Origin: Acidobacteriota bacterium
GTDB lineage: Bacteria > Acidobacteriota > Terriglobia > Acidiferrales > UBA7541
Direction of reading: 5' to 3'
Assembly: GCA_003224525.1 (NCBI GenBank)
Contig: QHZB01000177.1
Location: 1-61,462, forward strand
Length of the DNA: 61,462 nucleotides
In this document: positions 1 through 61,462 of the stretch, in pieces
Layout of the letters: every line of letters begins with the position of its first letter
Position numbering within the stretch: position 1 is the stretch's first letter
Made by a program: the position numbers and the translations under genes
Notes under the pieces: model-generated
What the model was told of the DNA's origin: nothing
Seen by the model: the letters and a program-made list of their open reading frames with translations, nothing else
The model's database searches: none

Positions 1-2
1 CT

Positions 3-1391
3 TCCTCCGAACACGCCATGCCGGATTGGATTCGGCGCACCGCCTTGGGAGACATCTTGCAGGAAGATTTTTCCGAGCTTGCGGACGAGGCGCTGTATCG
101 CAATCTGGACCGGCTGCATCCGAACCGCGAAGCCATCGAGCGTGCGCTGGCGGAGAAGGAAAAGACGCTGTTCAACCTGGACGACACCGTCTATCTGTAT
201 GACTTGACGTCGACGTACTTCGAAGGGCAAGCCACGGCCAACCCGCAAGCCAAGCGAGGATACTCGCGGGACAAGCGTCCGGATTGCAAACAAGTGGTGG
301 TGGGATTGGTCGTGGATCGCGATGGCTTCCCCAAGGCCCACGAAATCTTCGACGGCAATACGCAAGACCGGCGCAGCCTGGATCAAATGCTGGATGCGCT
401 GGAGAAGCGGACGGGCAAAAAGCTTGGGGCCACGGTGATCGTGGATCGCGGGATGGCCTTTGAGGAAAACTTGGAGCAGATCCGCAAACGCCAGCTGCAT
501 TACCTGGTTGCGGGACGGCAATCGGAGAGAAACCAATGGCTCGAAGAGTTGGAGAACGACGATGGCTGGGAACAAGTCCACCGCACACCCTCACCGCGGA
601 ATCCGTTTCAGAAGAAGACCCGGGTGGAAATCAAACGCCAGCAGAAGGGCGACATCGTCTACCTGCTCTGCCGCAGCGAAGGCCGTGAAGAAAAGGACCG
701 GGCCATTCGAGAAAAGCAGGAAACGAAACTGCTCGCGGATCTGCATCGACTGCAGCAGCGCGTAGCCAAGGGCCGGCTGAAAAAGGAAAACAAAATCCAG
801 CGAGCGATCGGTCGACTGTTAGAACGCTATCCGCGCGTGGCGCGTTATTACGAGCTCTCTTATGACGCGGTCCAAAAGAATCTCTCGTGGAACGAACTTA
901 CCGATAAAAAGGCCACCGCTAAGAAACTCGACGGTAGCTATGTTCTCAAAACGGATCGGCAGGATCTGACCGCAGGTGAAATCTGGCGCACTTATATCCT
1001 GCTCACGCGGGTGGAGGATGCCTTCCGCGACATCAAGAGTCCGCTGATGGAGCGCCCGATTTTTCATCATCTGCAGAACCGCACCCAGACCCACATTTTT
1101 CTTTGCGTGCTGGCTTACCATCTGCTGGCCGCCATCGAGCACCGCTTCTTGCAGGCCGGCGTGCACTCCTCCTGGGGAACCATTCGCGATCAACTCCGAA
1201 CCCATCAGGTCATCAGCATTGTCCTGCCCGAAGATCACCAGGGCCGCGTACTGACCATCCGCAAAGCCACTACCCCTGAACCTGAGCACCGCCAAATTTA
1301 CGCCACGCTTGGCATTACCGCCGAGGTGATGCGGCCGCTCAAATCCTGGCAGGTCAGCGCAGGTAGTGACGAAAAAAACTCTAAGTCATAG
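3..1391 (+). mobile_element. IS1634/IS4-type DDE transposase, 5' end outside the window
   Basis: Catalyses cut-and-paste movement of its own insertion sequence. The reading frame is open to the left edge; the first in-window ATG (position 18) gives 457 residues, shorter than usual for this group, so the true N-terminus probably lies upstream. Counting from that Met, candidate catalytic residues are D62 (context YLYDLTSTYFEG), D143 (VIVDRGM) and E333 (RVEDAFRDIKS), the DDE pattern of IS4-like enzymes. The conserved end RPLKSW is present, so the 3' part looks intact. It lies convergent to the ABC operon that starts on the other side at 1528. I could not delimit the right terminal inverted repeat; the end of the element should lie in 1392-1527. 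Family call is from recognition of motifs, not from a search. Confidence 0.85.
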
Positions 1392-1527
1392 AAAACAAAG
1401 GATCCGACCCTGAAAACCGTGGAAGTTGGGCTAAGAGCGAGTGAGCGAGCGACTCCGTTTCACGATTCTTTGTGCTGGTTTCTGCTACGAGCGGGAGAAT
1501 CGAGACGCGCGACCGAAGGGGCGTGGC

Positions 1528-2352
1528 TCAGAGGGTCTGAAATCTTTCTTTCACTTCGCGGACAAATTCCAGGAACTTAGAGGAGTTCGTAATGCCGGGA
1601 TGCCAGCATAGGTCGCGCTCGATCAGGTCGTAAGTCTCTTGGATACGTGCGCCGGGGATAGTATTTCCGCTAGCATCGCGGTCGCGGCCCATGAGCCACA
1701 AGTGATCCGCCACCGTCGCCGCAGCGGTGACGTCGTGCGTCACGACGATAATGGTGTTCAGTTCGTCCAGGCAGGCAATCTCGTTGATTAACTCGCAGAC
1801 TTTGGCTTCCATGACCAAGTCGAGCCCAGAGAAAGGCTCGTCCATCAGCAAGAAATGCTCGCTGCAAAGAAGTTGCTGGGCGATGGCGATTCTCTGGCGC
1901 TGGCCGCCGGAAATCTGCGCGGGATAGAGCTGCGAGCACTCGATCATGTCCAGGCGCTTCAGGTACTTCAATACTTTTTCGTGGGCAGCGTCGCTGTTTT
2001 TTTCGATTTGCTTCGCGGCCAGGATCAAGTTGCTGAAAATCGTTCGATTTTCAAACAGCGGATAATTTTGCGCGACAACACCAACCATTCCGGCTTTGAC
2101 GGGAGTGAGCGTGGAATTGACCAACACCTGTCCCGAGGTGGGCTGATTCAGCCCCGCGATAATGCGAAAGAGCTGGGTCTTGCCGATGCCCGAGGGGCCG
2201 AGAAAGCCTACGACTTGGCCTTGCGTGCAGTCGGCGCGCACGATGTCGCGAATCTCCGCGTTGACATCGTGAAGAATGACTTTATCGTCGTAAGACAGAC
2301 TGACGTGGTCAATCTTGAGAAGCGTATCGGTGTATTTGCATTGTTCGGGCAA
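1528..2352 (-). CDS. ABC transporter ATP-binding protein (nitrate/sulfonate-type), last gene of five-gene operon
   Basis: Hydrolyses ATP to drive the permease encoded just upstream. All nucleotide-binding motifs are visible: Walker A GPSGIGKT (52-59), signature SGGQR (148-152), Walker B LLMDEP (168-173) with catalytic E172, and H-loop TH at 205-206. The subfamily resembles SsuB/TauB/NrtD ATPases, at 274 residues a normal length. The start is a TTG at 2352, chosen because GAGGA sits about 6 bases before it; no in-frame ATG precedes the conserved core. It is separated by 27 bases from the permease and is the last gene before the transposase. The C-terminal 40 residues after the usual ATPase end (ending FVREVKERFQTL) are a short extension of unknown role. 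ATPase assignment is firm; the transported compound is unknown. Confidence 0.9.
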   Translation of the reverse strand: MPEQCKYTDTLLKIDHVSLSYDDKVILHDVNAEIRDIVRADCTQGQVVGFLGPSGIGKTQLFRIIAGLNQPTSGQVLVNSTLTPVKAGMVGVVAQNYPLFENRTIFSNLILAAKQIEKNSDAAHEKVLKYLKRLDMIECSQLYPAQISGGQRQRIAIAQQLLCSEHFLLMDEPFSGLDLVMEAKVCELINEIACLDELNTIIVVTHDVTAAATVADHLWLMGRDRDASGNTIPGARIQETYDLIERDLCWHPGITNSSKFLEFVREVKERFQTL

Positions 2353-2379
2353 GCGTTATCCTCACAAATGCCGAAACCA

Positions 2380-3240
2380 CTACCTCTTTTCCAATTGCAA
2401 ATTCGCGTAGGGAAAGAGGAATTTTTTGGCCAAGCCCAACGCGTAGTCCTGAAACAAGCCGATCAGCAGGATGGCGATTTGAATCGCAAAGACGGCTTCG
2501 AGGCGGAAATGTTTGTTTTGATTGAGAAGCAACGCCCCGATGCCGCCCTCCGACCGCGAGATGCCCTCGACCATGGTGAGCATCATCCATCCCATCGCGG
2601 CATTCTGGCGCATGGCATCGAAAGCAGCATCCGCCCTGCCGAGCACGATAACTTCCCAAACCACGCGCCACTCGCCCATGCGCAGGGTGCGGGCCAGATC
2701 AAACTTCTCTTTTGGGACCTGGGCCACAACGTCGATCATGCTGGTAACAAAAAACACGGCGACCCCGAACACGAGGAGGCTTACTTTCAAGCGGTGGCCG
2801 CTGGCAAAAATGACAGTGAAGAAGAAGGTGAGTCCCACCATACCAAGAAACCTGCCCTTGGAAACCGCGTGTGCGATCGGCTGGAACACCGGAACAACCG
2901 TCAAATAGGCAAGCCCCAGTGAAATCACCGTCGCCCAGGCCATGGCTTGCACGTTCAAGAGGAAGCTGACAATCAGCTCCTGGCCCAAGCCCTCATTGTT
3001 CCAAAGGTCAACAAACGCGCGCCAAACATCCATTGGCTTCGGCAGGAATACATAGGTCGATGTCGCCCACACCAGCAGCAATACCGCGATCTGGAAGACG
3101 ATGATGAACCGGAACGCCGCTCTCGAAATCACCCGGTTCGGAGAAAACGCACTGAGTACGTCGTGCAGGAAGCCGATCCGTCCGCCGACTGCGGACGCAC
3201 TTGCAGCAATACTCCCGGCCGCCGGCTTCATGGTGGTCAC
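2380..3240 (-). CDS. ABC transporter inner-membrane permease (SsuC/TauC/NrtB-like)
   Basis: Integral membrane subunit that pairs with the ATPase encoded 27 bases downstream. About six hydrophobic segments are visible (first near residues 45-65, last near 252-270). An EAA-loop-like stretch ARTLRMGEWRVVWEVI lies in the second half, the site where the permease docks onto the ATPase, followed by a region resembling the GW..M...I segment of nitrate/sulfonate permeases. Length (286) is normal. The start is a GTG at 3240, 10 bases after the stop of the OmpA fusion gene. Odd point: the solute-binding partner encoded next door is tethered to an OmpA domain rather than being a free periplasmic protein, so this may not be a classical importer. 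Confidence 0.85.
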   Translation of the reverse strand: MTTMKPAAGSIAASASAVGGRIGFLHDVLSAFSPNRVISRAAFRFIIVFQIAVLLLVWATSTYVFLPKPMDVWRAFVDLWNNEGLGQELIVSFLLNVQAMAWATVISLGLAYLTVVPVFQPIAHAVSKGRFLGMVGLTFFFTVIFASGHRLKVSLLVFGVAVFFVTSMIDVVAQVPKEKFDLARTLRMGEWRVVWEVIVLGRADAAFDAMRQNAAMGWMMLTMVEGISRSEGGIGALLLNQNKHFRLEAVFAIQIAILLIGLFQDYALGLAKKFLFPYANLQLEKR

Positions 3241-3250
3241 CGAGGGTTAC

Positions 3251-5098
3251 CTATTCCTTGCCCGACAGAATGATTTCTACGCGCCGGTTCTTTGCTCTGC
3301 CTTCGGCTGTAGCGTTCGATGCCAGTGGCTTGGAGTCGCCATAGGCATGAATGCGGAAACGGCTGTCGGGGAAGTTCGCGGGAGCTTTTCTCTGTAGCCA
3401 ATCACGCACGGCCTGGGCGCGCCTCTCTGCCAAGTCCATGTTCCCTTCGCGAGTGCCGGTATTGTCGGTGTGCCCGTTCAAGGTGACGAACAAAGCGCCG
3501 GCAATCGCGAGGTCGTCTTTGATCTCATACATCTTGCGTTCACCGTCAGACGTGAAGGAAGCCTTGCCAGTGTCGAATTCGATGCTCCAGTCGCGCTTCG
3601 AAACGACGGTGCCAGTGTCCCCGCTTGAACTGAAGCTAGCGACGTCGGCTTCCGCGCCGGTCTGCGAGAGCATCGAAGAGGCGCCGAGAACATAGGAAGT
3701 GTCGAGAATCTCTTTCACGTCGGGAATCTTGTTGGCATCCTTGAAGAGTGCGGGGTATTGCTGCGTGGCGATATTTCCGAACACCGTGTAGGTGGAGCGA
3801 AAGTTGTTGTTGGCACCGGGCTGCAAACCAAACAAAAGCAGATTGTCGTTCAGATTGTTGACCGCGGAGCCACCGAGCTCCACCATGTTTCCGGTTTTGT
3901 CCTGCTCGCGAGTTCCCTGGTAGTACTTCAGCCAATACTCGCCGTTCTGCTCGTTGTAGACCTTTGCGCTAATTGCTGCTGCGCGTTTCAGAGCTTCCGG
4001 ATAAGCCTTCAGTTGATCCGCAGCTTCGAAACTCGCCGCCAGCATTCCCTGAACTTCGTTTCGATGGTCTTGATTAAACTTCTTGATGCCAATAATGACG
4101 TCGGGCATCTGCGAGCGGTACTGCTTCGAAGAGACGATGGAGACAAGCCCGCCACGCCCATGGGCCACGTTTACGTCGCCCGGCGTCCAAGTGACCACGC
4201 CGTTGACACAGACGTTTTTTGATTCTCCGGTCAGCCGACCATCGTGCACCACTTTGCGGTCTTCGCAGGTATTCGCGTTGTAGATTTCCGCGGCCTTGAT
4301 GTAGTCCGGCGCATTGACCCAATTGAGAGCCTCGGGATCCCATGTTTTTTCGTCTGGATTGTTCTTGATCTGGTTGTCCGCGGCCCACTTCATGGCGATA
4401 TTCCAATCGCCGTCGCGAAGGACTCCAGCAACCAGGCCGCCCTTGGCGGCCTGCGCGTCCGACTTCCATTCTGGTGGACCCATCAGCTTGTCTTCTCCGC
4501 GAGAATATCCCGTAGAGCCGATGACCTGCGCGAGGTATTCACCAGCGCCGTTGTCCAGCTTCTTGAGCTGCGGATTGACAGCGGCAAAAAACTGGCCGGA
4601 GCCGTCGCCCATAATCAGGACGTAATTCGCCCCTGCGGAACACTGGCTTGCGCCGTCGTGGAGCTCCTTGGCGCAGGCAATCAGGTCGTTCTGCATCTGG
4701 CTGGTGTCATCCTGACGGAGTAACTTCACGTTTGCGCCATGCTTCTCCATCAAACTGTTACGCGTGGTGTCCGGGCCTCCATTGGCGTAGATATAGTTCA
4801 TCTGGGCGTTCCAGGCCCATATTTCAGTGCGAATCAACGGCGCTTTCACTGACGCCGCAGTTGCTTCTGGGTACGGCGCTGGCTCGACGTTGGCCACAAC
4901 CGCTTCCTTCAAGTCCGGCAGAGCGGCCTTTGAGGGAATGAGGGCCTTGGCAATGCCCGGGGCGGGAATCCACCCGCGGCTAACCGCCGTGCGGAAACCG
5001 AAGAACAGAACCGCGCCGATCATCAGGAGCAGAATAATTTTTGCTCCCGGCTTCAGCCGGTGCCCTGTGGGTGGTGTTGAGATTTTATCGTTAAACAT
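3251..5098 (-). CDS. Membrane-anchored solute-binding-like protein fused to C-terminal OmpA peptidoglycan-binding domain
   Basis: Residues 1-20 are polar, then one hydrophobic anchor (about 20-37, with IILLLMIGAVLFFGF) puts the rest in the periplasm. The central part (about 90-470) resembles type II periplasmic-binding folds of nitrate/phosphate/taurine ABC systems. After a Ser/Thr-rich linker, residues about 505-615 form an OmpA/MotB domain: LNGHTDNTGTREGN, LAERRAQAVRDWL and the final GRAKNRRVEI carry the peptidoglycan-binding Asp and Arg. The start has GGAGGAAAG upstream at good distance. It lies between the coiled-coil membrane protein gene and the permease gene, so the product probably links the transporter to the cell wall. 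The fusion is unusual; the ligand is unknown. The OmpA domain is certain, the binding-protein domain likely. Confidence 0.82.
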   Translation of the reverse strand: MFNDKISTPPTGHRLKPGAKIILLLMIGAVLFFGFRTAVSRGWIPAPGIAKALIPSKAALPDLKEAVVANVEPAPYPEATAASVKAPLIRTEIWAWNAQMNYIYANGGPDTTRNSLMEKHGANVKLLRQDDTSQMQNDLIACAKELHDGASQCSAGANYVLIMGDGSGQFFAAVNPQLKKLDNGAGEYLAQVIGSTGYSRGEDKLMGPPEWKSDAQAAKGGLVAGVLRDGDWNIAMKWAADNQIKNNPDEKTWDPEALNWVNAPDYIKAAEIYNANTCEDRKVVHDGRLTGESKNVCVNGVVTWTPGDVNVAHGRGGLVSIVSSKQYRSQMPDVIIGIKKFNQDHRNEVQGMLAASFEAADQLKAYPEALKRAAAISAKVYNEQNGEYWLKYYQGTREQDKTGNMVELGGSAVNNLNDNLLLFGLQPGANNNFRSTYTVFGNIATQQYPALFKDANKIPDVKEILDTSYVLGASSMLSQTGAEADVASFSSSGDTGTVVSKRDWSIEFDTGKASFTSDGERKMYEIKDDLAIAGALFVTLNGHTDNTGTREGNMDLAERRAQAVRDWLQRKAPANFPDSRFRIHAYGDSKPLASNATAEGRAKNRRVEIILSGKE

Positions 5099-5122
5099 TT
5101 GGCTCTTTCCTCCGCCGACGAG

Positions 5123-6154
5123 CTACTTGATCAAATCTCTGTAATCGTCTTTTTTGTTCGCAGGCACGGCCGAAGACTGGTCCGGTACGCCGCCCGGCAC
5201 CGCGGTTACCGAAGCAGGCAAAAGCTTTTGCTGAAACTCCGACAATTGCTTGACGGCTTCGTCGTTGATGGCCCCGGTTTCCAGATCCATGTTGGTCATC
5301 AACTTATTGGCAAGACGATTGAAATCTTCCATCTCTCCCAGCATCTGCCCAGCATCATCCGCCAAATACTCCAGCGTCTGGTCGTAAATCTGGTTGGCCA
5401 CTGGATCGCCGCGAAAGATCTTCTTCGCCGCCTGGAACACGGAATAAGCCTTTTTCAGCGCCTTCCGTCGCATCTCTTCTTCGCTGACGCGGTTCTCTTT
5501 GTCGGTCACCTGGAACTCTGCCGTAGCCCTCCAGCGGATGAGCTGGTCATAGAGAATCTTTAGCTTGTCGCGCAGATCCGTGAGCGACTTGTTGATATTG
5601 ATCAAGCTCGCGGCATGCCGTTGGTTGGTGACCTTGGCAGACATGTACTGCTGCTGATCGAGGGAGGTCAGCCCGCCGGCGGCCATCTTCTTGTCGGCCT
5701 GGTTGGCCAGCGCCATGCTGTGCTCGGCGTCTTTTTGGTTCGTGTCGATCTGGTTCTGGAGCGTGCGGATAGAGCCATTCAGGTTTCCGAGCTGCTCGTC
5801 CATGATTGCGAGATTCTTTTTCATCTCCCCGATGTAGTTCTTGAGGATGCCGATGGGGTCCAATTCAATGAACAAGCCCGTCAGATACCGCATAACGCTT
5901 TGGAACATGAGCTTCGCCAACGTTCGGACGCGCTTGTCCGTGACGATGAAAAGGAACACCAAAATCGCCGCGATCAAAACGGCAAGGTGCAAAGTATCGC
6001 TGGCCGCCGCGATCAAGAACGGTAGGATCTGTACGAAGCCATATGCTACCGCGATGCCGCCGAGGACCAGCACGACTTTTCCGACTGTTCCTTCCGGCCG
6101 CTGCCAGAAATTCTTCAAGCCCTGCATTACTGGGGAATTTGGAGTGCTTGCCAT
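5123..6154 (-). CDS. Two-TM membrane protein with long PspA/ESCRT-III-like coiled coil
   Basis: No exact family recognised. Residues about 24-49 and 54-72 are two hydrophobic segments (VVLVLGGIAVAYGFV; LHLAVLIAAILVFLFIV). The remainder is almost wholly helical and charged, with a long hairpin of coiled coil (about 105-220) and a second helical block (about 225-310). The topology, the start of the helical part (LDPIGILKNYIGEM) and the amphipathic block EEEMRRKALKKAYSVFQAAKK recall PspA/Vipp1 membrane-remodelling proteins, but with transmembrane helices in place of the amphipathic helix. The tail is Pro/Ser-rich and ends DDYRDLIK. ATG is preceded by GGGAGA. It lies 9 bases from the coiled-coil gene upstream and 24 bases from the OmpA fusion gene. 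The PspA comparison is inference from sequence pattern. Confidence 0.75.
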   Translation of the reverse strand: MASTPNSPVMQGLKNFWQRPEGTVGKVVLVLGGIAVAYGFVQILPFLIAAASDTLHLAVLIAAILVFLFIVTDKRVRTLAKLMFQSVMRYLTGLFIELDPIGILKNYIGEMKKNLAIMDEQLGNLNGSIRTLQNQIDTNQKDAEHSMALANQADKKMAAGGLTSLDQQQYMSAKVTNQRHAASLININKSLTDLRDKLKILYDQLIRWRATAEFQVTDKENRVSEEEMRRKALKKAYSVFQAAKKIFRGDPVANQIYDQTLEYLADDAGQMLGEMEDFNRLANKLMTNMDLETGAINDEAVKQLSEFQQKLLPASVTAVPGGVPDQSSAVPANKKDDYRDLIK

Positions 6155-6163
6155 GGTGTCTCC

Positions 6164-6790
6164 CTATCCCAGAATCGTTTCAAATTCCTTGCGCTGTTGC
6201 TGAATCTCGGCCCGCCGCCGTTCCAGCGCCGCCGCAAAATTGCTCTTCGCTTCTTGCAACTTCGAACGCGACACTTCCGTCTGCGATTGCATGGACTTCA
6301 CCTGTTGTTGCAGGTCGGCAATTTCTTTCTGTTTTTGCTGAATGGCTTCATTGAGGTCACTGATTTGGGCAATCTTGGCATCGACTTCCGTTCGTGACAC
6401 TTCGTCGGTTTGCTTGTTGAACGTGCTCGCTGAAGAATTCAGAACATTCTGTAAAGCGTCAAAGCCTTTCAGGATCGCGTCTTTCGTCAGGCCACCCTGC
6501 GATTGGGCTGTGGCCAGAGCGGCCTTGTACCTCAATGCTTTATCCGTGATGACGGAGGTCAGCGGCGCAGCAAAAGCTTCGATCTTGGCCAGCTCCGGAA
6601 CCGCAGAGAGGTCCGTCTGCTTGGCCAGCCGCGTGTAGAACTGGTTGTCGCGCGTCCCCTTGGGGGAATATGCAGGAGCTGCTGACACTAGCGGTCGCAC
6701 CGCCCCCGAGGTGGGCGCCGGCTGGGCGGGCTGCTGTGCCAGCGTTTCCTCTTCAAAAATGGCCTTCTTGATCAGGTCCATGAAGGGCAT
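6164..6790 (-). CDS. Coiled-coil protein, first gene of the five-gene operon; function unknown
   Basis: I do not recognise a family. The 208-residue product is soluble, with no signal peptide or membrane segment. An N-terminal helix (DLIKKAIFEEE) is followed by a Pro/Ala-rich linker (about 18-45), a helical middle, and a strong coiled coil from about 135 to 205 rich in Gln, Glu and Lys (heptad-like AIQQKQKEIADLQQQVKSM). It may be the cytoplasmic partner of the coiled-coil membrane protein encoded 9 bases downstream. Start: ATG at 6790 with AGGACGT upstream; a second ATG nine bases further in is possible. It heads the operon, which is transcribed away from the CII-like regulator. Confidence 0.7.
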   Translation of the reverse strand: MPFMDLIKKAIFEEETLAQQPAQPAPTSGAVRPLVSAAPAYSPKGTRDNQFYTRLAKQTDLSAVPELAKIEAFAAPLTSVITDKALRYKAALATAQSQGGLTKDAILKGFDALQNVLNSSASTFNKQTDEVSRTEVDAKIAQISDLNEAIQQKQKEIADLQQQVKSMQSQTEVSRSKLQEAKSNFAAALERRRAEIQQQRKEFETILG

Positions 6791-7106
6791 AGGTCACGTC
6801 CTAACTTCTTCAGTCCTGCTCGCGCTGCCGAGAAGCACACCACGTCACCATTCCGAGGCCCAGCACGACCGGACTTACAGTACCAAATCGGTCCACTATC
6901 CGCCCGCATTTGTATCCTATCGATAAGAGAACCCTTGCGTTTTACATGGGATACGCGGCCATCGTAGACTGTGCCAGCCCGCTTTTCAATAAGGAAATTG
7001 TCACCGTATCGCATCTAATAAACTGGCAATCTCTCCCTGCCTTGATGACCCTAGTAAACCGCCTATAGGAAAAACGTGCAATTCAGTTACAATGCACACT
7101 TTCACC
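6791..7106. other. Intergenic region between the operon and the divergent regulator
   Basis: Somewhat more AT-rich than its surroundings and without a convincing gene; small open frames here are not conserved-looking. It must contain the 5' leader and promoter of the minus-strand operon, but I cannot place a clear -35/-10 pair. On the plus strand TACAAT at 7088-7093 is a possible -10 for the regulator gene, without a good -35. Confidence 0.5.
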
Positions 7107-7131
7107 GTTCAAAATGATGCCTTTTTTGAAC
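7107..7131. promoter_or_regulatory. Perfect 8-bp inverted repeat, probable operator of the CII-like regulator
   Basis: GTTCAAAA at 7107-7114 and TTTTGAAC at 7124-7131 are exact reverse complements separated by 9 bases, giving a centre-to-centre distance of 17 bases. This suits a dimeric HTH protein reading two major grooves nearly two turns apart. The repeat lies 29 bases before the start of the 154-residue regulator gene and about 315 bases before the divergent operon. It could alternatively form an RNA hairpin, but no U-tract follows. Confidence 0.55.
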
Positions 7132-7159
7132 TGACGGACTCACGATAAAGGAACTAACG

Positions 7160-7624
7160 GTGGCCGCAAAGACGCTACCCAACGTACTGAGCCAGATTGT
7201 GGAGGCAAGGGCCGAGTACGACACTCGGCTGTTGGCGCAGCAGGTTGGAACGAATTATCGCTCCTTGATGTATTGGCTCAGAGGGGACCGCCCCATCCCC
7301 GCGGAACTGCTGCCAAAGATCTGCGTGCTTTTGAAGAATTTCGAACCCCTGGATATTCTCGAGTCGCAAGCAGGAAGAGTGGCTTTCAAGATCCCCGATC
7401 CACAGCAAACCTCGGAAAAAGAGTTCCAGGTTATTTCCAATCTCATGAAGGACGTGGGTTCGGCGCTGGAGAGCATTGCAAGCACTCTGGCGGACGGGGT
7501 CGTGGAAGAAAATGAATTGAACGCAACGATCCCGAAGCTGGAAGCCGTGATTCGGGAATGCGCATCTGTCAGATACTTGCTGGAGACTCTCTGCAAGAAC
7601 ACAAAGAAAAGGGCAAAGAAGTAG
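7160..7624 (+). CDS. CII/XRE-like helix-turn-helix regulator
   Basis: A 154-residue DNA-binding protein resembling phage CII-type or XRE-like regulators. The N-terminal part (about 18-45) reads as a helix-turn-helix: RLLAQQVGTNYRSLMYWLRG, with the recognition helix around NYRSLMYWL. A linker follows, then a helical C-terminal domain (about 95-145) with acidic and Leu-rich helices, probably for oligomerisation. The tail is Lys-rich. The start is GTG at 7160 after AAGGAA. It is divergent from the five-gene operon and has an inverted repeat just upstream, so it may regulate itself and perhaps the operon. Phage-type ancestry would fit the mobile character of the region. Target genes are inference. 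Confidence 0.65.
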   Translation: MAAKTLPNVLSQIVEARAEYDTRLLAQQVGTNYRSLMYWLRGDRPIPAELLPKICVLLKNFEPLDILESQAGRVAFKIPDPQQTSEKEFQVISNLMKDVGSALESIASTLADGVVEENELNATIPKLEAVIRECASVRYLLETLCKNTKKRAKK

Positions 7625-7840
7625 CATGCTGGCGTTTCATGATCAAGTGTGGGATTTGGGCAAGATCCATGTGCGGAACGATTGAACAACTCAGAATCAC
7701 TGGTCGCTAAGATCAGTGTCACATTCAGTCGTCACGACTTTGTCACAATGAATTGTTACCGCTTGTCACAGTGTTGGTTAGCAGTACTGGGGAAGCTGTG
7801 TGTACTGTTCAGGCTGGTTCGTGAGCTTCGGCAGGCGTTG

Positions 7841-8035
7841 TCAGTGGCTCGCTTTTGGCACTTCGGTGCCTCGGTTGAGGATTTCCAGGTAGCGATGATA
7901 CGTAAAGAGGCGATGGCGCTGTTTGCCGGTAGTCTCCCGGACCATGCCGAGGTTCACCATGTGCTGCAAAGCCTTCGCCACAGTGGGCGCAGAGAAAGAG
8001 AAGCTACAAGCGAGGATCGACCGGCTCACTCTCAA
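7841..8035 (-). pseudogene. Fragment of a Fic-family protein (C-terminal winged helix only)
   Basis: Residues read from about 7990 down to 7850 (SAPTVAKALQHMVNLGMV, then RETTGKQRHRLFTYHRYLEIL) match the C-terminal winged-helix region of Fic AMP-transferases. Nothing upstream encodes the Fic core motif HPFxxGNGR; upstream sequence in all three frames is unrelated or interrupted. I therefore read it as a decayed remnant rather than a small gene. It lies between the CII-like regulator and glnD, at the edge of the accessory region. Confidence 0.55.
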
Positions 8036-8362
8036 GGGCCAGGACGCCGAAGTCGCATTCGAGGATGCGCCGAAGCGGTTCTTGGCGAACGAATCGCTCC
8101 AAAGCTTCGTGGATCGTCGGAAAAAGAGCTGAGAACCACGGAGGTGAACAATCCATCGTCCGCAGTGGCGTCTTTAACCGCAGCGCTTTCTGTTAGACTC
8201 ACAACCTCGATGAGCCATTCGGGGGAACAGCCGGTTCGATCACCGCCACGCCCACCCTTTCTCACTTTCAAAGCTGCCGCAAATCCTCCAAGTCTGGCCT
8301 CCCCACCGCACCGCCGTTTTCCCTTACTGCTTCTCTTAGCGACTTGACTTCCGGAGAGTGGG
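8036..8362. other. Intergenic stretch, no supported gene
   Basis: Between the fic remnant and the end of glnD. Short overlapping open frames occur on both strands but none has a recognisable domain or ribosome-binding site. The first 100 bases may be further decayed fic sequence. No clear terminator for glnD was found. Confidence 0.4.
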
Positions 8363-11011
8363 CTAAACAAATGTTCCTTGCAGCACTTCTCGGAGTAGCT
8401 CTTGTTTTTGCGTGGTGAGCTTCTTCCCTTGCCCTGTAAGATAAAACACGTCGATGGCCTTGTGGCCTTCCGTGTCGATCAACGCGACTTCGATGTTGCA
8501 TCCCAGGCGCGCCAGCGCCGAACCGATCTCGTAGAGCAATCCCGGATGGTCCTGAGTAACGATTTCGAGAAGCGTGCTGTGCGCCGATGAGGCATCGTCG
8601 AAGTTGATCCGCGTTTCGACGGTGACTTTCGGTACCCGCCCACGGCTGGCGCTCTCGCGGCTTTTCAGGAGCGGCCCCAGTTGCGCCTTTCCGTTCACGA
8701 CATCCGCGAGGCTCTTGCGGAAGCGATCCGCTTCGCTGGGGTTTAGTTCCAGGGTGCGGTGCAGATCCGCGAAGTGGAAGGTATCCAACACGACGCCGGC
8801 GGCATTTGCGAAAGCATCCGCCTTGTTGATGTTCATGCCCCAGCCGGCCAGCACGCCCGAAATCGTTGCGAAGAGCGCCGGGCGGTCCGCCGTAAGCAGC
8901 GTCAGCGAGAACCCCTGGCGTGTGGCGAGGAGTTCCGTCTGCACCGGATCCGTGCCCAGTTTCCGGTAGAGCGCAAAGTGCGCCGCAATCTCCGCCGCCG
9001 AATGCACCGCGAGATACCGCCGCGGGAATCCTTCGAGGAACCGTTCGATCTCCTCGACGCTGGTGTCGCCCGCCAGCGCCTTCACACGCTCGAGCAGCGA
9101 GCCTTCATCCGGCGCGTGCAAGCGGTCGCGATCCACGGTGCGACTGAAGTGGTTGGAAGTGGCCACAAAGAGTTGCCACAGCATCTCCGCTTTCCAGGGC
9201 GTCAGTGCTTCCGGATTGACGGAGTGAATGTCCGCGTAGGTCAGCAGGCACAATCTTTGCAGCCTTTCCTGCGTTGTGACGGACTGCGCAAAAGCGGAGA
9301 CGGTGGCAGGATCGAAGATGTCTCTCCGCTGCACGGTGGCGGACATGTCCAGGTGGTGTTCGATGAGGAATTGGACTTCTTCTTTTTCTTCCGGCGCTAG
9401 CTTTAATCGCCGGGCGGCGCTATCGAGAGCCGCGAGGCTGCCCGTGATGTGATTTTCCACCGGCATTCCTTTGCCGACGTCGTGCAGCAGCAGCGTCAAG
9501 ATCAGCAAGTCTCGCCGTTCGGCGGTCCTCCAGAGCGGTGCGAAATGCGCCCCTCGCTCATCCGGCGGCTCCGCCAATTCCTGCAGGTGCTCGATGGTCC
9601 GCAAGGAATGCTCGTCCACCGTATAGCGATGATAGAAATCGCGCACCACCAGCGAGTCGATCCTTCCGAATTCCGGCAGGATTTCCATCAGCAGCCCTAG
9701 CCGTTGCATCGACCGCAAAGCCACGCCCGGGTAATCGGAGCCCAGTATCTCGCGCAGCGTGGCCCAGGAAATCTCCGTGTTCTTCGGAGGAAGTTCCGGA
9801 TGCTTCAGGATATAACCGATGCTGCGCTCCGCCTCGCGGCTCAGCGGGGTCCCCGTGCGCGCCGCTTCCGCGAAGAGCGAGTAGGTGATCGCACGGTCCG
9901 ATAACATCGGCTGGTCGAGCACTTCGAGCAGGCCATCACGCACGGTGAAGAATTTCCCATCGTTCGGCTCCAGCTTGGTGGCGCGTGCCGCATGGAACAG
10001 GCGCTGCCGCAGCGTTATCGGCACGGCAGCTCTCTGCTCCAGATAGCGCAAGAGTTGCCGGTTTAGCGTCCGGGCGTGCCGAAAATACTGGCGCATCCAT
10101 TCTGCGGGAGTTCGCCCCACTCCGTCGCCCACACCCAGGGCGCGTTCTGCCGCCGCCGCCTGCAGCTCGTAGGTGAGCGTGTTATCGTTCCGGCCGTTGC
10201 TATAGTGCAGAAAGCATCGGATGGCGCTGAGAAAATCGACAGCCGCGGCAGAAAGCTCTTCCTCCGCGGCGGTGATGTTTCGGATCCCCTTTTTTTCCTC
10301 CACGATCTGCCGCAGCCAAATCGTCGCCTGATAATCCCGCATGCCGCCCGGCGACTCTTTCACGTTGGGTTCGAGGTGGAATATCGTATTTCCGTAGCGC
10401 GTCAATCGTTCTCTGGTCAGCCGGTGTATTTGCGCCAGCAGGAAGGGCCGCGCCTGCTTTTCCGATGCTGGCAGCACTTTCGTGTCCAGCCTCTCGTAGA
10501 GCGCGGCATCGCCCGCCAGGAATCGGCGATCCAGCAGTGCCAGGTGGAACTCCGCATTGTCCTCTTCGATCCGCTTGCACTCTTCCAGCGTGCGCCCCGC
10601 CGAACTGACGCGAAATCCGATGTCCCACAATGTCCGCGAAAATTCGGAGATGAGCGGCCGCGATTGCTGTTCTGCTCTGTCGTTTCCCATCAAGAATAGA
10701 ATGTCGAGATCGGAATAGGGGAACAGCATCCGCCTCCCGTACCCGCCCAGCGCGAGCAGGCAAAGCCCTTGCGGCTCGTGGTTGTGGACGCGCAGAACTT
10801 CGTCAAAAATCTGCCCAACGTTGCGGTCCGCCAGCTCGCACTGCGCCCGCAGCATTTCTCGCGCACTGGTACCCGTCTCAAATTGTTGCCGGATGCGTTG
10901 CCGTTCGGTGTCGGCCTGCGAGCCGAGCACGGATAGGGGCGTTGGGGATCCTTGCATGTTTTTTGCGGGTGGGATGCCCGGATGGAGACTGGGGCGTGCA
11001 GCGGTTGTCAC
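8363..11011 (-). CDS. glnD: [Protein-PII] uridylyltransferase / uridylyl-removing enzyme
   Basis: Senses glutamine and adds or removes UMP on the PII protein encoded just upstream. Domains in order: nucleotidyltransferase with GGYGR (89-93) and DLD (101-103); the conserved NVKESPGGMRD segment near 216-226; HD-type phosphohydrolase with HD at 510-511 (LLLHDVGKG) for UMP removal; two C-terminal ACT domains (about 705-785 and 808-882) that bind glutamine. Length 882 matches the family. The annotated start is GTG at 11011; a downstream ATG at residue 19 is possible because no strong ribosome-binding site precedes the GTG. It is the third gene of amtB-glnK-glnD, 52 bases after glnK. Confidence 0.96.
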   Translation of the reverse strand: MTTAARPSLHPGIPPAKNMQGSPTPLSVLGSQADTERQRIRQQFETGTSAREMLRAQCELADRNVGQIFDEVLRVHNHEPQGLCLLALGGYGRRMLFPYSDLDILFLMGNDRAEQQSRPLISEFSRTLWDIGFRVSSAGRTLEECKRIEEDNAEFHLALLDRRFLAGDAALYERLDTKVLPASEKQARPFLLAQIHRLTRERLTRYGNTIFHLEPNVKESPGGMRDYQATIWLRQIVEEKKGIRNITAAEEELSAAAVDFLSAIRCFLHYSNGRNDNTLTYELQAAAAERALGVGDGVGRTPAEWMRQYFRHARTLNRQLLRYLEQRAAVPITLRQRLFHAARATKLEPNDGKFFTVRDGLLEVLDQPMLSDRAITYSLFAEAARTGTPLSREAERSIGYILKHPELPPKNTEISWATLREILGSDYPGVALRSMQRLGLLMEILPEFGRIDSLVVRDFYHRYTVDEHSLRTIEHLQELAEPPDERGAHFAPLWRTAERRDLLILTLLLHDVGKGMPVENHITGSLAALDSAARRLKLAPEEKEEVQFLIEHHLDMSATVQRRDIFDPATVSAFAQSVTTQERLQRLCLLTYADIHSVNPEALTPWKAEMLWQLFVATSNHFSRTVDRDRLHAPDEGSLLERVKALAGDTSVEEIERFLEGFPRRYLAVHSAAEIAAHFALYRKLGTDPVQTELLATRQGFSLTLLTADRPALFATISGVLAGWGMNINKADAFANAAGVVLDTFHFADLHRTLELNPSEADRFRKSLADVVNGKAQLGPLLKSRESASRGRVPKVTVETRINFDDASSAHSTLLEIVTQDHPGLLYEIGSALARLGCNIEVALIDTEGHKAIDVFYLTGQGKKLTTQKQELLREVLQGTFV

Positions 11012-11063
11012 CTTGATCGCCTGCGGTCAGTGAGCTGCCAGCCAGGCGCCCAAGCGTGAATGG

Positions 11064-11450
<387 letters not shown>

Positions 11451-12911
11451 CTACGACTCAAGGTTATAAGCCTCTTCGCCGTGTTGCGTGATGTCCAGTC
11501 CTTCGATCTCGTGCTCTTCCGGCACACGTACGCCTGTCAGCAAATCTACGATCTTGAGCAGCACTAAAGTTCCCACCAGCGCAAAGACCCAGGCGATCAA
11601 AACGCCCACGAGCTGGTTGCCGACCTGGCCCCAGTGCCCGTCCAGCCCACCGACGGCCTTGCCCGCTCCAAAGATGGGGTTGATCACCTGTTGAGCGAAC
11701 ACGCCGGTGAGCAGCGCTCCTATCGTGCCTCCCGCGCCATGTACGCCGAAGGCATCCAGCGCGTCATCATACTCGAAGATGGCCTTCACCTTCGTCACCA
11801 TCCAGTAGCAGACCACACCCGCGATCAAGCCAATCGCCAGCGCCGGCATCGGCGCCACAAATCCGGCTGCCGGAGTAATCGCCACAAGTCCCGCCACCGC
11901 GCCGGAAATCGCGCCCAGTGCGCTCGCGCGTCCGTTCTTGAGCCACTCCGCCGCACTCCAGCCCAGCGCCGCCGCTGCCGCCGCAAAGTGTGTCGCCACA
12001 AAAGCGCTTGTTGCCAGGCTGCTTGCCGCCAGAGCGCTTCCTGCGTTAAAACCGAACCAGCCCACCCACAGCAAGCAAGCGCCGATGAAACTCAGTACCA
12101 AACTGTGCGGAGGCATCGGCTGCTTTGGATATCCGCTGCGTTTGCCGAGATACAGCGCGCACACCAGCGCGGAAACGCCCGAAGAAATGTGCACGACCGT
12201 ACCGCCTGCAAAATCCAGCGTCGGAAATTTTCCTCCGAGCGAAGCGTTCAGCAACCCGCCCTTGCCCCATACCATGTGCGCCAGCGGCGCGTAGACCACC
12301 AGGAACCACAGCGTCAGGAACAGCACCGTGCCGCTGAATTTCATCCGCTCCGCGGTTGCGCCGGTAATCAAAGCAGGCGTGATAATGGCGAACATCAACT
12401 GATAGACCATGAAGGTCATTTGCGGAATCGTCCCCGCGTAATCCGGGTTCGGGTCCGCGCCCACGCCGCGCAGAAACGCGTGCTCGAAACTCCCAATGAA
12501 TTGACCATCGCCTCCAAAGCACAAGCTGTAGCCGACCAGTGCCCACATCACTGTGATCAGCGCCATTAACGCGAAGCTCTGCATCATGATCGCCAGCGTA
12601 TTTTTCCGCCGGACCAGCCCGCCGTAAAACAGCGCCAGCCCCGGCCCTGTCATCATCAGAACCAATGCCGCGCTCACCAGCATCCAGGCGTTGTCCGCGG
12701 AGGACTGAGCCGCTTTCACGTCCTTATCCAGCTGCGCCAGTTTTTCATTGACTGCTTTTGGAAGTTCAGTTGTCGCCGCAGAGGTGGCTGTCGTTGAAGG
12801 AGTTGCTGAGGTGGCGGGCGTTTGTTGCGCGGAGAGGGGAAATACCGCGAGCAGGATGGCCCCCAGCACCGGGACAAGGCTGAAACTACACTTCCATCCT
12901 GCGCACTTCAT
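11451..12911 (-). CDS. amtB: Ammonium transporter
   Basis: Conducts ammonium across the inner membrane. A cleavable-looking N-terminal signal (SLVPVLGAILLAVFPLSAQ) and a Thr/Ala-rich, partly coiled periplasmic extension of about 50 residues precede the channel. Eleven hydrophobic segments follow. Family motifs: GPGLALFYGGLVRRKN, ITPALITGATAERMKF, the twin-His region FAGGTVVHISSG and DAFGVHGAGGTIGALLTG. The C-terminal tail ends IEGLDITQHGEEAYN, the GlnK-contact region. First gene of the operon with glnK and glnD; a TATAAT box lies about 65 bases upstream. The long N-terminal extension is longer than in E. coli AmtB. Confidence 0.96.
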   Translation of the reverse strand: MKCAGWKCSFSLVPVLGAILLAVFPLSAQQTPATSATPSTTATSAATTELPKAVNEKLAQLDKDVKAAQSSADNAWMLVSAALVLMMTGPGLALFYGGLVRRKNTLAIMMQSFALMALITVMWALVGYSLCFGGDGQFIGSFEHAFLRGVGADPNPDYAGTIPQMTFMVYQLMFAIITPALITGATAERMKFSGTVLFLTLWFLVVYAPLAHMVWGKGGLLNASLGGKFPTLDFAGGTVVHISSGVSALVCALYLGKRSGYPKQPMPPHSLVLSFIGACLLWVGWFGFNAGSALAASSLATSAFVATHFAAAAAALGWSAAEWLKNGRASALGAISGAVAGLVAITPAAGFVAPMPALAIGLIAGVVCYWMVTKVKAIFEYDDALDAFGVHGAGGTIGALLTGVFAQQVINPIFGAGKAVGGLDGHWGQVGNQLVGVLIAWVFALVGTLVLLKIVDLLTGVRVPEEHEIEGLDITQHGEEAYNLES

Positions 12912-12974
12912 AGATGTGTCCGTTCCGCTGGCTCTGGATTCGACTGCCGGGGACCCGCCAATTCGTCGCCCTGC

Positions 12975-13003
12975 ATTATACGCATGTGCGCTCCGCGTCG
13001 CAG
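12975..13003 (-). promoter_or_regulatory. Putative sigma70-type promoter of amtB-glnK-glnD
   Basis: On the minus strand a perfect TATAAT (12980 to 12975) is preceded, at 17-base spacing, by CTGCGA (13003 to 12998), a weak -35. Transcription would start near 12968, giving a leader of about 55 bases. No sigma54-type GG-N10-GC element was recognised here. Confidence 0.45.
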
Positions 13004-13097
13004 TTTGAAATTTTTATTTCCTGGATTCGTTTTTCTGATGCGTCGCTCTCCTCTGGCTCTCACCTATTCGGCCTCTAAATATCTGGAACCGTTCCCT

Positions 13098-13125
13098 TTG
13101 TGCAGCTTACCCTCCGGCGTATAAT
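13098..13125 (+). promoter_or_regulatory. Putative promoter of the STAS-domain gene
   Basis: TATAAT at 13120-13125 with TTGTGC (13098-13103) 16 bases upstream. Predicted start near 13132, about 40-60 bases before the coding region. The -10 is perfect, the -35 matches only the TTG. Confidence 0.45.
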
Positions 13126-13173
13126 GCCGTGCGGCATCGCAAATAGCCATCGCAACTCGATTGACCCACTGTC

Positions 13174-13527
13174 ATGAAAGACCGGCCGCCCATGGAAATC
13201 AACGTCCGCGAATCCGCCGGAGTATCGGTACTGGAAGTTCGCGGCCGGCTCACCATCGGCGAGCCCGCCGAGCAGCTCCACGACGCTCTGGAATCCGTGG
13301 TCAAAGGTGGCGCGAAGAAAGTTGTCGTCCTCCTGAACGGTATCCCGCAGATCGACAGCTCCGGCATCTCCACGCTCGTGCGCATCTCCATCAAGCTCGC
13401 CCGCGAAGGCGGCGTGCTCCGCCTGGTCTGCGGCCCCGGCCGCGTCCGCGACGCCCTCACCGTCACCCGCCTCGTCGAAGCCATTCCCACCTTCGAATCC
13501 GAATCCGCCGCCCTCGCCAATTTCTAA
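13174..13527 (+). CDS. STAS-domain protein (anti-sigma factor antagonist type)
   Basis: A single STAS domain of about 110 residues. The segment QIDSSGISTLVRI holds the serine-containing loop (DSSG) that in SpoIIAA/RsbV is phosphorylated by a cognate anti-sigma kinase, so a partner-switching role is likely. Two ATGs are possible: 13174 and 13192 (protein starting MEINVRE); neither has a strong ribosome-binding site, and the second fits the usual start of the domain better. Monocistronic between the amtB promoter region and the TonB-C gene. No kinase or phosphatase partner is in the window. Confidence 0.85.
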   Translation: MKDRPPMEINVRESAGVSVLEVRGRLTIGEPAEQLHDALESVVKGGAKKVVVLLNGIPQIDSSGISTLVRISIKLAREGGVLRLVCGPGRVRDALTVTRLVEAIPTFESESAALANF

Positions 13528-13616
13528 CTTTTGGCTTTACGGTCCTTCAACACCTGGTGTTCAATCGTCATGTTGGACTGTAGTTCTACGTGGGTGTCCC
13601 GCCGGAGGATTGCGGA

Positions 13617-14807
13617 ATGAAAAACCTCTCTACTCCTTGCTTCCGCATTCTGCTCCTGGCCACAGTTTGCACCTTGACCGCCTCGGTTGGCTTCGCAGGC
13701 GCGAAAGAGCAGCGCAAAGCAGTCGCCGCGCGTGTCGCAAGCGAAATTGCACGGCACAATCTGCACAAAATCTATGTAGCAGACTTCCTCGAACGGTTGA
13801 ACTCTCTAATCAGCGACGCCGCCCGTACCGACAAAGGCTGTTACTTCGCGTCCGTCTTTTCGACGAATCTCAGTGCCGAGAAAAGTAGTTTCGATGTGCT
13901 TAATCGCATTGATGCACAGCGCTTGCTAACGAAAGCGGCAATCAGGCCGCCGGACCTCTTGAAATCAGAAACCTCCGGAAAAGTTGCCGCGGTTATAGGC
14001 GTGGATGCCCTACTCATGGGTACATTTAGGCAAATTGGTTCTGCCATCGCTCTGGAGCTTTCCCTTCGTGAAGCAACGACCGGCAAAGAGCTCTACCACA
14101 CGCAATATCAGGAGCAATCCTCGGACGAATTCGAAGCGCTCTTTCCGGCGGCCACCGATTCCGCAGCAACCATTTTTTATTTTGCGGACCTCGATGGGAT
14201 AGGCAGCCCAGAGTGCCTTGTTTGTTCTAATCCTTCTTACACGCGTGTCGCCGGGGACAAGAAAACCCAAGGGGCTGTACTGCTTTCCGCAGTTTTTAAA
14301 GTCAACGGCCAGCTCGACCAAGCGCGAGTGGCCCGAAGCTTCGAACCGAGCCTCGATCAAACGGCCATGGAAGTAATCAGCAACTGGAAAGTGGAACCGG
14401 CAAGAGATGCTGCCGGAAACAGTGTGCCAGTCCGCCAGAAGGTCGCGGTTGACTTTAGCCTGTTCAATTCGGACGCCGGGAGATTCGGAGTCCAACGGGA
14501 TTCTGCCGTATTACCGCGAGCTGGCGTTAATGGTTTTGGCGTGCCGGCTTGCGTTTATTGTCCCGCTCCTGATTATTCTAATAAGGCCAGAGCTGACAAG
14601 AGTAGGGGCACTGTTTTGATGGATGTTGGAGTAACACCGGAAGGACGGGCGACAGATGTGATTGTGATAAAAAGTCCTGGCGACGAGCTGGGAGAGAAAG
14701 CAATCGAAGCTGTTAAGTCTTGGAAATTTAGACCCGCAAAAGACGCTACAGGGAATCCTGTCGCGGTTCGCGTTCAAGTCGAAGTCACTTTCCAAATCAG
14801 CAAGTAA
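13617..14807 (+). CDS. Secreted protein with FlgO-like N-terminal half and two TonB-C-like domains
   Basis: The start at 13617 is fixed by GGAGG 8 bases upstream. A signal peptide follows (ILLLATVCTLTASVGFAG). Residues about 30-195 resemble the FlgO/TPR-linked periplasmic domain seen in acidobacterial proteins (GVDALLMGTFRQIG). Two TonB-C-like modules of about 85 residues follow, each with a short Cys pair at its front (CLVCSNPSYT; CVYCPAPDYS) and ending in NWKVEPARDAAG / SWKFRPAKDATG. TonB-C domains usually carry energy to outer-membrane receptors, but this protein has no inner-membrane anchor, so an envelope scaffold or binding role is more likely. Function unknown. Confidence 0.75.
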   Translation: MKNLSTPCFRILLLATVCTLTASVGFAGAKEQRKAVAARVASEIARHNLHKIYVADFLERLNSLISDAARTDKGCYFASVFSTNLSAEKSSFDVLNRIDAQRLLTKAAIRPPDLLKSETSGKVAAVIGVDALLMGTFRQIGSAIALELSLREATTGKELYHTQYQEQSSDEFEALFPAATDSAATIFYFADLDGIGSPECLVCSNPSYTRVAGDKKTQGAVLLSAVFKVNGQLDQARVARSFEPSLDQTAMEVISNWKVEPARDAAGNSVPVRQKVAVDFSLFNSDAGRFGVQRDSAVLPRAGVNGFGVPACVYCPAPDYSNKARADKSRGTVLMDVGVTPEGRATDVIVIKSPGDELGEKAIEAVKSWKFRPAKDATGNPVAVRVQVEVTFQISK

Positions 14808-14810
14808 CGT

Positions 14811-15398
14811 CTACCCGCCCTTTTTCAGTTCCGCGAGCACCAGCTTGGCCACTTCTTTCAGCGTTTCGAACACGCCCAATCCCTGAATCGCCACGCCCTC
14901 CAAAACCGGCTCGCCCTTTTTCTGCAACTGCTTCGTCAATTCCGGCACCGCCATGGCATTCGGCAGGTCCCGCTTGTTCAACTGCAGCACGTACGGAATC
15001 GTCGTAAAATTCAGGTTGTGCTCTTTCAGGTGTTCCATCAGGTTTTCCATCGTTTCGAAATTCGCGTCCAGGCGTTCTTCCTGCGAATCCGCCACGAACA
15101 CCACGCCATCCGCGCCCTTTAAAATCAGCTTGCGGCTGGCCTCATAGAATACCTGTCCAGGCACGGTATATAAGTGAAAGCGCGTCTTGAATCCGCGCAC
15201 CGTTCCCAAATCCAATGGCAGGAAGTCGAAGAAAAGCGTGCGGTCCGTCTCCGTTGCCAGGGACACCATCTTGCCCTTCTGGTTTTGTCCGGTGTGGTCG
15301 TAGATCCACTGCAGGTTGGCGGTTTTTCCGCCCAGACCTGGACCGTAATACACGAGCTTGCAGTTAATTTCGCGAGCAGGAAAATTGATGAAAGGCAC
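14811..15398 (-). CDS. mglA: MglA-family small Ras-like GTPase
   Basis: A 195-residue GTPase of the MglA group, which set cell polarity and motility in Myxococcus and occur widely in Acidobacteria. Motifs: P-loop GPGLGGKT (19-26), switch II TVPGQ (78-82, where Ras has DTAGQ), guanine specificity NKRD (141-144). The C-terminus ends VLAELKKGG. No MglB/roadblock partner gene is adjacent, which is unusual for polarity modules. It converges on the TonB-C gene with only 3 bases between stops, and diverges from the TPR gene. Confidence 0.9.
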
Positions 15399-15651
15399 GT
15401 TGTCGTCAACCAGAATTCGGCCACAAACTTATAGCATACGCGGCGAAGGCAGGCCAGCCTTCCCACCCCGCGTGTCGCCTTGCTTGTACCGCACCTACAG
15501 TGTCCGCGATTCCGCCCGGAACTCCACGTCCTATTTTCGGCCTATGCCTCTGTTCGGTAACGCCGGACGCCTCCGGCCCTTCCAAAGTGCCTTTGTTAGC
15601 CTTTGTTCACATCCGTTGACGCCAGAATCCTGCTCTGCTAGCATTCGGCCC

Positions 15652-16287
15652 ATGGCAAAAGCGCGTAAGCCCACTTCATCGTCCTCAAGGCGTTCCGAGG
15701 GCACGGCGCGGAGTCAGTCTAAGTCACAGAAAAAAAAGACTTTCCCGCCCCCTCCGCCCTCCCAGCGTGGGGGTGTCGAACTGGTCGATCCCCTGGTGCA
15801 AGCGCAACTCAAAGTCTACGACGAAGCCCTGGCCCTCTTTCATCAGCAAAAATTCGCTCGCTCCAAGCAGGAACTTGAAAAAGTTCTCGAAGGCCCCAGC
15901 AAGGAACTCGCCGATCGCGCGCGCATGCACTTGAAAATCGCCGAACAGCGCATGAAACCTTCTCACGAGCAAAATCCCCGCACCGCGGATGAGCATTATC
16001 AGCGCGGCGTCGCGATGATGAACATCGGCCGATGGGACGACGCTCGCGAAAGTCTCGATAAAGCCCGCAAAGCCGCGCCCAAGGCCGACCATATTCACTA
16101 CGCCCTCGCCGCGCTCGATTGCCTCACCGGCGAAGCCGATTCCGCCCTGGCCAATCTCAAGATCGCCATCCAGTTGCGCCCGGAAAACCGCTATCACGCG
16201 CGCAACGACGAAGATTTTGCTTTCCTCCAGGAAGACCCGCGCTTTACCGAGCTGCTCTATCCGGAGAAAGACGGCACCGCCGGCTAG
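15652..16287 (+). CDS. TPR-repeat protein
   Basis: A soluble protein of 211 residues. The N-terminal 40 are Lys/Ser/Pro-rich and low in complexity; then come about three tetratricopeptide-like helix pairs (ADEHYQRGVAMMNIGRWDDA; DHIHYALAALDCLTGEADSA). It ends with an acidic FLQEDPRFTELLYPEKDG segment common at the end of bacterial TPR proteins. I chose ATG 15652 because upstream codons are not conserved-looking and lie in the mglA promoter region. A scaffold function is typical for the fold; the partner is unknown. It is followed by the YvcK-like gene. Confidence 0.75.
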   Translation: MAKARKPTSSSSRRSEGTARSQSKSQKKKTFPPPPPSQRGGVELVDPLVQAQLKVYDEALALFHQQKFARSKQELEKVLEGPSKELADRARMHLKIAEQRMKPSHEQNPRTADEHYQRGVAMMNIGRWDDARESLDKARKAAPKADHIHYALAALDCLTGEADSALANLKIAIQLRPENRYHARNDEDFAFLQEDPRFTELLYPEKDGTAG

Positions 16288-16424
16288 CCGCCGTTGCGGT
16301 TTTTGTAGGGATCGGCTTTAGCCTGTCCTATTTTTTCTTCTCCGCGTTTTCGCCCTCCTCTGCGATCTCTGTGTTAAATTATTTTCTGCAAGTTGAAGCC
16401 GGTTCTGCCATCCCGGCTCTCAGC

Positions 16425-17450
16425 GTGAAAAAACGCGCCTCCAAATCGAAAGCTCTTTCCCGCGGCTTCCGCGTCGTCGCCCTTGGAGGCGGCACAGGCC
16501 TCTCGACGCTTCTTCGCGGCCTCAAGGAACTCGTCATCCGCCGCATCGACGAGCGCGCCAGCCCCGAACGTCCCATCGCCGATCTCGCCGCCATCGTCAC
16601 CGTCACCGATGACGGCGGCAGCTCCGGCCGCCTGCGCCGCGAGAATCGCATCCTTCCGCCCGGCGACATTCGCAATTGCATGGTGGCGCTTTCGAAAGAT
16701 GAAGCCCTCCTCGGCCGCCTCTTTCAATACCGCTTCCACGCCGGCCGCGGACTCATCGGCCACAATTTCGGCAATCTTTTCCTCGCCGCGCTCACGCACG
16801 TCACCGGCGATTTCACCGAAGCCATCCGCGTCAGCAGCAAAGTGCTGGCCATTCGCGGCCGCATCTTCCCGTCCACGCTTTCGAACGTCCACCTCGTCGC
16901 CAAACTCGAAAACGGCCGCACCGTTCACGGCGAGACCCGCATCACCGCCAGCCGCTCGCCCATCAAGACCCTCAGCCTTTCCCCGCGCCGTGTTCGCCCG
17001 CTTCCCAAGGCCATCGAAGCCATCAAGCAAGCTGACCTGATCCTCCTCGGCCCCGGCTCGCTCTACACCAGCATTCTTCCTAACCTGATGATTCCCGAAA
17101 TTGCCAGCGCCATCGCCAAATCCAAAGCTCCCCGCGTCTACGTTGCCAATCTCATGACCCAGCCCGGCGAGACTTCTGGCTACGCCCTCGCCGACCATCT
17201 TCGCGCCATCCAGACCCACGTCCGCCATCGCGTCATCGATTGGGTCGTCGCCAATCGCCAGGCCGTCTCGCCCGAAGTCGCCCGCCGTTACCGCGCCCAG
17301 GGCGCCGAACCCGTCGACATCGACCTCGGGCAGCTCCAGAAACTCGGCTTCCGCGTCATCCTCGACAATCTTCTCGAGGAACACGGCGTCATCCGCCATC
17401 GCACCCAGCGCCTCTCCCGCCTCCTCCTCGAAGAATTCCTTCACCGCTAG
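16425..17450 (+). CDS. yvcK: YvcK/CofD-like gluconeogenesis factor
   Basis: The product resembles B. subtilis YvcK, which binds UDP-sugars and is needed for normal morphology on gluconeogenic carbon; the fold is shared with CofD 2-phospho-L-lactate transferases. Motifs: GGGTGLSTLLRGLK at the N-terminus, VTDDGGSSGRLRRE, PPGDIRNCMVAL, HNFGNLFLAALT, LGPGSLYTSILPNL and NLMTQPGET. The GTG at 16425 gives 341 residues, the family length; the frame is open upstream but overlaps the TPR gene end and is not conserved-looking there. No rapZ or whiA neighbour is present. Confidence 0.88.
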   Translation: MKKRASKSKALSRGFRVVALGGGTGLSTLLRGLKELVIRRIDERASPERPIADLAAIVTVTDDGGSSGRLRRENRILPPGDIRNCMVALSKDEALLGRLFQYRFHAGRGLIGHNFGNLFLAALTHVTGDFTEAIRVSSKVLAIRGRIFPSTLSNVHLVAKLENGRTVHGETRITASRSPIKTLSLSPRRVRPLPKAIEAIKQADLILLGPGSLYTSILPNLMIPEIASAIAKSKAPRVYVANLMTQPGETSGYALADHLRAIQTHVRHRVIDWVVANRQAVSPEVARRYRAQGAEPVDIDLGQLQKLGFRVILDNLLEEHGVIRHRTQRLSRLLLEEFLHR

Positions 17451-17597
17451 CCCCGCCCATTTCTCACCACGCCCGCCGCCGTCCCCCGCGGCTATTTGAT
17501 TCTCGATTGTGCCGACATGTTTGACAGCTAAGGAGGTGTGAGTCCTGTGCGCCGGGGTGCTTCGGTGAGAGAAGGGGGTGGGTCTGTCATGGTTAAC

Positions 17598-17648
17598 CAG
17601 ACACCTGCCGAAGGGTGTCTGTCCTGATGAGCCCTGCGGCGGGCGAAG
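17598..17648 (+). other. Two adjacent hairpins in the intergenic region
   Basis: CAGACACC (17598-17605) pairs with GGTGTCTG (17614-17621); two bases later CTGATGA (17624-17630) is followed by GCCC/GGGC (17631-17634 with 17641-17644) and GAAG. The second half resembles a hammerhead-ribozyme core, but the GAAA is GAAG and no third stem was found. The rest of the 343-base gap 17451-17793 holds only the receptor terminator. Confidence 0.3.
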
Positions 17649-17735
17649 GATCGATCTCTCCCCGGAGTCCGCGAAGAACCTCTCTTCAAAACTTTGGAAT
17701 CCAGGTTGAAGCTTGCGAAAAACGGCCACCCAAGA

Positions 17736-17769
17736 AGCAAAAGGGCACCCCGATCCGATCGGGAAGCCC
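17736..17769 (-). terminator. Rho-independent terminator of the TonB-dependent receptor gene
   Basis: On the minus strand GGGC..CCGATC (17769 downwards) pairs with GATCGG..GCCC around 17755, followed by TTTTGC on the RNA strand. It lies 25-58 bases past the receptor stop codon. Confidence 0.65.
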
Positions 17770-17793
17770 TCTTGGCTACGAGTTATGGAGCCG

Positions 17794-20700
17794 TTAGAAG
17801 ATAATCTTCAGGCCGAGTTGCAGGTTGAACGCTTCGCCGGGACCGATTCCGGGAGCGCCGTTGAAGTCGCCGATGGTGTCGGCGGTTAAACCCAAGCCGC
17901 TGCCAACGGTGCAAACGCGACCGCTTTGTGCGGCCGAAGTGGGATCGCTTACGCCGCAGCCGCCGCTCGGTGGTGCCAGATTCTTCCTGTTGAACAGGTT
18001 GAAAAACTCCATCCGGAACTGTGCGTTTACCCTCTCGGTGATCTTCGTGTTCTTGATCACTGAGAAGTCCACGGAGTCGTAACCCGGACCGTAGAGGAAG
18101 TTCCGCGGAAGAGTTCCATAGGTCCCGGGAGCTGGGGCGGCGAACGCAGTGGGGTTGATCCAAGACACGCCGCCTTTGTTGAACGCATGCGAAACTCCTG
18201 CATAAGGTTTCCCGATAATGTCCACGCGCTGGACGTTTTCTCCCGTCCCCGTGGTGTCCTCGTTCGTTGTGATGTTGAACGGCTGGCCAGTACCAAGCGA
18301 AAGGAAACTGCTAAGTTGCCAGCCGTTTAGTAATCTTTTCGCGAAAGATGCATTCGGCAAGTCATAGGTGAGCAGCGAGGTGAATTTGTGGCGCGTATCG
18401 AAATCGCCGTTCCCGTACTCCCCTTGAATGAAGAAGGCATTCTGAGGAGTGGTGCCGCGATAGGCCGTGATGTCATCGAGCGCGTGCGCCCAAGTGTAGG
18501 TGAACTGTGAAGAGAAGCGGTGCCACTCGCGGACTTTCAGGACCGTTTGCAACGAGTTGTAATTCGAGTTTCCGTTGCTATTGACCTCGTTGATGATTCC
18601 GAAGTCCGGGAATTGCCCGAAAAACGGCCGGCTAGCCTGAAGTGCTGTTTGTGCGGCCGCTACTTTGGCAGGCATACTGTTTGGGCTCAGCAATTGCAAA
18701 GCCAAAGCTGGATTGAGTGCAATCTGGTTAATGTCCTGGGTTGTTAGCAAATGGTGGGCCGCGCTCCCCACGTACCCGACCTGCAGGAGGAGCGACTTTC
18801 CGATTCCCTTTTCCACGTTTAGGTTATAATTGTAGTTATACGCATTCCGGAAATCCTGGCTGACCGAGAAAAGATTGAAAATCCCGCTGCAACCATTTCC
18901 CGTGGGGCAAGTGGCGCCCCCTGCTGGAAATACAGCCTGGTTCGCAACCCACGGTGGACCGGATGCGGGACCGACGGTGTCCACGGGGCTGCTCCCCGCA
19001 GGATTCCCTTCGATTCCGTTTGGAGCGCCGTTTGCCGGTCGGTTGTCCAGGAACGGGTTCAAGTTCGGCGTGTCGAAATAAACACCGAATCCCGCCCGCA
19101 CCACAAGGTCCCCATTCTCCTTTGGCTTGTAAGCAACACCCAGTCGAGGCGAGATGTTCTTGTATCTCGGCGGATACACATGGTCAATCCCGGCGCCCTG
19201 GAATACCAGGCCACCCTTGCTTGGGATGAATACGGACAGGTCCTTCTTGCTGTTCCCGAGAGGGCCTTCGTAGTCCCAACGTGCGCCATAGTTGAAGGTC
19301 AGCTTATGAGAAAACTGCCAGGCGTCTTGAAAAAACAGATCAAAAGTCTTTACGTAGACCAAACGTGTCGGATCCCCGAGCGCGATGGTTGACGTGTTGG
19401 GGTTATAGTCGCCGGCAAGAAAATCGGCCAGACTCTTGACCTGGCTGGTATTGACCGGGTCTGTGTCTCCGGACCACGGCCCCACCGAGCCGTTAAACTT
19501 GATATTCCCCAGCCCGTGCCGGTGATAAAACTCCTCCAGTTGCGCGCGGCGAAACTCTCCGCCAAACCGGAACTGGTGCTTCCCGACAGTGTAGGACAGC
19601 ACATCCGTCAGATGGCCCGTGATATCTTCACGTCCTTCCGGCGGCGTTTGCCCAACTCCATCGAATCCGCTGATTTGGATGTTCGGTGCGCCAGTCAAAC
19701 CTAACGAATCAAAGTTTGGTGACAGCTGCAGCCCGAATTGTGAAACTTTGAAGGTGTTGTTCGCATCGCTAAAGGTTTGGCGGAAATAGTTCACTCCAGC
19801 CAGCATTTCGTTCGACAGTCTTGACGAGATAACTGTGTTCAAGATGAGGGAGTAGTTTGAGACGTGAATTGGTGCGATCTCGTAGTAATACTTAAGTTCG
19901 GAAGCTGCCTCGGAGAGGGCCGAGCCTCCTACCGGAGCTTCCTGGTTACCTTCACCTGAAAAATAATGAAATGACAGCTGGTTCTTGTCGTTGATCTTGT
20001 AATCGATCCTTCCCAGCCCGTTATAGCTGTAGCCGAATTCCGGGTCCGGGCTGTTATAGTTATTCGGTATCGCGGGTCCAGTAAGCGCATAGCTCGGCCA
20101 CAAGTTCGCCAACAATGCGTCGCTCACGGGATTATCCGTCGTCACGTTGTATTTAGCCATCAGCGTCTTGGCGAGCGCCTGATAGGCCGCCGAGGGTTCC
20201 GTTGCCTTTCCTGGCAATCCAATCGTGAATTTCTGCTTTTCAAACGTCAGGAAATAAAACAAGCGGTCCTTAAGAATTGGTCCGCCAACCGAAAATCCGT
20301 AGTTGTAGTTCCGATTCACCCTCTTGGAATCCACAAAGGGACTGGCCGCCGCAAACGCCTCATTCCTAAAGAAAGCGTACGCCGACCCATGGATGGTGTT
20401 CCCACCCGACTTCAGCGCCAGGTCTACGGTGCCTCCGGGGTTTCTTCCTGATTCCGGCGCCGACTGTGTCTGAACCGTGAATTGGTCGACCGCATCGAGC
20501 GGCAGAACGATACCGGCAATGCCGGAGACGCCGCCCTGGTTGACTGCGGGAATGTTATGCCACAAATCGTTGTTGTCCACGCCGTCAATCTGCCAGTTGA
20601 CCTGATTGGCGCGAGTGCCGTTCAGGGAGCCGTACCCGCCCGCCGAATAGCCCCCATACCCCGGCGTCGCGGCGATCAACTGCGAGAAGTCCCGTCCGTT

Positions 20701-21135
20701 CAAGGGCATGACCGCCAAATCGCTGCCTCCGATAGCCGTTGTTTGCGTCTCGGTCGTGGTATCCAGTGTCAGGGCCGCCGCCGATACCTCTACCGTGGTC
20801 GTTTGCTGCGAGAGCGTCAGCTTCACCGGCAGCGTGTAGATGGCGCCTTGCGTCACCGGCACGTTATCGACGGTCAAAGCAGGGAATCCCGTCGCAGTGA
20901 CGGTTACCGCGTACATCCCGACTGCAATATCCTGGAAGGCAAACTGCCCGTCAGTGGTTGTGACGGTCGAGTGATCGATCCCCGTGGACTTTTCTTTGGC
21001 CTTAACCTGGGCATTAGGTACGACTGCGCCGGAAGGATCCGACACCGTTCCGTTAATCGCGCCTCGGAACGTCTGCGCGTTTGCGGCCACTCCGAGCAAC
21101 AACACAGCAAGAATTGCTAAAACTAGGCGCTTCAT
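17794..21135 (-). CDS. TonB-dependent outer-membrane receptor with carboxypeptidase-regulatory-like N-terminal domain
   Basis: A 1113-residue outer-membrane protein of the large acidobacterial SusC-like/Oar-like group. A signal peptide (LVLAILAVLLLGVAANA, 4-20) is followed by a carboxypeptidase-regulatory-like beta-sandwich (about 24-110; GTVSDPSGAVVPNAQV), a plug domain (about 120-240; LPLNGRDFSQL-like MPLNGRDFSQ) and a long TonB-type barrel ending NLQLGLKIIF with C-terminal aromatic residue. Such receptors are thought to import oligosaccharides or other polymers, but no SusD partner lies next door, so the substrate is unknown. Monocistronic with its own terminator; a 16-bp palindrome lies about 120 bases upstream. 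Confidence 0.93.
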   Translation of the reverse strand: MKRLVLAILAVLLLGVAANAQTFRGAINGTVSDPSGAVVPNAQVKAKEKSTGIDHSTVTTTDGQFAFQDIAVGMYAVTVTATGFPALTVDNVPVTQGAIYTLPVKLTLSQQTTTVEVSAAALTLDTTTETQTTAIGGSDLAVMPLNGRDFSQLIAATPGYGGYSAGGYGSLNGTRANQVNWQIDGVDNNDLWHNIPAVNQGGVSGIAGIVLPLDAVDQFTVQTQSAPESGRNPGGTVDLALKSGGNTIHGSAYAFFRNEAFAAASPFVDSKRVNRNYNYGFSVGGPILKDRLFYFLTFEKQKFTIGLPGKATEPSAAYQALAKTLMAKYNVTTDNPVSDALLANLWPSYALTGPAIPNNYNSPDPEFGYSYNGLGRIDYKINDKNQLSFHYFSGEGNQEAPVGGSALSEAASELKYYYEIAPIHVSNYSLILNTVISSRLSNEMLAGVNYFRQTFSDANNTFKVSQFGLQLSPNFDSLGLTGAPNIQISGFDGVGQTPPEGREDITGHLTDVLSYTVGKHQFRFGGEFRRAQLEEFYHRHGLGNIKFNGSVGPWSGDTDPVNTSQVKSLADFLAGDYNPNTSTIALGDPTRLVYVKTFDLFFQDAWQFSHKLTFNYGARWDYEGPLGNSKKDLSVFIPSKGGLVFQGAGIDHVYPPRYKNISPRLGVAYKPKENGDLVVRAGFGVYFDTPNLNPFLDNRPANGAPNGIEGNPAGSSPVDTVGPASGPPWVANQAVFPAGGATCPTGNGCSGIFNLFSVSQDFRNAYNYNYNLNVEKGIGKSLLLQVGYVGSAAHHLLTTQDINQIALNPALALQLLSPNSMPAKVAAAQTALQASRPFFGQFPDFGIINEVNSNGNSNYNSLQTVLKVREWHRFSSQFTYTWAHALDDITAYRGTTPQNAFFIQGEYGNGDFDTRHKFTSLLTYDLPNASFAKRLLNGWQLSSFLSLGTGQPFNITTNEDTTGTGENVQRVDIIGKPYAGVSHAFNKGGVSWINPTAFAAPAPGTYGTLPRNFLYGPGYDSVDFSVIKNTKITERVNAQFRMEFFNLFNRKNLAPPSGGCGVSDPTSAAQSGRVCTVGSGLGLTADTIGDFNGAPGIGPGEAFNLQLGLKIIF

Positions 21136-21255
21136 GATGTCAACACCCCCCTCTTCGAGATCGAGCTACAACCGACAGCACCCACATCCCGCGACCCGGT
21201 CGGGGCACGCTTCGAAAAAATGAAATTTAATGAAAAGCCAAATGGCGAACCGTTC

Positions 21256-21271
21256 TCATTCAATTGAATGA
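21256..21271. promoter_or_regulatory. Perfect 16-bp palindrome upstream of the receptor gene
   Basis: TCATTCAATTGAATGA is a perfect palindrome in an AT-rich patch, 121-136 bases before the receptor start codon. It has the size and symmetry of an operator for a dimeric regulator. No regulator gene is adjacent. Confidence 0.4.
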
Positions 21272-21676
21272 TCGAATCGCGTAATTGAAAACAAGGACGA
21301 GCCCCCGGACCATCTCGCCCTTCTCGGTTCAAAAAAATCAAAGCAGCTTTAACGCCAATATGGCTACGGTATCTGAGTTTTAACCCTCCCCTGGCTGCCT
21401 GTCAAGGAGAATGAATCTTATCCGACAAACCCAAAAATTTCATCGTCTGGATGCTTCGGCAATGCATTTTTCCATTGACGCAAGCCCGGAAGTTTGCGCG
21501 CCGTTCATCGCTTTCCTGCGCGACGCAATGCCTCTTCTCGCGAGGAGATGCTCAAGCTCCGAGCCACACTTCGCCGCTCTTGCTTCAAAGAGGAACTCCA
21601 CTCCGCACTACCCAGTCGTGTCTCCTTCCTGCTACCGTCTTGGAAGATGTGCACGCAACGATTTTGGGAGACCCTC
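21272..21676. other. Intergenic region upstream of receptor and decarboxylase-like genes
   Basis: About 400 bases. The frame used by the downstream decarboxylase-like gene is open back to 21494, but that part lacks conserved sequence and the ribosome-binding site points to 21677. The 21300-21360 part is AT-rich and probably holds the receptor promoter. Confidence 0.4.
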
Positions 21677-22084
21677 ATGGCCACCTTCGGATTGATCGAA
21701 TACCAAGACGCGGCGCCGGAAGTGCGCGCCGTTTACGACGACATCATGGCCACGCGCAAAATCGATTGGATTAACAATTTCTGGAAGGCCATCGCCCACG
21801 ATCCCGCCTTGCTCAAGCGCACCTGGGAAAGTCTGAAGCAGATCATGGCGCCTGGCGCGCTCGATCCGCTCACCAAAGAAATGATTTACATCGCCGTCAG
21901 CGTCACCAACAACTGCAATTACTGCATCGCCTCGCACACCGCTTCCGCCTTCGGCAAAGGAATGACCGACGCCATGTTCAAGGAACTTCAAGCCATCATC
22001 GGCATGGCCAACGAAACCAACAAACTCGTCACCGGCTATCAAGTTGAACTCGATCAACGATTCCAGCCCCCTCTTCCGCGATAA
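21677..22084 (+). CDS. Carboxymuconolactone decarboxylase/AhpD-family protein
   Basis: A 135-residue all-helical protein of the AhpD-like superfamily. The redox/catalytic signature is NNCNYCIASHTASAF, with C80, C83 and H87 in the CxxC...H arrangement of alkylhydroperoxidase-like enzymes. The ATG at 21677 has GGGAG 6 bases before it. Members include peroxidase partners and decarboxylases, and the sequence does not decide between them; an antioxidant role is a reasonable guess. It stands alone between the receptor and the PilZ-like/TonB-C gene. Confidence 0.85.
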   Translation: MATFGLIEYQDAAPEVRAVYDDIMATRKIDWINNFWKAIAHDPALLKRTWESLKQIMAPGALDPLTKEMIYIAVSVTNNCNYCIASHTASAFGKGMTDAMFKELQAIIGMANETNKLVTGYQVELDQRFQPPLPR

Positions 22085-22180
22085 CCTTCACAACTTTTTT
22101 CTCTTTTTCCGCGCTTATTTCGAACCACCGCTCGCATCGCCGAACCCTCCCGCGAAATCTTCACCTGTCCATTCGTACAG

Positions 22181-22209
22181 TTGTTTCCATCGTAGTACGC
22201 AAGTACTAT
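22181..22209 (+). promoter_or_regulatory. Putative promoter with inverted repeat over the -10 (PilZ-like/TonB-C gene)
   Basis: TTGTTT (22181-22186) and TACTAT (22204-22209) are 17 bases apart. The -10 is overlapped by an exact inverted repeat, TAGTAC (22193-22198) and GTACTA (22203-22208) with a GCAA loop, so binding there would block transcription. Both boxes match consensus only partly. Confidence 0.4.
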
Positions 22210-22292
22210 GGTAGCCGTACTCCCGGGAGGCGGAACATATAGATGTTCGAGGGGAACCTGTCGGGGACAGGGCGACAAAGAAAATATCTTTA

Positions 22293-24530
22293 GTGAGTGT
22301 GCACGCTATGCCTCCAACCGTCAAAGAGAACGAAATCTTAGCTGCAAAGCCGGACACGGCCCAGCGTCCCGCGCCAACTTCCACGCTGCCGGGTGATACG
22401 GCCATCAAGCAGCAGCCCGTCGCGCTCGAAGTGCCGGTCACGGTCAACGGTGCGCGCACCGTCGATGGCAGCGACAAGCGCGAGCCTTTCTCCGAGACCA
22501 CCAAGACAGTTCTCGTCATCGGCAACGGCGCCGTCATTCGTCTTTCTTCTTCCGTTGCTCCGGGGCAATTGCTTTTTCTCACCAACGAAAAAACTAAGAA
22601 AGAAGTTGTCTGCCAGGTCGTCAAGTCCAAAAACTACCGCAGCCTGAGTGGCTACGTTGAACTGGAATTCACCGAGTCCGTGGTTGGCTTCTGGGGCATG
22701 CGTTTTCCAAGTGATCGCCTCGGTGCCGCTCCGGAGACGGGGGCGCCTGCGATCCCGCAGCCGGTTGCGCTCACGGTCGAAGCGCCTGCGGCGAACGGTA
22801 CTTCCAGCGGCGTGCCTGCGAAGCCCGTCGCGCCGCTCTCCTCCACCCTCTCGACGTCCTTCGATCCGGGAGCTCCACTAAGCCCGAGCTCGGCAGCGCC
22901 GGTTGGCTCTGTAATTCCGGTTGTGCCCGCTGCGCCGGTGTCCATCTCTCGGGAATTCGCGTTGAACTCTGCACCCGCAAATCCTCTCCCGCCTGCGTCT
23001 ACCCTCTATGATTCGCCGCGCGCATCGGAAGAGCAGGCTTCCATTCTGGAGCCGCCGAAATCTCCCGGAGCTCCTGCCATAATCAATACGACAGATTCGC
23101 CTGCAGTATTCGAGGCCAAGCCCGTCGCGCCCGCCCCCGTGCATCCTGCGCAGGAGCCAACGGCCGGCGAGCCGCAGACCGACGCGCTGAAACTGCACAC
23201 GGCTCGCCTCCAAAAACAACTTTCGAGCATGCTGTTCTCCGGCGCTCCTGCCGCGCCTCCTGCGGTTTCAGCGCAAACTCCGCATGCACGCCCCGCGGTC
23301 ATGCAAAAAGAACTTGCGGTGGGCGCCGCAAGAGCTTTGGAACTGCCCCACACTCGTGCACCGGAGCCCGTGCCCGCCAAGCCCGTTGAGCCCGTGAAAT
23401 CTCCCCTCGACAAGGAAGAACTCAGAATTCCGGCGTGGCTTGAGCCACTGGCCCGCAACGCCGCCACACCCGCTTCCACACAGGAGCTGATGGAAAGAGA
23501 AAAAGCAAAGCGTCTCGCCGACCAGCCTAAGGCTGAGGAAACTGCCGCAGAGACCTTCGCGGCCACGGAAGAACACAACATAGCCGAGCTGCCGCTGCAA
23601 ACTTTCGACGACACAATTCCGGATGACGAGGAGCAAAGTGCCGAGGAAAGCGGATCCAACGGTTCGAGCAGAGGCATGCTGACCGTGGCGATCGCGGCCG
23701 GAGTCCTGCTGCTCGCCGGCGGTGGCTGGTGGTACATGCGCCCGCAGTCTGGTGCTGCCAATGCCGTTCCGGTGCCGACGTCGAATGTGCAAGCTTCCGT
23801 GGTCTCCCTTCCTGAGGAGAGTTCGCCATCGCAACCCAAAGCCAATGCACCACTGCAGATGAATCCTCCAGCACAAACGAATCCGGTGGTGCTCACCAAC
23901 ACGGCTGCCCATCCCAATTCGGCCCCGAATCCTTTGAGCGTCGTGCCGGCAGCCGCATCGGCTGCGACAGCACATAATTCACAACACACATCGAATCCGG
24001 CAAACGCCGCCACGGTTGCGACGACATCGGCTTCAGCTCAACCGGCTGCGGAGCAGCCGAAGAAGCCCAGCCTCGGAAAAGTTCAATTGGCCACGCCCAA
24101 GGTCACACAAAGCCGGCATGCACAAGACGGCGGAGAGGCCGACGCTGGCATCGCCTTAAACGGCGATGGACAGCCCGGGCCCAGCGTAGAAGCTCTAACC
24201 GCCGGTCTTGTTGGCGGCAGCAAACAGCCTACGGCGCCCGCAGCGCCGCTTCCCATTGGCGGAGACGTCAAACCGGCAAGACTGATTTTTTCTGTGCCTC
24301 CGTCCTATCCGATGCTCGCCAAGAGCCAGCATGTTTCGGGCAACGTTCTCGTCGACGCGTTAATCGACGCTACCGGACGCGTGACGTCCATGAGCGTCGT
24401 TTCCGGCCCCACGTTGCTTCATCAAGCGGCCATGGACGCTTTGAAACAGTGGAAATACCAGCCCGCATCGCTCGACGGCAAAGCCGTGCCGATGCACCTG
24501 GCCGTGACGATCCGGTTCCGCTTGCAGTAA
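22293..24530 (+). CDS. Membrane protein with PilZ-like N-terminal domain, Pro/Ala-rich linker and C-terminal TonB domain
   Basis: The 745-residue product has an unusual order. A PilZ-like beta-barrel (about 70-145; AVIRLSSSVAPGQLLFLTN, then GFWGMRFP) lies in the cytoplasm. Residues about 150-460 are a Pro/Ala/Ser-rich linker. One transmembrane helix follows (MLTVAIAAGVLLLAGGGWWY, about 465-485), then a second Pro/Ala linker and a TonB-C domain (about 660-745; PPSYPMLAKSQHVSGNVLVD, then ALKQWKYQPASLDGK). This suggests coupling of a cytoplasmic signal, perhaps c-di-GMP, to a periplasmic energy or envelope function. The classical RxxxR c-di-GMP motif is not evident, so ligand binding is unproven. 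Start GTG 22293 or ATG 22308. Confidence 0.75.
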   Translation: MSVHAMPPTVKENEILAAKPDTAQRPAPTSTLPGDTAIKQQPVALEVPVTVNGARTVDGSDKREPFSETTKTVLVIGNGAVIRLSSSVAPGQLLFLTNEKTKKEVVCQVVKSKNYRSLSGYVELEFTESVVGFWGMRFPSDRLGAAPETGAPAIPQPVALTVEAPAANGTSSGVPAKPVAPLSSTLSTSFDPGAPLSPSSAAPVGSVIPVVPAAPVSISREFALNSAPANPLPPASTLYDSPRASEEQASILEPPKSPGAPAIINTTDSPAVFEAKPVAPAPVHPAQEPTAGEPQTDALKLHTARLQKQLSSMLFSGAPAAPPAVSAQTPHARPAVMQKELAVGAARALELPHTRAPEPVPAKPVEPVKSPLDKEELRIPAWLEPLARNAATPASTQELMEREKAKRLADQPKAEETAAETFAATEEHNIAELPLQTFDDTIPDDEEQSAEESGSNGSSRGMLTVAIAAGVLLLAGGGWWYMRPQSGAANAVPVPTSNVQASVVSLPEESSPSQPKANAPLQMNPPAQTNPVVLTNTAAHPNSAPNPLSVVPAAASAATAHNSQHTSNPANAATVATTSASAQPAAEQPKKPSLGKVQLATPKVTQSRHAQDGGEADAGIALNGDGQPGPSVEALTAGLVGGSKQPTAPAAPLPIGGDVKPARLIFSVPPSYPMLAKSQHVSGNVLVDALIDATGRVTSMSVVSGPTLLHQAAMDALKQWKYQPASLDGKAVPMHLAVTIRFRLQ

Positions 24531-24617
24531 TCCTCCGCCGTTTGTGACTTCGTGCGCCCACATCATGGGTGTGCCTTCGCATTCAAATTGCAGCTCTCTT
24601 CACGGCAGCGGCGCCGC

Positions 24618-24646
24618 TTGCGGGATACCAGGTAGATTCGTATACT
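24618..24646 (+). promoter_or_regulatory. Putative promoter of glutamate dehydrogenase
   Basis: TTGCGG (24618-24623), a 17-base spacer and TATACT (24641-24646). Transcription would begin near 24653, leaving a leader of about 235 bases before the start codon at 24888. Confidence 0.45.
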
Positions 24647-24757
24647 GGCGGCCCGGCCAATGGGCAGTTCCGGCGGTGGGGTAGACCGCTGGTGCTCACC
24701 TTCCTTGGCCTTTCAAAGCGCGCCTGTAAGTGTTGATTGCGGGCCGGATTGCGTAAT

Positions 24758-24815
24758 GCCGGCCGGCCCCGAAAAGGCCGGGTTTGCCCCTGCGTTTGAC
24801 CGCAGGGTGGCCGGC
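24758..24815 (+). promoter_or_regulatory. Predicted three-way-junction RNA in the gdh leader
   Basis: Three stems fit together without overlap: GCCGGCC (24758-24764) with GGCCGGC (24809-24815); GGCC (24765-24768) with GGCC (24776-24779); CCCTGCG (24788-24794) with CGCAGGG (24801-24807). The junction lies in the middle of the leader, 72 bases before the start codon. It does not match the glutamine or other riboswitch consensus that I know. GC-rich leaders fold easily by chance, so the structure needs comparative support. Confidence 0.4.
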
Positions 24816-24887
24816 TCTTCGCGCGGGCGCAGCTTTATCCTGAGAGCGAACGAAGTAATTCCGCCCCGTTACAAAGGAGAATTTCGC

Positions 24888-26159
24888 ATGCCGCACGCTC
24901 CAATGCCCGAAGAGATGAATGTCTACCAGAACGCGGAAGCGCGCTTTGAAGTGGCCGCGAACAAACTGGGACTCGAGCAGGGGCTTTACCGGTACTTGAA
25001 ATACCCGAGCAAAGAAATCACGCTTTACATTCCCATCGGGATGGACAACGGAACTCTCGAAGTGTTCACGGGATATCGCGTGCTGCATTCCACGGTGCGC
25101 GGGCCCGGCAAGGGCGGAATCCGCTTTGCGCCAGATGTTTCCATTGACGAAGTGCGCGCACTGGCAACCTGGATGACCTGGAAGTGCGCGGTGGTAAATA
25201 TTCCCTTTGGTGGGGCGAAGGGCGGAGTGATCTGCGATCCGCGGAAGATGTCGCGCGGAGAGCTGGAGCGGCTGACGCGCCGCTATACCGCGGAACTGGC
25301 GAACTGGCTGGGGCCGGAGCGCGACGTACCGGCCCCCGACGTCGGCACAAACGAGCAGACCATGGCCTGGGTCATGGACACGTACGCCATGCACGTCGGT
25401 CAAGCCACCACGGCGGTCGTGACCGGCAAGCCCATCGAGCTGGGCGGGTCGCGCGGAAGGCGCGAAGCCACCGGGCGCGGCGTAATGATCTGCTGCGACA
25501 AGGCCCTGGACAAACTGGGAATTAAGAAAGAAGGATGCCGCGTCGTTGTTCAAGGCTTCGGGAACGTGGGCTCCATGGCCGCGGAGCTCATGCACAAAGC
25601 GGGCTACAAAATCATCGGCCTGGCGGATATCGGCGGCGGACTGTACAACGAGAAGGGTCTCGACGTGCCGAAGGCCATCGATTGGGTTTACACGCAGAAG
25701 AAACCGCTGCAGGATTTCCCGGGCGGCGGAACGAAGATGAGTTCGCGAGATGTGCTCTTCCAGCCGTGCGAGATTGCCATCCCGGCAGCGATTGAAAACC
25801 AGATCACGGAGAAGAATGCGAATCAGGTGCAGGCTAGGATTCTCTGCGAGGGCGCCAACGGCCCCACCACCTGGCAGGCCGACGCCATCATCGATGCCAA
25901 GGGCGTCTTCACCGTGCCGGACATTCTCGGCAACGCCGGCGGCGTCACCGTCAGCTATTTCGAATGGGTCCAGGATCGCCAGGGCTTCTTCTGGCGGGAG
26001 AGCGAAGTGAACGAGCGCCTCTTCGACGTGATGGACAATGCCTTCGATGAAGTGGTGCGTTTTGCTGGAATTCACAAAGTGAATAACCGCATTGCGGCCT
26101 ACATGCTGGCCATCGACCGGGTCGCCAGCGCCCTCAAGCTCCGCGGTATTTATGCCTAG
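24888..26159 (+). CDS. gdhA: Glutamate dehydrogenase (Glu/Leu/Phe/Val dehydrogenase family)
   Basis: Interconverts glutamate and 2-oxoglutarate plus ammonium, linking nitrogen uptake to carbon metabolism. ATG 24888 is fixed by AAGGAG 8 bases upstream; 423 residues is normal for the hexameric type. The N-terminal substrate domain contains GPGKGGIRF (K75) and the catalytic-lysine motif PFGGAKGG (K111). The Rossmann domain begins with [12 protein letters not shown] and continues [11 protein letters not shown]; the conserved GANGPTT and [10 protein letters not shown] follow. Glu versus branched-chain or Phe specificity cannot be proved from motifs, but the core fits GDH. Monocistronic with a long structured leader; the amtB-glnK-glnD operon is 12 kb away. 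Confidence 0.92.
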
Positions 26160-26313
26160 CTTCTGGAGGCAAGTTGTATTAATTTCTTCTTCGCTCCTGC
26201 CACTCTTATGGGCATGGGCATGAGTCATTCCGTAACTCCCCTACGGAGTGTACCCGGACTAATTCAAGCGGAACGGCTCGGAAAAACATTCCGTGCCAGG
26301 AAGGAGTCCGCCG

Positions 26314-27123
26314 GTGACTTCGGACTCACTCTCGTCAGGCCACGCGAAAAGTGAAGAGCAGCACCGCCGCGAGATCTGTATCGCGGGGCGCTGGATGTAC
26401 GAGCGCGGACACATCGTCGCCTGTGAAGGAAATATTTCCGTGCGGCTGGATGACGGCAGCGTTCTCACCACCCCTACGTGCATGAATAAAGGAATGCTCG
26501 CGCCGCAGGATCTGGTGATCACCGATCTGCACGGGCGTCAGCTCGCCGGCGATCGCAAATTCTCCTCCGAGATGGCGATGCATCTCCTGTTCTACCGCAT
26601 GCGGCCGGATGTGATGGCCATCTGCCATGGGCATCCGCCCACGGCCACCGGGTTTGCGGTCGCCGGGCGCGCTCTGAATCAAGCCTTGCTCCCCGAAGTG
26701 ATCGTGGGACTTGGACAGATTCCGTTGGTGCAATATGCCACGCCGGGGACTCCGGAGTTGAGCGAGGCCATCGAGCCATTTGTACCGCACTACGACGCGC
26801 TGCTTCTTGCTAACCATGGCGCGGTAACCTGCGGCCCCGACCTTCTCACGGCGTTCTTTCGAATGGAGACCATCGAGCACAGCGCCAAGATCACCCTGGC
26901 TGCGGAGATGGCCGGTCAGCCGGTGTTGCTCTCGAGCCGGGAAGTTGCCAAGCTGATGGCCGCTCGTCCGCGTTACTTTGTCGCGCCTCCCCCGGGCGGG
27001 GGAGCGGAATTGCCCATCACCCGTGACAGCGGAGAAAACGCAGGCGATGACGTGACGCTGACGCGCAGCGAACTCGATGCGCTGATCGACGAAGCCGTGC
27101 GCAAGGACCGTTCGCGTCGCTGA
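26314..27123 (+). CDS. Class II aldolase/adducin family protein (fuculose-phosphate aldolase-like)
   Basis: Zinc-dependent aldolase fold. Motifs: ACEGNISVRL near the N-terminus, the phosphate-binding GMLAPQDLVITD, the metal-binding ICHGHPPTATGFAVAG (two His) and LLANHGAVTCGPDL (third His). GTG 26314 is chosen because AAGGAG lies 7 bases before it; an earlier GTG at 26293 lacks such a site. The last 50 residues, after the aldolase core, are a polar extension (ending ALIDEAVRKDRSRR) not usual in FucA. The substrate is probably a sugar phosphate such as fuculose- or ribulose-phosphate; no sugar kinase gene is adjacent. Confidence 0.85.
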   Translation: MTSDSLSSGHAKSEEQHRREICIAGRWMYERGHIVACEGNISVRLDDGSVLTTPTCMNKGMLAPQDLVITDLHGRQLAGDRKFSSEMAMHLLFYRMRPDVMAICHGHPPTATGFAVAGRALNQALLPEVIVGLGQIPLVQYATPGTPELSEAIEPFVPHYDALLLANHGAVTCGPDLLTAFFRMETIEHSAKITLAAEMAGQPVLLSSREVAKLMAARPRYFVAPPPGGGAELPITRDSGENAGDDVTLTRSELDALIDEAVRKDRSRR

Positions 27124-27325
27124 CCGCCCAGACCAGCTGCCGGGGAATTCCAAACCGGCTGCGACAGCGGCATTCGTCTCTTGATCCAATTTCTTCGCGC
27201 GGCGCGGGGCTGCGCCACGCGAAATGCTTCTCCCGTTGCTTTCCACAGATTTCCTCAGCATCCAGCAGCGGTTTGCGCTACTCTCCTTTTCCTGCAGATC
27301 GCGTGAATTCGGAGGAAGCGCAGGT

Positions 27326-27991
27326 ATGAACGGCACCGCCCAATTTTTCAAAGTCATGCAAGCAAGGGACATGGCAGCAGTTAAGAGAATGCTGGCCGCC
27401 GAACCGCAATTGGCGAGTGCCCGGAATGAAAAGGGGCAATCGGCCTTGTTGCTGGCGGTGTACAGCGGCAACCAGGAGCTTTGCGATATGCTGCTGGCTC
27501 AGGGGGTTCCGCTGGAGCTGCATGAAGGAGCGGCGCTCGGGCAGTTGGAGCGCGTAAAACAGCTAGTCGAGAAAGAGCCGAGTCAGGCGGAGAGCTACTC
27601 ACCCGATGGGTTTCCCGTAATTGCGCTGACGGCGGTGTTCGGGCATCTGGAAGTAGCTGAATACTTGTTTGCGAAAGGCGCAGACATCAACGCAGTGGCG
27701 ACCAACGGGACGGGCTACAACGCTCTGACCGGGGCCGTCGCCGGCGGACACACCGCCATTGTGGCATGGCTCCTGGAAAATGGCGCCGACCCGAACTACC
27801 GCTACGGAGCCGGCTACTCGCCGCTTCTCACGGCCGCCGCAAATGGCCACCTGGGAATCCTGAGCATCTTGCTGGCAGGCGGAGCGGATTTGCACGCCAA
27901 GACCAATGATGGAAAGACGGCGCTCAGTTTCGCGCAGGAGCGTGGCCATGCCGAAGTCACCGAATTTCTCCTCAGCCACGGCGCGGACTGA
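27326..27991 (+). CDS. Ankyrin-repeat protein
   Basis: A soluble protein of 221 residues made of about six ankyrin repeats (for example GQSALLLAVYSGNQELCDMLL, shortened here to its core SALLLAVYSGNQELCDML; YNALTGAVAGGHTAIVAWLL). Repeats in the second half are close to consensus, the first ones degenerate. ATG 27326 has GGAGG 10 bases upstream. No signal peptide. It probably acts in protein-protein contact; the partner is unknown. It lies between the aldolase and Lgt-paralogue genes, on the same strand but with gaps of 200 and 125 bases. Confidence 0.85.
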   Translation: MNGTAQFFKVMQARDMAAVKRMLAAEPQLASARNEKGQSALLLAVYSGNQELCDMLLAQGVPLELHEGAALGQLERVKQLVEKEPSQAESYSPDGFPVIALTAVFGHLEVAEYLFAKGADINAVATNGTGYNALTGAVAGGHTAIVAWLLENGADPNYRYGAGYSPLLTAAANGHLGILSILLAGGADLHAKTNDGKTALSFAQERGHAEVTEFLLSHGAD

Positions 27992-28116
27992 AAACCTTGT
28001 GGCGTCCTCCTCGGCAGTGCGCTCCGCACCGATCAGGCAAAGTGACCGTCTCCCTGGGGTCCTCCGTTGACGGGTTAGCGACCGGAGCGTAGCGTTGAAT
28101 CGATACCAGAGCCCTC

Positions 28117-28941
28117 ATGAACTTCCCCGTTTATCTCCATATCGGTTCTTTGCGACTGCACCCGCATTGGGCATTTGAAACACTCGCGTATGCCGTGGCG
28201 TTCCGGGGATATCTCTGGATGCGGCGCAAGAAGGAGGACGTGATCGATCCGGCCGATCGCTGGTGGGTGATCGCCGCGGCGACGATGGGTGCGGCCGTGG
28301 GGAGCAAGGTGCTCTACTGGTTCGAAACTCCTCGGCTGACGCTCCAACACCTCAGGGATCCCGCCTTTCTGCTGGGCGGAAAAACAATTGTCGGGGCGCT
28401 GATCGGCGCCTTAATGGCCGTGGAGTATACCAAGAAGCGTTTGGGGATTATTCGCCGGACGGGGGACTTGTTCGCGCTGCCGTTGTGCGTGGGGATAGCC
28501 ATTGGCCGCATCGGTTGCTTCTTGACGGGAATAGAGGATCACACCGCAGGCGTGGCAACTGCCTTGCCGTGGGGCGTGAATTTCGGCGACGGCGTCGCAC
28601 GTCATCCAACTCAGTTGTATGAGGTGCTCTTCGCATTGGCACTTGGCGCGTTCTTATGGCGGCAAATGCGGAAACCCCACCCCGAAGGCGACATTTTCAA
28701 GTTTTTCATGGTCGCGTACTTCGCGTTTCGCCTGTTGTGCGATTTCCTGAAGCCGGATGTGCGCGTCTTTCTGGCCTTGACCTCGATTCAGTGGGCCTGT
28801 GTCGCCATGCTGCTCTATTACCGTGGAGGTATCGTGCGCTGGATGCGCGCCACGAAGCCCGCAACACTAGCACGCTTGGCTACTCAGCTGGAAACTGCTC
28901 CCGCCGGTGGCAAGCGTAATCCTGCCCGAGGCCCTAGGTGA
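28117..28941 (+). CDS. Lgt-family membrane protein with altered catalytic motifs
   Basis: A multi-pass inner-membrane protein of 274 residues related to prolipoprotein diacylglyceryl transferase. The Lgt signature is recognisable as IGRIGCFLTG (129-138) and ARHPTQLYEVL (161-171). However, the Asn of GRIGN is Cys134 here, and the segment that in Lgt carries the essential His (HGGLIG) reads GGKTIVGALIGALM without His. Canonical acyltransfer to prolipoproteins is therefore doubtful, and a different lipid substrate is more likely. It is first in a run of four genes joined by stop-start overlaps, ending with a tetraether-synthase-like radical SAM gene. This context suggests membrane-lipid modification. 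Confidence 0.82.
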   Translation: MNFPVYLHIGSLRLHPHWAFETLAYAVAFRGYLWMRRKKEDVIDPADRWWVIAAATMGAAVGSKVLYWFETPRLTLQHLRDPAFLLGGKTIVGALIGALMAVEYTKKRLGIIRRTGDLFALPLCVGIAIGRIGCFLTGIEDHTAGVATALPWGVNFGDGVARHPTQLYEVLFALALGAFLWRQMRKPHPEGDIFKFFMVAYFAFRLLCDFLKPDVRVFLALTSIQWACVAMLLYYRGGIVRWMRATKPATLARLATQLETAPAGGKRNPARGPR

Positions 28942-29213
28942 TGACGACCCCTGCAAACTGGCAGCCCGCTCCTCCTCCGCCAAAGCGCTCTATCGTTAGA
29001 CCAATGGCGATGACTCTGGTGTCTAGTTTCTTGCTGGGGCTTGGTTCGTGCTTCGGGTTCTTGAGCACGCTCAATTTCAATGGCCCGAGTAAACCCGTCA
29101 ACACTCTATTTATGATCGGGTTCGGTGTAGGGCTGGTAGTGTTTCTCGGCGCGTGCGTATGGGCGGTAGTGGCGATGTTTGCGTATATGTTCAGTGGGCA
29201 CAAGGAGAAGTGA
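28941..29213 (+). CDS. Small two-TM membrane protein in the lipid operon
   Basis: No family recognised. About 90 residues: a polar Pro-rich N-terminus (TTPANWQPAPPPPKRS), two hydrophobic helices (MTLVSSFLLGLGSCFGFL; IGFGVGLVVFLGACVWAVVA) and a short basic tail. ATG 28941 overlaps the stop of the Lgt paralogue in TGATG, so translation is probably coupled. It resembles the next gene product in plan (Pro-rich start, two helices, basic end), suggesting a related pair. Confidence 0.7.
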   Translation: MTTPANWQPAPPPPKRSIVRPMAMTLVSSFLLGLGSCFGFLSTLNFNGPSKPVNTLFMIGFGVGLVVFLGACVWAVVAMFAYMFSGHKEK

Positions 29214-29518
29214 TGCCGGAGCGCGTGGCCATCGAGGAGCCGCCGCCTTTACCACCGGATAGCGGCCAGCTGAAGAGGAAATCCACATTCTGGCCGATCC
29301 TCGTCACCATCGTCGGGGGGATCGGTTTGGCATACGGTTCCTTTTATGCGGCGTGCTCTCCCGAGGCCCGAAATAGCGATTTTACCAGGGCGTTTGGATG
29401 GGCGCTCGGACCGGCCTTGCTCCTTGGCGTCCTCGCTGCATTGTTTGGAACGGTGTGGCTCATTATGGCCCTCCTCTTGCACGTGTTCTATTTCTTGAAG
29501 ACGAAGTCGAGGGACTAG
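29213..29518 (+). CDS. Second small two-TM membrane protein in the lipid operon
   Basis: No family recognised. 101 residues with a Pro-rich start (EEPPPLPPDSGQLKRKS), two hydrophobic helices (FWPILVTIVGGIGLAYGSFY; ALLLGVLAALFGTVWLIMAL) and a basic tail. The ATG at 29213 overlaps the stop of the previous gene in TGATG, with AAGGAG 6 bases upstream. The radical SAM gene starts at the very next base after its stop. Its place between an Lgt paralogue and a lipid-type radical SAM enzyme suggests a membrane partner for that pathway. Confidence 0.75.
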   Translation: MPERVAIEEPPPLPPDSGQLKRKSTFWPILVTIVGGIGLAYGSFYAACSPEARNSDFTRAFGWALGPALLLGVLAALFGTVWLIMALLLHVFYFLKTKSRD

Positions 29519-30979
29519 ATGACGGAACGAACCAGGCCGTACCTGTTTTATGACGTGGCCCTGACGATCTGCGCGACGTGTTTCCGCAAGCTGGAAGGGA
29601 AGATCGTTTTTCAGGATGACAAAGTGTTCCTGCTCAAGCGCTGCCCGGAACACGGAGCAGAGCGTGTGCTGGTGGCGGATGACGTGGACTATTACCGCCG
29701 ATGCCGCGAAGTTTTCATCAAGCGGCCGGAAATGCCGGTGCTGTACAACACCGCGGTGAAATGGGGCTGCCCTTACGATTGCGGGCTTTGCACGGATCAT
29801 GAGCAGCATTCTTGTCTGTCGCTCGTCGAGGTCACGGATTCTTGCAATCTGCGCTGTCCGGTGTGCTATGCGGCAAGCGGGCCGGAGCGTCTGGAGCATC
29901 GATCTCTGGCGCTGATCGAGAAAATGCTGGACGCCGTGGTGCGCAACGAAGGACGGCCCGATGTGGTGCAGATTTCGGGCGGAGAGCCGACGCTGCATCC
30001 GGACTTTTTCAAGATTATCGAAATGGCGAAGGCCAGGCCCATCCGGCACTTGATGGTGAATACCAATGGCGTGCGCATCGCCCAGGACGAAGAATTCGTC
30101 AAGCGCCTCGCGGAAATCGGGGATTTCGAAGTCTATCTCCAATTCGATTCGTTCGAACGCCACGCGCTGGTGGATTTGCGCGGCGCGGACTTGCGCAGCG
30201 TGCGGGAGAAGGCCTTGGAACGGCTGAACGCGCACGACATTTCGACCACGCTAGTAGTGACGTTGAAAAAAGGCTTGAATGATGGCGAGATCGGGAGGGT
30301 CATCGATTTTGCCCTGAGGCAGCCGTGCGTGCGCGGTGTAACGCTGCAGCCGATTCAGGATGCGGGCCGTTTGGAGAAGTTCAATCCTGCGGCCGACCGC
30401 CTGACGCTCACCGAAGTTCGCCAGAAAATTCTTGAACAAACAAATGTTTTCCGCCCGGAAGATGTGATTCCCGTGCCGTGCCATCCCGATGCGCTGGCCA
30501 TGGCTTACGCATTGAAGCTGGGCGGGAAAGTCGTGCCGCTTACGGGATTGGTCGAACCAGACGTCCTGATCAGCGGCGCGCGCAACACGATTGTCTATGA
30601 AGAGGAGCCGGGAATTCGGGATTGCCTGTTCAAACTGTTTGCGACGAATCACTCGCCGCAATCGGGTGCGGCGTCGCTGCGCGATTTGCTTTGCTGTCTG
30701 CCCCAGGTGTCGGCGCCAGCAGGGCTCACCTACAAAAATATTTTCCGCGTGTTGATCGTGCAGTTCCAGGACGCACACGCGTTCGATGTGCGCTCCGTGA
30801 AGAAAACCTGCATTCATATCGTCCATCCCGATGGCCGCCTGATTCCGTTTGATACCTACAATCTTTTCTATCGCGATGATCTCGAAAAAACGCGGCTGGC
30901 GCCGCTTCGCGCTCAGGTGCTACCGCAAGTCAGTGGCATGAGAATCTTGCCGGCCTCCGTTACCCACGCCAGCGACTAA
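29519..30979 (+). CDS. Radical SAM enzyme resembling the tetraether lipid synthase (Tes)
   Basis: The 486-residue protein follows the plan of archaeal Tes, which joins two lipid tails through a C-C bond between methyl ends. Metal sites in order: an N-terminal rubredoxin-like site (C18, C21, C42, with C62 or H45 nearby); CPYDCGLC (C84, C88, C91) with H94, an auxiliary-cluster motif; CNLRCPVC (C109, C113, C116), the radical SAM cluster; then SGGEPTLHPDF. The C-terminal half keeps LLCCLP and CIHIVHPDG, which hold the third cluster region in Tes-like proteins. In Acidobacteriota the natural product could be iso-diabolic acid, a membrane-spanning fatty acid; this is inference. It is the last gene of the coupled operon begun by the Lgt paralogue. 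Confidence 0.85.
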   Translation: MTERTRPYLFYDVALTICATCFRKLEGKIVFQDDKVFLLKRCPEHGAERVLVADDVDYYRRCREVFIKRPEMPVLYNTAVKWGCPYDCGLCTDHEQHSCLSLVEVTDSCNLRCPVCYAASGPERLEHRSLALIEKMLDAVVRNEGRPDVVQISGGEPTLHPDFFKIIEMAKARPIRHLMVNTNGVRIAQDEEFVKRLAEIGDFEVYLQFDSFERHALVDLRGADLRSVREKALERLNAHDISTTLVVTLKKGLNDGEIGRVIDFALRQPCVRGVTLQPIQDAGRLEKFNPAADRLTLTEVRQKILEQTNVFRPEDVIPVPCHPDALAMAYALKLGGKVVPLTGLVEPDVLISGARNTIVYEEEPGIRDCLFKLFATNHSPQSGAASLRDLLCCLPQVSAPAGLTYKNIFRVLIVQFQDAHAFDVRSVKKTCIHIVHPDGRLIPFDTYNLFYRDDLEKTRLAPLRAQVLPQVSGMRILPASVTHASD

Positions 30980-31018
30980 CCTCGAGGACTGGCCATCAAT
31001 TTGCCTCTGTTTATCACC

Positions 31019-31162
31019 ATGCTGCCGTTCGCTCCTCTATTTGCAAGTTGCTGCTGCTGCGGCGTGGTTCTTGCCTGCATGGAAAAGCGGACGGCTGCCG
31101 CATTTCGCTGGCACTTCGCTGCGCTCTTGGCCATCGCGATGGCCATTCGAACAGATCGCTAA
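31019..31162 (+). CDS. Possible small hydrophobic Cys-rich peptide (tentative)
   Basis: An open frame of 47 residues beginning MLPFAPLFASCCCCGVV and ending MAIRTDR, with two hydrophobic stretches and four consecutive Cys. It lies 40 bases after the radical SAM gene on the same strand. The frame is open back to a TTG at 31001, but no good ribosome-binding site is seen. It may be a small membrane protein or chance. Confidence 0.25.
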   Translation: MLPFAPLFASCCCCGVVLACMEKRTAAAFRWHFAALLAIAMAIRTDR

Positions 31163-31186
31163 GCCTGGTTTTGCGCATGAGGCGAA

Positions 31187-32308
31187 GTGCCATTGGAATC
31201 CGCCGTCGGAGGCCACGTGACCCAGAAATCTGGATTTTTTAGCAAGGTCGGGCCGACTCCCTTCCTTCGGCAAAAAATTGTATTTGTCGGTTCGCTTGTC
31301 GGATTGATCATTCTGGGCCTTGCCTGTGGGATTCCGACGCAGAATCCGCCGCGGGAGGTTCCCCGCATTCCTCCGTTGAGCACTCCTGACCGGAGATTCC
31401 CGCGGCAGCCGGCGCGCATGAACGCGCTTGCCTTTAGCCCCGATGGCCAGTGGCTCGCGACCGGCGGAGACGACATGCAAGTTCAGCTTTGGAGTTTTTC
31501 GACTGGGGAGCCTGTGCGGCGGCTCTCTGGTCATTTCGCGGGGATAACCAGTGTGGCATTCCGTCCGGATGGGCGGATTCTTTCCTCAGCCGGCCGGGAT
31601 AAGACGGTGAAACTGTGGGACGCGTCGACCGGTAAGGAATTGCGCACGCTGGCGGCACACCTCGGCGAAGTCCGCAGCGTTGCATTCAGCGCGGACGGCA
31701 ACATTCTTGCCAGTGCCAGTGCCGACGGCACCGTGAAACTTTGGGATGTTGCCACCGGCAAGGAGGTGCGGTCACTCTTGGGCCATAGCGATGCGGTCAA
31801 CGCCGTTGCCTTCAGTCCCGATGGCATCACCCTGGCGACGGCCAGCAGCGACAATACCGTCCGGCTCTGGAACTTTGCCACGGGCGAACTGCTCCGCACA
31901 CTTGGCCCGCAGAAGGCGCACGTGCTGGCTTTGGACTTTAGCCCGGACGCTACGACTCTTGCCACGGGAAGCGGCACGGGCGCCGCAGCGCCTCCGATAC
32001 CTTTTCATTCGTCGCGTTCCGCCGAGTTGAAATTTTTTGACCCGCATACGGGACGCGAAACATATTCCTCGCCGGCGTTTTTTTCTTCCATCACGGCGCT
32101 GGCGTTTCGCCCGGACGGTGAAGTCTTGGCCGTGGCCTTCATCAGCGCAGATAAGGCCTCGGACATCGATTTTCTCGAAACCCGCTCGCACCGGCTGAGG
32201 CGGCATTTTCTGGCCCATCGCGGATTCATTCACTCCATCGCTTTCAGTCCCGATGGCGCCTGGCTCGTGTCCGTGGGATCGGACCAGGCTATTCGCGCCT
32301 GGCATTAG
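31187..32308 (+). CDS. Membrane-anchored WD40 seven-bladed propeller protein
   Basis: About 373 residues. A hydrophobic segment near the N-terminus (IVFVGSLVGLIILGLACG) acts as signal anchor; the Cys after GLA could be a lipoprotein site though the lipobox is not ideal. Seven WD repeats follow, each with a FSPDG-type turn and ending in LWD-like residues (TVKLWDASTGKEL; TVRLWNFATGELL), enough for one beta-propeller. Repeats 5 and 6 are degenerate and contain a long insertion. Start GTG 31187 is the longest option; a GTG at 31217 is also possible. Its partner and function are unknown. Confidence 0.82.
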   Translation: MPLESAVGGHVTQKSGFFSKVGPTPFLRQKIVFVGSLVGLIILGLACGIPTQNPPREVPRIPPLSTPDRRFPRQPARMNALAFSPDGQWLATGGDDMQVQLWSFSTGEPVRRLSGHFAGITSVAFRPDGRILSSAGRDKTVKLWDASTGKELRTLAAHLGEVRSVAFSADGNILASASADGTVKLWDVATGKEVRSLLGHSDAVNAVAFSPDGITLATASSDNTVRLWNFATGELLRTLGPQKAHVLALDFSPDATTLATGSGTGAAAPPIPFHSSRSAELKFFDPHTGRETYSSPAFFSSITALAFRPDGEVLAVAFISADKASDIDFLETRSHRLRRHFLAHRGFIHSIAFSPDGAWLVSVGSDQAIRAWH

Positions 32309-32368
32309 TCCGCGCACGGATGAGTGTTGCGTTGACGGGCGAAGGAAAAGCGGCAATACTGGCAAACG

Positions 32369-32989
32369 ATGATTGGCCAGCTTCGCGGACGACTCGCCGA
32401 AAAAAGACCGAATCAAGTGCTCGTGGACGTGGGCGGCGTGGGATACCTCGTGCAGGTGCCGCTCTCGACGTACGGCGCGCTCGGCGAGCTGCACACCGAA
32501 GTGACTCTCCTGATCCACACCCACGTGCGGGAAGATGCGCTGGCGCTGTACGGGTTTGTCTCGGCGCGCGAAAAACATTTCTTTGAAATGCTGCTTTCGG
32601 CTTCCGGCGTGGGGCCGACGCTGGCGCTGAAAATTCTATCGGGCATGAGCGTCGAAGAACTCGTGCCGGCAATTCGCGGGAGCGACCTGGCGCGGCTGAC
32701 AAGAATTCCCGGCGTGGGGCGCAAGACGGCGGAGCGCATGGTGGTCGAATTGAAGGACAAACTCGAATCCGTGGCGATGGAAACGGAGAAACCAGCGGCA
32801 TCATCACCTGCGGGAATCGAGGCAGACGTGGTGTCCGCGCTCGTAAACCTGGGATACGACGGGCGCGCGGCGGAAACCGCTGTGGGCGAAGCGAAGCGCG
32901 CGGCGGGCGCGGCGAATTTTGAGAAGTTGTTGCGTGGCGCATTGCAGTCGTTGAGTGCACCGAAAGGACGAGCGGCGCGCGGTGCGTAG
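32369..32989 (+). CDS. ruvA: Holliday junction branch-migration protein RuvA
   Basis: Binds four-way DNA junctions as a tetramer and loads RuvB. The N-terminal OB fold starts MIGQLRGRL; two helix-hairpin-helix motifs follow (ASGVGPTLALKIL and IPGVGRKTAERMVVEL); the C-terminal third domain (about 150-195) that touches RuvB is present (ADVVSALVNLGYDGRAAETAV). 206 residues is normal. The neighbouring ruvB follows after one small gene; ruvC is not in the window. Confidence 0.95.
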   Translation: MIGQLRGRLAEKRPNQVLVDVGGVGYLVQVPLSTYGALGELHTEVTLLIHTHVREDALALYGFVSAREKHFFEMLLSASGVGPTLALKILSGMSVEELVPAIRGSDLARLTRIPGVGRKTAERMVVELKDKLESVAMETEKPAASSPAGIEADVVSALVNLGYDGRAAETAVGEAKRAAGAANFEKLLRGALQSLSAPKGRAARGA

Positions 32990-33003
32990 ATATTTCGACG
33001 GGC

Positions 33004-33357
33004 ATGCGGAGACAGATGGAACCGGTTCCCGAGCTTTCGCGGCGAGTTGCGGCCTTGATTCGGGAGATTTTTCCGCCTGCAGACGCGCCGCGCATTCGAG
33101 AAATGGTGCGGGAGTTTCATTGGTCTCTCGGCCCCGCTTTCGACGATCGGATTCATCTGGATATTCTCGAAATTTGCGGCGGAAAGGCCGAGAGGGTGCG
33201 CGAGCTGGTGGAACTGGCGAAGGTCGATTGGCGCGACTTGATCGTGGCCGCGGAGTATGAGGTCAGGGACGGCAAAGTAGTGCAGAATGAACGGGGCAAG
33301 ACCAGACTTGGCGAACTTCACGTCGAGGAAATGCGGCGCGCGCAGGACGGCGAATAA
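33004..33357 (+). CDS. Conserved-looking small protein between ruvA and ruvB, function unknown
   Basis: A 117-residue soluble protein with helices rich in Arg, Glu and Leu (SRRVAALIREIFPPADAPRI; LVELAKVDWRDLIVAAEYE). No known motif. ATG 33004 or the second ATG at 33016. It starts 15 bases after ruvA and its stop abuts ruvB at 33358, so it is cotranscribed with both and probably translated with them. It may modulate the RuvAB machine or simply be carried along. Confidence 0.75.
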   Translation: MRRQMEPVPELSRRVAALIREIFPPADAPRIREMVREFHWSLGPAFDDRIHLDILEICGGKAERVRELVELAKVDWRDLIVAAEYEVRDGKVVQNERGKTRLGELHVEEMRRAQDGE

Positions 33358-34413
33358 ATGGCGGATGGAACGGCGAAGCGCATGATGCCACAGAGACAGC
33401 CAGAGCGAATTGTGTCCGGCCAGGCCTTTGACGAGGATGCGCGCATCGAAGTGAGCGTGCGGCCCAAGCGGCTGGACGAGTACATCGGGCAGAAACGCGT
33501 CAAAGAAAATATTCAGATTGCCATCGATGCGGCGCGGAGCCGCGGCGAGGCGCTGGACCACGTGCTGCTGTACGGACCGCCGGGGCTGGGGAAGACCACC
33601 TTGGCGCAAATCATCGCCAATGAGTTGAACGTGCCGATCAAGACCAGCGCGGGACCGCTGCTGGAGCGCAAAGGCGACTTGACGGCGATCTTGGCCTCGC
33701 TCCAAAAAAAGGAAGTTTTCTTTCTGGACGAAATTCACCGCTTGCAGCCCGCCATCGAGGAAGTACTCTACCCGGCAATGGAAGATTTCCGCGTGGACCT
33801 GATCATCGGCCAGGGGCCGGGGGCACAGATTCACCCGTTTCCACTGAGCCACTTTACGCTGATCGGGGCGACGACGCGCGCGGGGCTGATCACCGCGCCG
33901 CTGCGCTCGCGTTTCGGAATCGTGCACCGGCTGGATTTCTACGAGCCGGCGGATTTGCTCATCATCATTCACCGCTCGGCAAGAATTCTGAACATCCAGA
34001 TGGACGAAGGCGGCGCCGAAGAAATCGCGGGCCGCTGCCGCGGCACGCCGCGCATCGCCAACCGCTTGCTGCGCCGCGCGCGCGATTTTGCGGAAGTGCG
34101 CGCCGCGGGCCGCATCACCCGCGCCGTCGCCCAGGAAGCCTTGCAAATGCTCGGCGTCGACGCGAGCGGCCTGGACGAAGTGGACCGCAACCTGATGATC
34201 GCCCTGCTCGATAAGTACGCCGGCGGCCCTGTCGGTCTGGGAACTTTGGCCGCAGTCCTCTCCGAAGAAGAAGACGCCATCGAAGAAATCTACGAGCCCT
34301 ACCTCATGCAGATCGGGATGATTGATCGCACCCCCCGCGGCCGTGTGGCAACGCAGCGCGCGTACGAATACTTTGGCAGGGAATTGCCGAAGCGCCAACC
34401 AAGACTGTTCTGA
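33358..34413 (+). CDS. ruvB: Holliday junction DNA helicase RuvB
   Basis: The AAA+ motor that drives branch migration with RuvA. Walker A GPPGLGKT (73-80), Walker B FFLDEIHR (121-128), the sensor-1 and Arg-finger region [18 protein letters not shown], and the C-terminal winged helix ([30 protein letters not shown]). Length 351 is standard. ATG directly follows the stop of the small upstream gene. Confidence 0.97.
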
Positions 34414-34560
34414 ACATTTCGGCCGCGAACGGCTGAACTCCCAGGAGAGCTGAGTAAGGCGATCGCTGGAAGTTGAAAGAGCACAGCTAGGATTGGCGGT
34501 GCTCCCCAGGAGGGCTCTTTCGTCGCCCGCCGAGGCTGGGGCACCTGCAGTGAAAGACGT

Positions 34561-34577
34561 GGCGACATGGAGTCGCC
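34561..34577. repeat. GGCGAC/GTCGCC hairpin, possible REP-like element
   Basis: GGCGAC (34561-34566), loop ATGGA, GTCGCC (34572-34577), in the 234-base gap between convergent ruvB and the reductase gene. Its form resembles dispersed extragenic palindromes, but only one copy was noticed here. No U-tract follows. Confidence 0.3.
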
Positions 34578-34647
34578 GCTACACAGGGTTCCCAAGCGAC
34601 AGGAGATCGGCAGCATTAGAGGAACGAGTGGGCGAGTGGAATTGCGT

Positions 34648-35187
34648 TTACTTGCGCTTGGGTTTTTTCCGGACGCGGGCGTACTTGAGGGCGATCAGGC
34701 CTTTCGAGAAGGTCTTGTTTTCTAGGAGCGTGAATTCGCGTTGGGGGAAGCCGCTGGGGAAGAGCGGAATGCCTTCGCCGATCAGGACCGGAACGATGCC
34801 GATATAAAGCTCGTCGACCAGGTCGTCTTTGAGGAAGTCGCGGGCGAGTTCGCCGCCGCCCATCAGCCAGATGTCTTTTCCGGGACGTTTGCGGAGCTCC
34901 TCGACGAAACTTTTCGGGGATTCGTTGACAAAGATGACGCCGGCGCGCTCGCCGGGCGGCTGGGAATGGGAGAAGACGTAACTCTTCATTTTCGAGTCGC
35001 CGAATCCGCCTCCGCCCATTTTGCGAGAAACGTCGTAAGTCTTGCGTCCCATGACGGCGCTATCAATGGTGGCGAAAAATGGGCCCATGGAATAGTCCTT
35101 GGGCATGAAGAGAAAATCGGCCGCGCCATCGGGGCGGGCGATGTAGCCGTCGAGGCTGATGCCGAGGCCCAGGACGACCTTGCGCAT
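34648..35187 (-). CDS. Dihydrofolate-reductase-like (RibD C-terminal family) protein
   Basis: A 179-residue NADPH-dependent reductase fold of the RibD-C group. Motifs: LGISLDGYIARPDG at the start, DSAVMGRKTYD, IWLMGGGELARDFL (cofactor loop) and LYIGIVPVLIGEGIPLF. Such proteins often stand alone and their substrates are seldom known; resistance-like or pterin/flavin roles are possible. It is convergent with ruvB and divergent from the tannase gene. Confidence 0.9.
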   Translation of the reverse strand: MRKVVLGLGISLDGYIARPDGAADFLFMPKDYSMGPFFATIDSAVMGRKTYDVSRKMGGGGFGDSKMKSYVFSHSQPPGERAGVIFVNESPKSFVEELRKRPGKDIWLMGGGELARDFLKDDLVDELYIGIVPVLIGEGIPLFPSGFPQREFTLLENKTFSKGLIALKYARVRKKPKRK

Positions 35188-35360
35188 GGGGACATTCTAA
35201 ACGAGGGAATGCAAATTCTTCACGTGATCGCGCCGAGCGGATCGGCCGCTATCGAGAGAAGCGTGACGCCGACACGAAAAGGATTGCGCGGGGGTTTCGA
35301 CTTGGGCTAACGTGCGCCTCGGCGCGAACACGTGGAGAGCTCAAATCGGAGGAATCTGTC

Positions 35361-36998
35361 ATGCACAAGGTGGTAATTGCGGCGCTTGGAGCGGTGCTGA
35401 TGTCGTGCGGCGCTTACGCGCAGGGTGCGCCGTCAGGAAAACAAACTTGCGAGGGTCTGGCGCAACTTAAACTGACGGGAGCGAAGATCGTCTCGGCGCA
35501 AACAGTTGCAGCCGGGGCATTCACGCCACCTCCAAACATTACTCCCTGGATTGTGGGAGAACCCTCTTTCTACAAAATGCTCCCAGCATTTTGTCGGGTG
35601 GTGGCGGAAGCCACGCCGAGCGACGATTCCTCGATCAAGATCGAAGTGTGGATGCCGGCGAATGGACAGAATAGTGTGGGTTGGAACGGCAAACTACAGG
35701 GCCAAGGCAACGGAGGATTCGCCGGCGAGATTGGTTACCGGCAGCTTGGAACCGCGGTGTACCAAGGTTACGCAACGGTGAGCACGGATACGGGCCACTC
35801 CGCAGGAGGGACAGACGCGAGTTGGGCGCTGGGACATCCCGAAAAGTTGACCGACTTCGGATACCGCGGGATCCACGAGATGACCCGCGTGGCTAGAGTG
35901 GTAGTCAAGGCGTTTTACGGCAGAGATCCGCGGCACTCGTACTTCGCGGGCTGCTCGAATGGCGGGCGGCAGGCGCTGATGGAAGCGCAGCGTTTTCCCG
36001 AGGATTACGACGGCATCCTCGCGGGAGCCCCGGCCAACTTCTGGACGCACCTGCTGAGCAAAGCGCTTGCGGATGCGCAGGCAACGACGCTCGATCCAGC
36101 CAGTTACATCCCGCCGAGCAAGCTGCCCGCAATTGCACGCGCGGTGAACGCCGCCTGTGACGCGCAGGACGGAGTGACCGACGGCATATTGAACGACCCG
36201 AGGCAATGTCAGTTCGATCCGGGCACGCTGCTTTGCAACGAAGGCGATGCGGAAAAGTGCCTGACGGCGGCGCAAGTTACGGCGCTGAAAAAATTGTACG
36301 AAGGACCGAACGATGCGAAAGGACGAAAGGTTTTTCCGGGCTATTTGCCGGGAGCGGAAGAGGGGCCGGGGGGATGGGAAACGTGGATTACGGGATCGGC
36401 GCCTGGCAAGAGCCTGCTGTTCGCCTTCAGCGACGGGTATTTTTCCAACATGATCTATGGGAAGGCGGACTGGAATTACAAGGATGCCAGCGTCGATCAA
36501 GCCGAGAAAGCGGCCGATGAGAAGACTGCGCAATTCCTGAATGCCACGGAGCCAAATCTTGTGGCGTTCAAGACACGGGGCGGGAAGCTGATTCTCTATC
36601 ATGGCTGGAACGATCCGGCGATTTCGGCGCTCAACACGATTAACTATTACAACGAGGTGATAAACAGGATGGGCGGGCAAGAGACAGAGGCGTTCGTGCG
36701 GCTCTACATGGTGCCGGGAGTGCAGCACTGCGGCGGTGGTCCCGGACCGGACTCTTTTGGGCAGGGCGGCGCGGGAGCGAAGGACGCGCCGCACAACGTG
36801 GAGCTGGCGCTGGAACAATGGGTGGAGAAGGGAATTGCGCCAAATGCGATCGTGGCGACGAAGTACGAAAGCGGCGACCCTGCAAAGGGCGTGAAGATGA
36901 CCCGGCCGCTCTGTCCGTATCCGCAGATTGCCAAGTATAAGGGCAAAGGCGATACCAACGACGCGGGCAATTTTGCGTGCGTGGCCGATAGCAAGTGA
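35361..36998 (+). CDS. Secreted tannase/feruloyl esterase family protein
   Basis: Hydrolyses ester bonds of gallate- or ferulate-type plant phenolics. A signal peptide (VVIAALGAVLMSCGAYA) precedes the alpha/beta-hydrolase. The nucleophile lies in AGCSNGGRQAL (S199); the acid/base residues are in YHGWNDPAIS (Asp) and VPGVQHCGGGPG (His), with the Cys next to His that in family members bridges to the Cys before Ser. 545 residues is the usual length. ATG has GGAGG 8 bases upstream. The following gene encodes a secreted GlcG/HbpS-like protein 89 bases downstream. Confidence 0.92.
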   Translation: MHKVVIAALGAVLMSCGAYAQGAPSGKQTCEGLAQLKLTGAKIVSAQTVAAGAFTPPPNITPWIVGEPSFYKMLPAFCRVVAEATPSDDSSIKIEVWMPANGQNSVGWNGKLQGQGNGGFAGEIGYRQLGTAVYQGYATVSTDTGHSAGGTDASWALGHPEKLTDFGYRGIHEMTRVARVVVKAFYGRDPRHSYFAGCSNGGRQALMEAQRFPEDYDGILAGAPANFWTHLLSKALADAQATTLDPASYIPPSKLPAIARAVNAACDAQDGVTDGILNDPRQCQFDPGTLLCNEGDAEKCLTAAQVTALKKLYEGPNDAKGRKVFPGYLPGAEEGPGGWETWITGSAPGKSLLFAFSDGYFSNMIYGKADWNYKDASVDQAEKAADEKTAQFLNATEPNLVAFKTRGGKLILYHGWNDPAISALNTINYYNEVINRMGGQETEAFVRLYMVPGVQHCGGGPGPDSFGQGGAGAKDAPHNVELALEQWVEKGIAPNAIVATKYESGDPAKGVKMTRPLCPYPQIAKYKGKGDTNDAGNFACVADSK

Positions 36999-37087
36999 GC
37001 GAAAAGGATTGCCTGAGAGTTTCGGGGTGCTCTAAAGCGCGTTGCGAGGCGAAAGCAGTTGCCAGTTGAATCTGAGGAGGAGAGAAC

Positions 37088-37579
37088 ATGTCGCGGAAAA
37101 GCTTGGTGAAGATGTTCGTTGTCTTGTTCGTTGTGCTTGGTGCACTCGGCAGCGCTGTGGGGCAAATGCCGAATCCATATGGATTGCCCATCAGCCTGGA
37201 GAATGCCAAGAAGGCCGCCGCGCCGGCGTTGGCAGAGGCGGTGAAGAACAACTGGACGATGGCAGTGGCGATCGTGGGCCCGGCGGGCAATCTGATTTAC
37301 TTCGAGAAGATGGACAACACGCAGCTCGGGAGCGCCGAAGTGGCCATCGATAAGGCGCGCACTGCGGCACTCTTCAAGCGGCCGACGAGAGCGTTCCAGG
37401 ATGTAGTGGCGGCTGGGGGAGACGGGTTGCGGGTTCTCTTTCTGAAGGGCGTGGTGGCCGTTGAGGGCGGAATTCCGCTGGTCATGGACGGAAAGATTGT
37501 GGGAGCGATCGGAGTTTCAGGCGCGACGAGCGCGCAGGACGCGCAGTGTGCGAAAGCGGGCGCGGACACCGTGAAGTAG
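37088..37579 (+). CDS. Secreted GlcG/HbpS-like (DUF336) protein
   Basis: A signal peptide (VKMFVVLFVVLGALGSAVG) is followed by a single domain of about 130 residues like HbpS/GlcG (LENAKKAAAPALAEAVKNN; AVAIVGPAGNLIYFEKMD; IDKARTAALFKRPTRAF; GGIPLVMDGKIVGAIGVSG). Members bind heme or small organic acids in the envelope. It lies behind the tannase gene, suggesting co-expression or binding of aromatic products, though that is a guess. Good ribosome-binding site GGAGG. Confidence 0.87.
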   Translation: MSRKSLVKMFVVLFVVLGALGSAVGQMPNPYGLPISLENAKKAAAPALAEAVKNNWTMAVAIVGPAGNLIYFEKMDNTQLGSAEVAIDKARTAALFKRPTRAFQDVVAAGGDGLRVLFLKGVVAVEGGIPLVMDGKIVGAIGVSGATSAQDAQCAKAGADTVK

Positions 37580-37598
37580 GCTCCGTCGATGACAGCGT

Positions 37599-38087
37599 AT
37601 GGCTGAAAAGACAGTTTATCTATCGCTGGGATCAAACGTGGGGGACAGGGAGGTGAATTTACGCGCGGCGATTGCGGCGTTGGGAGATGCAGGCGTGGGC
37701 GTGACTCGAGTGTCATCGTTTTTTGAGACGGAGCCGGTGGACTTCCCGGAGCAGGCCTGGTTTTTGAATTGTGCGGTCGAGGGAGACACCGACGTTCCGG
37801 CGATGGAATTGTTGCGGGCTCTCCGTGGAATCGAGTTGCGAATGGGGAGCAAGAAGCTGGTAGCGAAAGGGCCGCGGCTGATCGATATGGACATCCTGCT
37901 CTACGGCTCGGAGACGATTGACACGCCGGAATTGCAGGTGCCGCACCCGCGGATGCATCTGCGGCGATTCGTGTTGGTGCCGCTGGCGGAGATTGCCGCG
38001 GAGGCGGTGCATCCGAGTTTGCAACGGACGGTGAAACAACTGCTTGTGGAAACGCCGGATCGCAGTACGGTGCGACAGGCAGGGTAG
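37599..38087 (+). CDS. folK: 2-amino-4-hydroxy-6-hydroxymethyldihydropteridine pyrophosphokinase (HPPK)
   Basis: Transfers pyrophosphate from ATP to the pterin in folate synthesis. Motifs: YLSLGSNVGDRE at the start, SSFFETEPVD, WFLNCAVE, GPRLIDMDILLYG (metal-binding Asp pair) and VPHPRMHLRRFVLVPL. 162 residues is typical. It starts 20 bases after the GlcG-like gene. No other fol gene is adjacent. Confidence 0.96.
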   Translation: MAEKTVYLSLGSNVGDREVNLRAAIAALGDAGVGVTRVSSFFETEPVDFPEQAWFLNCAVEGDTDVPAMELLRALRGIELRMGSKKLVAKGPRLIDMDILLYGSETIDTPELQVPHPRMHLRRFVLVPLAEIAAEAVHPSLQRTVKQLLVETPDRSTVRQAG

Positions 38088-38109
38088 GGGCACGATATAT
38101 CGTGCCCCT
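38086..38109. repeat. Perfect 24-bp palindrome at the end of folK
   Basis: The arms AGGGGCACGATA and TATCGTGCCCCT are exact reverse complements with no spacer. It overlaps the last bases of the folK stop codon and lies between convergent genes. It could act as a bidirectional terminator-like hairpin or be a dispersed repeat; there is no U-tract. Confidence 0.5.
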
Positions 38110-38133
38110 GCGGTTGCCGCCAAATAAAACGTG

Positions 38134-39273
38134 TCAACTGGTGCGATGCAAGAGCAAACGGTGAAGGGTCATGGGTTTGGGTTGGAGGGCGTCGAGCTCG
38201 ATTTGGGCGAGCTGGCCTTCCTTGATTTCGCGCCAGCGGTAAACGCCGGGCTCGGTTTCCTGAGTTTCGCGGCCGTTCAAACGGCGCAAGAAGTCGTTGG
38301 CGTTGTCGCGCGAGGCGACTTGGCGGTACGTGGGGCGGGTGAGGGCTTCGACGGCGTAGCTGCGCAGAAGTTTGCGCCAGTAGTGATCGAAGAGATCGCC
38401 GGAGGCGAAGATGTCGCTCCAAGCCACTTCGCCGCCGTAGGCCACCACTACGCCGACGACGCGCTCATTCTTCAAACCTGAAGTGGCTTCGGAGAAACGG
38501 CGCTGCACTTCGTCAACGAAATCATCGATGGATACGCCGATGGTGCGCGATTCGTAAATTTTTTCGTAGGCTTCGGTGCGCCCGTTGCCGGCGATGGCAC
38601 TTTGGAGATTGTCGGTTGATATTTGAGCGCGAGGGGCGGCTGCAGCGGCCTTCGAGTTGGTGCCGTTGCGTACGGAGTCCCAGACTTTAGTCTGGGCCTG
38701 ATCAACGGCTGCGCTTTCGCGGACGCTGGGATGGACGATGGTTTTTGCGGCTGCGAATTGCGAACTGCCGGTCCAACGGCCGTGCTCGACGCAGAAGACC
38801 TCGAGAGGGAGCGGCGGAGCGCCAGCGGGAACGATGCGGTCTTTGCCGATGACGCGATCCTGCTTGCCGCCGCTGACGAGTTCGCCGGCGAGGAGCAACA
38901 GAGGGCGCTTGCTGCGGTTGATCAATACCAGTTGGTTGACGGAAGCACCGGTGGTGGGTTGTGGAAGGTACACGGGGCGGCCATCGCGACCGCGAACCAT
39001 GCTCTCGGAACCTTGCTCACGGACGGCCACCTCGCCTGTGGAGAGACCTTCCTCAAGGGTGAGGAAGGGACTAGTGTCCTGGCTATAGGAGCTGACAACG
39101 GGGAAGACGGAGATGTTCTCGTATGCGATGGGATCGAGGAGCCGCCAGTCGCCCTCAGCTCGAGAAGCGGGAGCGGCAGGTGAGCCTGGCGCTGACCCGA
39201 CGAAAGCCAGGCCGCCAAAAGTGGTGATACCGAGAAGCCCGCCGATCAGGGCGGTGAAAATCGAACGTTCCAT
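38134..39273 (-). CDS. ARPP-1-type protein (DUF6569-like), exported
   Basis: A hydrophobic N-terminal segment (FTALIGGLLGITTFGGLAFV) suggests export or anchoring. The domain typical of the ARPP-1 group follows: ISVFPVVS near residue 55, LVLINRSKRPLLLLAGELVSGGKQ and DRVIGKDRIVPAG; the middle (QAQTKVWDSV) and the end fit the same group. 379 residues. The molecular function of the group is not established. ATG has GGAGGAGG upstream. It converges on folK. Confidence 0.75.
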   Translation of the reverse strand: MERSIFTALIGGLLGITTFGGLAFVGSAPGSPAAPASRAEGDWRLLDPIAYENISVFPVVSSYSQDTSPFLTLEEGLSTGEVAVREQGSESMVRGRDGRPVYLPQPTTGASVNQLVLINRSKRPLLLLAGELVSGGKQDRVIGKDRIVPAGAPPLPLEVFCVEHGRWTGSSQFAAAKTIVHPSVRESAAVDQAQTKVWDSVRNGTNSKAAAAAPRAQISTDNLQSAIAGNGRTEAYEKIYESRTIGVSIDDFVDEVQRRFSEATSGLKNERVVGVVVAYGGEVAWSDIFASGDLFDHYWRKLLRSYAVEALTRPTYRQVASRDNANDFLRRLNGRETQETEPGVYRWREIKEGQLAQIELDALQPKPMTLHRLLLHRTS

Positions 39274-39470
39274 GAAGCCTCCTCCTGTGAGAACCCCGAC
39301 CGGTCAGAGCGAACCAGCGGGGATACCACTCGAAATTAGAACGGCGAGGCAGCGAAACCTTGCAGGGGAAGTGGTTGTTAGTCCTAGTCAGGAAGAAGCA
39401 GCGGGCTTGGTGAAGCAGGTACGGGCAAAAGGACGAACTAGATAGAATGCGAGGCTGCCTAGCAACAACT

Positions 39471-39505
39471 GAGGACTAAGAACGAAGAGCAAAGAGCGAA
39501 GAGCT
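39471..39505. repeat. Five imperfect tandem heptamers
   Basis: GAGGACT, AAGAACG, AAGAGCA, AAGAGCG, AAGAGCT: five units of seven bases, purine-rich, just past the stop of the receiver gene. Such period-7 purine repeats are seen between genes in several phyla and may expand by slippage. Confidence 0.6.
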
Positions 39506-39518
39506 TGCTTCGCCCCCT

Positions 39519-40142
39519 TCAGCCGTTGGGGTCGCCGAGGTTGACGCGGGGCTTGTTGCGCCTGGACTTGGAGGCTTCACCTTCCTGTTTCTCGTATTCG
39601 GCGAGTTCCTCGTCGGTGTAAGAGAATGAGTCGCGAGAGGCGAACATGGAGTTGGAACGGCTGGCCAGTTTCTTCTTCTTGCGCAGGGCGCCGAATTCAT
39701 GGCGGACTTGACGGATGGGACCCTCGATGGCCTTTACTTCGACGAGCAAGTCGCTGACTTTTTCTAGAAAGTCGTGAAGATGGTAGGGACGAAGCACGTA
39801 GGGAAGGCGTGCGGCTTCCAGCTGGACAACGTATTGGCCGCTGGATAGTTCCGGGACGAGATACAGAACGCGGACGCGGCCACCATCAGCGGGAGAGACG
39901 CTGGCAAGCTCGCGCAGGGTGACGAAGGCGGGGCCTTCGACTCCCGTCAGAACCACATCGGCAATGACTAATGACCATTCCCCCGTTTTCAGCTCGGCCA
40001 TAAGCATCTGGGTGTCAGCCACGATGCGGACGCGCCAACCCTCGGAGTCCAGGATCTGCTTAATCGCACTTCCACCCGGGGCATTGTCATCGAGGACAAG
40101 AATGCCGACCTGTTGAGGAGTGGGCGTGGAGCTAGTACTCAT
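39519..40142 (-). CDS. Atypical response-regulator receiver protein
   Basis: A receiver-like domain (about 12-130) and a basic, disordered tail. The acidic pair is present (LVLDDN, D18-D19) and D62 in LVIADVVLTG is the expected phospho-acceptor. However, the conserved Thr/Ser is missing (VLYLVPEL) and the conserved Lys is Arg118 (YVLRPYH), so classical phospho-switching is doubtful. There is no output domain; the tail (GALRKKKKLASRS...) is highly charged. ATG 40142 is chosen since upstream codons lack conservation. No kinase gene is adjacent; the PD40 gene lies upstream on the same strand. Confidence 0.7.
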   Translation of the reverse strand: MSTSSTPTPQQVGILVLDDNAPGGSAIKQILDSEGWRVRIVADTQMLMAELKTGEWSLVIADVVLTGVEGPAFVTLRELASVSPADGGRVRVLYLVPELSSGQYVVQLEAARLPYVLRPYHLHDFLEKVSDLLVEVKAIEGPIRQVRHEFGALRKKKKLASRSNSMFASRDSFSYTDEELAEYEKQEGEASKSRRNKPRVNLGDPNG

Positions 40143-40249
40143 AATACATAGTATACGCCAGGACGACAGCGGGAGGCGTGGAATCGAGTGGCGGCGACGT
40201 ATCGGGCAAGGGTGGTCTGGCGGTCCTTGAGCCTGTGGGCACGGGAAGG

Positions 40250-41632
40250 CTACTGGCCGATTACAAGGGAGGTGCCTGAGAGGTATTTTTGCAGGCCGAT
40301 GCCATCCCAAAACATCCGGTAGGTGGCGTAGCGACGCGATGAGTCGGCACCGGTGAAGAAAATTTGGAAGCCATCGCGCGACCATTCTGGGGATTCAGCC
40401 CAGGTTCCTACTGGAGTCAACCCGACCCTGCGTTTCGATTTGATCTCATAGAGGAGAAGCGCCGGCGAATCCCCTTCATGCTTGTCAAGTGGCACCTCGG
40501 TCGCCGGTGGCACATACCGAAAGGATACGAGGAGAATGTCGGGATTGGCAGGATTCAGCCGAACGCCATCAATCCGGGCAAGGTGGTAGCCACTGCCGAA
40601 AACCTCCTGGAAGGGTAGCTGCTGCTGAATGTTTCCGTCGTCGCTGATCCAGAGCAAGTCGTCCTTATTGCTCCCCAGTAAGGTGTGATCGTCCGCCCAG
40701 CCAAACAACTCCATGCCTTCTCTCGTAAAAATATTGGCCCCCGCTTGCGGATTGTCCGGACTCACAATCCAGAGCGACCAAGTTGAATTGTCCCATTTGA
40801 GAAATGCAATTCTCTTATCGTCCGGAGACCAAAATGCCTGCCGCACGTTCGCCCGGAGGAGTTCGTGTTTTTCGGAGGTCTCGAATTCATATTGGTAAAG
40901 AGTGCGAATCGGGCCCGGCGCCTCGTCCGCGGTGAATAAAAGCTTCTTCCCATCGTGTGAGACGGATAAGCCCGACGAGGGCCGAGGTGACACAACTCTC
41001 GAGACTTGTCCGCGCCTAAGAACTAGCTGCTGGCTGGCGTTCAGATAGGCAACGGCCACCGGAGACTTGAAATTGGTAACAGAGGAAACGGGGACCGGGG
41101 GCTTCGTCTTGGCGTCATCCTCTTCCTGGTCAGGTTGATTGTTGATCTTGGGGAAGAGCTCGGCGGCGATGCGAGCACAGCCCTTTAGAGAGCCGATTTG
41201 CGCGTGATCGACGGAGGCGCGGAAGAAGTATTTTCCCGCGGGCGGGGGCGCAGAAGTCAGCGTGTCGTTCGAAGCGTCGGTACAAGCTTCGCGGGTCAAG
41301 TGAACGGCCACCGCCGCGCCGGTGGCGGAGTCCTTGGCGTGATAGGTCCAGGAATCGGCGGCGGCTTCATGGGCGACATCGGAGGGTTCGAGAGGGATGG
41401 GGGGGTAGCCGGGGCGATCCATGCGTTCAGGACCTTTTAGGCCGATGCGGAGGTTCCAGTCGGGATCGTTGCCAAAGGCAAGAATGAGAATGGGATAGTG
41501 GGTTGATTGAGGGGCGGAAGGACCTGCAGGCAGCTTTTTTGCCGGTGGAGGATTCTGGCCGAAGGAGACGGCAGGCAAGCCAGCAAGCAGCACAGATGCC
41601 GCGAACAGAACGCGTTTGGAACCCCGAAGCAT
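40250..41632 (-). CDS. Secreted PD40/WD40-like (TolB-type) propeller protein
   Basis: The start ATG 41632 begins a clear signal peptide (RVLFAASVLLAGLPAVSFG). A beta-rich N-terminal domain of about 150 residues is followed by TolB-like repeats (GLSVSHDGKKLLFTAD; AFWSPDDKRIAFLKWD; PEWSRDGFQIFFTG). About 460 residues. The role is unknown; the TolB-like propeller suggests binding of an envelope protein. Codons upstream of 41632 are open but lack conserved sequence. Confidence 0.75.
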   Translation of the reverse strand: MLRGSKRVLFAASVLLAGLPAVSFGQNPPPAKKLPAGPSAPQSTHYPILILAFGNDPDWNLRIGLKGPERMDRPGYPPIPLEPSDVAHEAAADSWTYHAKDSATGAAVAVHLTREACTDASNDTLTSAPPPAGKYFFRASVDHAQIGSLKGCARIAAELFPKINNQPDQEEDDAKTKPPVPVSSVTNFKSPVAVAYLNASQQLVLRRGQVSRVVSPRPSSGLSVSHDGKKLLFTADEAPGPIRTLYQYEFETSEKHELLRANVRQAFWSPDDKRIAFLKWDNSTWSLWIVSPDNPQAGANIFTREGMELFGWADDHTLLGSNKDDLLWISDDGNIQQQLPFQEVFGSGYHLARIDGVRLNPANPDILLVSFRYVPPATEVPLDKHEGDSPALLLYEIKSKRRVGLTPVGTWAESPEWSRDGFQIFFTGADSSRRYATYRMFWDGIGLQKYLSGTSLVIGQ

Positions 41633-41951
41633 GTCCGACTCTAGGTTCTCCTGGACACTGAGAATACCCTGTGACGGCGAGGGAGGCAATTGTCCGCGGG
41701 GTTTGGCGAAGAGAGGCCGTATCCATGGAGGTACGGTGGAAAGGCTGAAAAGGAAAACGCACGGCGCAACGAACAAAAAGCGAAATTAGTGCTTGACTAA
41801 GCGAAGAAAAAGCGAAATACTGCCGCGTGCTTCGAGGTGGGCTATGTCTCCAGTTCACTCCCAACCGGCGCCGAGTTTTCGGTTTCGACGTCGGCGCGCT
41901 TCACCAACCACAGCAGAACTCTTTCCTGAGTGCCCCGATGTCATAAGCCCC
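41633..41951. other. Divergent intergenic region
   Basis: Lies between the PD40 gene (minus) and the SPL-like radical SAM gene (plus). The radical SAM frame is open back to 41793, so its true start may lie here. The stretch 41775-41815 is AT-rich and may hold promoters. Nothing else seen. Confidence 0.35.
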
Positions 41952-43163
41952 ATGCAAATGGTCCATGACCTTGCCCAGGTTGTTGACCAACGCGGCAGCA
42001 ATTCGAGTCAAGCGACGCCGGATTGCCCCCCGGCGTCCAGGACCCAGCACGGAACCCAAAACCGTGAATCAGATCCGGTTCGAATTGATGCCGCGGCGCC
42101 TCCTGAACGCGCTCACGCGCGGCTGGTTGGCATTGCCCGCCTCGCGGCATCGTCTCGACCGGCGGAGACGCGGCGAAATTCCGCAGAGCGGCCGGAGTAT
42201 TTTCTGCTGCCGGTGAAGTCGATCCTGAACCGGTGCGATTCGAACCGCGTGCCGTTCGAATGGACCATCAATCCTTACCGAGGATGCGAGTTTGCCTGCC
42301 AGTATTGCTACGCGCGGTACACGCACGAGTACATGGAGCTGGACGGGTCCGAGTTCGAGAAAAAGATTTATGTGAAGAAGGATGCGGCGCCTTTGCTGGC
42401 CCAGGATATTTCGCGCAAGTATTCCTACGCATCGGAGAGCTCGGGCGGCGAAAAGCCGGATCATATCGCCATTGGGACGGCCACGGACCCGTACCAGCCG
42501 GCGGAGAGGGAACACGGCGTGACGCGGGCGTGCCTCGAGGAATTGGCGAAGCGCGAGGGGCTGAGCATTTCGATCGTCACCAAATCGAATCAGATTGTGC
42601 GCGACATCGATGTGCTGAAGAAGATTGCCACGCGGTCCTCGCTGCAAATCGACATTACGGTGACGACGATGCGGCCGAGGCTGGCGCGAATGCTGGAGCC
42701 ACGCGCGCCGCGGCCAGACCTGCGGCTCGCGGCGGTGAAGGAATTGCACGAAGCGGGATTGGCCGTCGGAGTGTCGGCGTCGCCGTTGGTGCCGGGAATT
42801 ACGGACGGCGACGGCGAGCTTGAGGCCGTCGCGGCAGCTGCGAAGGAAGCGGGCGCGGAGTGGTTTTTTTCGGGAGTTCTGTTCTTGATGCCGTCCTCGG
42901 CGAAGCAGTTCTTACCGTTTGTGCGGGAGAAATTTCCGCGCCTGGCGAAGCAGTACGAGCAGTGGTACGCGAAGAATGGGTATGCACCGGAAGAGTACCG
43001 GCGCAAGGCCTCGGAGCGCGTGGCGTGGATTCGCAAGAAGCATGGATTTCGGTCGCGGCCGTGGGTGGAAATAAAACAAACATTGACGCGTTCGCAGTTG
43101 TCTTTGGGTTGGGACGGAGCGGCGCAAAAGATGGAACGAACGCAATCTTGCGCGGCGGGATAG
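41952..43163 (+). CDS. SPL-like radical SAM protein (PA0069/Rv2578c type)
   Basis: Radical SAM protein related in sequence to spore photoproduct lyase-like proteins of unknown substrate. The cluster motif is CEFACQYCYARYTHEYM (CxxxCxxC), preceded by VPFEWTINPYRG; then GTATDPYQPAE and the partial TIM-barrel (LSIVTKSN-like SISIVTKSNQIVRDID; VSASPLVPGITD). The C-terminal YGRR-like region of the family reads PEEYRRKASERVAW. ATG 41952 is one of several possible starts; the conserved part begins near 42190. Substrate unknown; DNA-repair-like action is only suggested by the family. Confidence 0.85.
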   Translation: MQMVHDLAQVVDQRGSNSSQATPDCPPASRTQHGTQNRESDPVRIDAAAPPERAHARLVGIARLAASSRPAETRRNSAERPEYFLLPVKSILNRCDSNRVPFEWTINPYRGCEFACQYCYARYTHEYMELDGSEFEKKIYVKKDAAPLLAQDISRKYSYASESSGGEKPDHIAIGTATDPYQPAEREHGVTRACLEELAKREGLSISIVTKSNQIVRDIDVLKKIATRSSLQIDITVTTMRPRLARMLEPRAPRPDLRLAAVKELHEAGLAVGVSASPLVPGITDGDGELEAVAAAAKEAGAEWFFSGVLFLMPSSAKQFLPFVREKFPRLAKQYEQWYAKNGYAPEEYRRKASERVAWIRKKHGFRSRPWVEIKQTLTRSQLSLGWDGAAQKMERTQSCAAG

Positions 43164-43213
43164 TTCCGCGAGAAGACGCACAGCCAAGAGTGGCGGTGCC
43201 CCAAAGAAAACTG

Positions 43214-43930
43214 CTAGGGGACGATGATGCGGGATTCTTCGCGCTTGAGTTCGGGGGATTGCGGGAATTGGCCGCGGAGGAATTCGATGAAGCGGCGCGA
43301 GCGGGGGCGGCCGTTGGTGCGCACGAAACCCATGCGGTAGAGAAAAACCAGGAGATAGAAAAGTTCGGAGTCCTTGAGGCCGGCCGAACTGGCGCGTTCG
43401 GCTTGCTGTTTCTTGAGTTCGGAAATAAGAGCGATCAATGCAGCGTAAAGTTCGCGCGGCACCGGCGCGTCGGGCGGTTTTTCGTAGATGATGCCGGAGC
43501 TCAGCGTCTTGTAGGTCTGGGCGAGGGCCCGTATGGCGGCGAGGACGTCAGCGTCTACAGCAGCTGGCTGGACGGCAGAGAACTTGGCGATGGAGAAGGC
43601 CAGCGCGGCCATGAGCTGCTGGTGGGTATAGACGATATCCTGCGGAATTTTTTCGTCGAGCAACGGGGTGTCCGAGGGCAAGGAGGAGCACCGATGCTCG
43701 TCTTCGTAGCGGTGGGCGGACACGAGATAGGAGCAATCGGAGGGGCAGTCGATGGTGACTTCGCGCTCGGTGCCGCAGCAGACCGCGCAGATTTTTTCGC
43801 CCCTGGCGGGGCAGAAGCGGGCGGCTTTGCGCTTTTCGCAGATCGGGCAGGACACCGGGGTTCCCTTGGATGCATTCGCGACCGAGAAGAGAATACGCTG
43901 TGTCTCTTTGAAAAGCCAAAGAGGGGGCAT
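43214..43930 (-). CDS. Cys-rich zinc-ribbon-like protein, function unknown
   Basis: About 238 residues. The N-terminal 60 carry a compact metal-binding pattern: CPICEKRKAARFCPARGEKIC, shortened here as CPIC, C, CAVCC and CPSDC, with at least eight Cys, enough for two zinc sites. The rest is helical and Leu/Ala-rich (LLVFLYRMGFVRTNGRPRSR). I do not recognise a named family, though the arrangement recalls conserved acidobacterial proteins. ATG 43930 begins MPPLWLFKE; a later GTG just before the first CPIC is also possible. The 3' end is 50 bases from the convergent radical SAM gene. Confidence 0.65.
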   Translation of the reverse strand: MPPLWLFKETQRILFSVANASKGTPVSCPICEKRKAARFCPARGEKICAVCCGTEREVTIDCPSDCSYLVSAHRYEDEHRCSSLPSDTPLLDEKIPQDIVYTHQQLMAALAFSIAKFSAVQPAAVDADVLAAIRALAQTYKTLSSGIIYEKPPDAPVPRELYAALIALISELKKQQAERASSAGLKDSELFYLLVFLYRMGFVRTNGRPRSRRFIEFLRGQFPQSPELKREESRIIVP

Positions 43931-44058
43931 GCCAGAGCCCCTTGCGCCGTGATGTCCTTCTGTTGGAAGCGAGTCCCTCAGGCAGCTCCAGGAGCGATGC
44001 GCTCCAGAGCCTCCATGTGGGCGCGATACTTCCCGTTGAGGACTCGGGTCTTGCCCAG

Positions 44059-45843
44059 TTATCGGGCGCAAATGCCGGTGGTGACGATGTGCTTGTTAGG
44101 CTTTAGCTGATAAGTGAAATAGGGCACGGCCCTGCGGAACGATTGAGGATCATTGTTCGCGCAGTGGCCAGGGCTTTGCCGCGAGCACAGTGGGCTGACG
44201 AGGTGGTCATCGGCGAAGGCTATGTTGGCGCGGTGCTGCGGATCGAGAGCCACCTGGAAGAAGTCTGCAAGGGCGCGGCTGTCGCCATTGGAGCAGCCGG
44301 TGCCGTTGGTGCAAACGGTTCCAGCGTGAACGGCGTGATCGCTGGCAGTTTGCTGCATGAAGGACGGAATCGCGGCGTGGCCATTTAATGATTCAGCCAG
44401 GTAGACGTTCCACTGCGCCCAGCAATTGTTGGTGCCATCGGTGCAGGTTGGTTGCATGGCAGCGACGTCGTTGGAGTTGCCAGCGAGGCTCGATCCTAGC
44501 CAGGTCACGACCACATGGCCGTTGGCGTCCGCGGCCACCCAGGGGAATACATTGGACTTGCCAACCGTTCCGTCCCGATTAACGAGCACGGGGGATGTCC
44601 AGGTGTTGCCCCGATCGGAGGACGAAGAGAGAAAGATATTTTGATTGTCTGACCAGACGATATAGACGTAGCCGAAGTTGTCGACAGCAAGCGCTGGGAA
44701 GATGTTGGCGGTGCCATGAGTGGCTCCGGGCGAGCCCGTGGGGCTGGTAAAGACCTTGTGATCTGTAAAGGTGATGGTTGGCGCGTCCAGGCCGGCATCC
44801 GTGGAAACTCCAACATATACGCTTCGGACTGGTCCGGTAGCGGCGTTTTCCGTGGCGCTGTCGGGAGCTACAAATGCGACGTAGAGATTTCCCTTGCTCG
44901 GGCAGGAGCTGGTGTTGCGGTCGACTTTGATCTGGGCGGCGACGTTTGCGCTGTCAGTGGGCGCGAGGCTGCCCGAGGCGGGAAGGGTCGCGGCGTCGAT
45001 GGCTTCCCCGGCCCCGGCGACGTAGGTGAGGCCACCGTTGTTGGAACGCTGCACCTCAATGTTGAAAGTGGCGGCGTCGTGATAGCTGATATACACGGTG
45101 GAAGGATCATCAGGTGCATCATTCCACATGCGGTCGTCCCCGGGGACTAATGCCGCAACGACGTTGGGCGGAGTGAAAAAGGCATCGCCGCGATTCCTGG
45201 AATTGGTAGCGGTTACGCCCGGCGCGAGCGTCAGGCTGGTGAAGGCGAGGTTTGGAATTGCGGAATTGTTGGGGTCGGGCGCGTTGACTGCGATGTCCGC
45301 ATCGCCGCCTCCGGGGGCCACGCCCAGATTGGTGGGGCTGCCCACGTTATGGACGCAGCCGCCGCCGTTCAATCCGAAGACGCCGCAGTTGTCGGGCTGG
45401 CCTTCATATTTAAAAGGCAAAGTTCCATTGGCGTTGGGCGCACCATCAATGGATTGATTCCAGCGCCAGAGGTCTACACCTCCAGGAACGCCGCGGATTG
45501 ATTCGACGTAGATCGTGCCTTGCGAGTCGACACGGACACCCGGTTCGAGGCCTTGCACGATGAACGCCAGCGGGCTCAAACCGCTGGGTACAGGCGCCAA
45601 CTGAGGCAAGCAAAGGCTTTGATTGGGACTGAAACCGTTGCTGCCTGGGCCGACAAATGCGGGAATCGCTTCGGCGCCACCGCCCGCGCCGGTTTGACTG
45701 GGGCAGGCGTGCTCGTTGGCCGGATCAGGATAGGAACTTTGCGCCATGACATGAAATTCGCCAGCGGGACCGATTTTCATGAATGGAACGAGTGCGAGAA
45801 GCAGGACACTGGCAAAGAGGGACGCGAGTATTAGTTTTCTCAC
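44059..45843 (-). CDS. Secreted sialidase-like (BNR/exo-alpha-sialidase fold) protein
   Basis: GTG 45843 with GGAG upstream begins a signal sequence (LILASLFASVLLLALVPF). The mature part has Asp-box/BNR-like repeats (SSSDRGNTWTSPVLVN; SNNGGLTYVAGAGEA) of a six-bladed propeller, and FGYVYIVWSDNQN. It lacks a clear Arg triad by inspection, so enzymatic activity is not assured; many such proteins are adhesins or unknown. A Cys-containing C-terminal region (CTNGTGCSNGD; CSRQSPGHCANND) suggests disulfides, fitting an exported protein. Confidence 0.75.
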   Translation of the reverse strand: MRKLILASLFASVLLLALVPFMKIGPAGEFHVMAQSSYPDPANEHACPSQTGAGGGAEAIPAFVGPGSNGFSPNQSLCLPQLAPVPSGLSPLAFIVQGLEPGVRVDSQGTIYVESIRGVPGGVDLWRWNQSIDGAPNANGTLPFKYEGQPDNCGVFGLNGGGCVHNVGSPTNLGVAPGGGDADIAVNAPDPNNSAIPNLAFTSLTLAPGVTATNSRNRGDAFFTPPNVVAALVPGDDRMWNDAPDDPSTVYISYHDAATFNIEVQRSNNGGLTYVAGAGEAIDAATLPASGSLAPTDSANVAAQIKVDRNTSSCPSKGNLYVAFVAPDSATENAATGPVRSVYVGVSTDAGLDAPTITFTDHKVFTSPTGSPGATHGTANIFPALAVDNFGYVYIVWSDNQNIFLSSSSDRGNTWTSPVLVNRDGTVGKSNVFPWVAADANGHVVVTWLGSSLAGNSNDVAAMQPTCTDGTNNCWAQWNVYLAESLNGHAAIPSFMQQTASDHAVHAGTVCTNGTGCSNGDSRALADFFQVALDPQHRANIAFADDHLVSPLCSRQSPGHCANNDPQSFRRAVPYFTYQLKPNKHIVTTGICAR

Positions 45844-46162
45844 GGGAATAGCTCCGTCGTTTGGCTTGAACTTGGCCTTCGCAGACAACGAACACAGGTC
45901 ACTCTATTCCGGCAACTGCCGCAGGGGACAGGCGAGTCAAACACGAGATTGCCGTCGGCATCCGATCTTGCACCGAGACACCTCTACCCTCCCGGTCATT
46001 TCTGGGCGGCGCACTCTGGTGAACATCTGGGCCAAGCTTTACAAGAAACACGCGGGGCGGACGGCAATGCTCACTTCGACGGCCCCGTTCCTTGGGACAC
46101 GGAGGATATAGAAGGAGCGGGGAATTTAGGCAATCAGGTAATCACCTTAAAGCTAGCTCCGG
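45844..46162. other. Long intergenic region upstream of the sialidase-like gene
   Basis: No supported gene. An open frame on the plus strand (45949-46173) has no recognised domain. No clear promoter pair was found for the sialidase-like gene. Confidence 0.35.
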
Positions 46163-46185
46163 AAAAAACCTGAGACCTCTCCAGG
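46163..46185 (-). terminator. Terminator of the TetR-HlyD-ABC operon
   Basis: On the minus strand CCTGGAG pairs imperfectly with CTCAGG, closing a small loop, followed at once by six T (46168 to 46163). It lies about 190 bases past the permease stop. Confidence 0.5.
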
Positions 46186-46372
46186 CGAAAACGCAGGTTC
46201 TTTCGATTTTCCCGGTCACGGATCGATGATTCCCGGACGGGGGCCCCTGCTGTCTCCTACTCCCGGTTGAAAAAGACTGAGAGTGATTCAGAGGGAGTAC
46301 TGGAGATGAGTATGGGGCGATGAATCGTGCGGCGCATTAAGGCAAGAAGATAAGAAAGAACATCGGAAAGAC

Positions 46373-47494
46373 TCACGCCATGATGACTTTGTTCTGGAAG
46401 CGGCGGGCGGCAATGATCAGGAGAATGGTGCCGATCGCGAAGAGGGCGAGGCCGTCGGTCCAGAGATGCTTGATGCCGGCGCCGCGAAGGATGATGCCGC
46501 GCGTGATATTGATGAAATACGTGGCCGGGATGAGATAGCTGATCGGTTTGAAGAGGGCTGGCATGGTTTCGCGCGGGAAAATATAACCGGAGAAGAAAAC
46601 ACTGGGCAGAATTGGCAGGAAAGCGAGCTGCATGGCTTCCGCCTGGGAGTTGGCTTTGCTGGAAATGAGGATCCCCAGCGAGAGCGCGGCGAAGAGATAG
46701 GGCAGCGCGAGTATCGCGAGTAAGAGAAGGCTACCGTGAATGGGCACGCGGAAAAGGAAGCGCATAAAAATAAGAATCAGGCACAGCTCGAAAAAGCCGA
46801 TGCCGAGGTAGGGGAGCAATTTGCCGAGGAGCAGGCCGAAGGGACGGACCGGAGTGACGAAAAGCTGCTCGAGGGTGCCGCGTTCTTTTTCGCGGACGAT
46901 GGAGAAGGCCGTGAGGAATGTGGTGACGTTGAGGAGCATGATGGCGGTGAGGCCGGGCAAGAAGAAATTGGGAGAACGTGAATCGGGATTGAAAAGCAGC
47001 TTGGGGCGCATCTCGACAGCAAACTCAGCGCGGTCCTGCACTACGCGGCGCAGGGATTCATCGAGGCCGATGGCGGTGGAGACGTTGATGGCCTGGCCGG
47101 CGACGGAGGAGTCCGAACCGTCAATGAGGACGAGGACTTGGGCGCTCATGTTATGGAGCAGGCGGTCGGAATAATCGACGGGGACCTTGATGCCCACGTG
47201 CGCTCTGCCGGCGATGATTAGATCGTTCAGATCGTGATCATTCTCAACGTAACCGAGGATGTGAAAGGTGTCGGAGTTTTTCAGGCGGTCGATGAGCTCG
47301 CGGCTTTCGCGGCGGCCGTCGGCGTTGTAAACGACGGTATTGATCTGGCGAATGTTGGTGTCCACGCCGAAGCCGAGGAGAAACATCTGCAGCAGCGGCA
47401 TGGTGAGAGAAAAAAAGAGCGTGCCCGCGTCGCGGCGAACATGGAGCGCTTCCTTATAGAAGACGGCGCCGAAACCGCGAAAAATATTATGCAC
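46373..47494 (-). CDS. ABC-2-type export permease
   Basis: Integral membrane subunit of an exporter. One N-terminal helix (FFSLTMPLLQMFLLGFG) is followed by a large extracytoplasmic domain of about 140 residues and five C-terminal helices with REKERGTLEQLFVTPVRPF and PRETMPALFKPISYLIPATYF, the signature region of YhhJ/YbhR-like permeases. GTG 47494 is chosen since it overlaps the ATPase gene end by 8 bases and begins MHNIFRGFGAVFYKE. It works with the ATPase and the HlyD-type adaptor encoded upstream. Only one permease gene is present, whereas YbhFSR systems have two, so it may form a homodimer. Confidence 0.88.
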   Translation of the reverse strand: MHNIFRGFGAVFYKEALHVRRDAGTLFFSLTMPLLQMFLLGFGVDTNIRQINTVVYNADGRRESRELIDRLKNSDTFHILGYVENDHDLNDLIIAGRAHVGIKVPVDYSDRLLHNMSAQVLVLIDGSDSSVAGQAINVSTAIGLDESLRRVVQDRAEFAVEMRPKLLFNPDSRSPNFFLPGLTAIMLLNVTTFLTAFSIVREKERGTLEQLFVTPVRPFGLLLGKLLPYLGIGFFELCLILIFMRFLFRVPIHGSLLLLAILALPYLFAALSLGILISSKANSQAEAMQLAFLPILPSVFFSGYIFPRETMPALFKPISYLIPATYFINITRGIILRGAGIKHLWTDGLALFAIGTILLIIAARRFQNKVIMA

Positions 47495-48485
47495 GGGCGG
47501 CCTCCAGCAGGGCTTGATGCTTGTAGGTGAGCTCGACAAAGACGTCTTCGAGGCTGGGAGCGAGCGGGCGAATTTCGGTGACGGCAATGCCGTTCTTCAG
47601 GAGTTGGTTGCGGAGGTCGTCGAGATTGAAGCGGTCTTCGATGAGCGCATGGATGGATTGGCCGAAAATGGTCGCGCTACGAATGCCGGGGAGGTGGCGC
47701 GCGAATCGAAGAGCGCGCGTGACTTCCGGCGTGGTGATTTCCACGCGCAGCGTGCCTTGCGGCTGAACGTCGGGGAGTTCGCGCAGCGAATGGGGAGTGC
47801 CGTCGGCGATGAGCTTGCCGAAATAAATGTAGGCCACGTGGCTGCAGCGCTCGGCTTCGTCCATGTAGTGAGTGGTGACGAAGAAGGTGATGCCGTGGCC
47901 GGAAAGCTCGAAGAGGAGATCCCAGAGCTGGCGGCGCGCGACGGGGTCGATGCCAGCGGTGGGTTCGTCGAGGAAAAGAAGCGTGGGCTCGTGCAACATG
48001 GCGCACCCGAGGGCGAGGCGCTGCTTCCAGCCACCGGAAAGTTGCGCAGCCAGGCGATTGAGATAGGGTGCGAGGCCGTTGAGCTGGACAATTTCGTCGA
48101 TGCGGCGCTTCAGGCGCGCGGGCTCCAGGCTGTAGATACGGCCGTAGAACTGCAAGTTTTCCGCGACCGTCAGATCGTAGTAGAGACTGAAATTTTGCGA
48201 CATGTAGCCGATGTGCTCGCGGACGGCTTCGGAATCGGTGCGGACGTCGAGGCCTTCAACGAAGGCGGAGCCGCCGCTGAGCGGCAAGAGTCCGGTGAGC
48301 ATTTTGATGACGGTGGTTTTGCCGCTGCCGTTGGGGCCGAGGAAACCGAAGATCTCGCCTTTTTCGACGCGGAAGCTGACGTCGTTGACGGCGGTGAAAT
48401 TGCCGAAACGGCGCACAAGATTTTGCGCGGAGATGGCGGATGCGGCGGGATTTTTCCTGACGTCGGCCATCGGCTCAATTTCCAT
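47487..48485 (-). CDS. ABC exporter ATP-binding protein (YbhF/DrrA-like)
   Basis: ATPase of the exporter. Motifs: Walker A GPNGSGKTT, Q-loop YMSQNFSLY, signature LSGGWKQRL, Walker B LLFLDEPTAGIDP, H-loop TTHYMDEAE. A C-terminal DrrA-like extension (about 240-330) is present. 332 residues; a second ATG six codons in (MADVRKNP) is possible. It overlaps the adaptor gene upstream by 11 bases and the permease gene downstream by 8, so the three are translationally coupled. Confidence 0.93.
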   Translation of the reverse strand: MEIEPMADVRKNPAASAISAQNLVRRFGNFTAVNDVSFRVEKGEIFGFLGPNGSGKTTVIKMLTGLLPLSGGSAFVEGLDVRTDSEAVREHIGYMSQNFSLYYDLTVAENLQFYGRIYSLEPARLKRRIDEIVQLNGLAPYLNRLAAQLSGGWKQRLALGCAMLHEPTLLFLDEPTAGIDPVARRQLWDLLFELSGHGITFFVTTHYMDEAERCSHVAYIYFGKLIADGTPHSLRELPDVQPQGTLRVEITTPEVTRALRFARHLPGIRSATIFGQSIHALIEDRFNLDDLRNQLLKNGIAVTEIRPLAPSLEDVFVELTYKHQALLEAARA

Positions 48486-49572
48486 CTTTGAGCTTCACAT
48501 CGGCAGCCATGCCGGCAAGCACGTGTCCGGCAGGATCACTGATGTGAATCTTTACGCCAAAAACCTGGTGCACGCGTTCCTCGCGGGTCTGGACGTTGCG
48601 AGGCAGGAATTCAGCCTGCTGGTTAATCTGTTCGAGGACCCCTTCAAAAACTGTCTTAGGAAAAGAGTCGACTCTGACTTCGGCCTTCTGACCGAGCTTG
48701 AGGCGGCCAAATTCGGTTTCGGGAATGTATATGCGCACGTAGATTTGATCTTTTTCTAGAAGAGTGGCGACCGGCGTATTGGGCGCGACGAGGTCGCCCG
48801 GGCGGACGTCGAGAACCTCGACGATGGCGGCGGAGGGAGCGGTGACCTGGCGTTCGCGGAAGCGGGCTTCGTCGTAGGCGTAGGCTGCTTTGGCGAGGTC
48901 GACGTCTTCGCGACGGTTGCCGCGCTCGAGTTTTTCCAGATTGGCCTGGGCCTGATGGTAGTGCGCTTCGGCGGAGGCGATTTCCTCGGGACGGTAACCG
49001 CGCTGCAGTTCATCGAGCTTGTGCCGGGCACTCTGTTGCTGGGCGACGGCGACTTTCCAATTGGCTTCGGCAGTATCAAGTTGCTGCTTTGAGACGAGAT
49101 CTTTTTTGGCGAGTGCGTCATAGCGGTCAAAATCGAGATGCGTGCGGATTTCGTCGGCCTTGGCGCGATCGAGATCGGCTTCGGCGGTGGCGATGTCTTC
49201 CAGGCGATAGCCGTTCTTCTTCAGCTCGTACTCGGCTTTAGCTTGAGCCGCGGCGGCGCGGGCTTCCGCGATTTCTTCGGGACGATAGCCACGCTGGGAT
49301 TTTTCAGCGCCGGCGCGCGATTCTTGGAGCGCGGCCCGCAATTCCTGGTCGTCGAAGATAATCAGGACCTGGCCCGGCTGGACGGAATCGCCTTCGCGGA
49401 CCAGCACTTTGTCGATGCGGCCGCCGATTTTGGAACCTACACGTATGTTGCGGGCTTCCACGGTGCCGGAGCCTTCGAGGCCGGCGTCGCGGTGGAACCA
49501 GCCGGCATAGAGCCCCGTGGCGGCCAGCACGGCAGCAGCAGCGAGAAGAATCAGGATGCGCTTGCGGCTCAT
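48475..49572 (-). CDS. HlyD-family membrane fusion (adaptor) protein, YbhG-like
   Basis: Periplasmic adaptor linking the ABC pump to the outer membrane. An N-terminal anchor (ILILLAAAAVLAATGLYAG) leads to half of the lipoyl/barrel-sandwich domain (GSKIGGRIDKVLVREGDSV), a long helical hairpin, then the second half (VTAPSAAIVEVLDVRPGDLV) and beta-barrel. The hairpin contains four copies of a motif like GYRPEEIAEA (GYRPEEI, GYRLEDI, GYRPEEI, GNRREDV), a feature of YbhG-type adaptors. The 3' end overlaps the ATPase gene. It is four bases from the TetR gene stop. Confidence 0.92.
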   Translation of the reverse strand: MSRKRILILLAAAAVLAATGLYAGWFHRDAGLEGSGTVEARNIRVGSKIGGRIDKVLVREGDSVQPGQVLIIFDDQELRAALQESRAGAEKSQRGYRPEEIAEARAAAAQAKAEYELKKNGYRLEDIATAEADLDRAKADEIRTHLDFDRYDALAKKDLVSKQQLDTAEANWKVAVAQQQSARHKLDELQRGYRPEEIASAEAHYHQAQANLEKLERGNRREDVDLAKAAYAYDEARFRERQVTAPSAAIVEVLDVRPGDLVAPNTPVATLLEKDQIYVRIYIPETEFGRLKLGQKAEVRVDSFPKTVFEGVLEQINQQAEFLPRNVQTREERVHQVFGVKIHISDPAGHVLAGMAADVKLKDGN

Positions 49573-49576
49573 GAAA

Positions 49577-50272
49577 CTAGTCTCCTGAGCGGAACAAAGG
49601 AGCCGGCAGCGGTGGCACCGAGTTTCCGCGAGGCGCTAAGCCGGACCAGAGCAAGTTGAATGCCGTTTCGATCCGAGAGTGCAAAGTGGCGTCGCCGTAA
49701 AGCGACCAGATCAGAAGCGTGCCGAAAATGGTTTGGCGAAAAACGTTGGCGATCTCGGAGGCCGGAAGGTCGTTGCGGATTTCGCCGCGGTCCTGACCGA
49801 GTTGAATCATCTGGCTATGGAGGGCATGAACGCGTCTTTGCAAGTCCATCATGGCCGCACGAACCGGAGTCGTTGAAAGATAGGCCTGAAGAAGCGCACG
49901 GATGATGGCGGGGTTGCGAGTGGGCTCCTGGGTCATGCGCACACCGAGCGAACGGAGGAATTCCGGCATGGGCTCGCCCGTTCGGCGAGCCATCTCGATG
50001 GCCGCTTCCAGCTTGCTGAGTTGCATTTCTCCGAACGCCAGCAGGATATGGTCCTTGCTCGGGAAATAATTGAAAAAGGTGCCTTTGCCGAGGTCAGCCG
50101 CTTCGGTGATATCTTCAACAGTCGTCTCGGCAAATCCCTTTTGGGCGAAAAGATCGAGGGCGGCGCGGAAAAGTCGCTCGCGGATATCGGCGCTGCGGCG
50201 CTGGCGACGGTCGGAGTTCGAGAGTGATCCTGAGAGATCGCTGGGGCGAATCGGTTTTGCTCTGCGAGCCAT
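49577..50272 (-). CDS. TetR-family transcriptional regulator
   Basis: A 231-residue repressor. The N-terminal HTH reads RERLFRAALDLFAQKGFAET, then TTVEDITEAADLGKGTFFNYFPSKDHIL, with the recognition helix at GKGTFFNYF. The C-terminal ligand domain is helical. First gene of the export operon, so it most likely represses the operon and itself; an inverted repeat sits 20-32 bases before its start codon. Pumps of this kind often export toxic compounds; the inducer is unknown. Confidence 0.92.
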   Translation of the reverse strand: MARRAKPIRPSDLSGSLSNSDRRQRRSADIRERLFRAALDLFAQKGFAETTVEDITEAADLGKGTFFNYFPSKDHILLAFGEMQLSKLEAAIEMARRTGEPMPEFLRSLGVRMTQEPTRNPAIIRALLQAYLSTTPVRAAMMDLQRRVHALHSQMIQLGQDRGEIRNDLPASEIANVFRQTIFGTLLIWSLYGDATLHSRIETAFNLLWSGLAPRGNSVPPLPAPLFRSGD

Positions 50273-50291
50273 GATGACCAGTACTCATAAA

Positions 50292-50304
50292 TGACCATAG
50301 GTCA
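50292..50304. promoter_or_regulatory. Probable TetR operator, TGACC-ATA-GGTCA
   Basis: A perfect 5-3-5 inverted repeat (TGACCATAGGTCA), 20 bases upstream of the TetR start codon. GACC occurs again at 50277-50280 as a half-site. The position fits autorepression. Confidence 0.55.
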
Positions 50305-50442
50305 AATCAGGCCCGATGTCAAGGGCATATATTGCCAAGCTCTATGGCATTCGTTTGCGGACGGTTGAAGTGCGCGGAACGGAAAAGAGAACACCGCGGC
50401 TTCGGCCGGGATGTTCGATAGTAAGTCGCTAGATTTCGAGAA

Positions 50443-51159
50443 CTACTTAAGGGATTCGGGGTCCGAAGTATTCTTCGGAGATTTCTGGTTTAGATACGCA
50501 ATCAATTTTTGAGCAGCGGGAGGAACGGCGACAGCGCCCTTGAATACGATGGATTCTGCTTCGAGCTTCTTGCCATAGACCTTCTCATTGGCGTCATTGT
50601 CAGGGCGAACCGTTGAGCCTTCCAGTGAGAGACCGGCGAAGAGACCGCGGGCACGGGAATAGCTCAAGACTTCGGCGCGCATGGTCACGTCGGTCGAGGC
50701 GTTCGCCGTGCGCCCCTTTGGACCCGCGGCTGCCGAAGCATCAGCGCCAAGCTTTACCTTGTTGCTCAAGATGGCGCGAGCGCCGCGCGGATTCATGACC
50801 AGCAAGACAAAATCAGTGGCTTGGCCCCCTAGCTGCAAGCCAACGCTGCCGCCTTCTAGTGCCATCATCGTGGGAGCACTCCACGGGCCGGTGAAATGTT
50901 CACCGGACCGGCACGTCATCGCCCCGCGGCCGTAACTGCCGCCGATCACAAAGGCAGCCTTGAGCACGGACGGATAGACGATGATGCATTCCGCTTTATT
51001 AATAAGATCTTCGGGGATGTTATCGGGAATATCCATAACTTCCTTGACGATCAGCCCGCAGTTTTCCAGGCGTCCAGTTTCCTTCTTATCCCCCGCGGCC
51101 AACAGCGGGAGCGCAACGAGCGCCAGTGCCATCAGGGAGGAGATCATTCGCTTAATCAC
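50443..51159 (-). CDS. SYLF-domain (Ysc84-like) lipid-binding protein, exported
   Basis: A signal peptide (ISSLMALALVALPLLAAG) precedes a SYLF domain. Conserved parts: AECIIVYPSVLKAAFVIGGSYGRG, GGSVGLQLGGQATDFVLLVMN, KLGADASAAAGPKGR and LSYSRARGLFAGLSLEG. The eukaryotic relatives bind phosphoinositides; the bacterial role is unknown. The Cys pair C34/C83 may form a disulfide. GTG 51159 with GAGGTG upstream is chosen; ATG four codons later is possible. Divergent from dacB. Confidence 0.92.
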   Translation of the reverse strand: MIKRMISSLMALALVALPLLAAGDKKETGRLENCGLIVKEVMDIPDNIPEDLINKAECIIVYPSVLKAAFVIGGSYGRGAMTCRSGEHFTGPWSAPTMMALEGGSVGLQLGGQATDFVLLVMNPRGARAILSNKVKLGADASAAAGPKGRTANASTDVTMRAEVLSYSRARGLFAGLSLEGSTVRPDNDANEKVYGKKLEAESIVFKGAVAVPPAAQKLIAYLNQKSPKNTSDPESLK

Positions 51160-51357
51160 GGTTCACCTCGTCGTAGTTTTCTGAGCCAGAGCCATCTTAG
51201 AGTGCCCCAAGGCTGGGCGCAACCTCAGGTCTTAGAAACGGGCCTTAGAAACAAGCTTGAGGCAGGGGTTTGTTCGATTAATAAGACGCGCGGGAGACGG
51301 AATGCGTTGCCTTTCGATTATACTTTTTGGGAGAGAACGACAGGACGTGAGTGAAAA

Positions 51358-52977
51358 ATGAGAATCGAGAAAATCTTCGAGCGATGTGCGGCCGTGGCCG
51401 TGACGAGCGCCGTGTGGGCCTTCGGAACCGGTGCGCAACACCTGGGCGCCCAATCAAAAAGAAAAACAGTGCCGGTGTGTTGTGGCCCAAAGAAACAGAG
51501 CGCGTCTTCGAAGAAGGCCCTGGCGAGATTCGCCGCGCGCGTGGAAGCGTTGCTGGGAACGGCGCCCACAAACAAGGGAGAGTGGGGGCTGCTCATTGTG
51601 GATGCCGAAAGCGGCGAGACCCTGTACGAGCAGAACGCAGACAAGTATTTCGTGCCGGCTTCGAACATGAAGCTGTTCACCACCGCGCTGGCTTTGGCAA
51701 AACTGGGGCCGGAGTACCGCTTCCACACGACGCTGGAGACGCGCGGCACGATTTCGAGTGAGGGGGTCCTGGGCGGAGATCTCGCGCTGGTGGGGCGCGG
51801 CGATCCGAATCTATCGAACAGAAAATTCCCCTATGAATGGAAGGAAGAATTTGATGGTCCACCGGAGAAAGCGCTCGGCGAGCTTGCGGACGCGCTGGTG
51901 GCCAAGGGAGTCAAGGAAATCTCAGGTGACGTGATCGGCGATGACAGCTATTTTCCGCGGGAGCGCTATCCGAATGGCTGGGAAATCGACGACATGGTTT
52001 GGGAGTACGGCGCGGCCATCTCCGCGATCGTCGTGGACGATAACACCGTGGCGCTGACGCTCACGCCGGGCGAACAGCCGAGCAATCCCGTGCAGGGGAC
52101 GGTGACTCCCGCGACGCCGGATTTCACGGTTGTGAATGATGTGGTCACTTCAGCCGCGGACGTGAAACCGGATTTGACGCTCACGCGGGAGCCGGGCGCG
52201 AATATCGTGGTGGTCAAGGGCAGTTTGCCGGCGAAGAGCGCCCCGCGGAAACTGGTTTTGGCCATTGAAGAGCCGGCGCAGCATGCCGCGGCCACATTGA
52301 AGCGATTGCTGGAGGAGCGAGGAGTAAAGGTGGCGGGCGTCGCGAGGGCGCGCCACGATCATGCGGAACTCGGCGGCGATCCGGCGGTGATCGCGGAGCA
52401 CGTTTCCGTGCCGCTGGGTGACGCGGTGAAGCTGATCAACAAAATCAGCCAGAACCTGCACACGGAAATGCTGTTGCGGACGGTGGCGCGGCAGAGCGGA
52501 GTGTGGGCCACGCCGGACGAGCTGATGAAAGTTCCAGCGGATTTCTACGCGGCGGCGGGAATCGCGCCCGGAGACGTAATTCAAGCGGACGCCTCCGGAT
52601 TGTCGCGGCACGATTTGGTGACTCCGCGGGCCATTGTGACCTTGCTGAACTTTGCGCAGAAGCAATCGTGGTTCGGCTTCTACTATGCATCGCTGCCGGT
52701 AGCGGGAGTAGACGGCACACTGGAAGACCGCATGAAAAACACATTGGCGGCGGGACAGATTCACGCGAAGACGGGCTCGGTCGAACACGTGAGGACACTT
52801 TCTGGATTTGCACAGACTCCGGGCGGGCGTCGGGTGATCTTTTCTTTCTTGAGCAACAATGAGGGCGGGAAGGGCCACGAAGCTGCGGATGCTTTGACCG
52901 GGCTGTGCGTGGCGATGCTTGAGGAGTTCATTGTGACGCCGCCGAAGCGCGGGCTGGAACACCAGCACCCGCAGTGA
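51358..52977 (+). CDS. dacB: D-alanyl-D-alanine carboxypeptidase/endopeptidase (PBP4 type)
   Basis: Trims peptidoglycan peptides in the periplasm. An N-terminal signal (AAVAVTSAVWAFGTGAQ) is followed by the penicillin-binding fold: SxxK as SNMK (S102, K105), SxN as SQN (in NKISQNLHTEML) and KTG in HAKTGSVEHV. The inserted second and third domains typical of class C PBPs (PBP4) are present between SxxK and SxN. 539 residues is usual. The following LOG-like gene starts 16 bases after the stop. Confidence 0.93.
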   Translation: MRIEKIFERCAAVAVTSAVWAFGTGAQHLGAQSKRKTVPVCCGPKKQSASSKKALARFAARVEALLGTAPTNKGEWGLLIVDAESGETLYEQNADKYFVPASNMKLFTTALALAKLGPEYRFHTTLETRGTISSEGVLGGDLALVGRGDPNLSNRKFPYEWKEEFDGPPEKALGELADALVAKGVKEISGDVIGDDSYFPRERYPNGWEIDDMVWEYGAAISAIVVDDNTVALTLTPGEQPSNPVQGTVTPATPDFTVVNDVVTSAADVKPDLTLTREPGANIVVVKGSLPAKSAPRKLVLAIEEPAQHAAATLKRLLEERGVKVAGVARARHDHAELGGDPAVIAEHVSVPLGDAVKLINKISQNLHTEMLLRTVARQSGVWATPDELMKVPADFYAAAGIAPGDVIQADASGLSRHDLVTPRAIVTLLNFAQKQSWFGFYYASLPVAGVDGTLEDRMKNTLAAGQIHAKTGSVEHVRTLSGFAQTPGGRRVIFSFLSNNEGGKGHEAADALTGLCVAMLEEFIVTPPKRGLEHQHPQ

Positions 52978-52992
52978 GCGCAAGGATTGCGG

Positions 52993-53550
52993 ATGGGAAA
53001 AGAATTCATCGTCACCGTGTTTGGGAGTTCGCGGCCGCGCGAAGGCGACGCGGACTACGAAGAAGCGCGAATCCTGGGGCGAGCTTTGGCGAAGCACGCT
53101 TTCTCCGTTTGCACCGGCGGCTACGGCGGTGTGATGGAAGCGGTGTCCCGCGGAGCGAAGGAAGCCGGCGGGAAAACTGTCGGTGTTACCGCGGATTTTT
53201 TCAAAGCCGCAAAGCTCAATTCCTGGATTGACGTGGAAGTGCCTAGGAAGACCTGGGAAGAGCGACTCTTTGAGCTGATCCGGCGCGCGGATGGTTTTGT
53301 AGCGTGCAAAGGCGGGACGGGAACGCTCGTCGAGCTCGCGGTTGTGTGGGAAATGCTGAACAAGTCGGTGATGGCCGCGAAACCGTTCGCCGTGCTCGGA
53401 GATTTTTGGCAGCCGATACTGGATCGTGTGAGGGAAGTAGAATTGGAACATCCGGCTCCCTGGGGCGAGGCCAACGGCCCGCTGGTGTACGTGGCCACGT
53501 CGCCGGGCGACGTGGCCAGTCATTTGACCGCGAAATTGAAGCAAACATAA
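52993..53550 (+). CDS. LOG-family (lysine decarboxylase-like fold) nucleotide-binding protein
   Basis: A Rossmann-like protein of 185 residues. Motifs: VTVFGSSRPREGD at the start, VCTGGYGGVMEAVSRGA and ACKGGTGTLVELAVVWEM, the last being the PGGxGTxxE motif of LOG proteins with Lys in place of Pro. LOG enzymes release cytokinin bases from nucleotides; bacterial members may hydrolyse other nucleotide 5'-phosphates. ATG 52993 is preceded by AAGGA at 6 bases. It lies between dacB and mutS2, with 2 bases to the mutS2 start. Confidence 0.83.
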   Translation: MGKEFIVTVFGSSRPREGDADYEEARILGRALAKHAFSVCTGGYGGVMEAVSRGAKEAGGKTVGVTADFFKAAKLNSWIDVEVPRKTWEERLFELIRRADGFVACKGGTGTLVELAVVWEMLNKSVMAAKPFAVLGDFWQPILDRVREVELEHPAPWGEANGPLVYVATSPGDVASHLTAKLKQT

Positions 53551-53552
53551 CC

Positions 53553-55967
53553 ATGACACGGACGGCAGAAGACCTATTGGAGTTCGACAAGCTGCGCGAA
53601 TTGCTGCGGCTGAGGACCACCTGCGCGCCGGGGCGGCGAGCTGTGAATGGGCTCGAGCCGGGGATGGAGCGCGCGGCGCTGGAATCGGCGTTCGCACTGA
53701 TTCGCGAAGCGCGGGAGTGGCTGCGCGCGGGTCGCGAGCTGGGCTTTGCCGCGTTGGCCGATCCGCAAGACTGGCTCGAACGCATCGAGGGGCCTGGTAT
53801 GGCGCTGGAGCCGGGCGAATTTCTGGATGCGGCGTCGTTGCTCGAAACGGGGGGATGGCTACGGCAACAGTTTCGCGAAGAAGCGGTGAAGTTTCCCTTG
53901 CTGGCGGCACGGGCCGCTTCGGTTGGTGATTTTCGAGATGTGCAAGCAGCGATCCGGCGGTGCGTGCTGCCGAACGGCGAGATTAGCGATGATGCCTCAT
54001 CGACGCTGCGGCGAATCCGAGCGAGCATTACGGAGACGCGCGAAACGATCCAGAAGAATCTGAAGCAGATTTTGCGCGCGCGGAATGCGCAAGCGGGAGA
54101 AGACTACCTCACGCTGCGGAACGATCGTTTCGTGATTCCCGTGCGGGCGGAGCAACGACGGAGCCTTCCGGGAGTGATACACGGAGCGAGCGCCACGGGG
54201 CAAACCGTATTTATGGAGCCGTTCGAGACCGTCGAGGCGAACAACCAGCTCGTCCAGCTTGCGGAGGAGGAAGCCGCGGAAATCGGGCGGATTTTGCGCG
54301 AGCTCACGGAAAAGCTGCAAATTATGCGCGGGCCGCTCGTGGCGGCAAGCGGGACGATCGCGGAACTCGACAGCGTGTTTGCGCGGGCGCGATTCGCGCG
54401 GGAATTTGACGCTGCCATCCCGGAATTCTCCGCAACAAATGAATTGCGACTGGAAGGCGCGCGTCATCCGGTGCTGGAAGACAAGCTCCGCAAGGAAAAT
54501 CGTGCCATTGTTCCGATGACCCTGGCCCTCGGGGGAGAAGAACGCGTGCTGGTGATCAGCGGACCAAACACCGGCGGCAAGACCGTGGCGCTGAAAACCA
54601 CGGGAATGGCCGCGCTGGCAGCGCAATCCGGAATTCCGGTGGCCGCGCTGCGGGCAGTCCTGCCGTTGTTCGACCGTGTGCTGGTGGACATCGGCGACGA
54701 GCAATCCATTGCGGCGGATTTGTCCACCTTCTCGGCGCACATGTTGAACTTGAAGACCATGCTGGAGGCAGCGACGCCGAATGCTCTCGTGCTGGTGGAT
54801 GAAATGGGCACGGGAACGGCGCCGGAGGAAGGCGCCGCGCTGGCGGTGGCGCTGCTGGACGAATTTCGAGCGAAGCACTGCATCGTGCTGGCAACCACGC
54901 ATCATGACCGGCTGAAGACGTATGCATCGACTACGCCGGGAGTGCTAAACGCCGCTGTGGAATTCGACGACGTGAATCTGCGGCCCACCTACCGCTTGAT
55001 GGTGGGCGTGCCGGGCGGATCGAGCGGGATCGCGATCGCGAAGCGGCTGGGGATCGCCACGGGAATCATCGCTCGCGCCAGGTCACTGCTGACCCCCGAA
55101 TCGCGCGAAGCGGCGGACCTGATCGCTTATTTGCATCGCAGCCGCGACGAGCTGGACCGCATGCAACGGCAGATGGCCGCCGAGCGGCATGCGCTGGAGG
55201 AAGACCGCAAGAAGCTGCGAACAGAGTGGCTCGAACGGCAGCACAAGCGGATCAAAGAACTGGAAGCGCAATTCGCGGAGATGCACAAGCGCTTTGACGA
55301 GAATGTCGCGCGCGTCATCGAAGCGGTGAAAGAACGGGAGCTGCGCGCGCAGGTGGAGAAAATGGCCCGGCGGAAGATGCAGGACGTCCGCGGCGAGGCG
55401 CGCGAAGCGCTGAATGCCGCACTGGTCGAGACCATTTCGGAATCGCAATCGGATCTCGGCGTGCATGCCGCTTCGATGGAGGCGGTCGACGCGGACCGGT
55501 TGCAGCCCGGAGCCAGGATTCGCGTGCGCGGGTTCAGCAAGCCAGTACTGTTGAGGCGGATTGACGGATCGTCTGCGGAAATTGAAGCCGGGCCGCTGCG
55601 GATGAAAGTGGCGCGGGACGAAATTACCGGGGTGGAAGAAGCGGCACCCGCGCCGAAATCAAGTTCGCCGGCGGCCAAGCTGCAGGGCGTGACCGTGACT
55701 TCGCAGCGCGGGGAAGCCGGCGCTTTCGACGAAATCAACGTGATCGGCATGACCGTGGAAGAAGCTACGGATCGCCTGGACAAATTCCTGGATGACGCCG
55801 CGCTGGCGCGCAAGACGCGAATCAGGATTATTCACGGGCACGGAACGGGAGCACTTCGCAGGGGGATTGGCGAGTTTCTGGCCAGGCACCCTTTGGTTGA
55901 GAAACATTTGTTTGAGACTGAAGAGCACGGAGGGAAGGCCATCACCATTGTGGAGTTGCAAAAATAG
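53553..55967 (+). CDS. mutS2: Endonuclease MutS2
   Basis: A MutS homologue that suppresses homologous recombination and, in some bacteria, rescues stalled ribosomes. ATG 53553 starts MTRTAEDLLEF, the usual N-terminus; 804 residues. Walker A GPNTGGKT (337-344), Walker B LVLVDEMGTGTAPEE, helical clamp, and a C-terminal Smr nuclease domain (from about 727; INVIGMTVEEA, then IIHGHGTGALRRG with HGxGxG). It lies directly after the LOG gene in a likely dacB-LOG-mutS2 operon. Open codons upstream of 53553 belong to the overlap with the LOG gene. Confidence 0.95.
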   Translation: MTRTAEDLLEFDKLRELLRLRTTCAPGRRAVNGLEPGMERAALESAFALIREAREWLRAGRELGFAALADPQDWLERIEGPGMALEPGEFLDAASLLETGGWLRQQFREEAVKFPLLAARAASVGDFRDVQAAIRRCVLPNGEISDDASSTLRRIRASITETRETIQKNLKQILRARNAQAGEDYLTLRNDRFVIPVRAEQRRSLPGVIHGASATGQTVFMEPFETVEANNQLVQLAEEEAAEIGRILRELTEKLQIMRGPLVAASGTIAELDSVFARARFAREFDAAIPEFSATNELRLEGARHPVLEDKLRKENRAIVPMTLALGGEERVLVISGPNTGGKTVALKTTGMAALAAQSGIPVAALRAVLPLFDRVLVDIGDEQSIAADLSTFSAHMLNLKTMLEAATPNALVLVDEMGTGTAPEEGAALAVALLDEFRAKHCIVLATTHHDRLKTYASTTPGVLNAAVEFDDVNLRPTYRLMVGVPGGSSGIAIAKRLGIATGIIARARSLLTPESREAADLIAYLHRSRDELDRMQRQMAAERHALEEDRKKLRTEWLERQHKRIKELEAQFAEMHKRFDENVARVIEAVKERELRAQVEKMARRKMQDVRGEAREALNAALVETISESQSDLGVHAASMEAVDADRLQPGARIRVRGFSKPVLLRRIDGSSAEIEAGPLRMKVARDEITGVEEAAPAPKSSSPAAKLQGVTVTSQRGEAGAFDEINVIGMTVEEATDRLDKFLDDAALARKTRIRIIHGHGTGALRRGIGEFLARHPLVEKHLFETEEHGGKAITIVELQK

Positions 55968-56084
55968 GAACATGGAAATCAAAAATTAAACAGACATGAA
56001 AACCCTGATTCTACTGAGCTGCAGGCCGCACCGCTTTGCTATACTCGCCGCGTTCCGATAGCCAACCTACAACGAGGTGTTTTG

Positions 56085-57437
56085 ATGAAAGCTTTGAAGA
56101 ATTCATTTGCGCATGTAAGCGCCGGGCGAGAAATCAGCCCATGGGGAGTGCTCATCGCGGTGGTTCTGGCCACGCTGGCGGGCATGGCGCTCACGGCAAG
56201 CGCGCAGGCGCCGAAGAGGACGGTGATTCGCGCGGGGCGCGTGCTCAACGTGCGCACCGGGGAATTGCGCGCCAACCAGGCCATCGTGATTGAAGGCGAT
56301 AAGATTTCGCAGATCGCGCCGTCCAGCGAAGTCACGGCGGCTGCCGGAGACGCGACCATCGATCTGCCGGATGCCACCTTGCTGCCCGGCTTGATCGACA
56401 TGCATACGCATCTGACGTTTGATTTGAACTCGCTGGGATACCAGGGGTTGTCGATTTCAACCGCGCGAGAAGCGCTGCACGGCGCAAGAAACGCGCGGCG
56501 GACGCTCGATGCCGGCTTTACGACGGTGCGCAATCTTGGCGCGAAAAACTACGCTGATATCGCGCTGCGCGATGCCATCAATGACGGCGACGTCGTCGGG
56601 CCGCGCATCGTCGCGTCGGGACCGGCGCTGGGAATCACCGGCGGCCACTGCGACGAAAACCTGCTGCCGCCCGCGTTTCATTTTGAGGGAGAGGGCGTGG
56701 CGGACGGCGTCGAGGGTGTGCAGCACAAAGTTCGCGAAGTCATCAAATACGGCGCGGAGGTGATCAAGATCTGCGCCACCGGCGGCGTGCTATCGAAAGG
56801 CGATGACCCGAACGCTTCGCAGTATACGCTCGAAGAAATGAAGGCGATTGTTGCGGATGCCCACCGGCTCGGCCGTCGAGTGGCCGCGCATGCTCACGGC
56901 GCCGAAGGCGTGCGCTGGGCTTCGGAGGCCGGTGTCGATTCGATCGAGCACGGCCACCTGATGGACGACGCGGCGGTCGCCACGCTGAAGAAAAACGGAA
57001 CTTATCTCGTGCCGACACTCTTCCTCGGCGAATACATGGAAAAGAACATGGACCGCAGCGATGTGCCGGAGTTCTCCAAGCAAAAGATGCGCGATGTAAT
57101 CGCCGCGATGCGTAAGAACACCGGGAAGGCGTTTGCTGCCGGTGTGAAGGTGGCGTTCGGCACAGACGCGGCGGTGTATCCGCATGGACTCAACGCGGGC
57201 GAGTTCCACGTTTACGTGCAGCTGGGAATGACGCCGCTGGCGGCGATTCAGACGGCAACCATCAACGCTTCCGACTTGCTGGGGTCCAAGTATCTCGTCG
57301 GTACGCTGGAGCCGGGCAGGTGGGCGGACGTGATTGCCGTGGATAGCGATCCGACCAAAGACGTTACCATACTCGAGCACGTGAAGTTCGTGATGAAGGG
57401 CGGAACGGTTTACAAGAACGACTACTCGAAACGGTAA
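56085..57437 (+). CDS. Exported metal-dependent amidohydrolase (imidazolonepropionase/prolidase-like)
   Basis: A hydrophobic signal ([22 protein letters not shown], shortened to its core [18 protein letters not shown]) leads to an amidohydrolase barrel. Metal ligands: MHTHLTFD (H107, H109), the carboxylated-Lys region [23 protein letters not shown] and [10 protein letters not shown] (two His sites), and [10 protein letters not shown] (Asp). This set matches the acidobacterial amidohydrolases related to Sgx9260/Xaa-Pro dipeptidases. The likely role is dipeptide or lactone hydrolysis in the envelope. ATG 56085 has GAGGTG upstream. The dnaG gene starts 18 bases after the stop. Confidence 0.88.
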
Positions 57438-57455
57438 TCGTCAAAGAACGGCGGA

Positions 57456-59222
57456 ATGGCGGAAGCGGGATCATTTGCGGAGAAGGTGAAGCAGCAGGCG
57501 GACATCGTTCGCGTGCTGGGGGAATACGTCCGGCTGAAAAAAACCGGCAAGGACTTCAGCGGGCTCTGTCCGTTTCACCAGGAAAAGACGCCTTCCTTCA
57601 CAGTCTCCCCCATCAAACAAATCTTCTACTGCTTCGGGTGCGGCAAGGGCGGCGACGTCTATAACTTCGTCATGGACATGGAGAAGTGCGAATTTCCCGA
57701 GGCCGTAAAGGTTGTCGCGGAGAAATGCGGTATTGCGATTCCCCGGCCAAAGGAACGCTCACCGGAGGAACGGAAAGAGAATCAGCAGCGCGCGGTTCTG
57801 GTGGATATACATCGCGAAGCGCAGACGTTTTTCCTGGAGCAGCTCGAAGGGACGCCGGAGGGGAAAGCGGCGCGGGCGTATCTCGAGGACCGCGGTTTAG
57901 ATAAAGACGCGATCGCGTGTTTCGGTATTGGCTACGCGCCCAGCGGCGGCGATTCGTTGCTGCGTCATCTGAAGCCAAAATACAACGACAAATTGCTGGT
58001 GGATTCCGGAGTTGTCTCCCGCGACCAGAGCGCGGGACGTTTGTTCGACCGCTTCCGGCGGCGCATCACGTTTCCCATTTCAAACGAATCGGGAAAGATC
58101 GTGGCGTTCGGAGCCCGCGCGCTCGGCGACGACATGCCCAAATATCTCAATTCACCCGAGACGCCGATCTATTCCAAGAGCTACGTGCTGTACCACATGG
58201 ACCGCGCGAAGGACGCGCTGCGGCGGCAAGACTTCGCAATTCTGGTCGAAGGGTACATGGATGCAATCGCGGTGGCGCGCGCGGGAATCAGCAACGTGGT
58301 CGCGAGCTGCGGCACGAGCCTCGCCGAGCCGCAGATCAAGCTGCTCGGGCGTTTCACGCGGCGCGTCATCGTGAACTACGACCCGGACACGGCGGGACAG
58401 ACGGCCACGGAGCGGTCGCTCGCGCTTCTGCTCGAACACGATTTTGAAGTGCGCGTGCTCGCGCTGCCGCCGGTTGGCAACAAAAAGGCTGACCCCGATT
58501 TATTCATCCGCGAAATGGGGGCGGAGGCTTACCTCAAGTTGCTGAAGGAGGCGCCGCCGTATGTGGACTACCTGATTGCGCGAGCGCGGCAGATGGATTT
58601 GACGACCGGCGAAGGAAAGCTGCGCGCCGTGAATTTCCTCTTGCCGTACGTGCAGAAAATCCCCAATCGCATCCTCCGTTCGGAGTGGGCCACGCGCATC
58701 GCGCAACAGCTTCGCCTGGACGAACCCGTGCTGCGCGCGGCGTTGAGCAAAGCGGCGACCGAGCGCCGCAGCGAAGTAAAGACGCAGCCGGAACTCGTCG
58801 GACGCGCGGCCAAGCCGGTGGAGCGGCGGCTGATTCGCATGCTTGCGGATGCGGAAGGCTTCCGGCAGGAGCTCGCCAACCATCTGCAAAATGCTCATCT
58901 GTATCACGGCCTGGAGACGGAGAAGATTTTTGCAGCGCTGGTGATCGCCAGCCTGTCCGGCCAGCCTGTGCAGGCCAGCGAAGTGGGCGCCCTGCTGGAA
59001 GATCGCGACCGGCGGCTACTCTTCGAAATTCTGTTCGAAGCGGCCAGCGAGCCGACCTGGGAAGAGGCCATGAGCTGCATCGAGGCGCTCGAAAACCGCC
59101 AGGCCGAACAGGAGCTGGCCGACGTGCAACGCAGCATCGAAGCGAACCCAGCAGCCCCAGAAATGCGCGGCTTGCTGGAGAAAAAACAGGAATTAATGCG
59201 CCGGCTCGCCGCAACGAGGTGA
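57456..59222 (+). CDS. dnaG: DNA primase
   Basis: Makes RNA primers for replication. The zinc-binding domain has C38, H41, C59 and C62 (CPFHQEKTPSF; FYCFGCGKGG). The RNA polymerase core contains GDSLLRHL, then the basic RFRRRITFPI and VAFGARAL. The Toprim domain has LVEGYMDAI (about 262) and NYDPDTAG. The C-terminal helicase-binding domain is helical and divergent (to 588). It follows the amidohydrolase gene and precedes rpoD by about 1.1 kb, with a convergent hydrolase gene between. Confidence 0.97.
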   Translation: MAEAGSFAEKVKQQADIVRVLGEYVRLKKTGKDFSGLCPFHQEKTPSFTVSPIKQIFYCFGCGKGGDVYNFVMDMEKCEFPEAVKVVAEKCGIAIPRPKERSPEERKENQQRAVLVDIHREAQTFFLEQLEGTPEGKAARAYLEDRGLDKDAIACFGIGYAPSGGDSLLRHLKPKYNDKLLVDSGVVSRDQSAGRLFDRFRRRITFPISNESGKIVAFGARALGDDMPKYLNSPETPIYSKSYVLYHMDRAKDALRRQDFAILVEGYMDAIAVARAGISNVVASCGTSLAEPQIKLLGRFTRRVIVNYDPDTAGQTATERSLALLLEHDFEVRVLALPPVGNKKADPDLFIREMGAEAYLKLLKEAPPYVDYLIARARQMDLTTGEGKLRAVNFLLPYVQKIPNRILRSEWATRIAQQLRLDEPVLRAALSKAATERRSEVKTQPELVGRAAKPVERRLIRMLADAEGFRQELANHLQNAHLYHGLETEKIFAALVIASLSGQPVQASEVGALLEDRDRRLLFEILFEAASEPTWEEAMSCIEALENRQAEQELADVQRSIEANPAAPEMRGLLEKKQELMRRLAATR

Positions 59223-59410
59223 CCGTCGAAACGCTCTCCGATCCAAATTGGAGCGGCTAACTGCTACCAAGTGTTGATTCTAAAGAAGTTGCGCAGGACA
59301 AAAAGGACAAGTCGGGGACCGCGAATTTCGACGCAGTGCGGCACCGCGGGGGTCGCCCGGTCCCAAACCAAATGAATTTCTGCGCCTTGAAACATGGGTG
59401 ACATTCCGGG

Positions 59411-59956
59411 CTACATGGAAGGCCCAGCTCGCCGACGCATCAGCCAGACCGAAAGTGCCAGCAGCGCCGCAGGCAGCCAAATCCAGAGGAGCTCGCTCTG
59501 GAGGACATCAAGACCGCGATTGGTGAAAAACCGCGCAACACCGATCGGTGACACCCGAATCGGAGTCCAAGGAAGAAAATAACGGTGATTGTCGAACGGG
59601 GCGAGGAAGGCGACTCCCAGACCGCCGTCCGTCATGGCGTCCAACAAGCCATGGCTGGCGGTTGCCAGAAAGAAATACACCCACATGGGGAGTCGGCCAA
59701 GGCCGGGCGCCGCTTGGCGAAATCCTGTGAGCACCACAGCGCTTGCTAGCAGAGCGGCGAAAAGAAGTGAGTGCGTGAATCCGCGGTGGCCCCAGAAGTC
59801 ACCATAATGTATACCGAATCGGAATCCGATCACATCAAGATCGGGAATCACCGAGCAGAATGCGCCCATGACCCAAACTCGTTTTGGTGTGCCTGGACGG
59901 TAGAAACATGCTGCTATTCCGAGGGCTGCCACCGCATGTGAGAACGCTGATGCCAT
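59411..59956 (-). CDS. Membrane-bound metal-dependent hydrolase (YdjM/DUF457-like)
   Basis: A 181-residue multi-pass membrane protein. Motifs: SAFSHAVAALG at the start, SVIPDLDVIGFRFG, DFWGHRGFTHSLLFA and TASHGLLDAMTDGG, the His/Asp-rich loops that bind metal in this family. Substrates are unknown. ATG has GGGAG 8 bases upstream. It interrupts the dnaG-rpoD order, on the opposite strand. Confidence 0.9.
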   Translation of the reverse strand: MASAFSHAVAALGIAACFYRPGTPKRVWVMGAFCSVIPDLDVIGFRFGIHYGDFWGHRGFTHSLLFAALLASAVVLTGFRQAAPGLGRLPMWVYFFLATASHGLLDAMTDGGLGVAFLAPFDNHRYFLPWTPIRVSPIGVARFFTNRGLDVLQSELLWIWLPAALLALSVWLMRRRAGPSM

Positions 59957-60355
59957 TCTGGTCTCTCCCTGCTAGGCGGTAGCGAGGTTAAACCCGAACG
60001 GCAAGGTCTTCCACAGATTTCCACGAATTAAAACATTGACGAGATGGGACTTAAACGTGTAGCGTAATAGGGTTTCGCGAGTAACGGTTTTGCCCTTAAA
60101 CGCATCTATATTAAGTGTATTTAGAGGCAGGGGCCGGGCTCGAAAAGTGCGGGAAGCGGCGGGCAACGCACGGGGCCAGCGGCGGGCATGCGGCGCGGTG
60201 CAGAGTTATTCAAACAACAAAGCGAGCGATCTTCTAAGGGAAATTCTCCCGTGGTTTGCGCCTGCGCGCCAGCCTGTGCGTGTCTCTGCGAATGGACTTG
60301 GCCTCCGATATGCCAGGAAGTTTTTGGGATGGCGGTCAATTAGCGGGAGGAATTT
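59957..60355. other. Intergenic region upstream of rpoD
   Basis: About 400 bases between the divergent hydrolase gene and rpoD. The part 60085-60125 is AT-rich and may contain the rpoD promoter (TATATT or TATTTA as -10), but no -35 at proper spacing was found. CTTAAACG occurs twice about 45 bases apart. No gene seen. Confidence 0.35.
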
Positions 60356-61462
60356 GTGGCAGCAGTAGGTCTTGAAGAGAAATACGATGCGGTACGCCAG
60401 CTCATTGCGGTGGGCAAAGAGCGCGGCTACCTGCTCTATGACGAAGTAAACGATTCGCTTCCGGCAGAAGTCCATTCTTCAGAAGAAATCGACGATCTGC
60501 TCACAACCTTCGAGCGGAACGGCATCGAGATTTATGAGGATCAGGCCTCGGCGAAAGCCGCGCGCGCGGTGGAAGTTTCCGCGGAAGCCAGCGACCGCGA
60601 CGTCGTCGTCAAGGACGATGCGCACTCCGACGAAGGCAGCAGCGATCTCGACCTGACACCCGGTTCGCTCGAAAAAACGAACGATCCCGTGCGCATGTAC
60701 CTGCGCGAGATGGGCACCGTACCGCTGCTGACGCGCGAGGGCGAAGTCACCATCGCCAAGCGCATCGAGCGCGGGCAGCTGGTGGTGATGAAGTCCATCA
60801 CCCGCTCGCCGATTGTCATCAAAGAGCTGATCGCCGTTGGCGACGATTTGCGCAAGGGCGTGCGGTCCATCAAAGAGATCGTGCAGTTTGACGATGAAGA
60901 GCTGACCGAAGAGAAAATCGCCAACAAAACCAAACAGACGCTCAAGTACATCGACAAAATTGCGAAATTGTACGAGACCGCCCTGAAGCAGGCCGCGAAG
61001 CTCGATAAGACTCTGAAGTCGAAGAAAAGATCCTACATCCGCGCGAAGTGGGAAGTGGCGCGGACGCGCGTAGAGATTTCCGTCGCCATTCGCGACATCG
61101 ATTTCAATCCATTCGAGAAGAAGCGGCTGATCGACAAAATGCGCGGCACGGTCGAGCGGCTGCAGGCGCTGGAACGCGAAGCCGGGCGCTTGGAGCGGCG
61201 CGCGGACGTGGCCAAAGGCGAGGTCGCGGCGGAAGCGCGCAAGGAACTGCGCACGCGCCGCACCGAGCTGAAAGACATCGAGGAAGCCAGCGAAGTCGGG
61301 CTCACCGAACTGAAACGCACGCTGACCTTCATTCACCGCGGGGAAGCCGAAGCCGAACAGGCCAAGAAAGAATTGATCGAAGCCAACCTCCGGCTGGTTG
61401 TTTCGATCGCCAAGAAATACACCAACCGCGGATTGCAGTTTCTCGACCTGATTCAGGAAGGC
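60356..61462 (+). CDS. rpoD: Primary RNA polymerase sigma factor RpoD, 3' end outside the window
   Basis: Directs housekeeping transcription. The frame begins at GTG 60356, preceded by GGGAGG 5 bases upstream, and is open to the right edge, giving 369 residues. Region 1.1 is recognisable ([20 protein letters not shown]), then an acidic linker, region 1.2 ([20 protein letters not shown]), the non-conserved region, and the start of region 2 ([20 protein letters not shown], then [11 protein letters not shown]). The fragment ends inside region 2. It follows dnaG as in many bacteria. Regions 3 and 4 lie beyond the window. Confidence 0.96.

Follow-up and report, generated by a model that had tools for sequence, protein, structure and literature searches.

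An acidobacterial operon that may belong to a widespread lipid-modification module pairing an Lgt paralogue with a tetraether-synthase-like radical SAM enzyme

The window analysed here, a stretch of 61,462 nucleotides of contig QHZB01000177.1 from an Acidobacteriota bacterium, carries a four-gene operon on its forward strand (28117-30979), all four open reading frames (ORFs) of which were confirmed. The first gene (28117..28941, +; 274 aa) encodes a paralogue of Lgt, the enzyme that attaches lipids to proteins, and matches the LGT family PF01790 (E 2e-28). The second (28941..29213, +; 90 aa) and third (29213..29518, +; 101 aa), both with ATG starts, encode small proteins with two TM segments, termed a and b; and the fourth (29519..30979, +; 486 aa) encodes a radical SAM enzyme related to TrsS and to Tes, the enzyme that fuses archaeal lipid tails, with the CxxxCxxC motif of its radical SAM cluster (C109-C116) at codons 29843..29866 (+). 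The junctions of genes 1 and 2, and of genes 2 and 3, both read TGATG with a one-nucleotide overlap, while in that of genes 3 and 4 TAG is followed directly by ATG (gap 0), as described in the initial annotation, which had the four genes joined by stop-start overlaps or zero spacing. An alternative GTG start for gene 2 is possible at 28938. For gene 3, the AAGGAG ahead of the ATG at 29213 makes a mechanically called GTG start at 29153 improbable. A scan for promoters and terminators returned no signal exceeding that of shuffles.

The gene 1 product passes the PF01790 cut-off (99.7 bits against 24.9) and scores below that of TIGR00544 (59.5 bits against 118.9). Its AF2 model (pLDDT 90.4) finds 5AZB as best PDB match (E 5e-8, TM score 0.57), and the donor-site residues R143, E202, Y235 and R239 of E. 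coli Lgt are kept as R131, E169, Y201 and R205. This donor site is retained across Lgt paralogues, with R143, Y235 and R239 each present in 96 of 97, and E202 in 93 of 97. Three residues required in E. coli Lgt are replaced in gene 1 (Y26 by E21, H103 by V92, and N146 by C134), as they are in nearly all of the 97 paralogue rows (Y26 by Glu in 91, H103 by Val, Ile or Leu in 96, and N146 by Cys in 96); the paralogues also have nearly invariant charged residues of their own (E21, E103, K106, D158 and R162). As Y26, H103 and N146 are replaced, the acceptor of the Lgt paralogue could differ from cysteine. In one reading, which we consider fairly unlikely, the diacylglyceryl group passes to a small molecule or lipid headgroup, tail alteration falls to the radical SAM enzyme, and the small Cys proteins connect the two enzymes as scaffold or redox subunits. 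The paralogue's own charged residues speak for it, as does the loss of H103, part of a motif for which lipobox peptide binding is proposed in PMC4728403; the latter point is weakened, however, by the replacement of H103 in other Lgt proteins (PMC13251419), and likewise in the separate Lgt of the window's genome (L008).

Gene 4 matches the Radical_SAM (E 3e-26) and Zn_ribbon_HMPTM (E 4e-15) families, and among solved structures the M. jannaschii tetraether synthase is closest to it (7TOL; E 2e-66). In comparisons of its AF2 model (pLDDT 84.7; uncertain at 370-399, the region holding C392/C393), 7TOL and 7TOM are the top PDB matches (TM scores 0.77 and 0.78), and the Tes fold spans the full length of the product. 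Set against the M. jannaschii Tes ligands taken from PMC9433317, the protein has a rubredoxin-type site (C18/C21/C42/H45), an N-terminal FeS-N cluster site (C84/C88/C91/H94) and the SAM cluster site (C109/C113/C116), and each of these residues is found in 102-104 of 104 clade rows. The C-terminal site differs. At the columns of C338, C455 and C470, which we infer to be the C-terminal cluster ligands of Tes, Cys occurs in 44 of 104 rows, in none and in none, respectively, the C470 column holding Asp in 84 rows and Glu in 20. Where Tes has Met439 and Tyr459, the residues named in the literature for this auxiliary cluster, clade members have Met (64), Val (38) or Ile (2), and Ile (94), Phe (7) or Met (3) with Tyr in 0/104; Lloyd et al. 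describe Tes M439A as still active. The clade, supported by an SH-aLRT of 99 in a quick tree search, has invariant cysteines of its own, represented in gene 4 by C321, C392, C393 and C431. Scores fall below the cut-offs for both Tes (NF045702; 275.7 bits against 450) and TrsS (NF045646; 328.6 against 490), the latter being the highest-scoring named family. One enzyme copy (G123) is a single open frame with inserted residues. A selenoprotein was considered from a TGA within the L060/L091 match, together with TrsS as best family, and was rejected, the TGA being an ordinary gene-end stop; a role in phage defence was likewise set aside, since PADLOC gave generic viperin-type radical SAM matches only.

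The initial annotation had further suggested that the operon may form a membrane-spanning lipid pathway, to be checked by whether its presence follows that of iso-diabolic acid across Acidobacteriota. Acidobacteriaceae belong to subdivision 1, and just 14 of 120 of their genomes encode the clade enzyme, a distribution that runs against this suggestion, with producer status taken from literature on other strains. Within the genus of the window, 3 of 25 genomes encode this enzyme type, while in 74 of the 120 Acidobacteriaceae genomes the sole Tes-like match is another, longer type; few of its rows extend over the C-terminal region, and most of those keep the Tes-type cysteines and Tyr. Moreover, we know of no report of iso-diabolic acid in Paenibacillus, Mucilaginibacter, Dyella, Collimonas or cyanobacteria. 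PMC13274423 gives 20-40% as the share of iso-diabolic acid among the fatty acids of 17 cultures from subdivisions 1 and 3. It therefore seems very unlikely that the operon makes iso-diabolic acid or branched GDGT precursors, with the enzyme joining acyl tails and the Lgt paralogue rearranging diacylglyceryl groups. Such a role would suit the similarity to Tes in sequence (E 2e-66) and fold (TM scores 0.77-0.78), and a part in branched GDGT formation has been proposed for bacterial Tes homologues, those of Acidobacteriota among them (PMC8941075, PMC10087280); yet the enzyme is scarce in a family for which iso-diabolic acid is widely reported, the longer Tes-like protein is far commoner there, C455, C470 and Y459 are missing in 104/104 clade rows, and the module is common to many unrelated bacteria. 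The best reading is that the operon is not the general iso-diabolic-acid or branched-GDGT pathway.

In 74 of 80 named loci from 11 phyla, and in 21 of 23 acidobacterial clade loci, the enzyme has a same-strand Lgt-like gene nearby; these counts are not independent, since the module loci are related. Among the relatives outside the clade, 1 of 13 has such a neighbour. The six misses among the named loci comprise two without upstream sequence, and four with room for an Lgt-like gene, which is absent. Across 91 loci the distances among Lgt paralogues and among enzymes correlate (r 0.78), a value reached in 0 of 1000 permutations, and loci fetched after the idea had formed (leaving out L193, which equals L112) carry an Lgt-like gene in 11 of 11 cases. 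Linkage between genes 1 and 4 far exceeds chance. Enzymes 58-77% identical to that of the window, with the same module, are encoded in Paenibacillus, Mucilaginibacter, Dyella, Collimonas and cyanobacteria, and on this sequence evidence the core pair is conserved well outside Acidobacteriota. Spread via known plasmids is not evident, as a search of 72,556 plasmid records at E 1e-60 yields only 2 matches, of which one is the module on a Persicobacter megaplasmid. In the open-licence literature, we found no description of a pairing of an Lgt paralogue with a Tes-like gene.

Across the 23 acidobacterial loci and the window, only the Lgt-like gene and the enzyme recur widely, the next clusters reaching at most four loci. 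Among the 80 named loci, the next neighbour clusters, labelled by eye, are a small TM family (19 loci), ABC ATPases (12), SDR-type (8) and response-regulator-type (7) proteins; a wider operon including the last three was rejected, as they belong to promiscuous families. The galE/galK-like genes near the module in Paenibacillus seem to reflect local synteny, as does a peptidase-like gene in Mucilaginibacter.

Genes 2 and 3 have no trustworthy family match. Cys37 of protein a (codon 29049-29051, +; 'GLGSCFGF'), which is conserved, and Cys48 of protein b (codon 29354-29356, +; 'FYAACSPEA'), which falls four positions beyond the column kept by the four other members of its group, both sit at the predicted outer end of TM1. 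Small membrane proteins adjoin the pair in 81 of 104 loci and are absent beside it in 23, which, together with the pairing described above, agrees with the initial suggestion that the four genes act together, with the small proteins as partners. Adjacent proteins with at least two TM segments have a Cys in or next to a helix in 104 of 111 cases. Their seven groups of at least three members do not match each other, and one Cys column is kept in each (38/39, 14/14, 9/9, 4/5, 3/3, 2/3 and 3/3), the last three groups being small and consisting of near-copies or a single locus. The larger groups share a conserved Cys, mostly at a predicted outer helix end; the outer face of the membrane is where Lgt normally attaches lipid. 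An ORF with an outer-end Cys follows the enzyme in 53 of 112 module loci, compared with 8 of 426 control windows, which were taken after mechanical ORFs of at least 250 codons on both strands, genes in part; in a control of 19 small-protein ORFs, the Cys lies at the outer end in 9 and at the inner end in 4, and an inner-end Cys is seen in 30 of 100 adjacent small proteins. The adjacent ORFs all fail the outer-Cys rule in 22 of the 112 loci, including Chloracidobacterium (L172) and the likely kin L085 and L087, and in nine of these 22 a small TM protein does have a helix-proximal Cys but fails the charge rule. In the later-fetched loci, a small TM protein is present in 8 of 11, with the Cys motif in 8/8 by eye and 7/8 by the charge rule. 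Lipoprotein-like ORFs with a lipobox-like Cys occupy the same place in L145, L148 and L162 (by eye). In the two-TM 'GLCG' group the Cys mostly follows a Leu, which does not make a canonical lipobox. Candidate cargo proteins have some 60-170 residues.

The absence of a cargo gene from some loci would suit the transfer of diacylglyceryl to a free lipid or small molecule raised above, whereas diverse, tandem and lipoprotein-like cargo fits acceptors better than a fixed subunit. The reading that we favour, while giving it somewhat less than an even chance, is that the operon is the acidobacterial copy of a widespread lipid-modification module, comprising an Lgt paralogue, a Tes-fold enzyme and, at most loci, membrane-anchored cargo that bears the conserved Cys. 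It builds on the pairing and co-inheritance of the two genes, the recurrent Cys-bearing membrane proteins, the retained donor site, and a Tes fold whose C-terminal metal site has changed, all established at the level of sequence and predicted structure; the module looks like an undescribed lipid-modification system. In this scheme, the Lgt paralogue would take a diacylglyceryl group from phosphatidylglycerol and place it on the cargo's outer-face Cys. From the cytosolic side, the radical SAM enzyme would abstract hydrogen from the lipid tails of either the donor or the anchor, and then alter or cross-link them. The outcome would be a small membrane protein whose lipid anchor is chemically unusual; in some genomes this protein would otherwise look like a common lipoprotein. 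A bolder version, possible but doubtful in our estimation, is a second and self-contained bacterial system for protein lipidation, in which the dedicated Lgt paralogue would act on the internal, uncleaved outer-face Cys of tiny multi-pass proteins, and the enzyme, its metal site rebuilt, would then fuse or rewrite the anchor tails, possibly welding protein to membrane-spanning lipid. Alternatively, the enzyme could crosslink the cargo Cys in RiPP fashion, through a thioether or C-C bond, with the Lgt paralogue lipidating the product or aiding its export. We judge this fairly unlikely: small, fast-changing proteins with one conserved motif, at times two or three in tandem, do resemble precursor peptides, RiPP-lipoprotein hybrids exist (PMC12636315), and the clade has the extra cysteines C392/C393/C431, but the enzyme fold is Tes-like throughout, predictions mostly place the cargo Cys on the outer face, apart from a cytosolic enzyme, and the top other neighbour cluster, the ABC ATPases in 12 of 80 named loci, largely reflects Mucilaginibacter synteny.

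Bacterial 'Tes homologues' split into at least two branches that differ in metal sites and partners. Because the archaeal Tes match reaches E 2e-66, the Lgt-linked branch probably passes the 1e-50 limit applied to bacterial Tes homologues, and genome surveys for palaeoclimate lipids may count the wrong gene. A single named cysteine is predicted to be modified, which makes the apparently dedicated lipidation system open to testing, and the module occurs in genera with isolates, such as Paenibacillus, Mucilaginibacter and Paracidobacterium. The second lipidation system, if true, would add a new type of modification of membrane proteins, one present in about ten bacterial phyla.

The nearest known systems compare as follows. 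Gene 1 shares the overall fold and phospholipid-donor residues of E. coli Lgt (5AZB), but is without Y26, H103 and N146 and scores under the TIGR00544 cut-off. The enzyme has the full-length fold and three N-terminal metal sites of Tes / GDGT-MAS (MJ0619; 7TOL, 7TOM; NF045702), whereas its clade is without C455, C470 and Tyr459 and is tied to an Lgt paralogue. Two related genes outside the clade (L093 and a Mycolicibacterium plasmid gene), candidates for TrsS, adjoin a methyltransferase instead of an Lgt paralogue. The longer Tes-like proteins (~700-750 aa) belong to the same superfamily, and the 735-aa L002, a candidate Mss, shares the N-terminal zinc-ribbon domain; however, they form a separate branch that is common in Acidobacteriaceae, where the window's type is patchy. 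Finally, DAG-RiPPs, as presented in PMC12636315, likewise combine a metal-dependent modifying enzyme with Cys lipidation of small gene-encoded proteins, but rely on the cell's ubiquitous lipoprotein pathway together with an MNIO enzyme, in place of the dedicated Lgt paralogue and Tes-fold radical SAM enzyme of the module described here.

The four open reading frames at 28117-30979 are joined by overlap or zero spacing (junctions TGATG, TGATG and TAG abutting ATG), just as the initial annotation had read them; for the third gene, an ATG at 29213 is preferable to the mechanically assigned GTG. Pfam search assigned the first gene to LGT and the fourth to Radical_SAM plus Zn_ribbon_HMPTM, and gave no reliable match for the two small proteins, a and b, encoded between them. 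The NCBIfam model nearest to the radical SAM enzyme was TrsS (328.6 bits; cut-off 490), followed by Tes (275.7 bits; cut-off 450), and as both scores fall below the cut-offs the enzyme is a member of neither family by these models. The closest solved structure is 7TOL. A second radical SAM match lies elsewhere in the window (PF04055, E 2e-13, at 42267-42812), within an open frame of 457 codons at 41793-43163.

Pattern scanning of named species genomes recovered at least 581 relatives, the best 80 of which (hereafter, the named loci) share 58-77% identity with the window's enzyme and span Acidobacteriota, Bacillota, Bacteroidota, Cyanobacteriota, Pseudomonadota, Planctomycetota and others. Neighbors were detected with an HMM built from the Lgt-like proteins, and a same-strand Lgt-like gene was found in 74 of the 80 named loci, across 11 phyla by NCBI names. 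It lies upstream of the enzyme in all but two of these (L133 and L157), and is spaced from it by 100 bases or fewer in 54. Among the six misses, L116 and L180 are without upstream sequence, while L119, L123, L158, and L178 have room. Likewise, 21 of 23 acidobacterial loci of the clade carry the gene, the exceptions being L086, which stops at a contig edge, and L088. The clade itself received SH-aLRT support of 99, from a quick tree search run without bootstrapping. Beyond it, a Lgt-like gene accompanies only 1 of 13 Tes/TrsS-like loci, namely L091, placed sister to the clade on a very long branch that the tree program flagged as unsure. Where both genes are present (91 loci; mean pairwise identity 63%, minimum 51%), Lgt-like and enzyme protein distances are correlated (r 0.78), a value reached in none of 1000 permutations. 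On the pairing counts and mirrored distances, the two genes appear to travel and evolve together; remaining shared neighbors belong to promiscuous families or reflect local synteny. One named locus (L159) places the pair in an archaeal MAG, of Candidatus Thalassarchaeaceae, which may reflect transfer or contamination. The module may also be decaying in some lineages: the enzyme copy at L088 (genome G271) looks frameshifted and lacks a Lgt-like neighbor, and that at L089 (G123) is one uninterrupted frame, 555 codons long, that contains inserted residues. Outside the clade, related enzymes at L093 and on the Mycolicibacterium vanbaalenii plasmid NZ_CP126902.1 (L185), adjoin a methyltransferase, with CcdA and a disulfide oxidoreductase also in the vicinity at L185, and apparently constitute a separate radical SAM system.

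Small membrane proteins recur beside the pair. When immediate neighbors of 45-180 aa with two or more TM segments are counted, 81 of 104 loci encode one or more (111 proteins in total), and 104 of the 111 carry a cysteine within or beside a helix. Between groups of these proteins no match is detectable. One Cys column is kept in 38/39 members of a 3-TM downstream group (L158, cut short at the end of its contig, is the exception), in 14/14 members of a 2-TM 'GLCG' group, in 9/9 members of a 'GFSTC' group from Bacteroidota, mainly Mucilaginibacter, and in 4/5 of the window's 'SCFGF' group, the exception here being protein b, in which the Cys lies four residues on. The other three of the seven groups with at least three members (3/3, 2/3, and 3/3) say little, as they contain near-copies (L080 = L120; L165 and L171) or are drawn from one locus (L137). 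By a positive-inside rule, 86 of 100 proteins encoded between the two genes or after them have a Cys at a predicted outer helix end and 30 have one at an inner end, where both may co-occur; the corresponding counts in a small control set were 9/19 and 4/19. An ORF with outer Cys follows the enzyme in 53/112 module windows, vs. 8/426 control windows following other long mechanical ORFs at the same loci. With any adjacent position allowed, 90 of 112 loci pass, and in nine of the 22 failures there is a small TM protein that has a Cys close to a helix but does not satisfy the charge rule. Loci L145, L148, and L162, which lack such a protein, have lipoprotein-like ORFs with a lipobox-like Cys in the same place, as judged by eye. 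None of the 13 outside-clade loci encodes a comparable small TM protein immediately after the enzyme; at L091 small TM proteins lie further downstream, one with SSCGW at its end. Eleven new loci were fetched once the idea was formed, excluding L193, which is identical to L112 (Paracidobacterium acidisoli) over 7428 bases. All 11 have the Lgt-like gene and eight a small TM protein, including one of 59 aa ending TGICGSLLS on a Persicobacter megaplasmid; the Cys motif is present in 8/8 by eye and in 7/8 by rule (L196 fails). At the three unmatched new loci (L187-L189), TM proteins read by eye have Cys close to the ends of helices, the motif occurring twice within one protein at two of them. L188 and L189, which are relatives of the operon from Acidobacteriaceae, have several helix-end-Cys TM proteins between Lgt and enzyme, one of them with the motif twice. 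That the operon serves modification of free lipid, with the small proteins as scaffolds, is conceivable but unlikely.

The joint unit and its small membrane partners, as first proposed, are supported by these counts; the accompanying proposal, that the operon encodes a membrane-spanning lipid pathway, fared worse. Among 120 Acidobacteriaceae genomes of at least 95% completeness, 114 have some Tes-like match (threshold E 1e-18), yet only 14 have the window's type, and a different, longer type is the sole match in 74 among the matches listed (E 4e-34 to 3e-26). The family name was assigned through genome G453, which carries L193. As iso-diabolic acid is widely reported, forming 20-40% of the fatty acids across 17 cultures from subdivisions 1 and 3 (PMC13274423, introduction), operon presence does not appear to follow the acid in this group-level comparison, and we consider such a pathway very unlikely. 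The window's genus is similar: 3 of 25 genomes, own genome counted, have an orthologue, and 23 have a different Tes-like match, with approximately 27-30% identity along part of its length, in open frames mostly of 620-810 codons. The window's own genome encodes two further Tes-like radical SAM proteins (L002, contig C411, 735 aa; L003, C321, 647 aa). Across 396 Acidobacteriota genomes, orthologues at 62% identity or more occur in 22, own genome among them, above a sharp gap to the next best match at 40%. The phylum was identified from two of the genomes, whose loci are identical to those in Vicinamibacteria and Thermoanaerobaculia records. The longer-type matches, common in both genus and Acidobacteriaceae, are more promising candidates for making iso-diabolic acid. 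The branched-GDGT component of the idea had been published before: bacterial Tes homologues were reported and proposed for this role in 2022 (PMC8941075, PMC10087280).

In the Lgt paralogues, E. coli Lgt residues R143, Y235, R239 (96/97 each), and E202 (93/97) are kept, as are G142 (96/97) and G145 (94/97), whereas Y26, H103, and N146 are replaced. According to Mao et al. (PMC4728403), the pocket of R143, E202, Y235, and R239 houses the diacylglyceryl part of phosphatidylglycerol, and lipobox peptide binding is proposed for the H103 motif; predicted donor binding therefore looks kept, and acceptor recognition changed. However, other Lgt proteins also vary at H103 and N146 (PMC13251419), and the own genome's other Lgt (L008, contig C259), oddly divergent for a presumed housekeeping enzyme, has Phe, Cys, and Thr at H103, N146, and Y235, such that the changes alone prove little. 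The best PDB match to the paralogue's model is 5AZB (E 5e-8), with a TM-score of only 0.57.

The AlphaFold2 model of the radical SAM enzyme (pLDDT 84.7; least certain at residues 370-399, including C392 and C393) aligns with 7TOL/7TOM from end to end (TM 0.77-0.78), and the rubredoxin-type, N-terminal cluster and SAM cluster sites of Tes, whose ligands in Mj Tes are described in PMC9433317 (section 5), are conserved in the clade. The C-terminal site is altered: the C455 column is Ser/Thr/Ala and the C470 column Asp/Glu in 104/104 rows, C338 is Cys in 44/104, and Tyr459 is Ile, Phe or Met. The C455 and C470 columns are Cys in Mj Tes, the L012/L013 pair, 11/13 TrsS/Tes-like rows and nearly all longer-type rows covering the region (about eight); Tyr459 is Tyr in only 6/13 TrsS/Tes-like rows. 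The clade has cysteines of its own at C321 (103/104) and C392, C393, and C431 (104/104 each). Peptide modification as the operon's role seems improbable to us.

By sequence, this is an intact module with recurrent Cys-bearing cargo, a kept donor site and Tes fold, and an altered C-terminal site. The Lgt paralogue would perform Lgt-type transfer onto the outer-face Cys of the cargo, and the radical SAM enzyme would modify lipid tails by radical chemistry; the two might sit together because they would share a phospholipid substrate, reached by each from a different face of the membrane. We favor this combined reading tentatively, at somewhat less than even confidence. Relative to known systems, the paralogue has donor-site residues in common with E. 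coli Lgt, but not Y26, H103 or N146, while the enzyme shares the whole-length fold and N-terminal metal sites of Tes (7TOL/7TOM), from which its clade differs at the C-terminal site.
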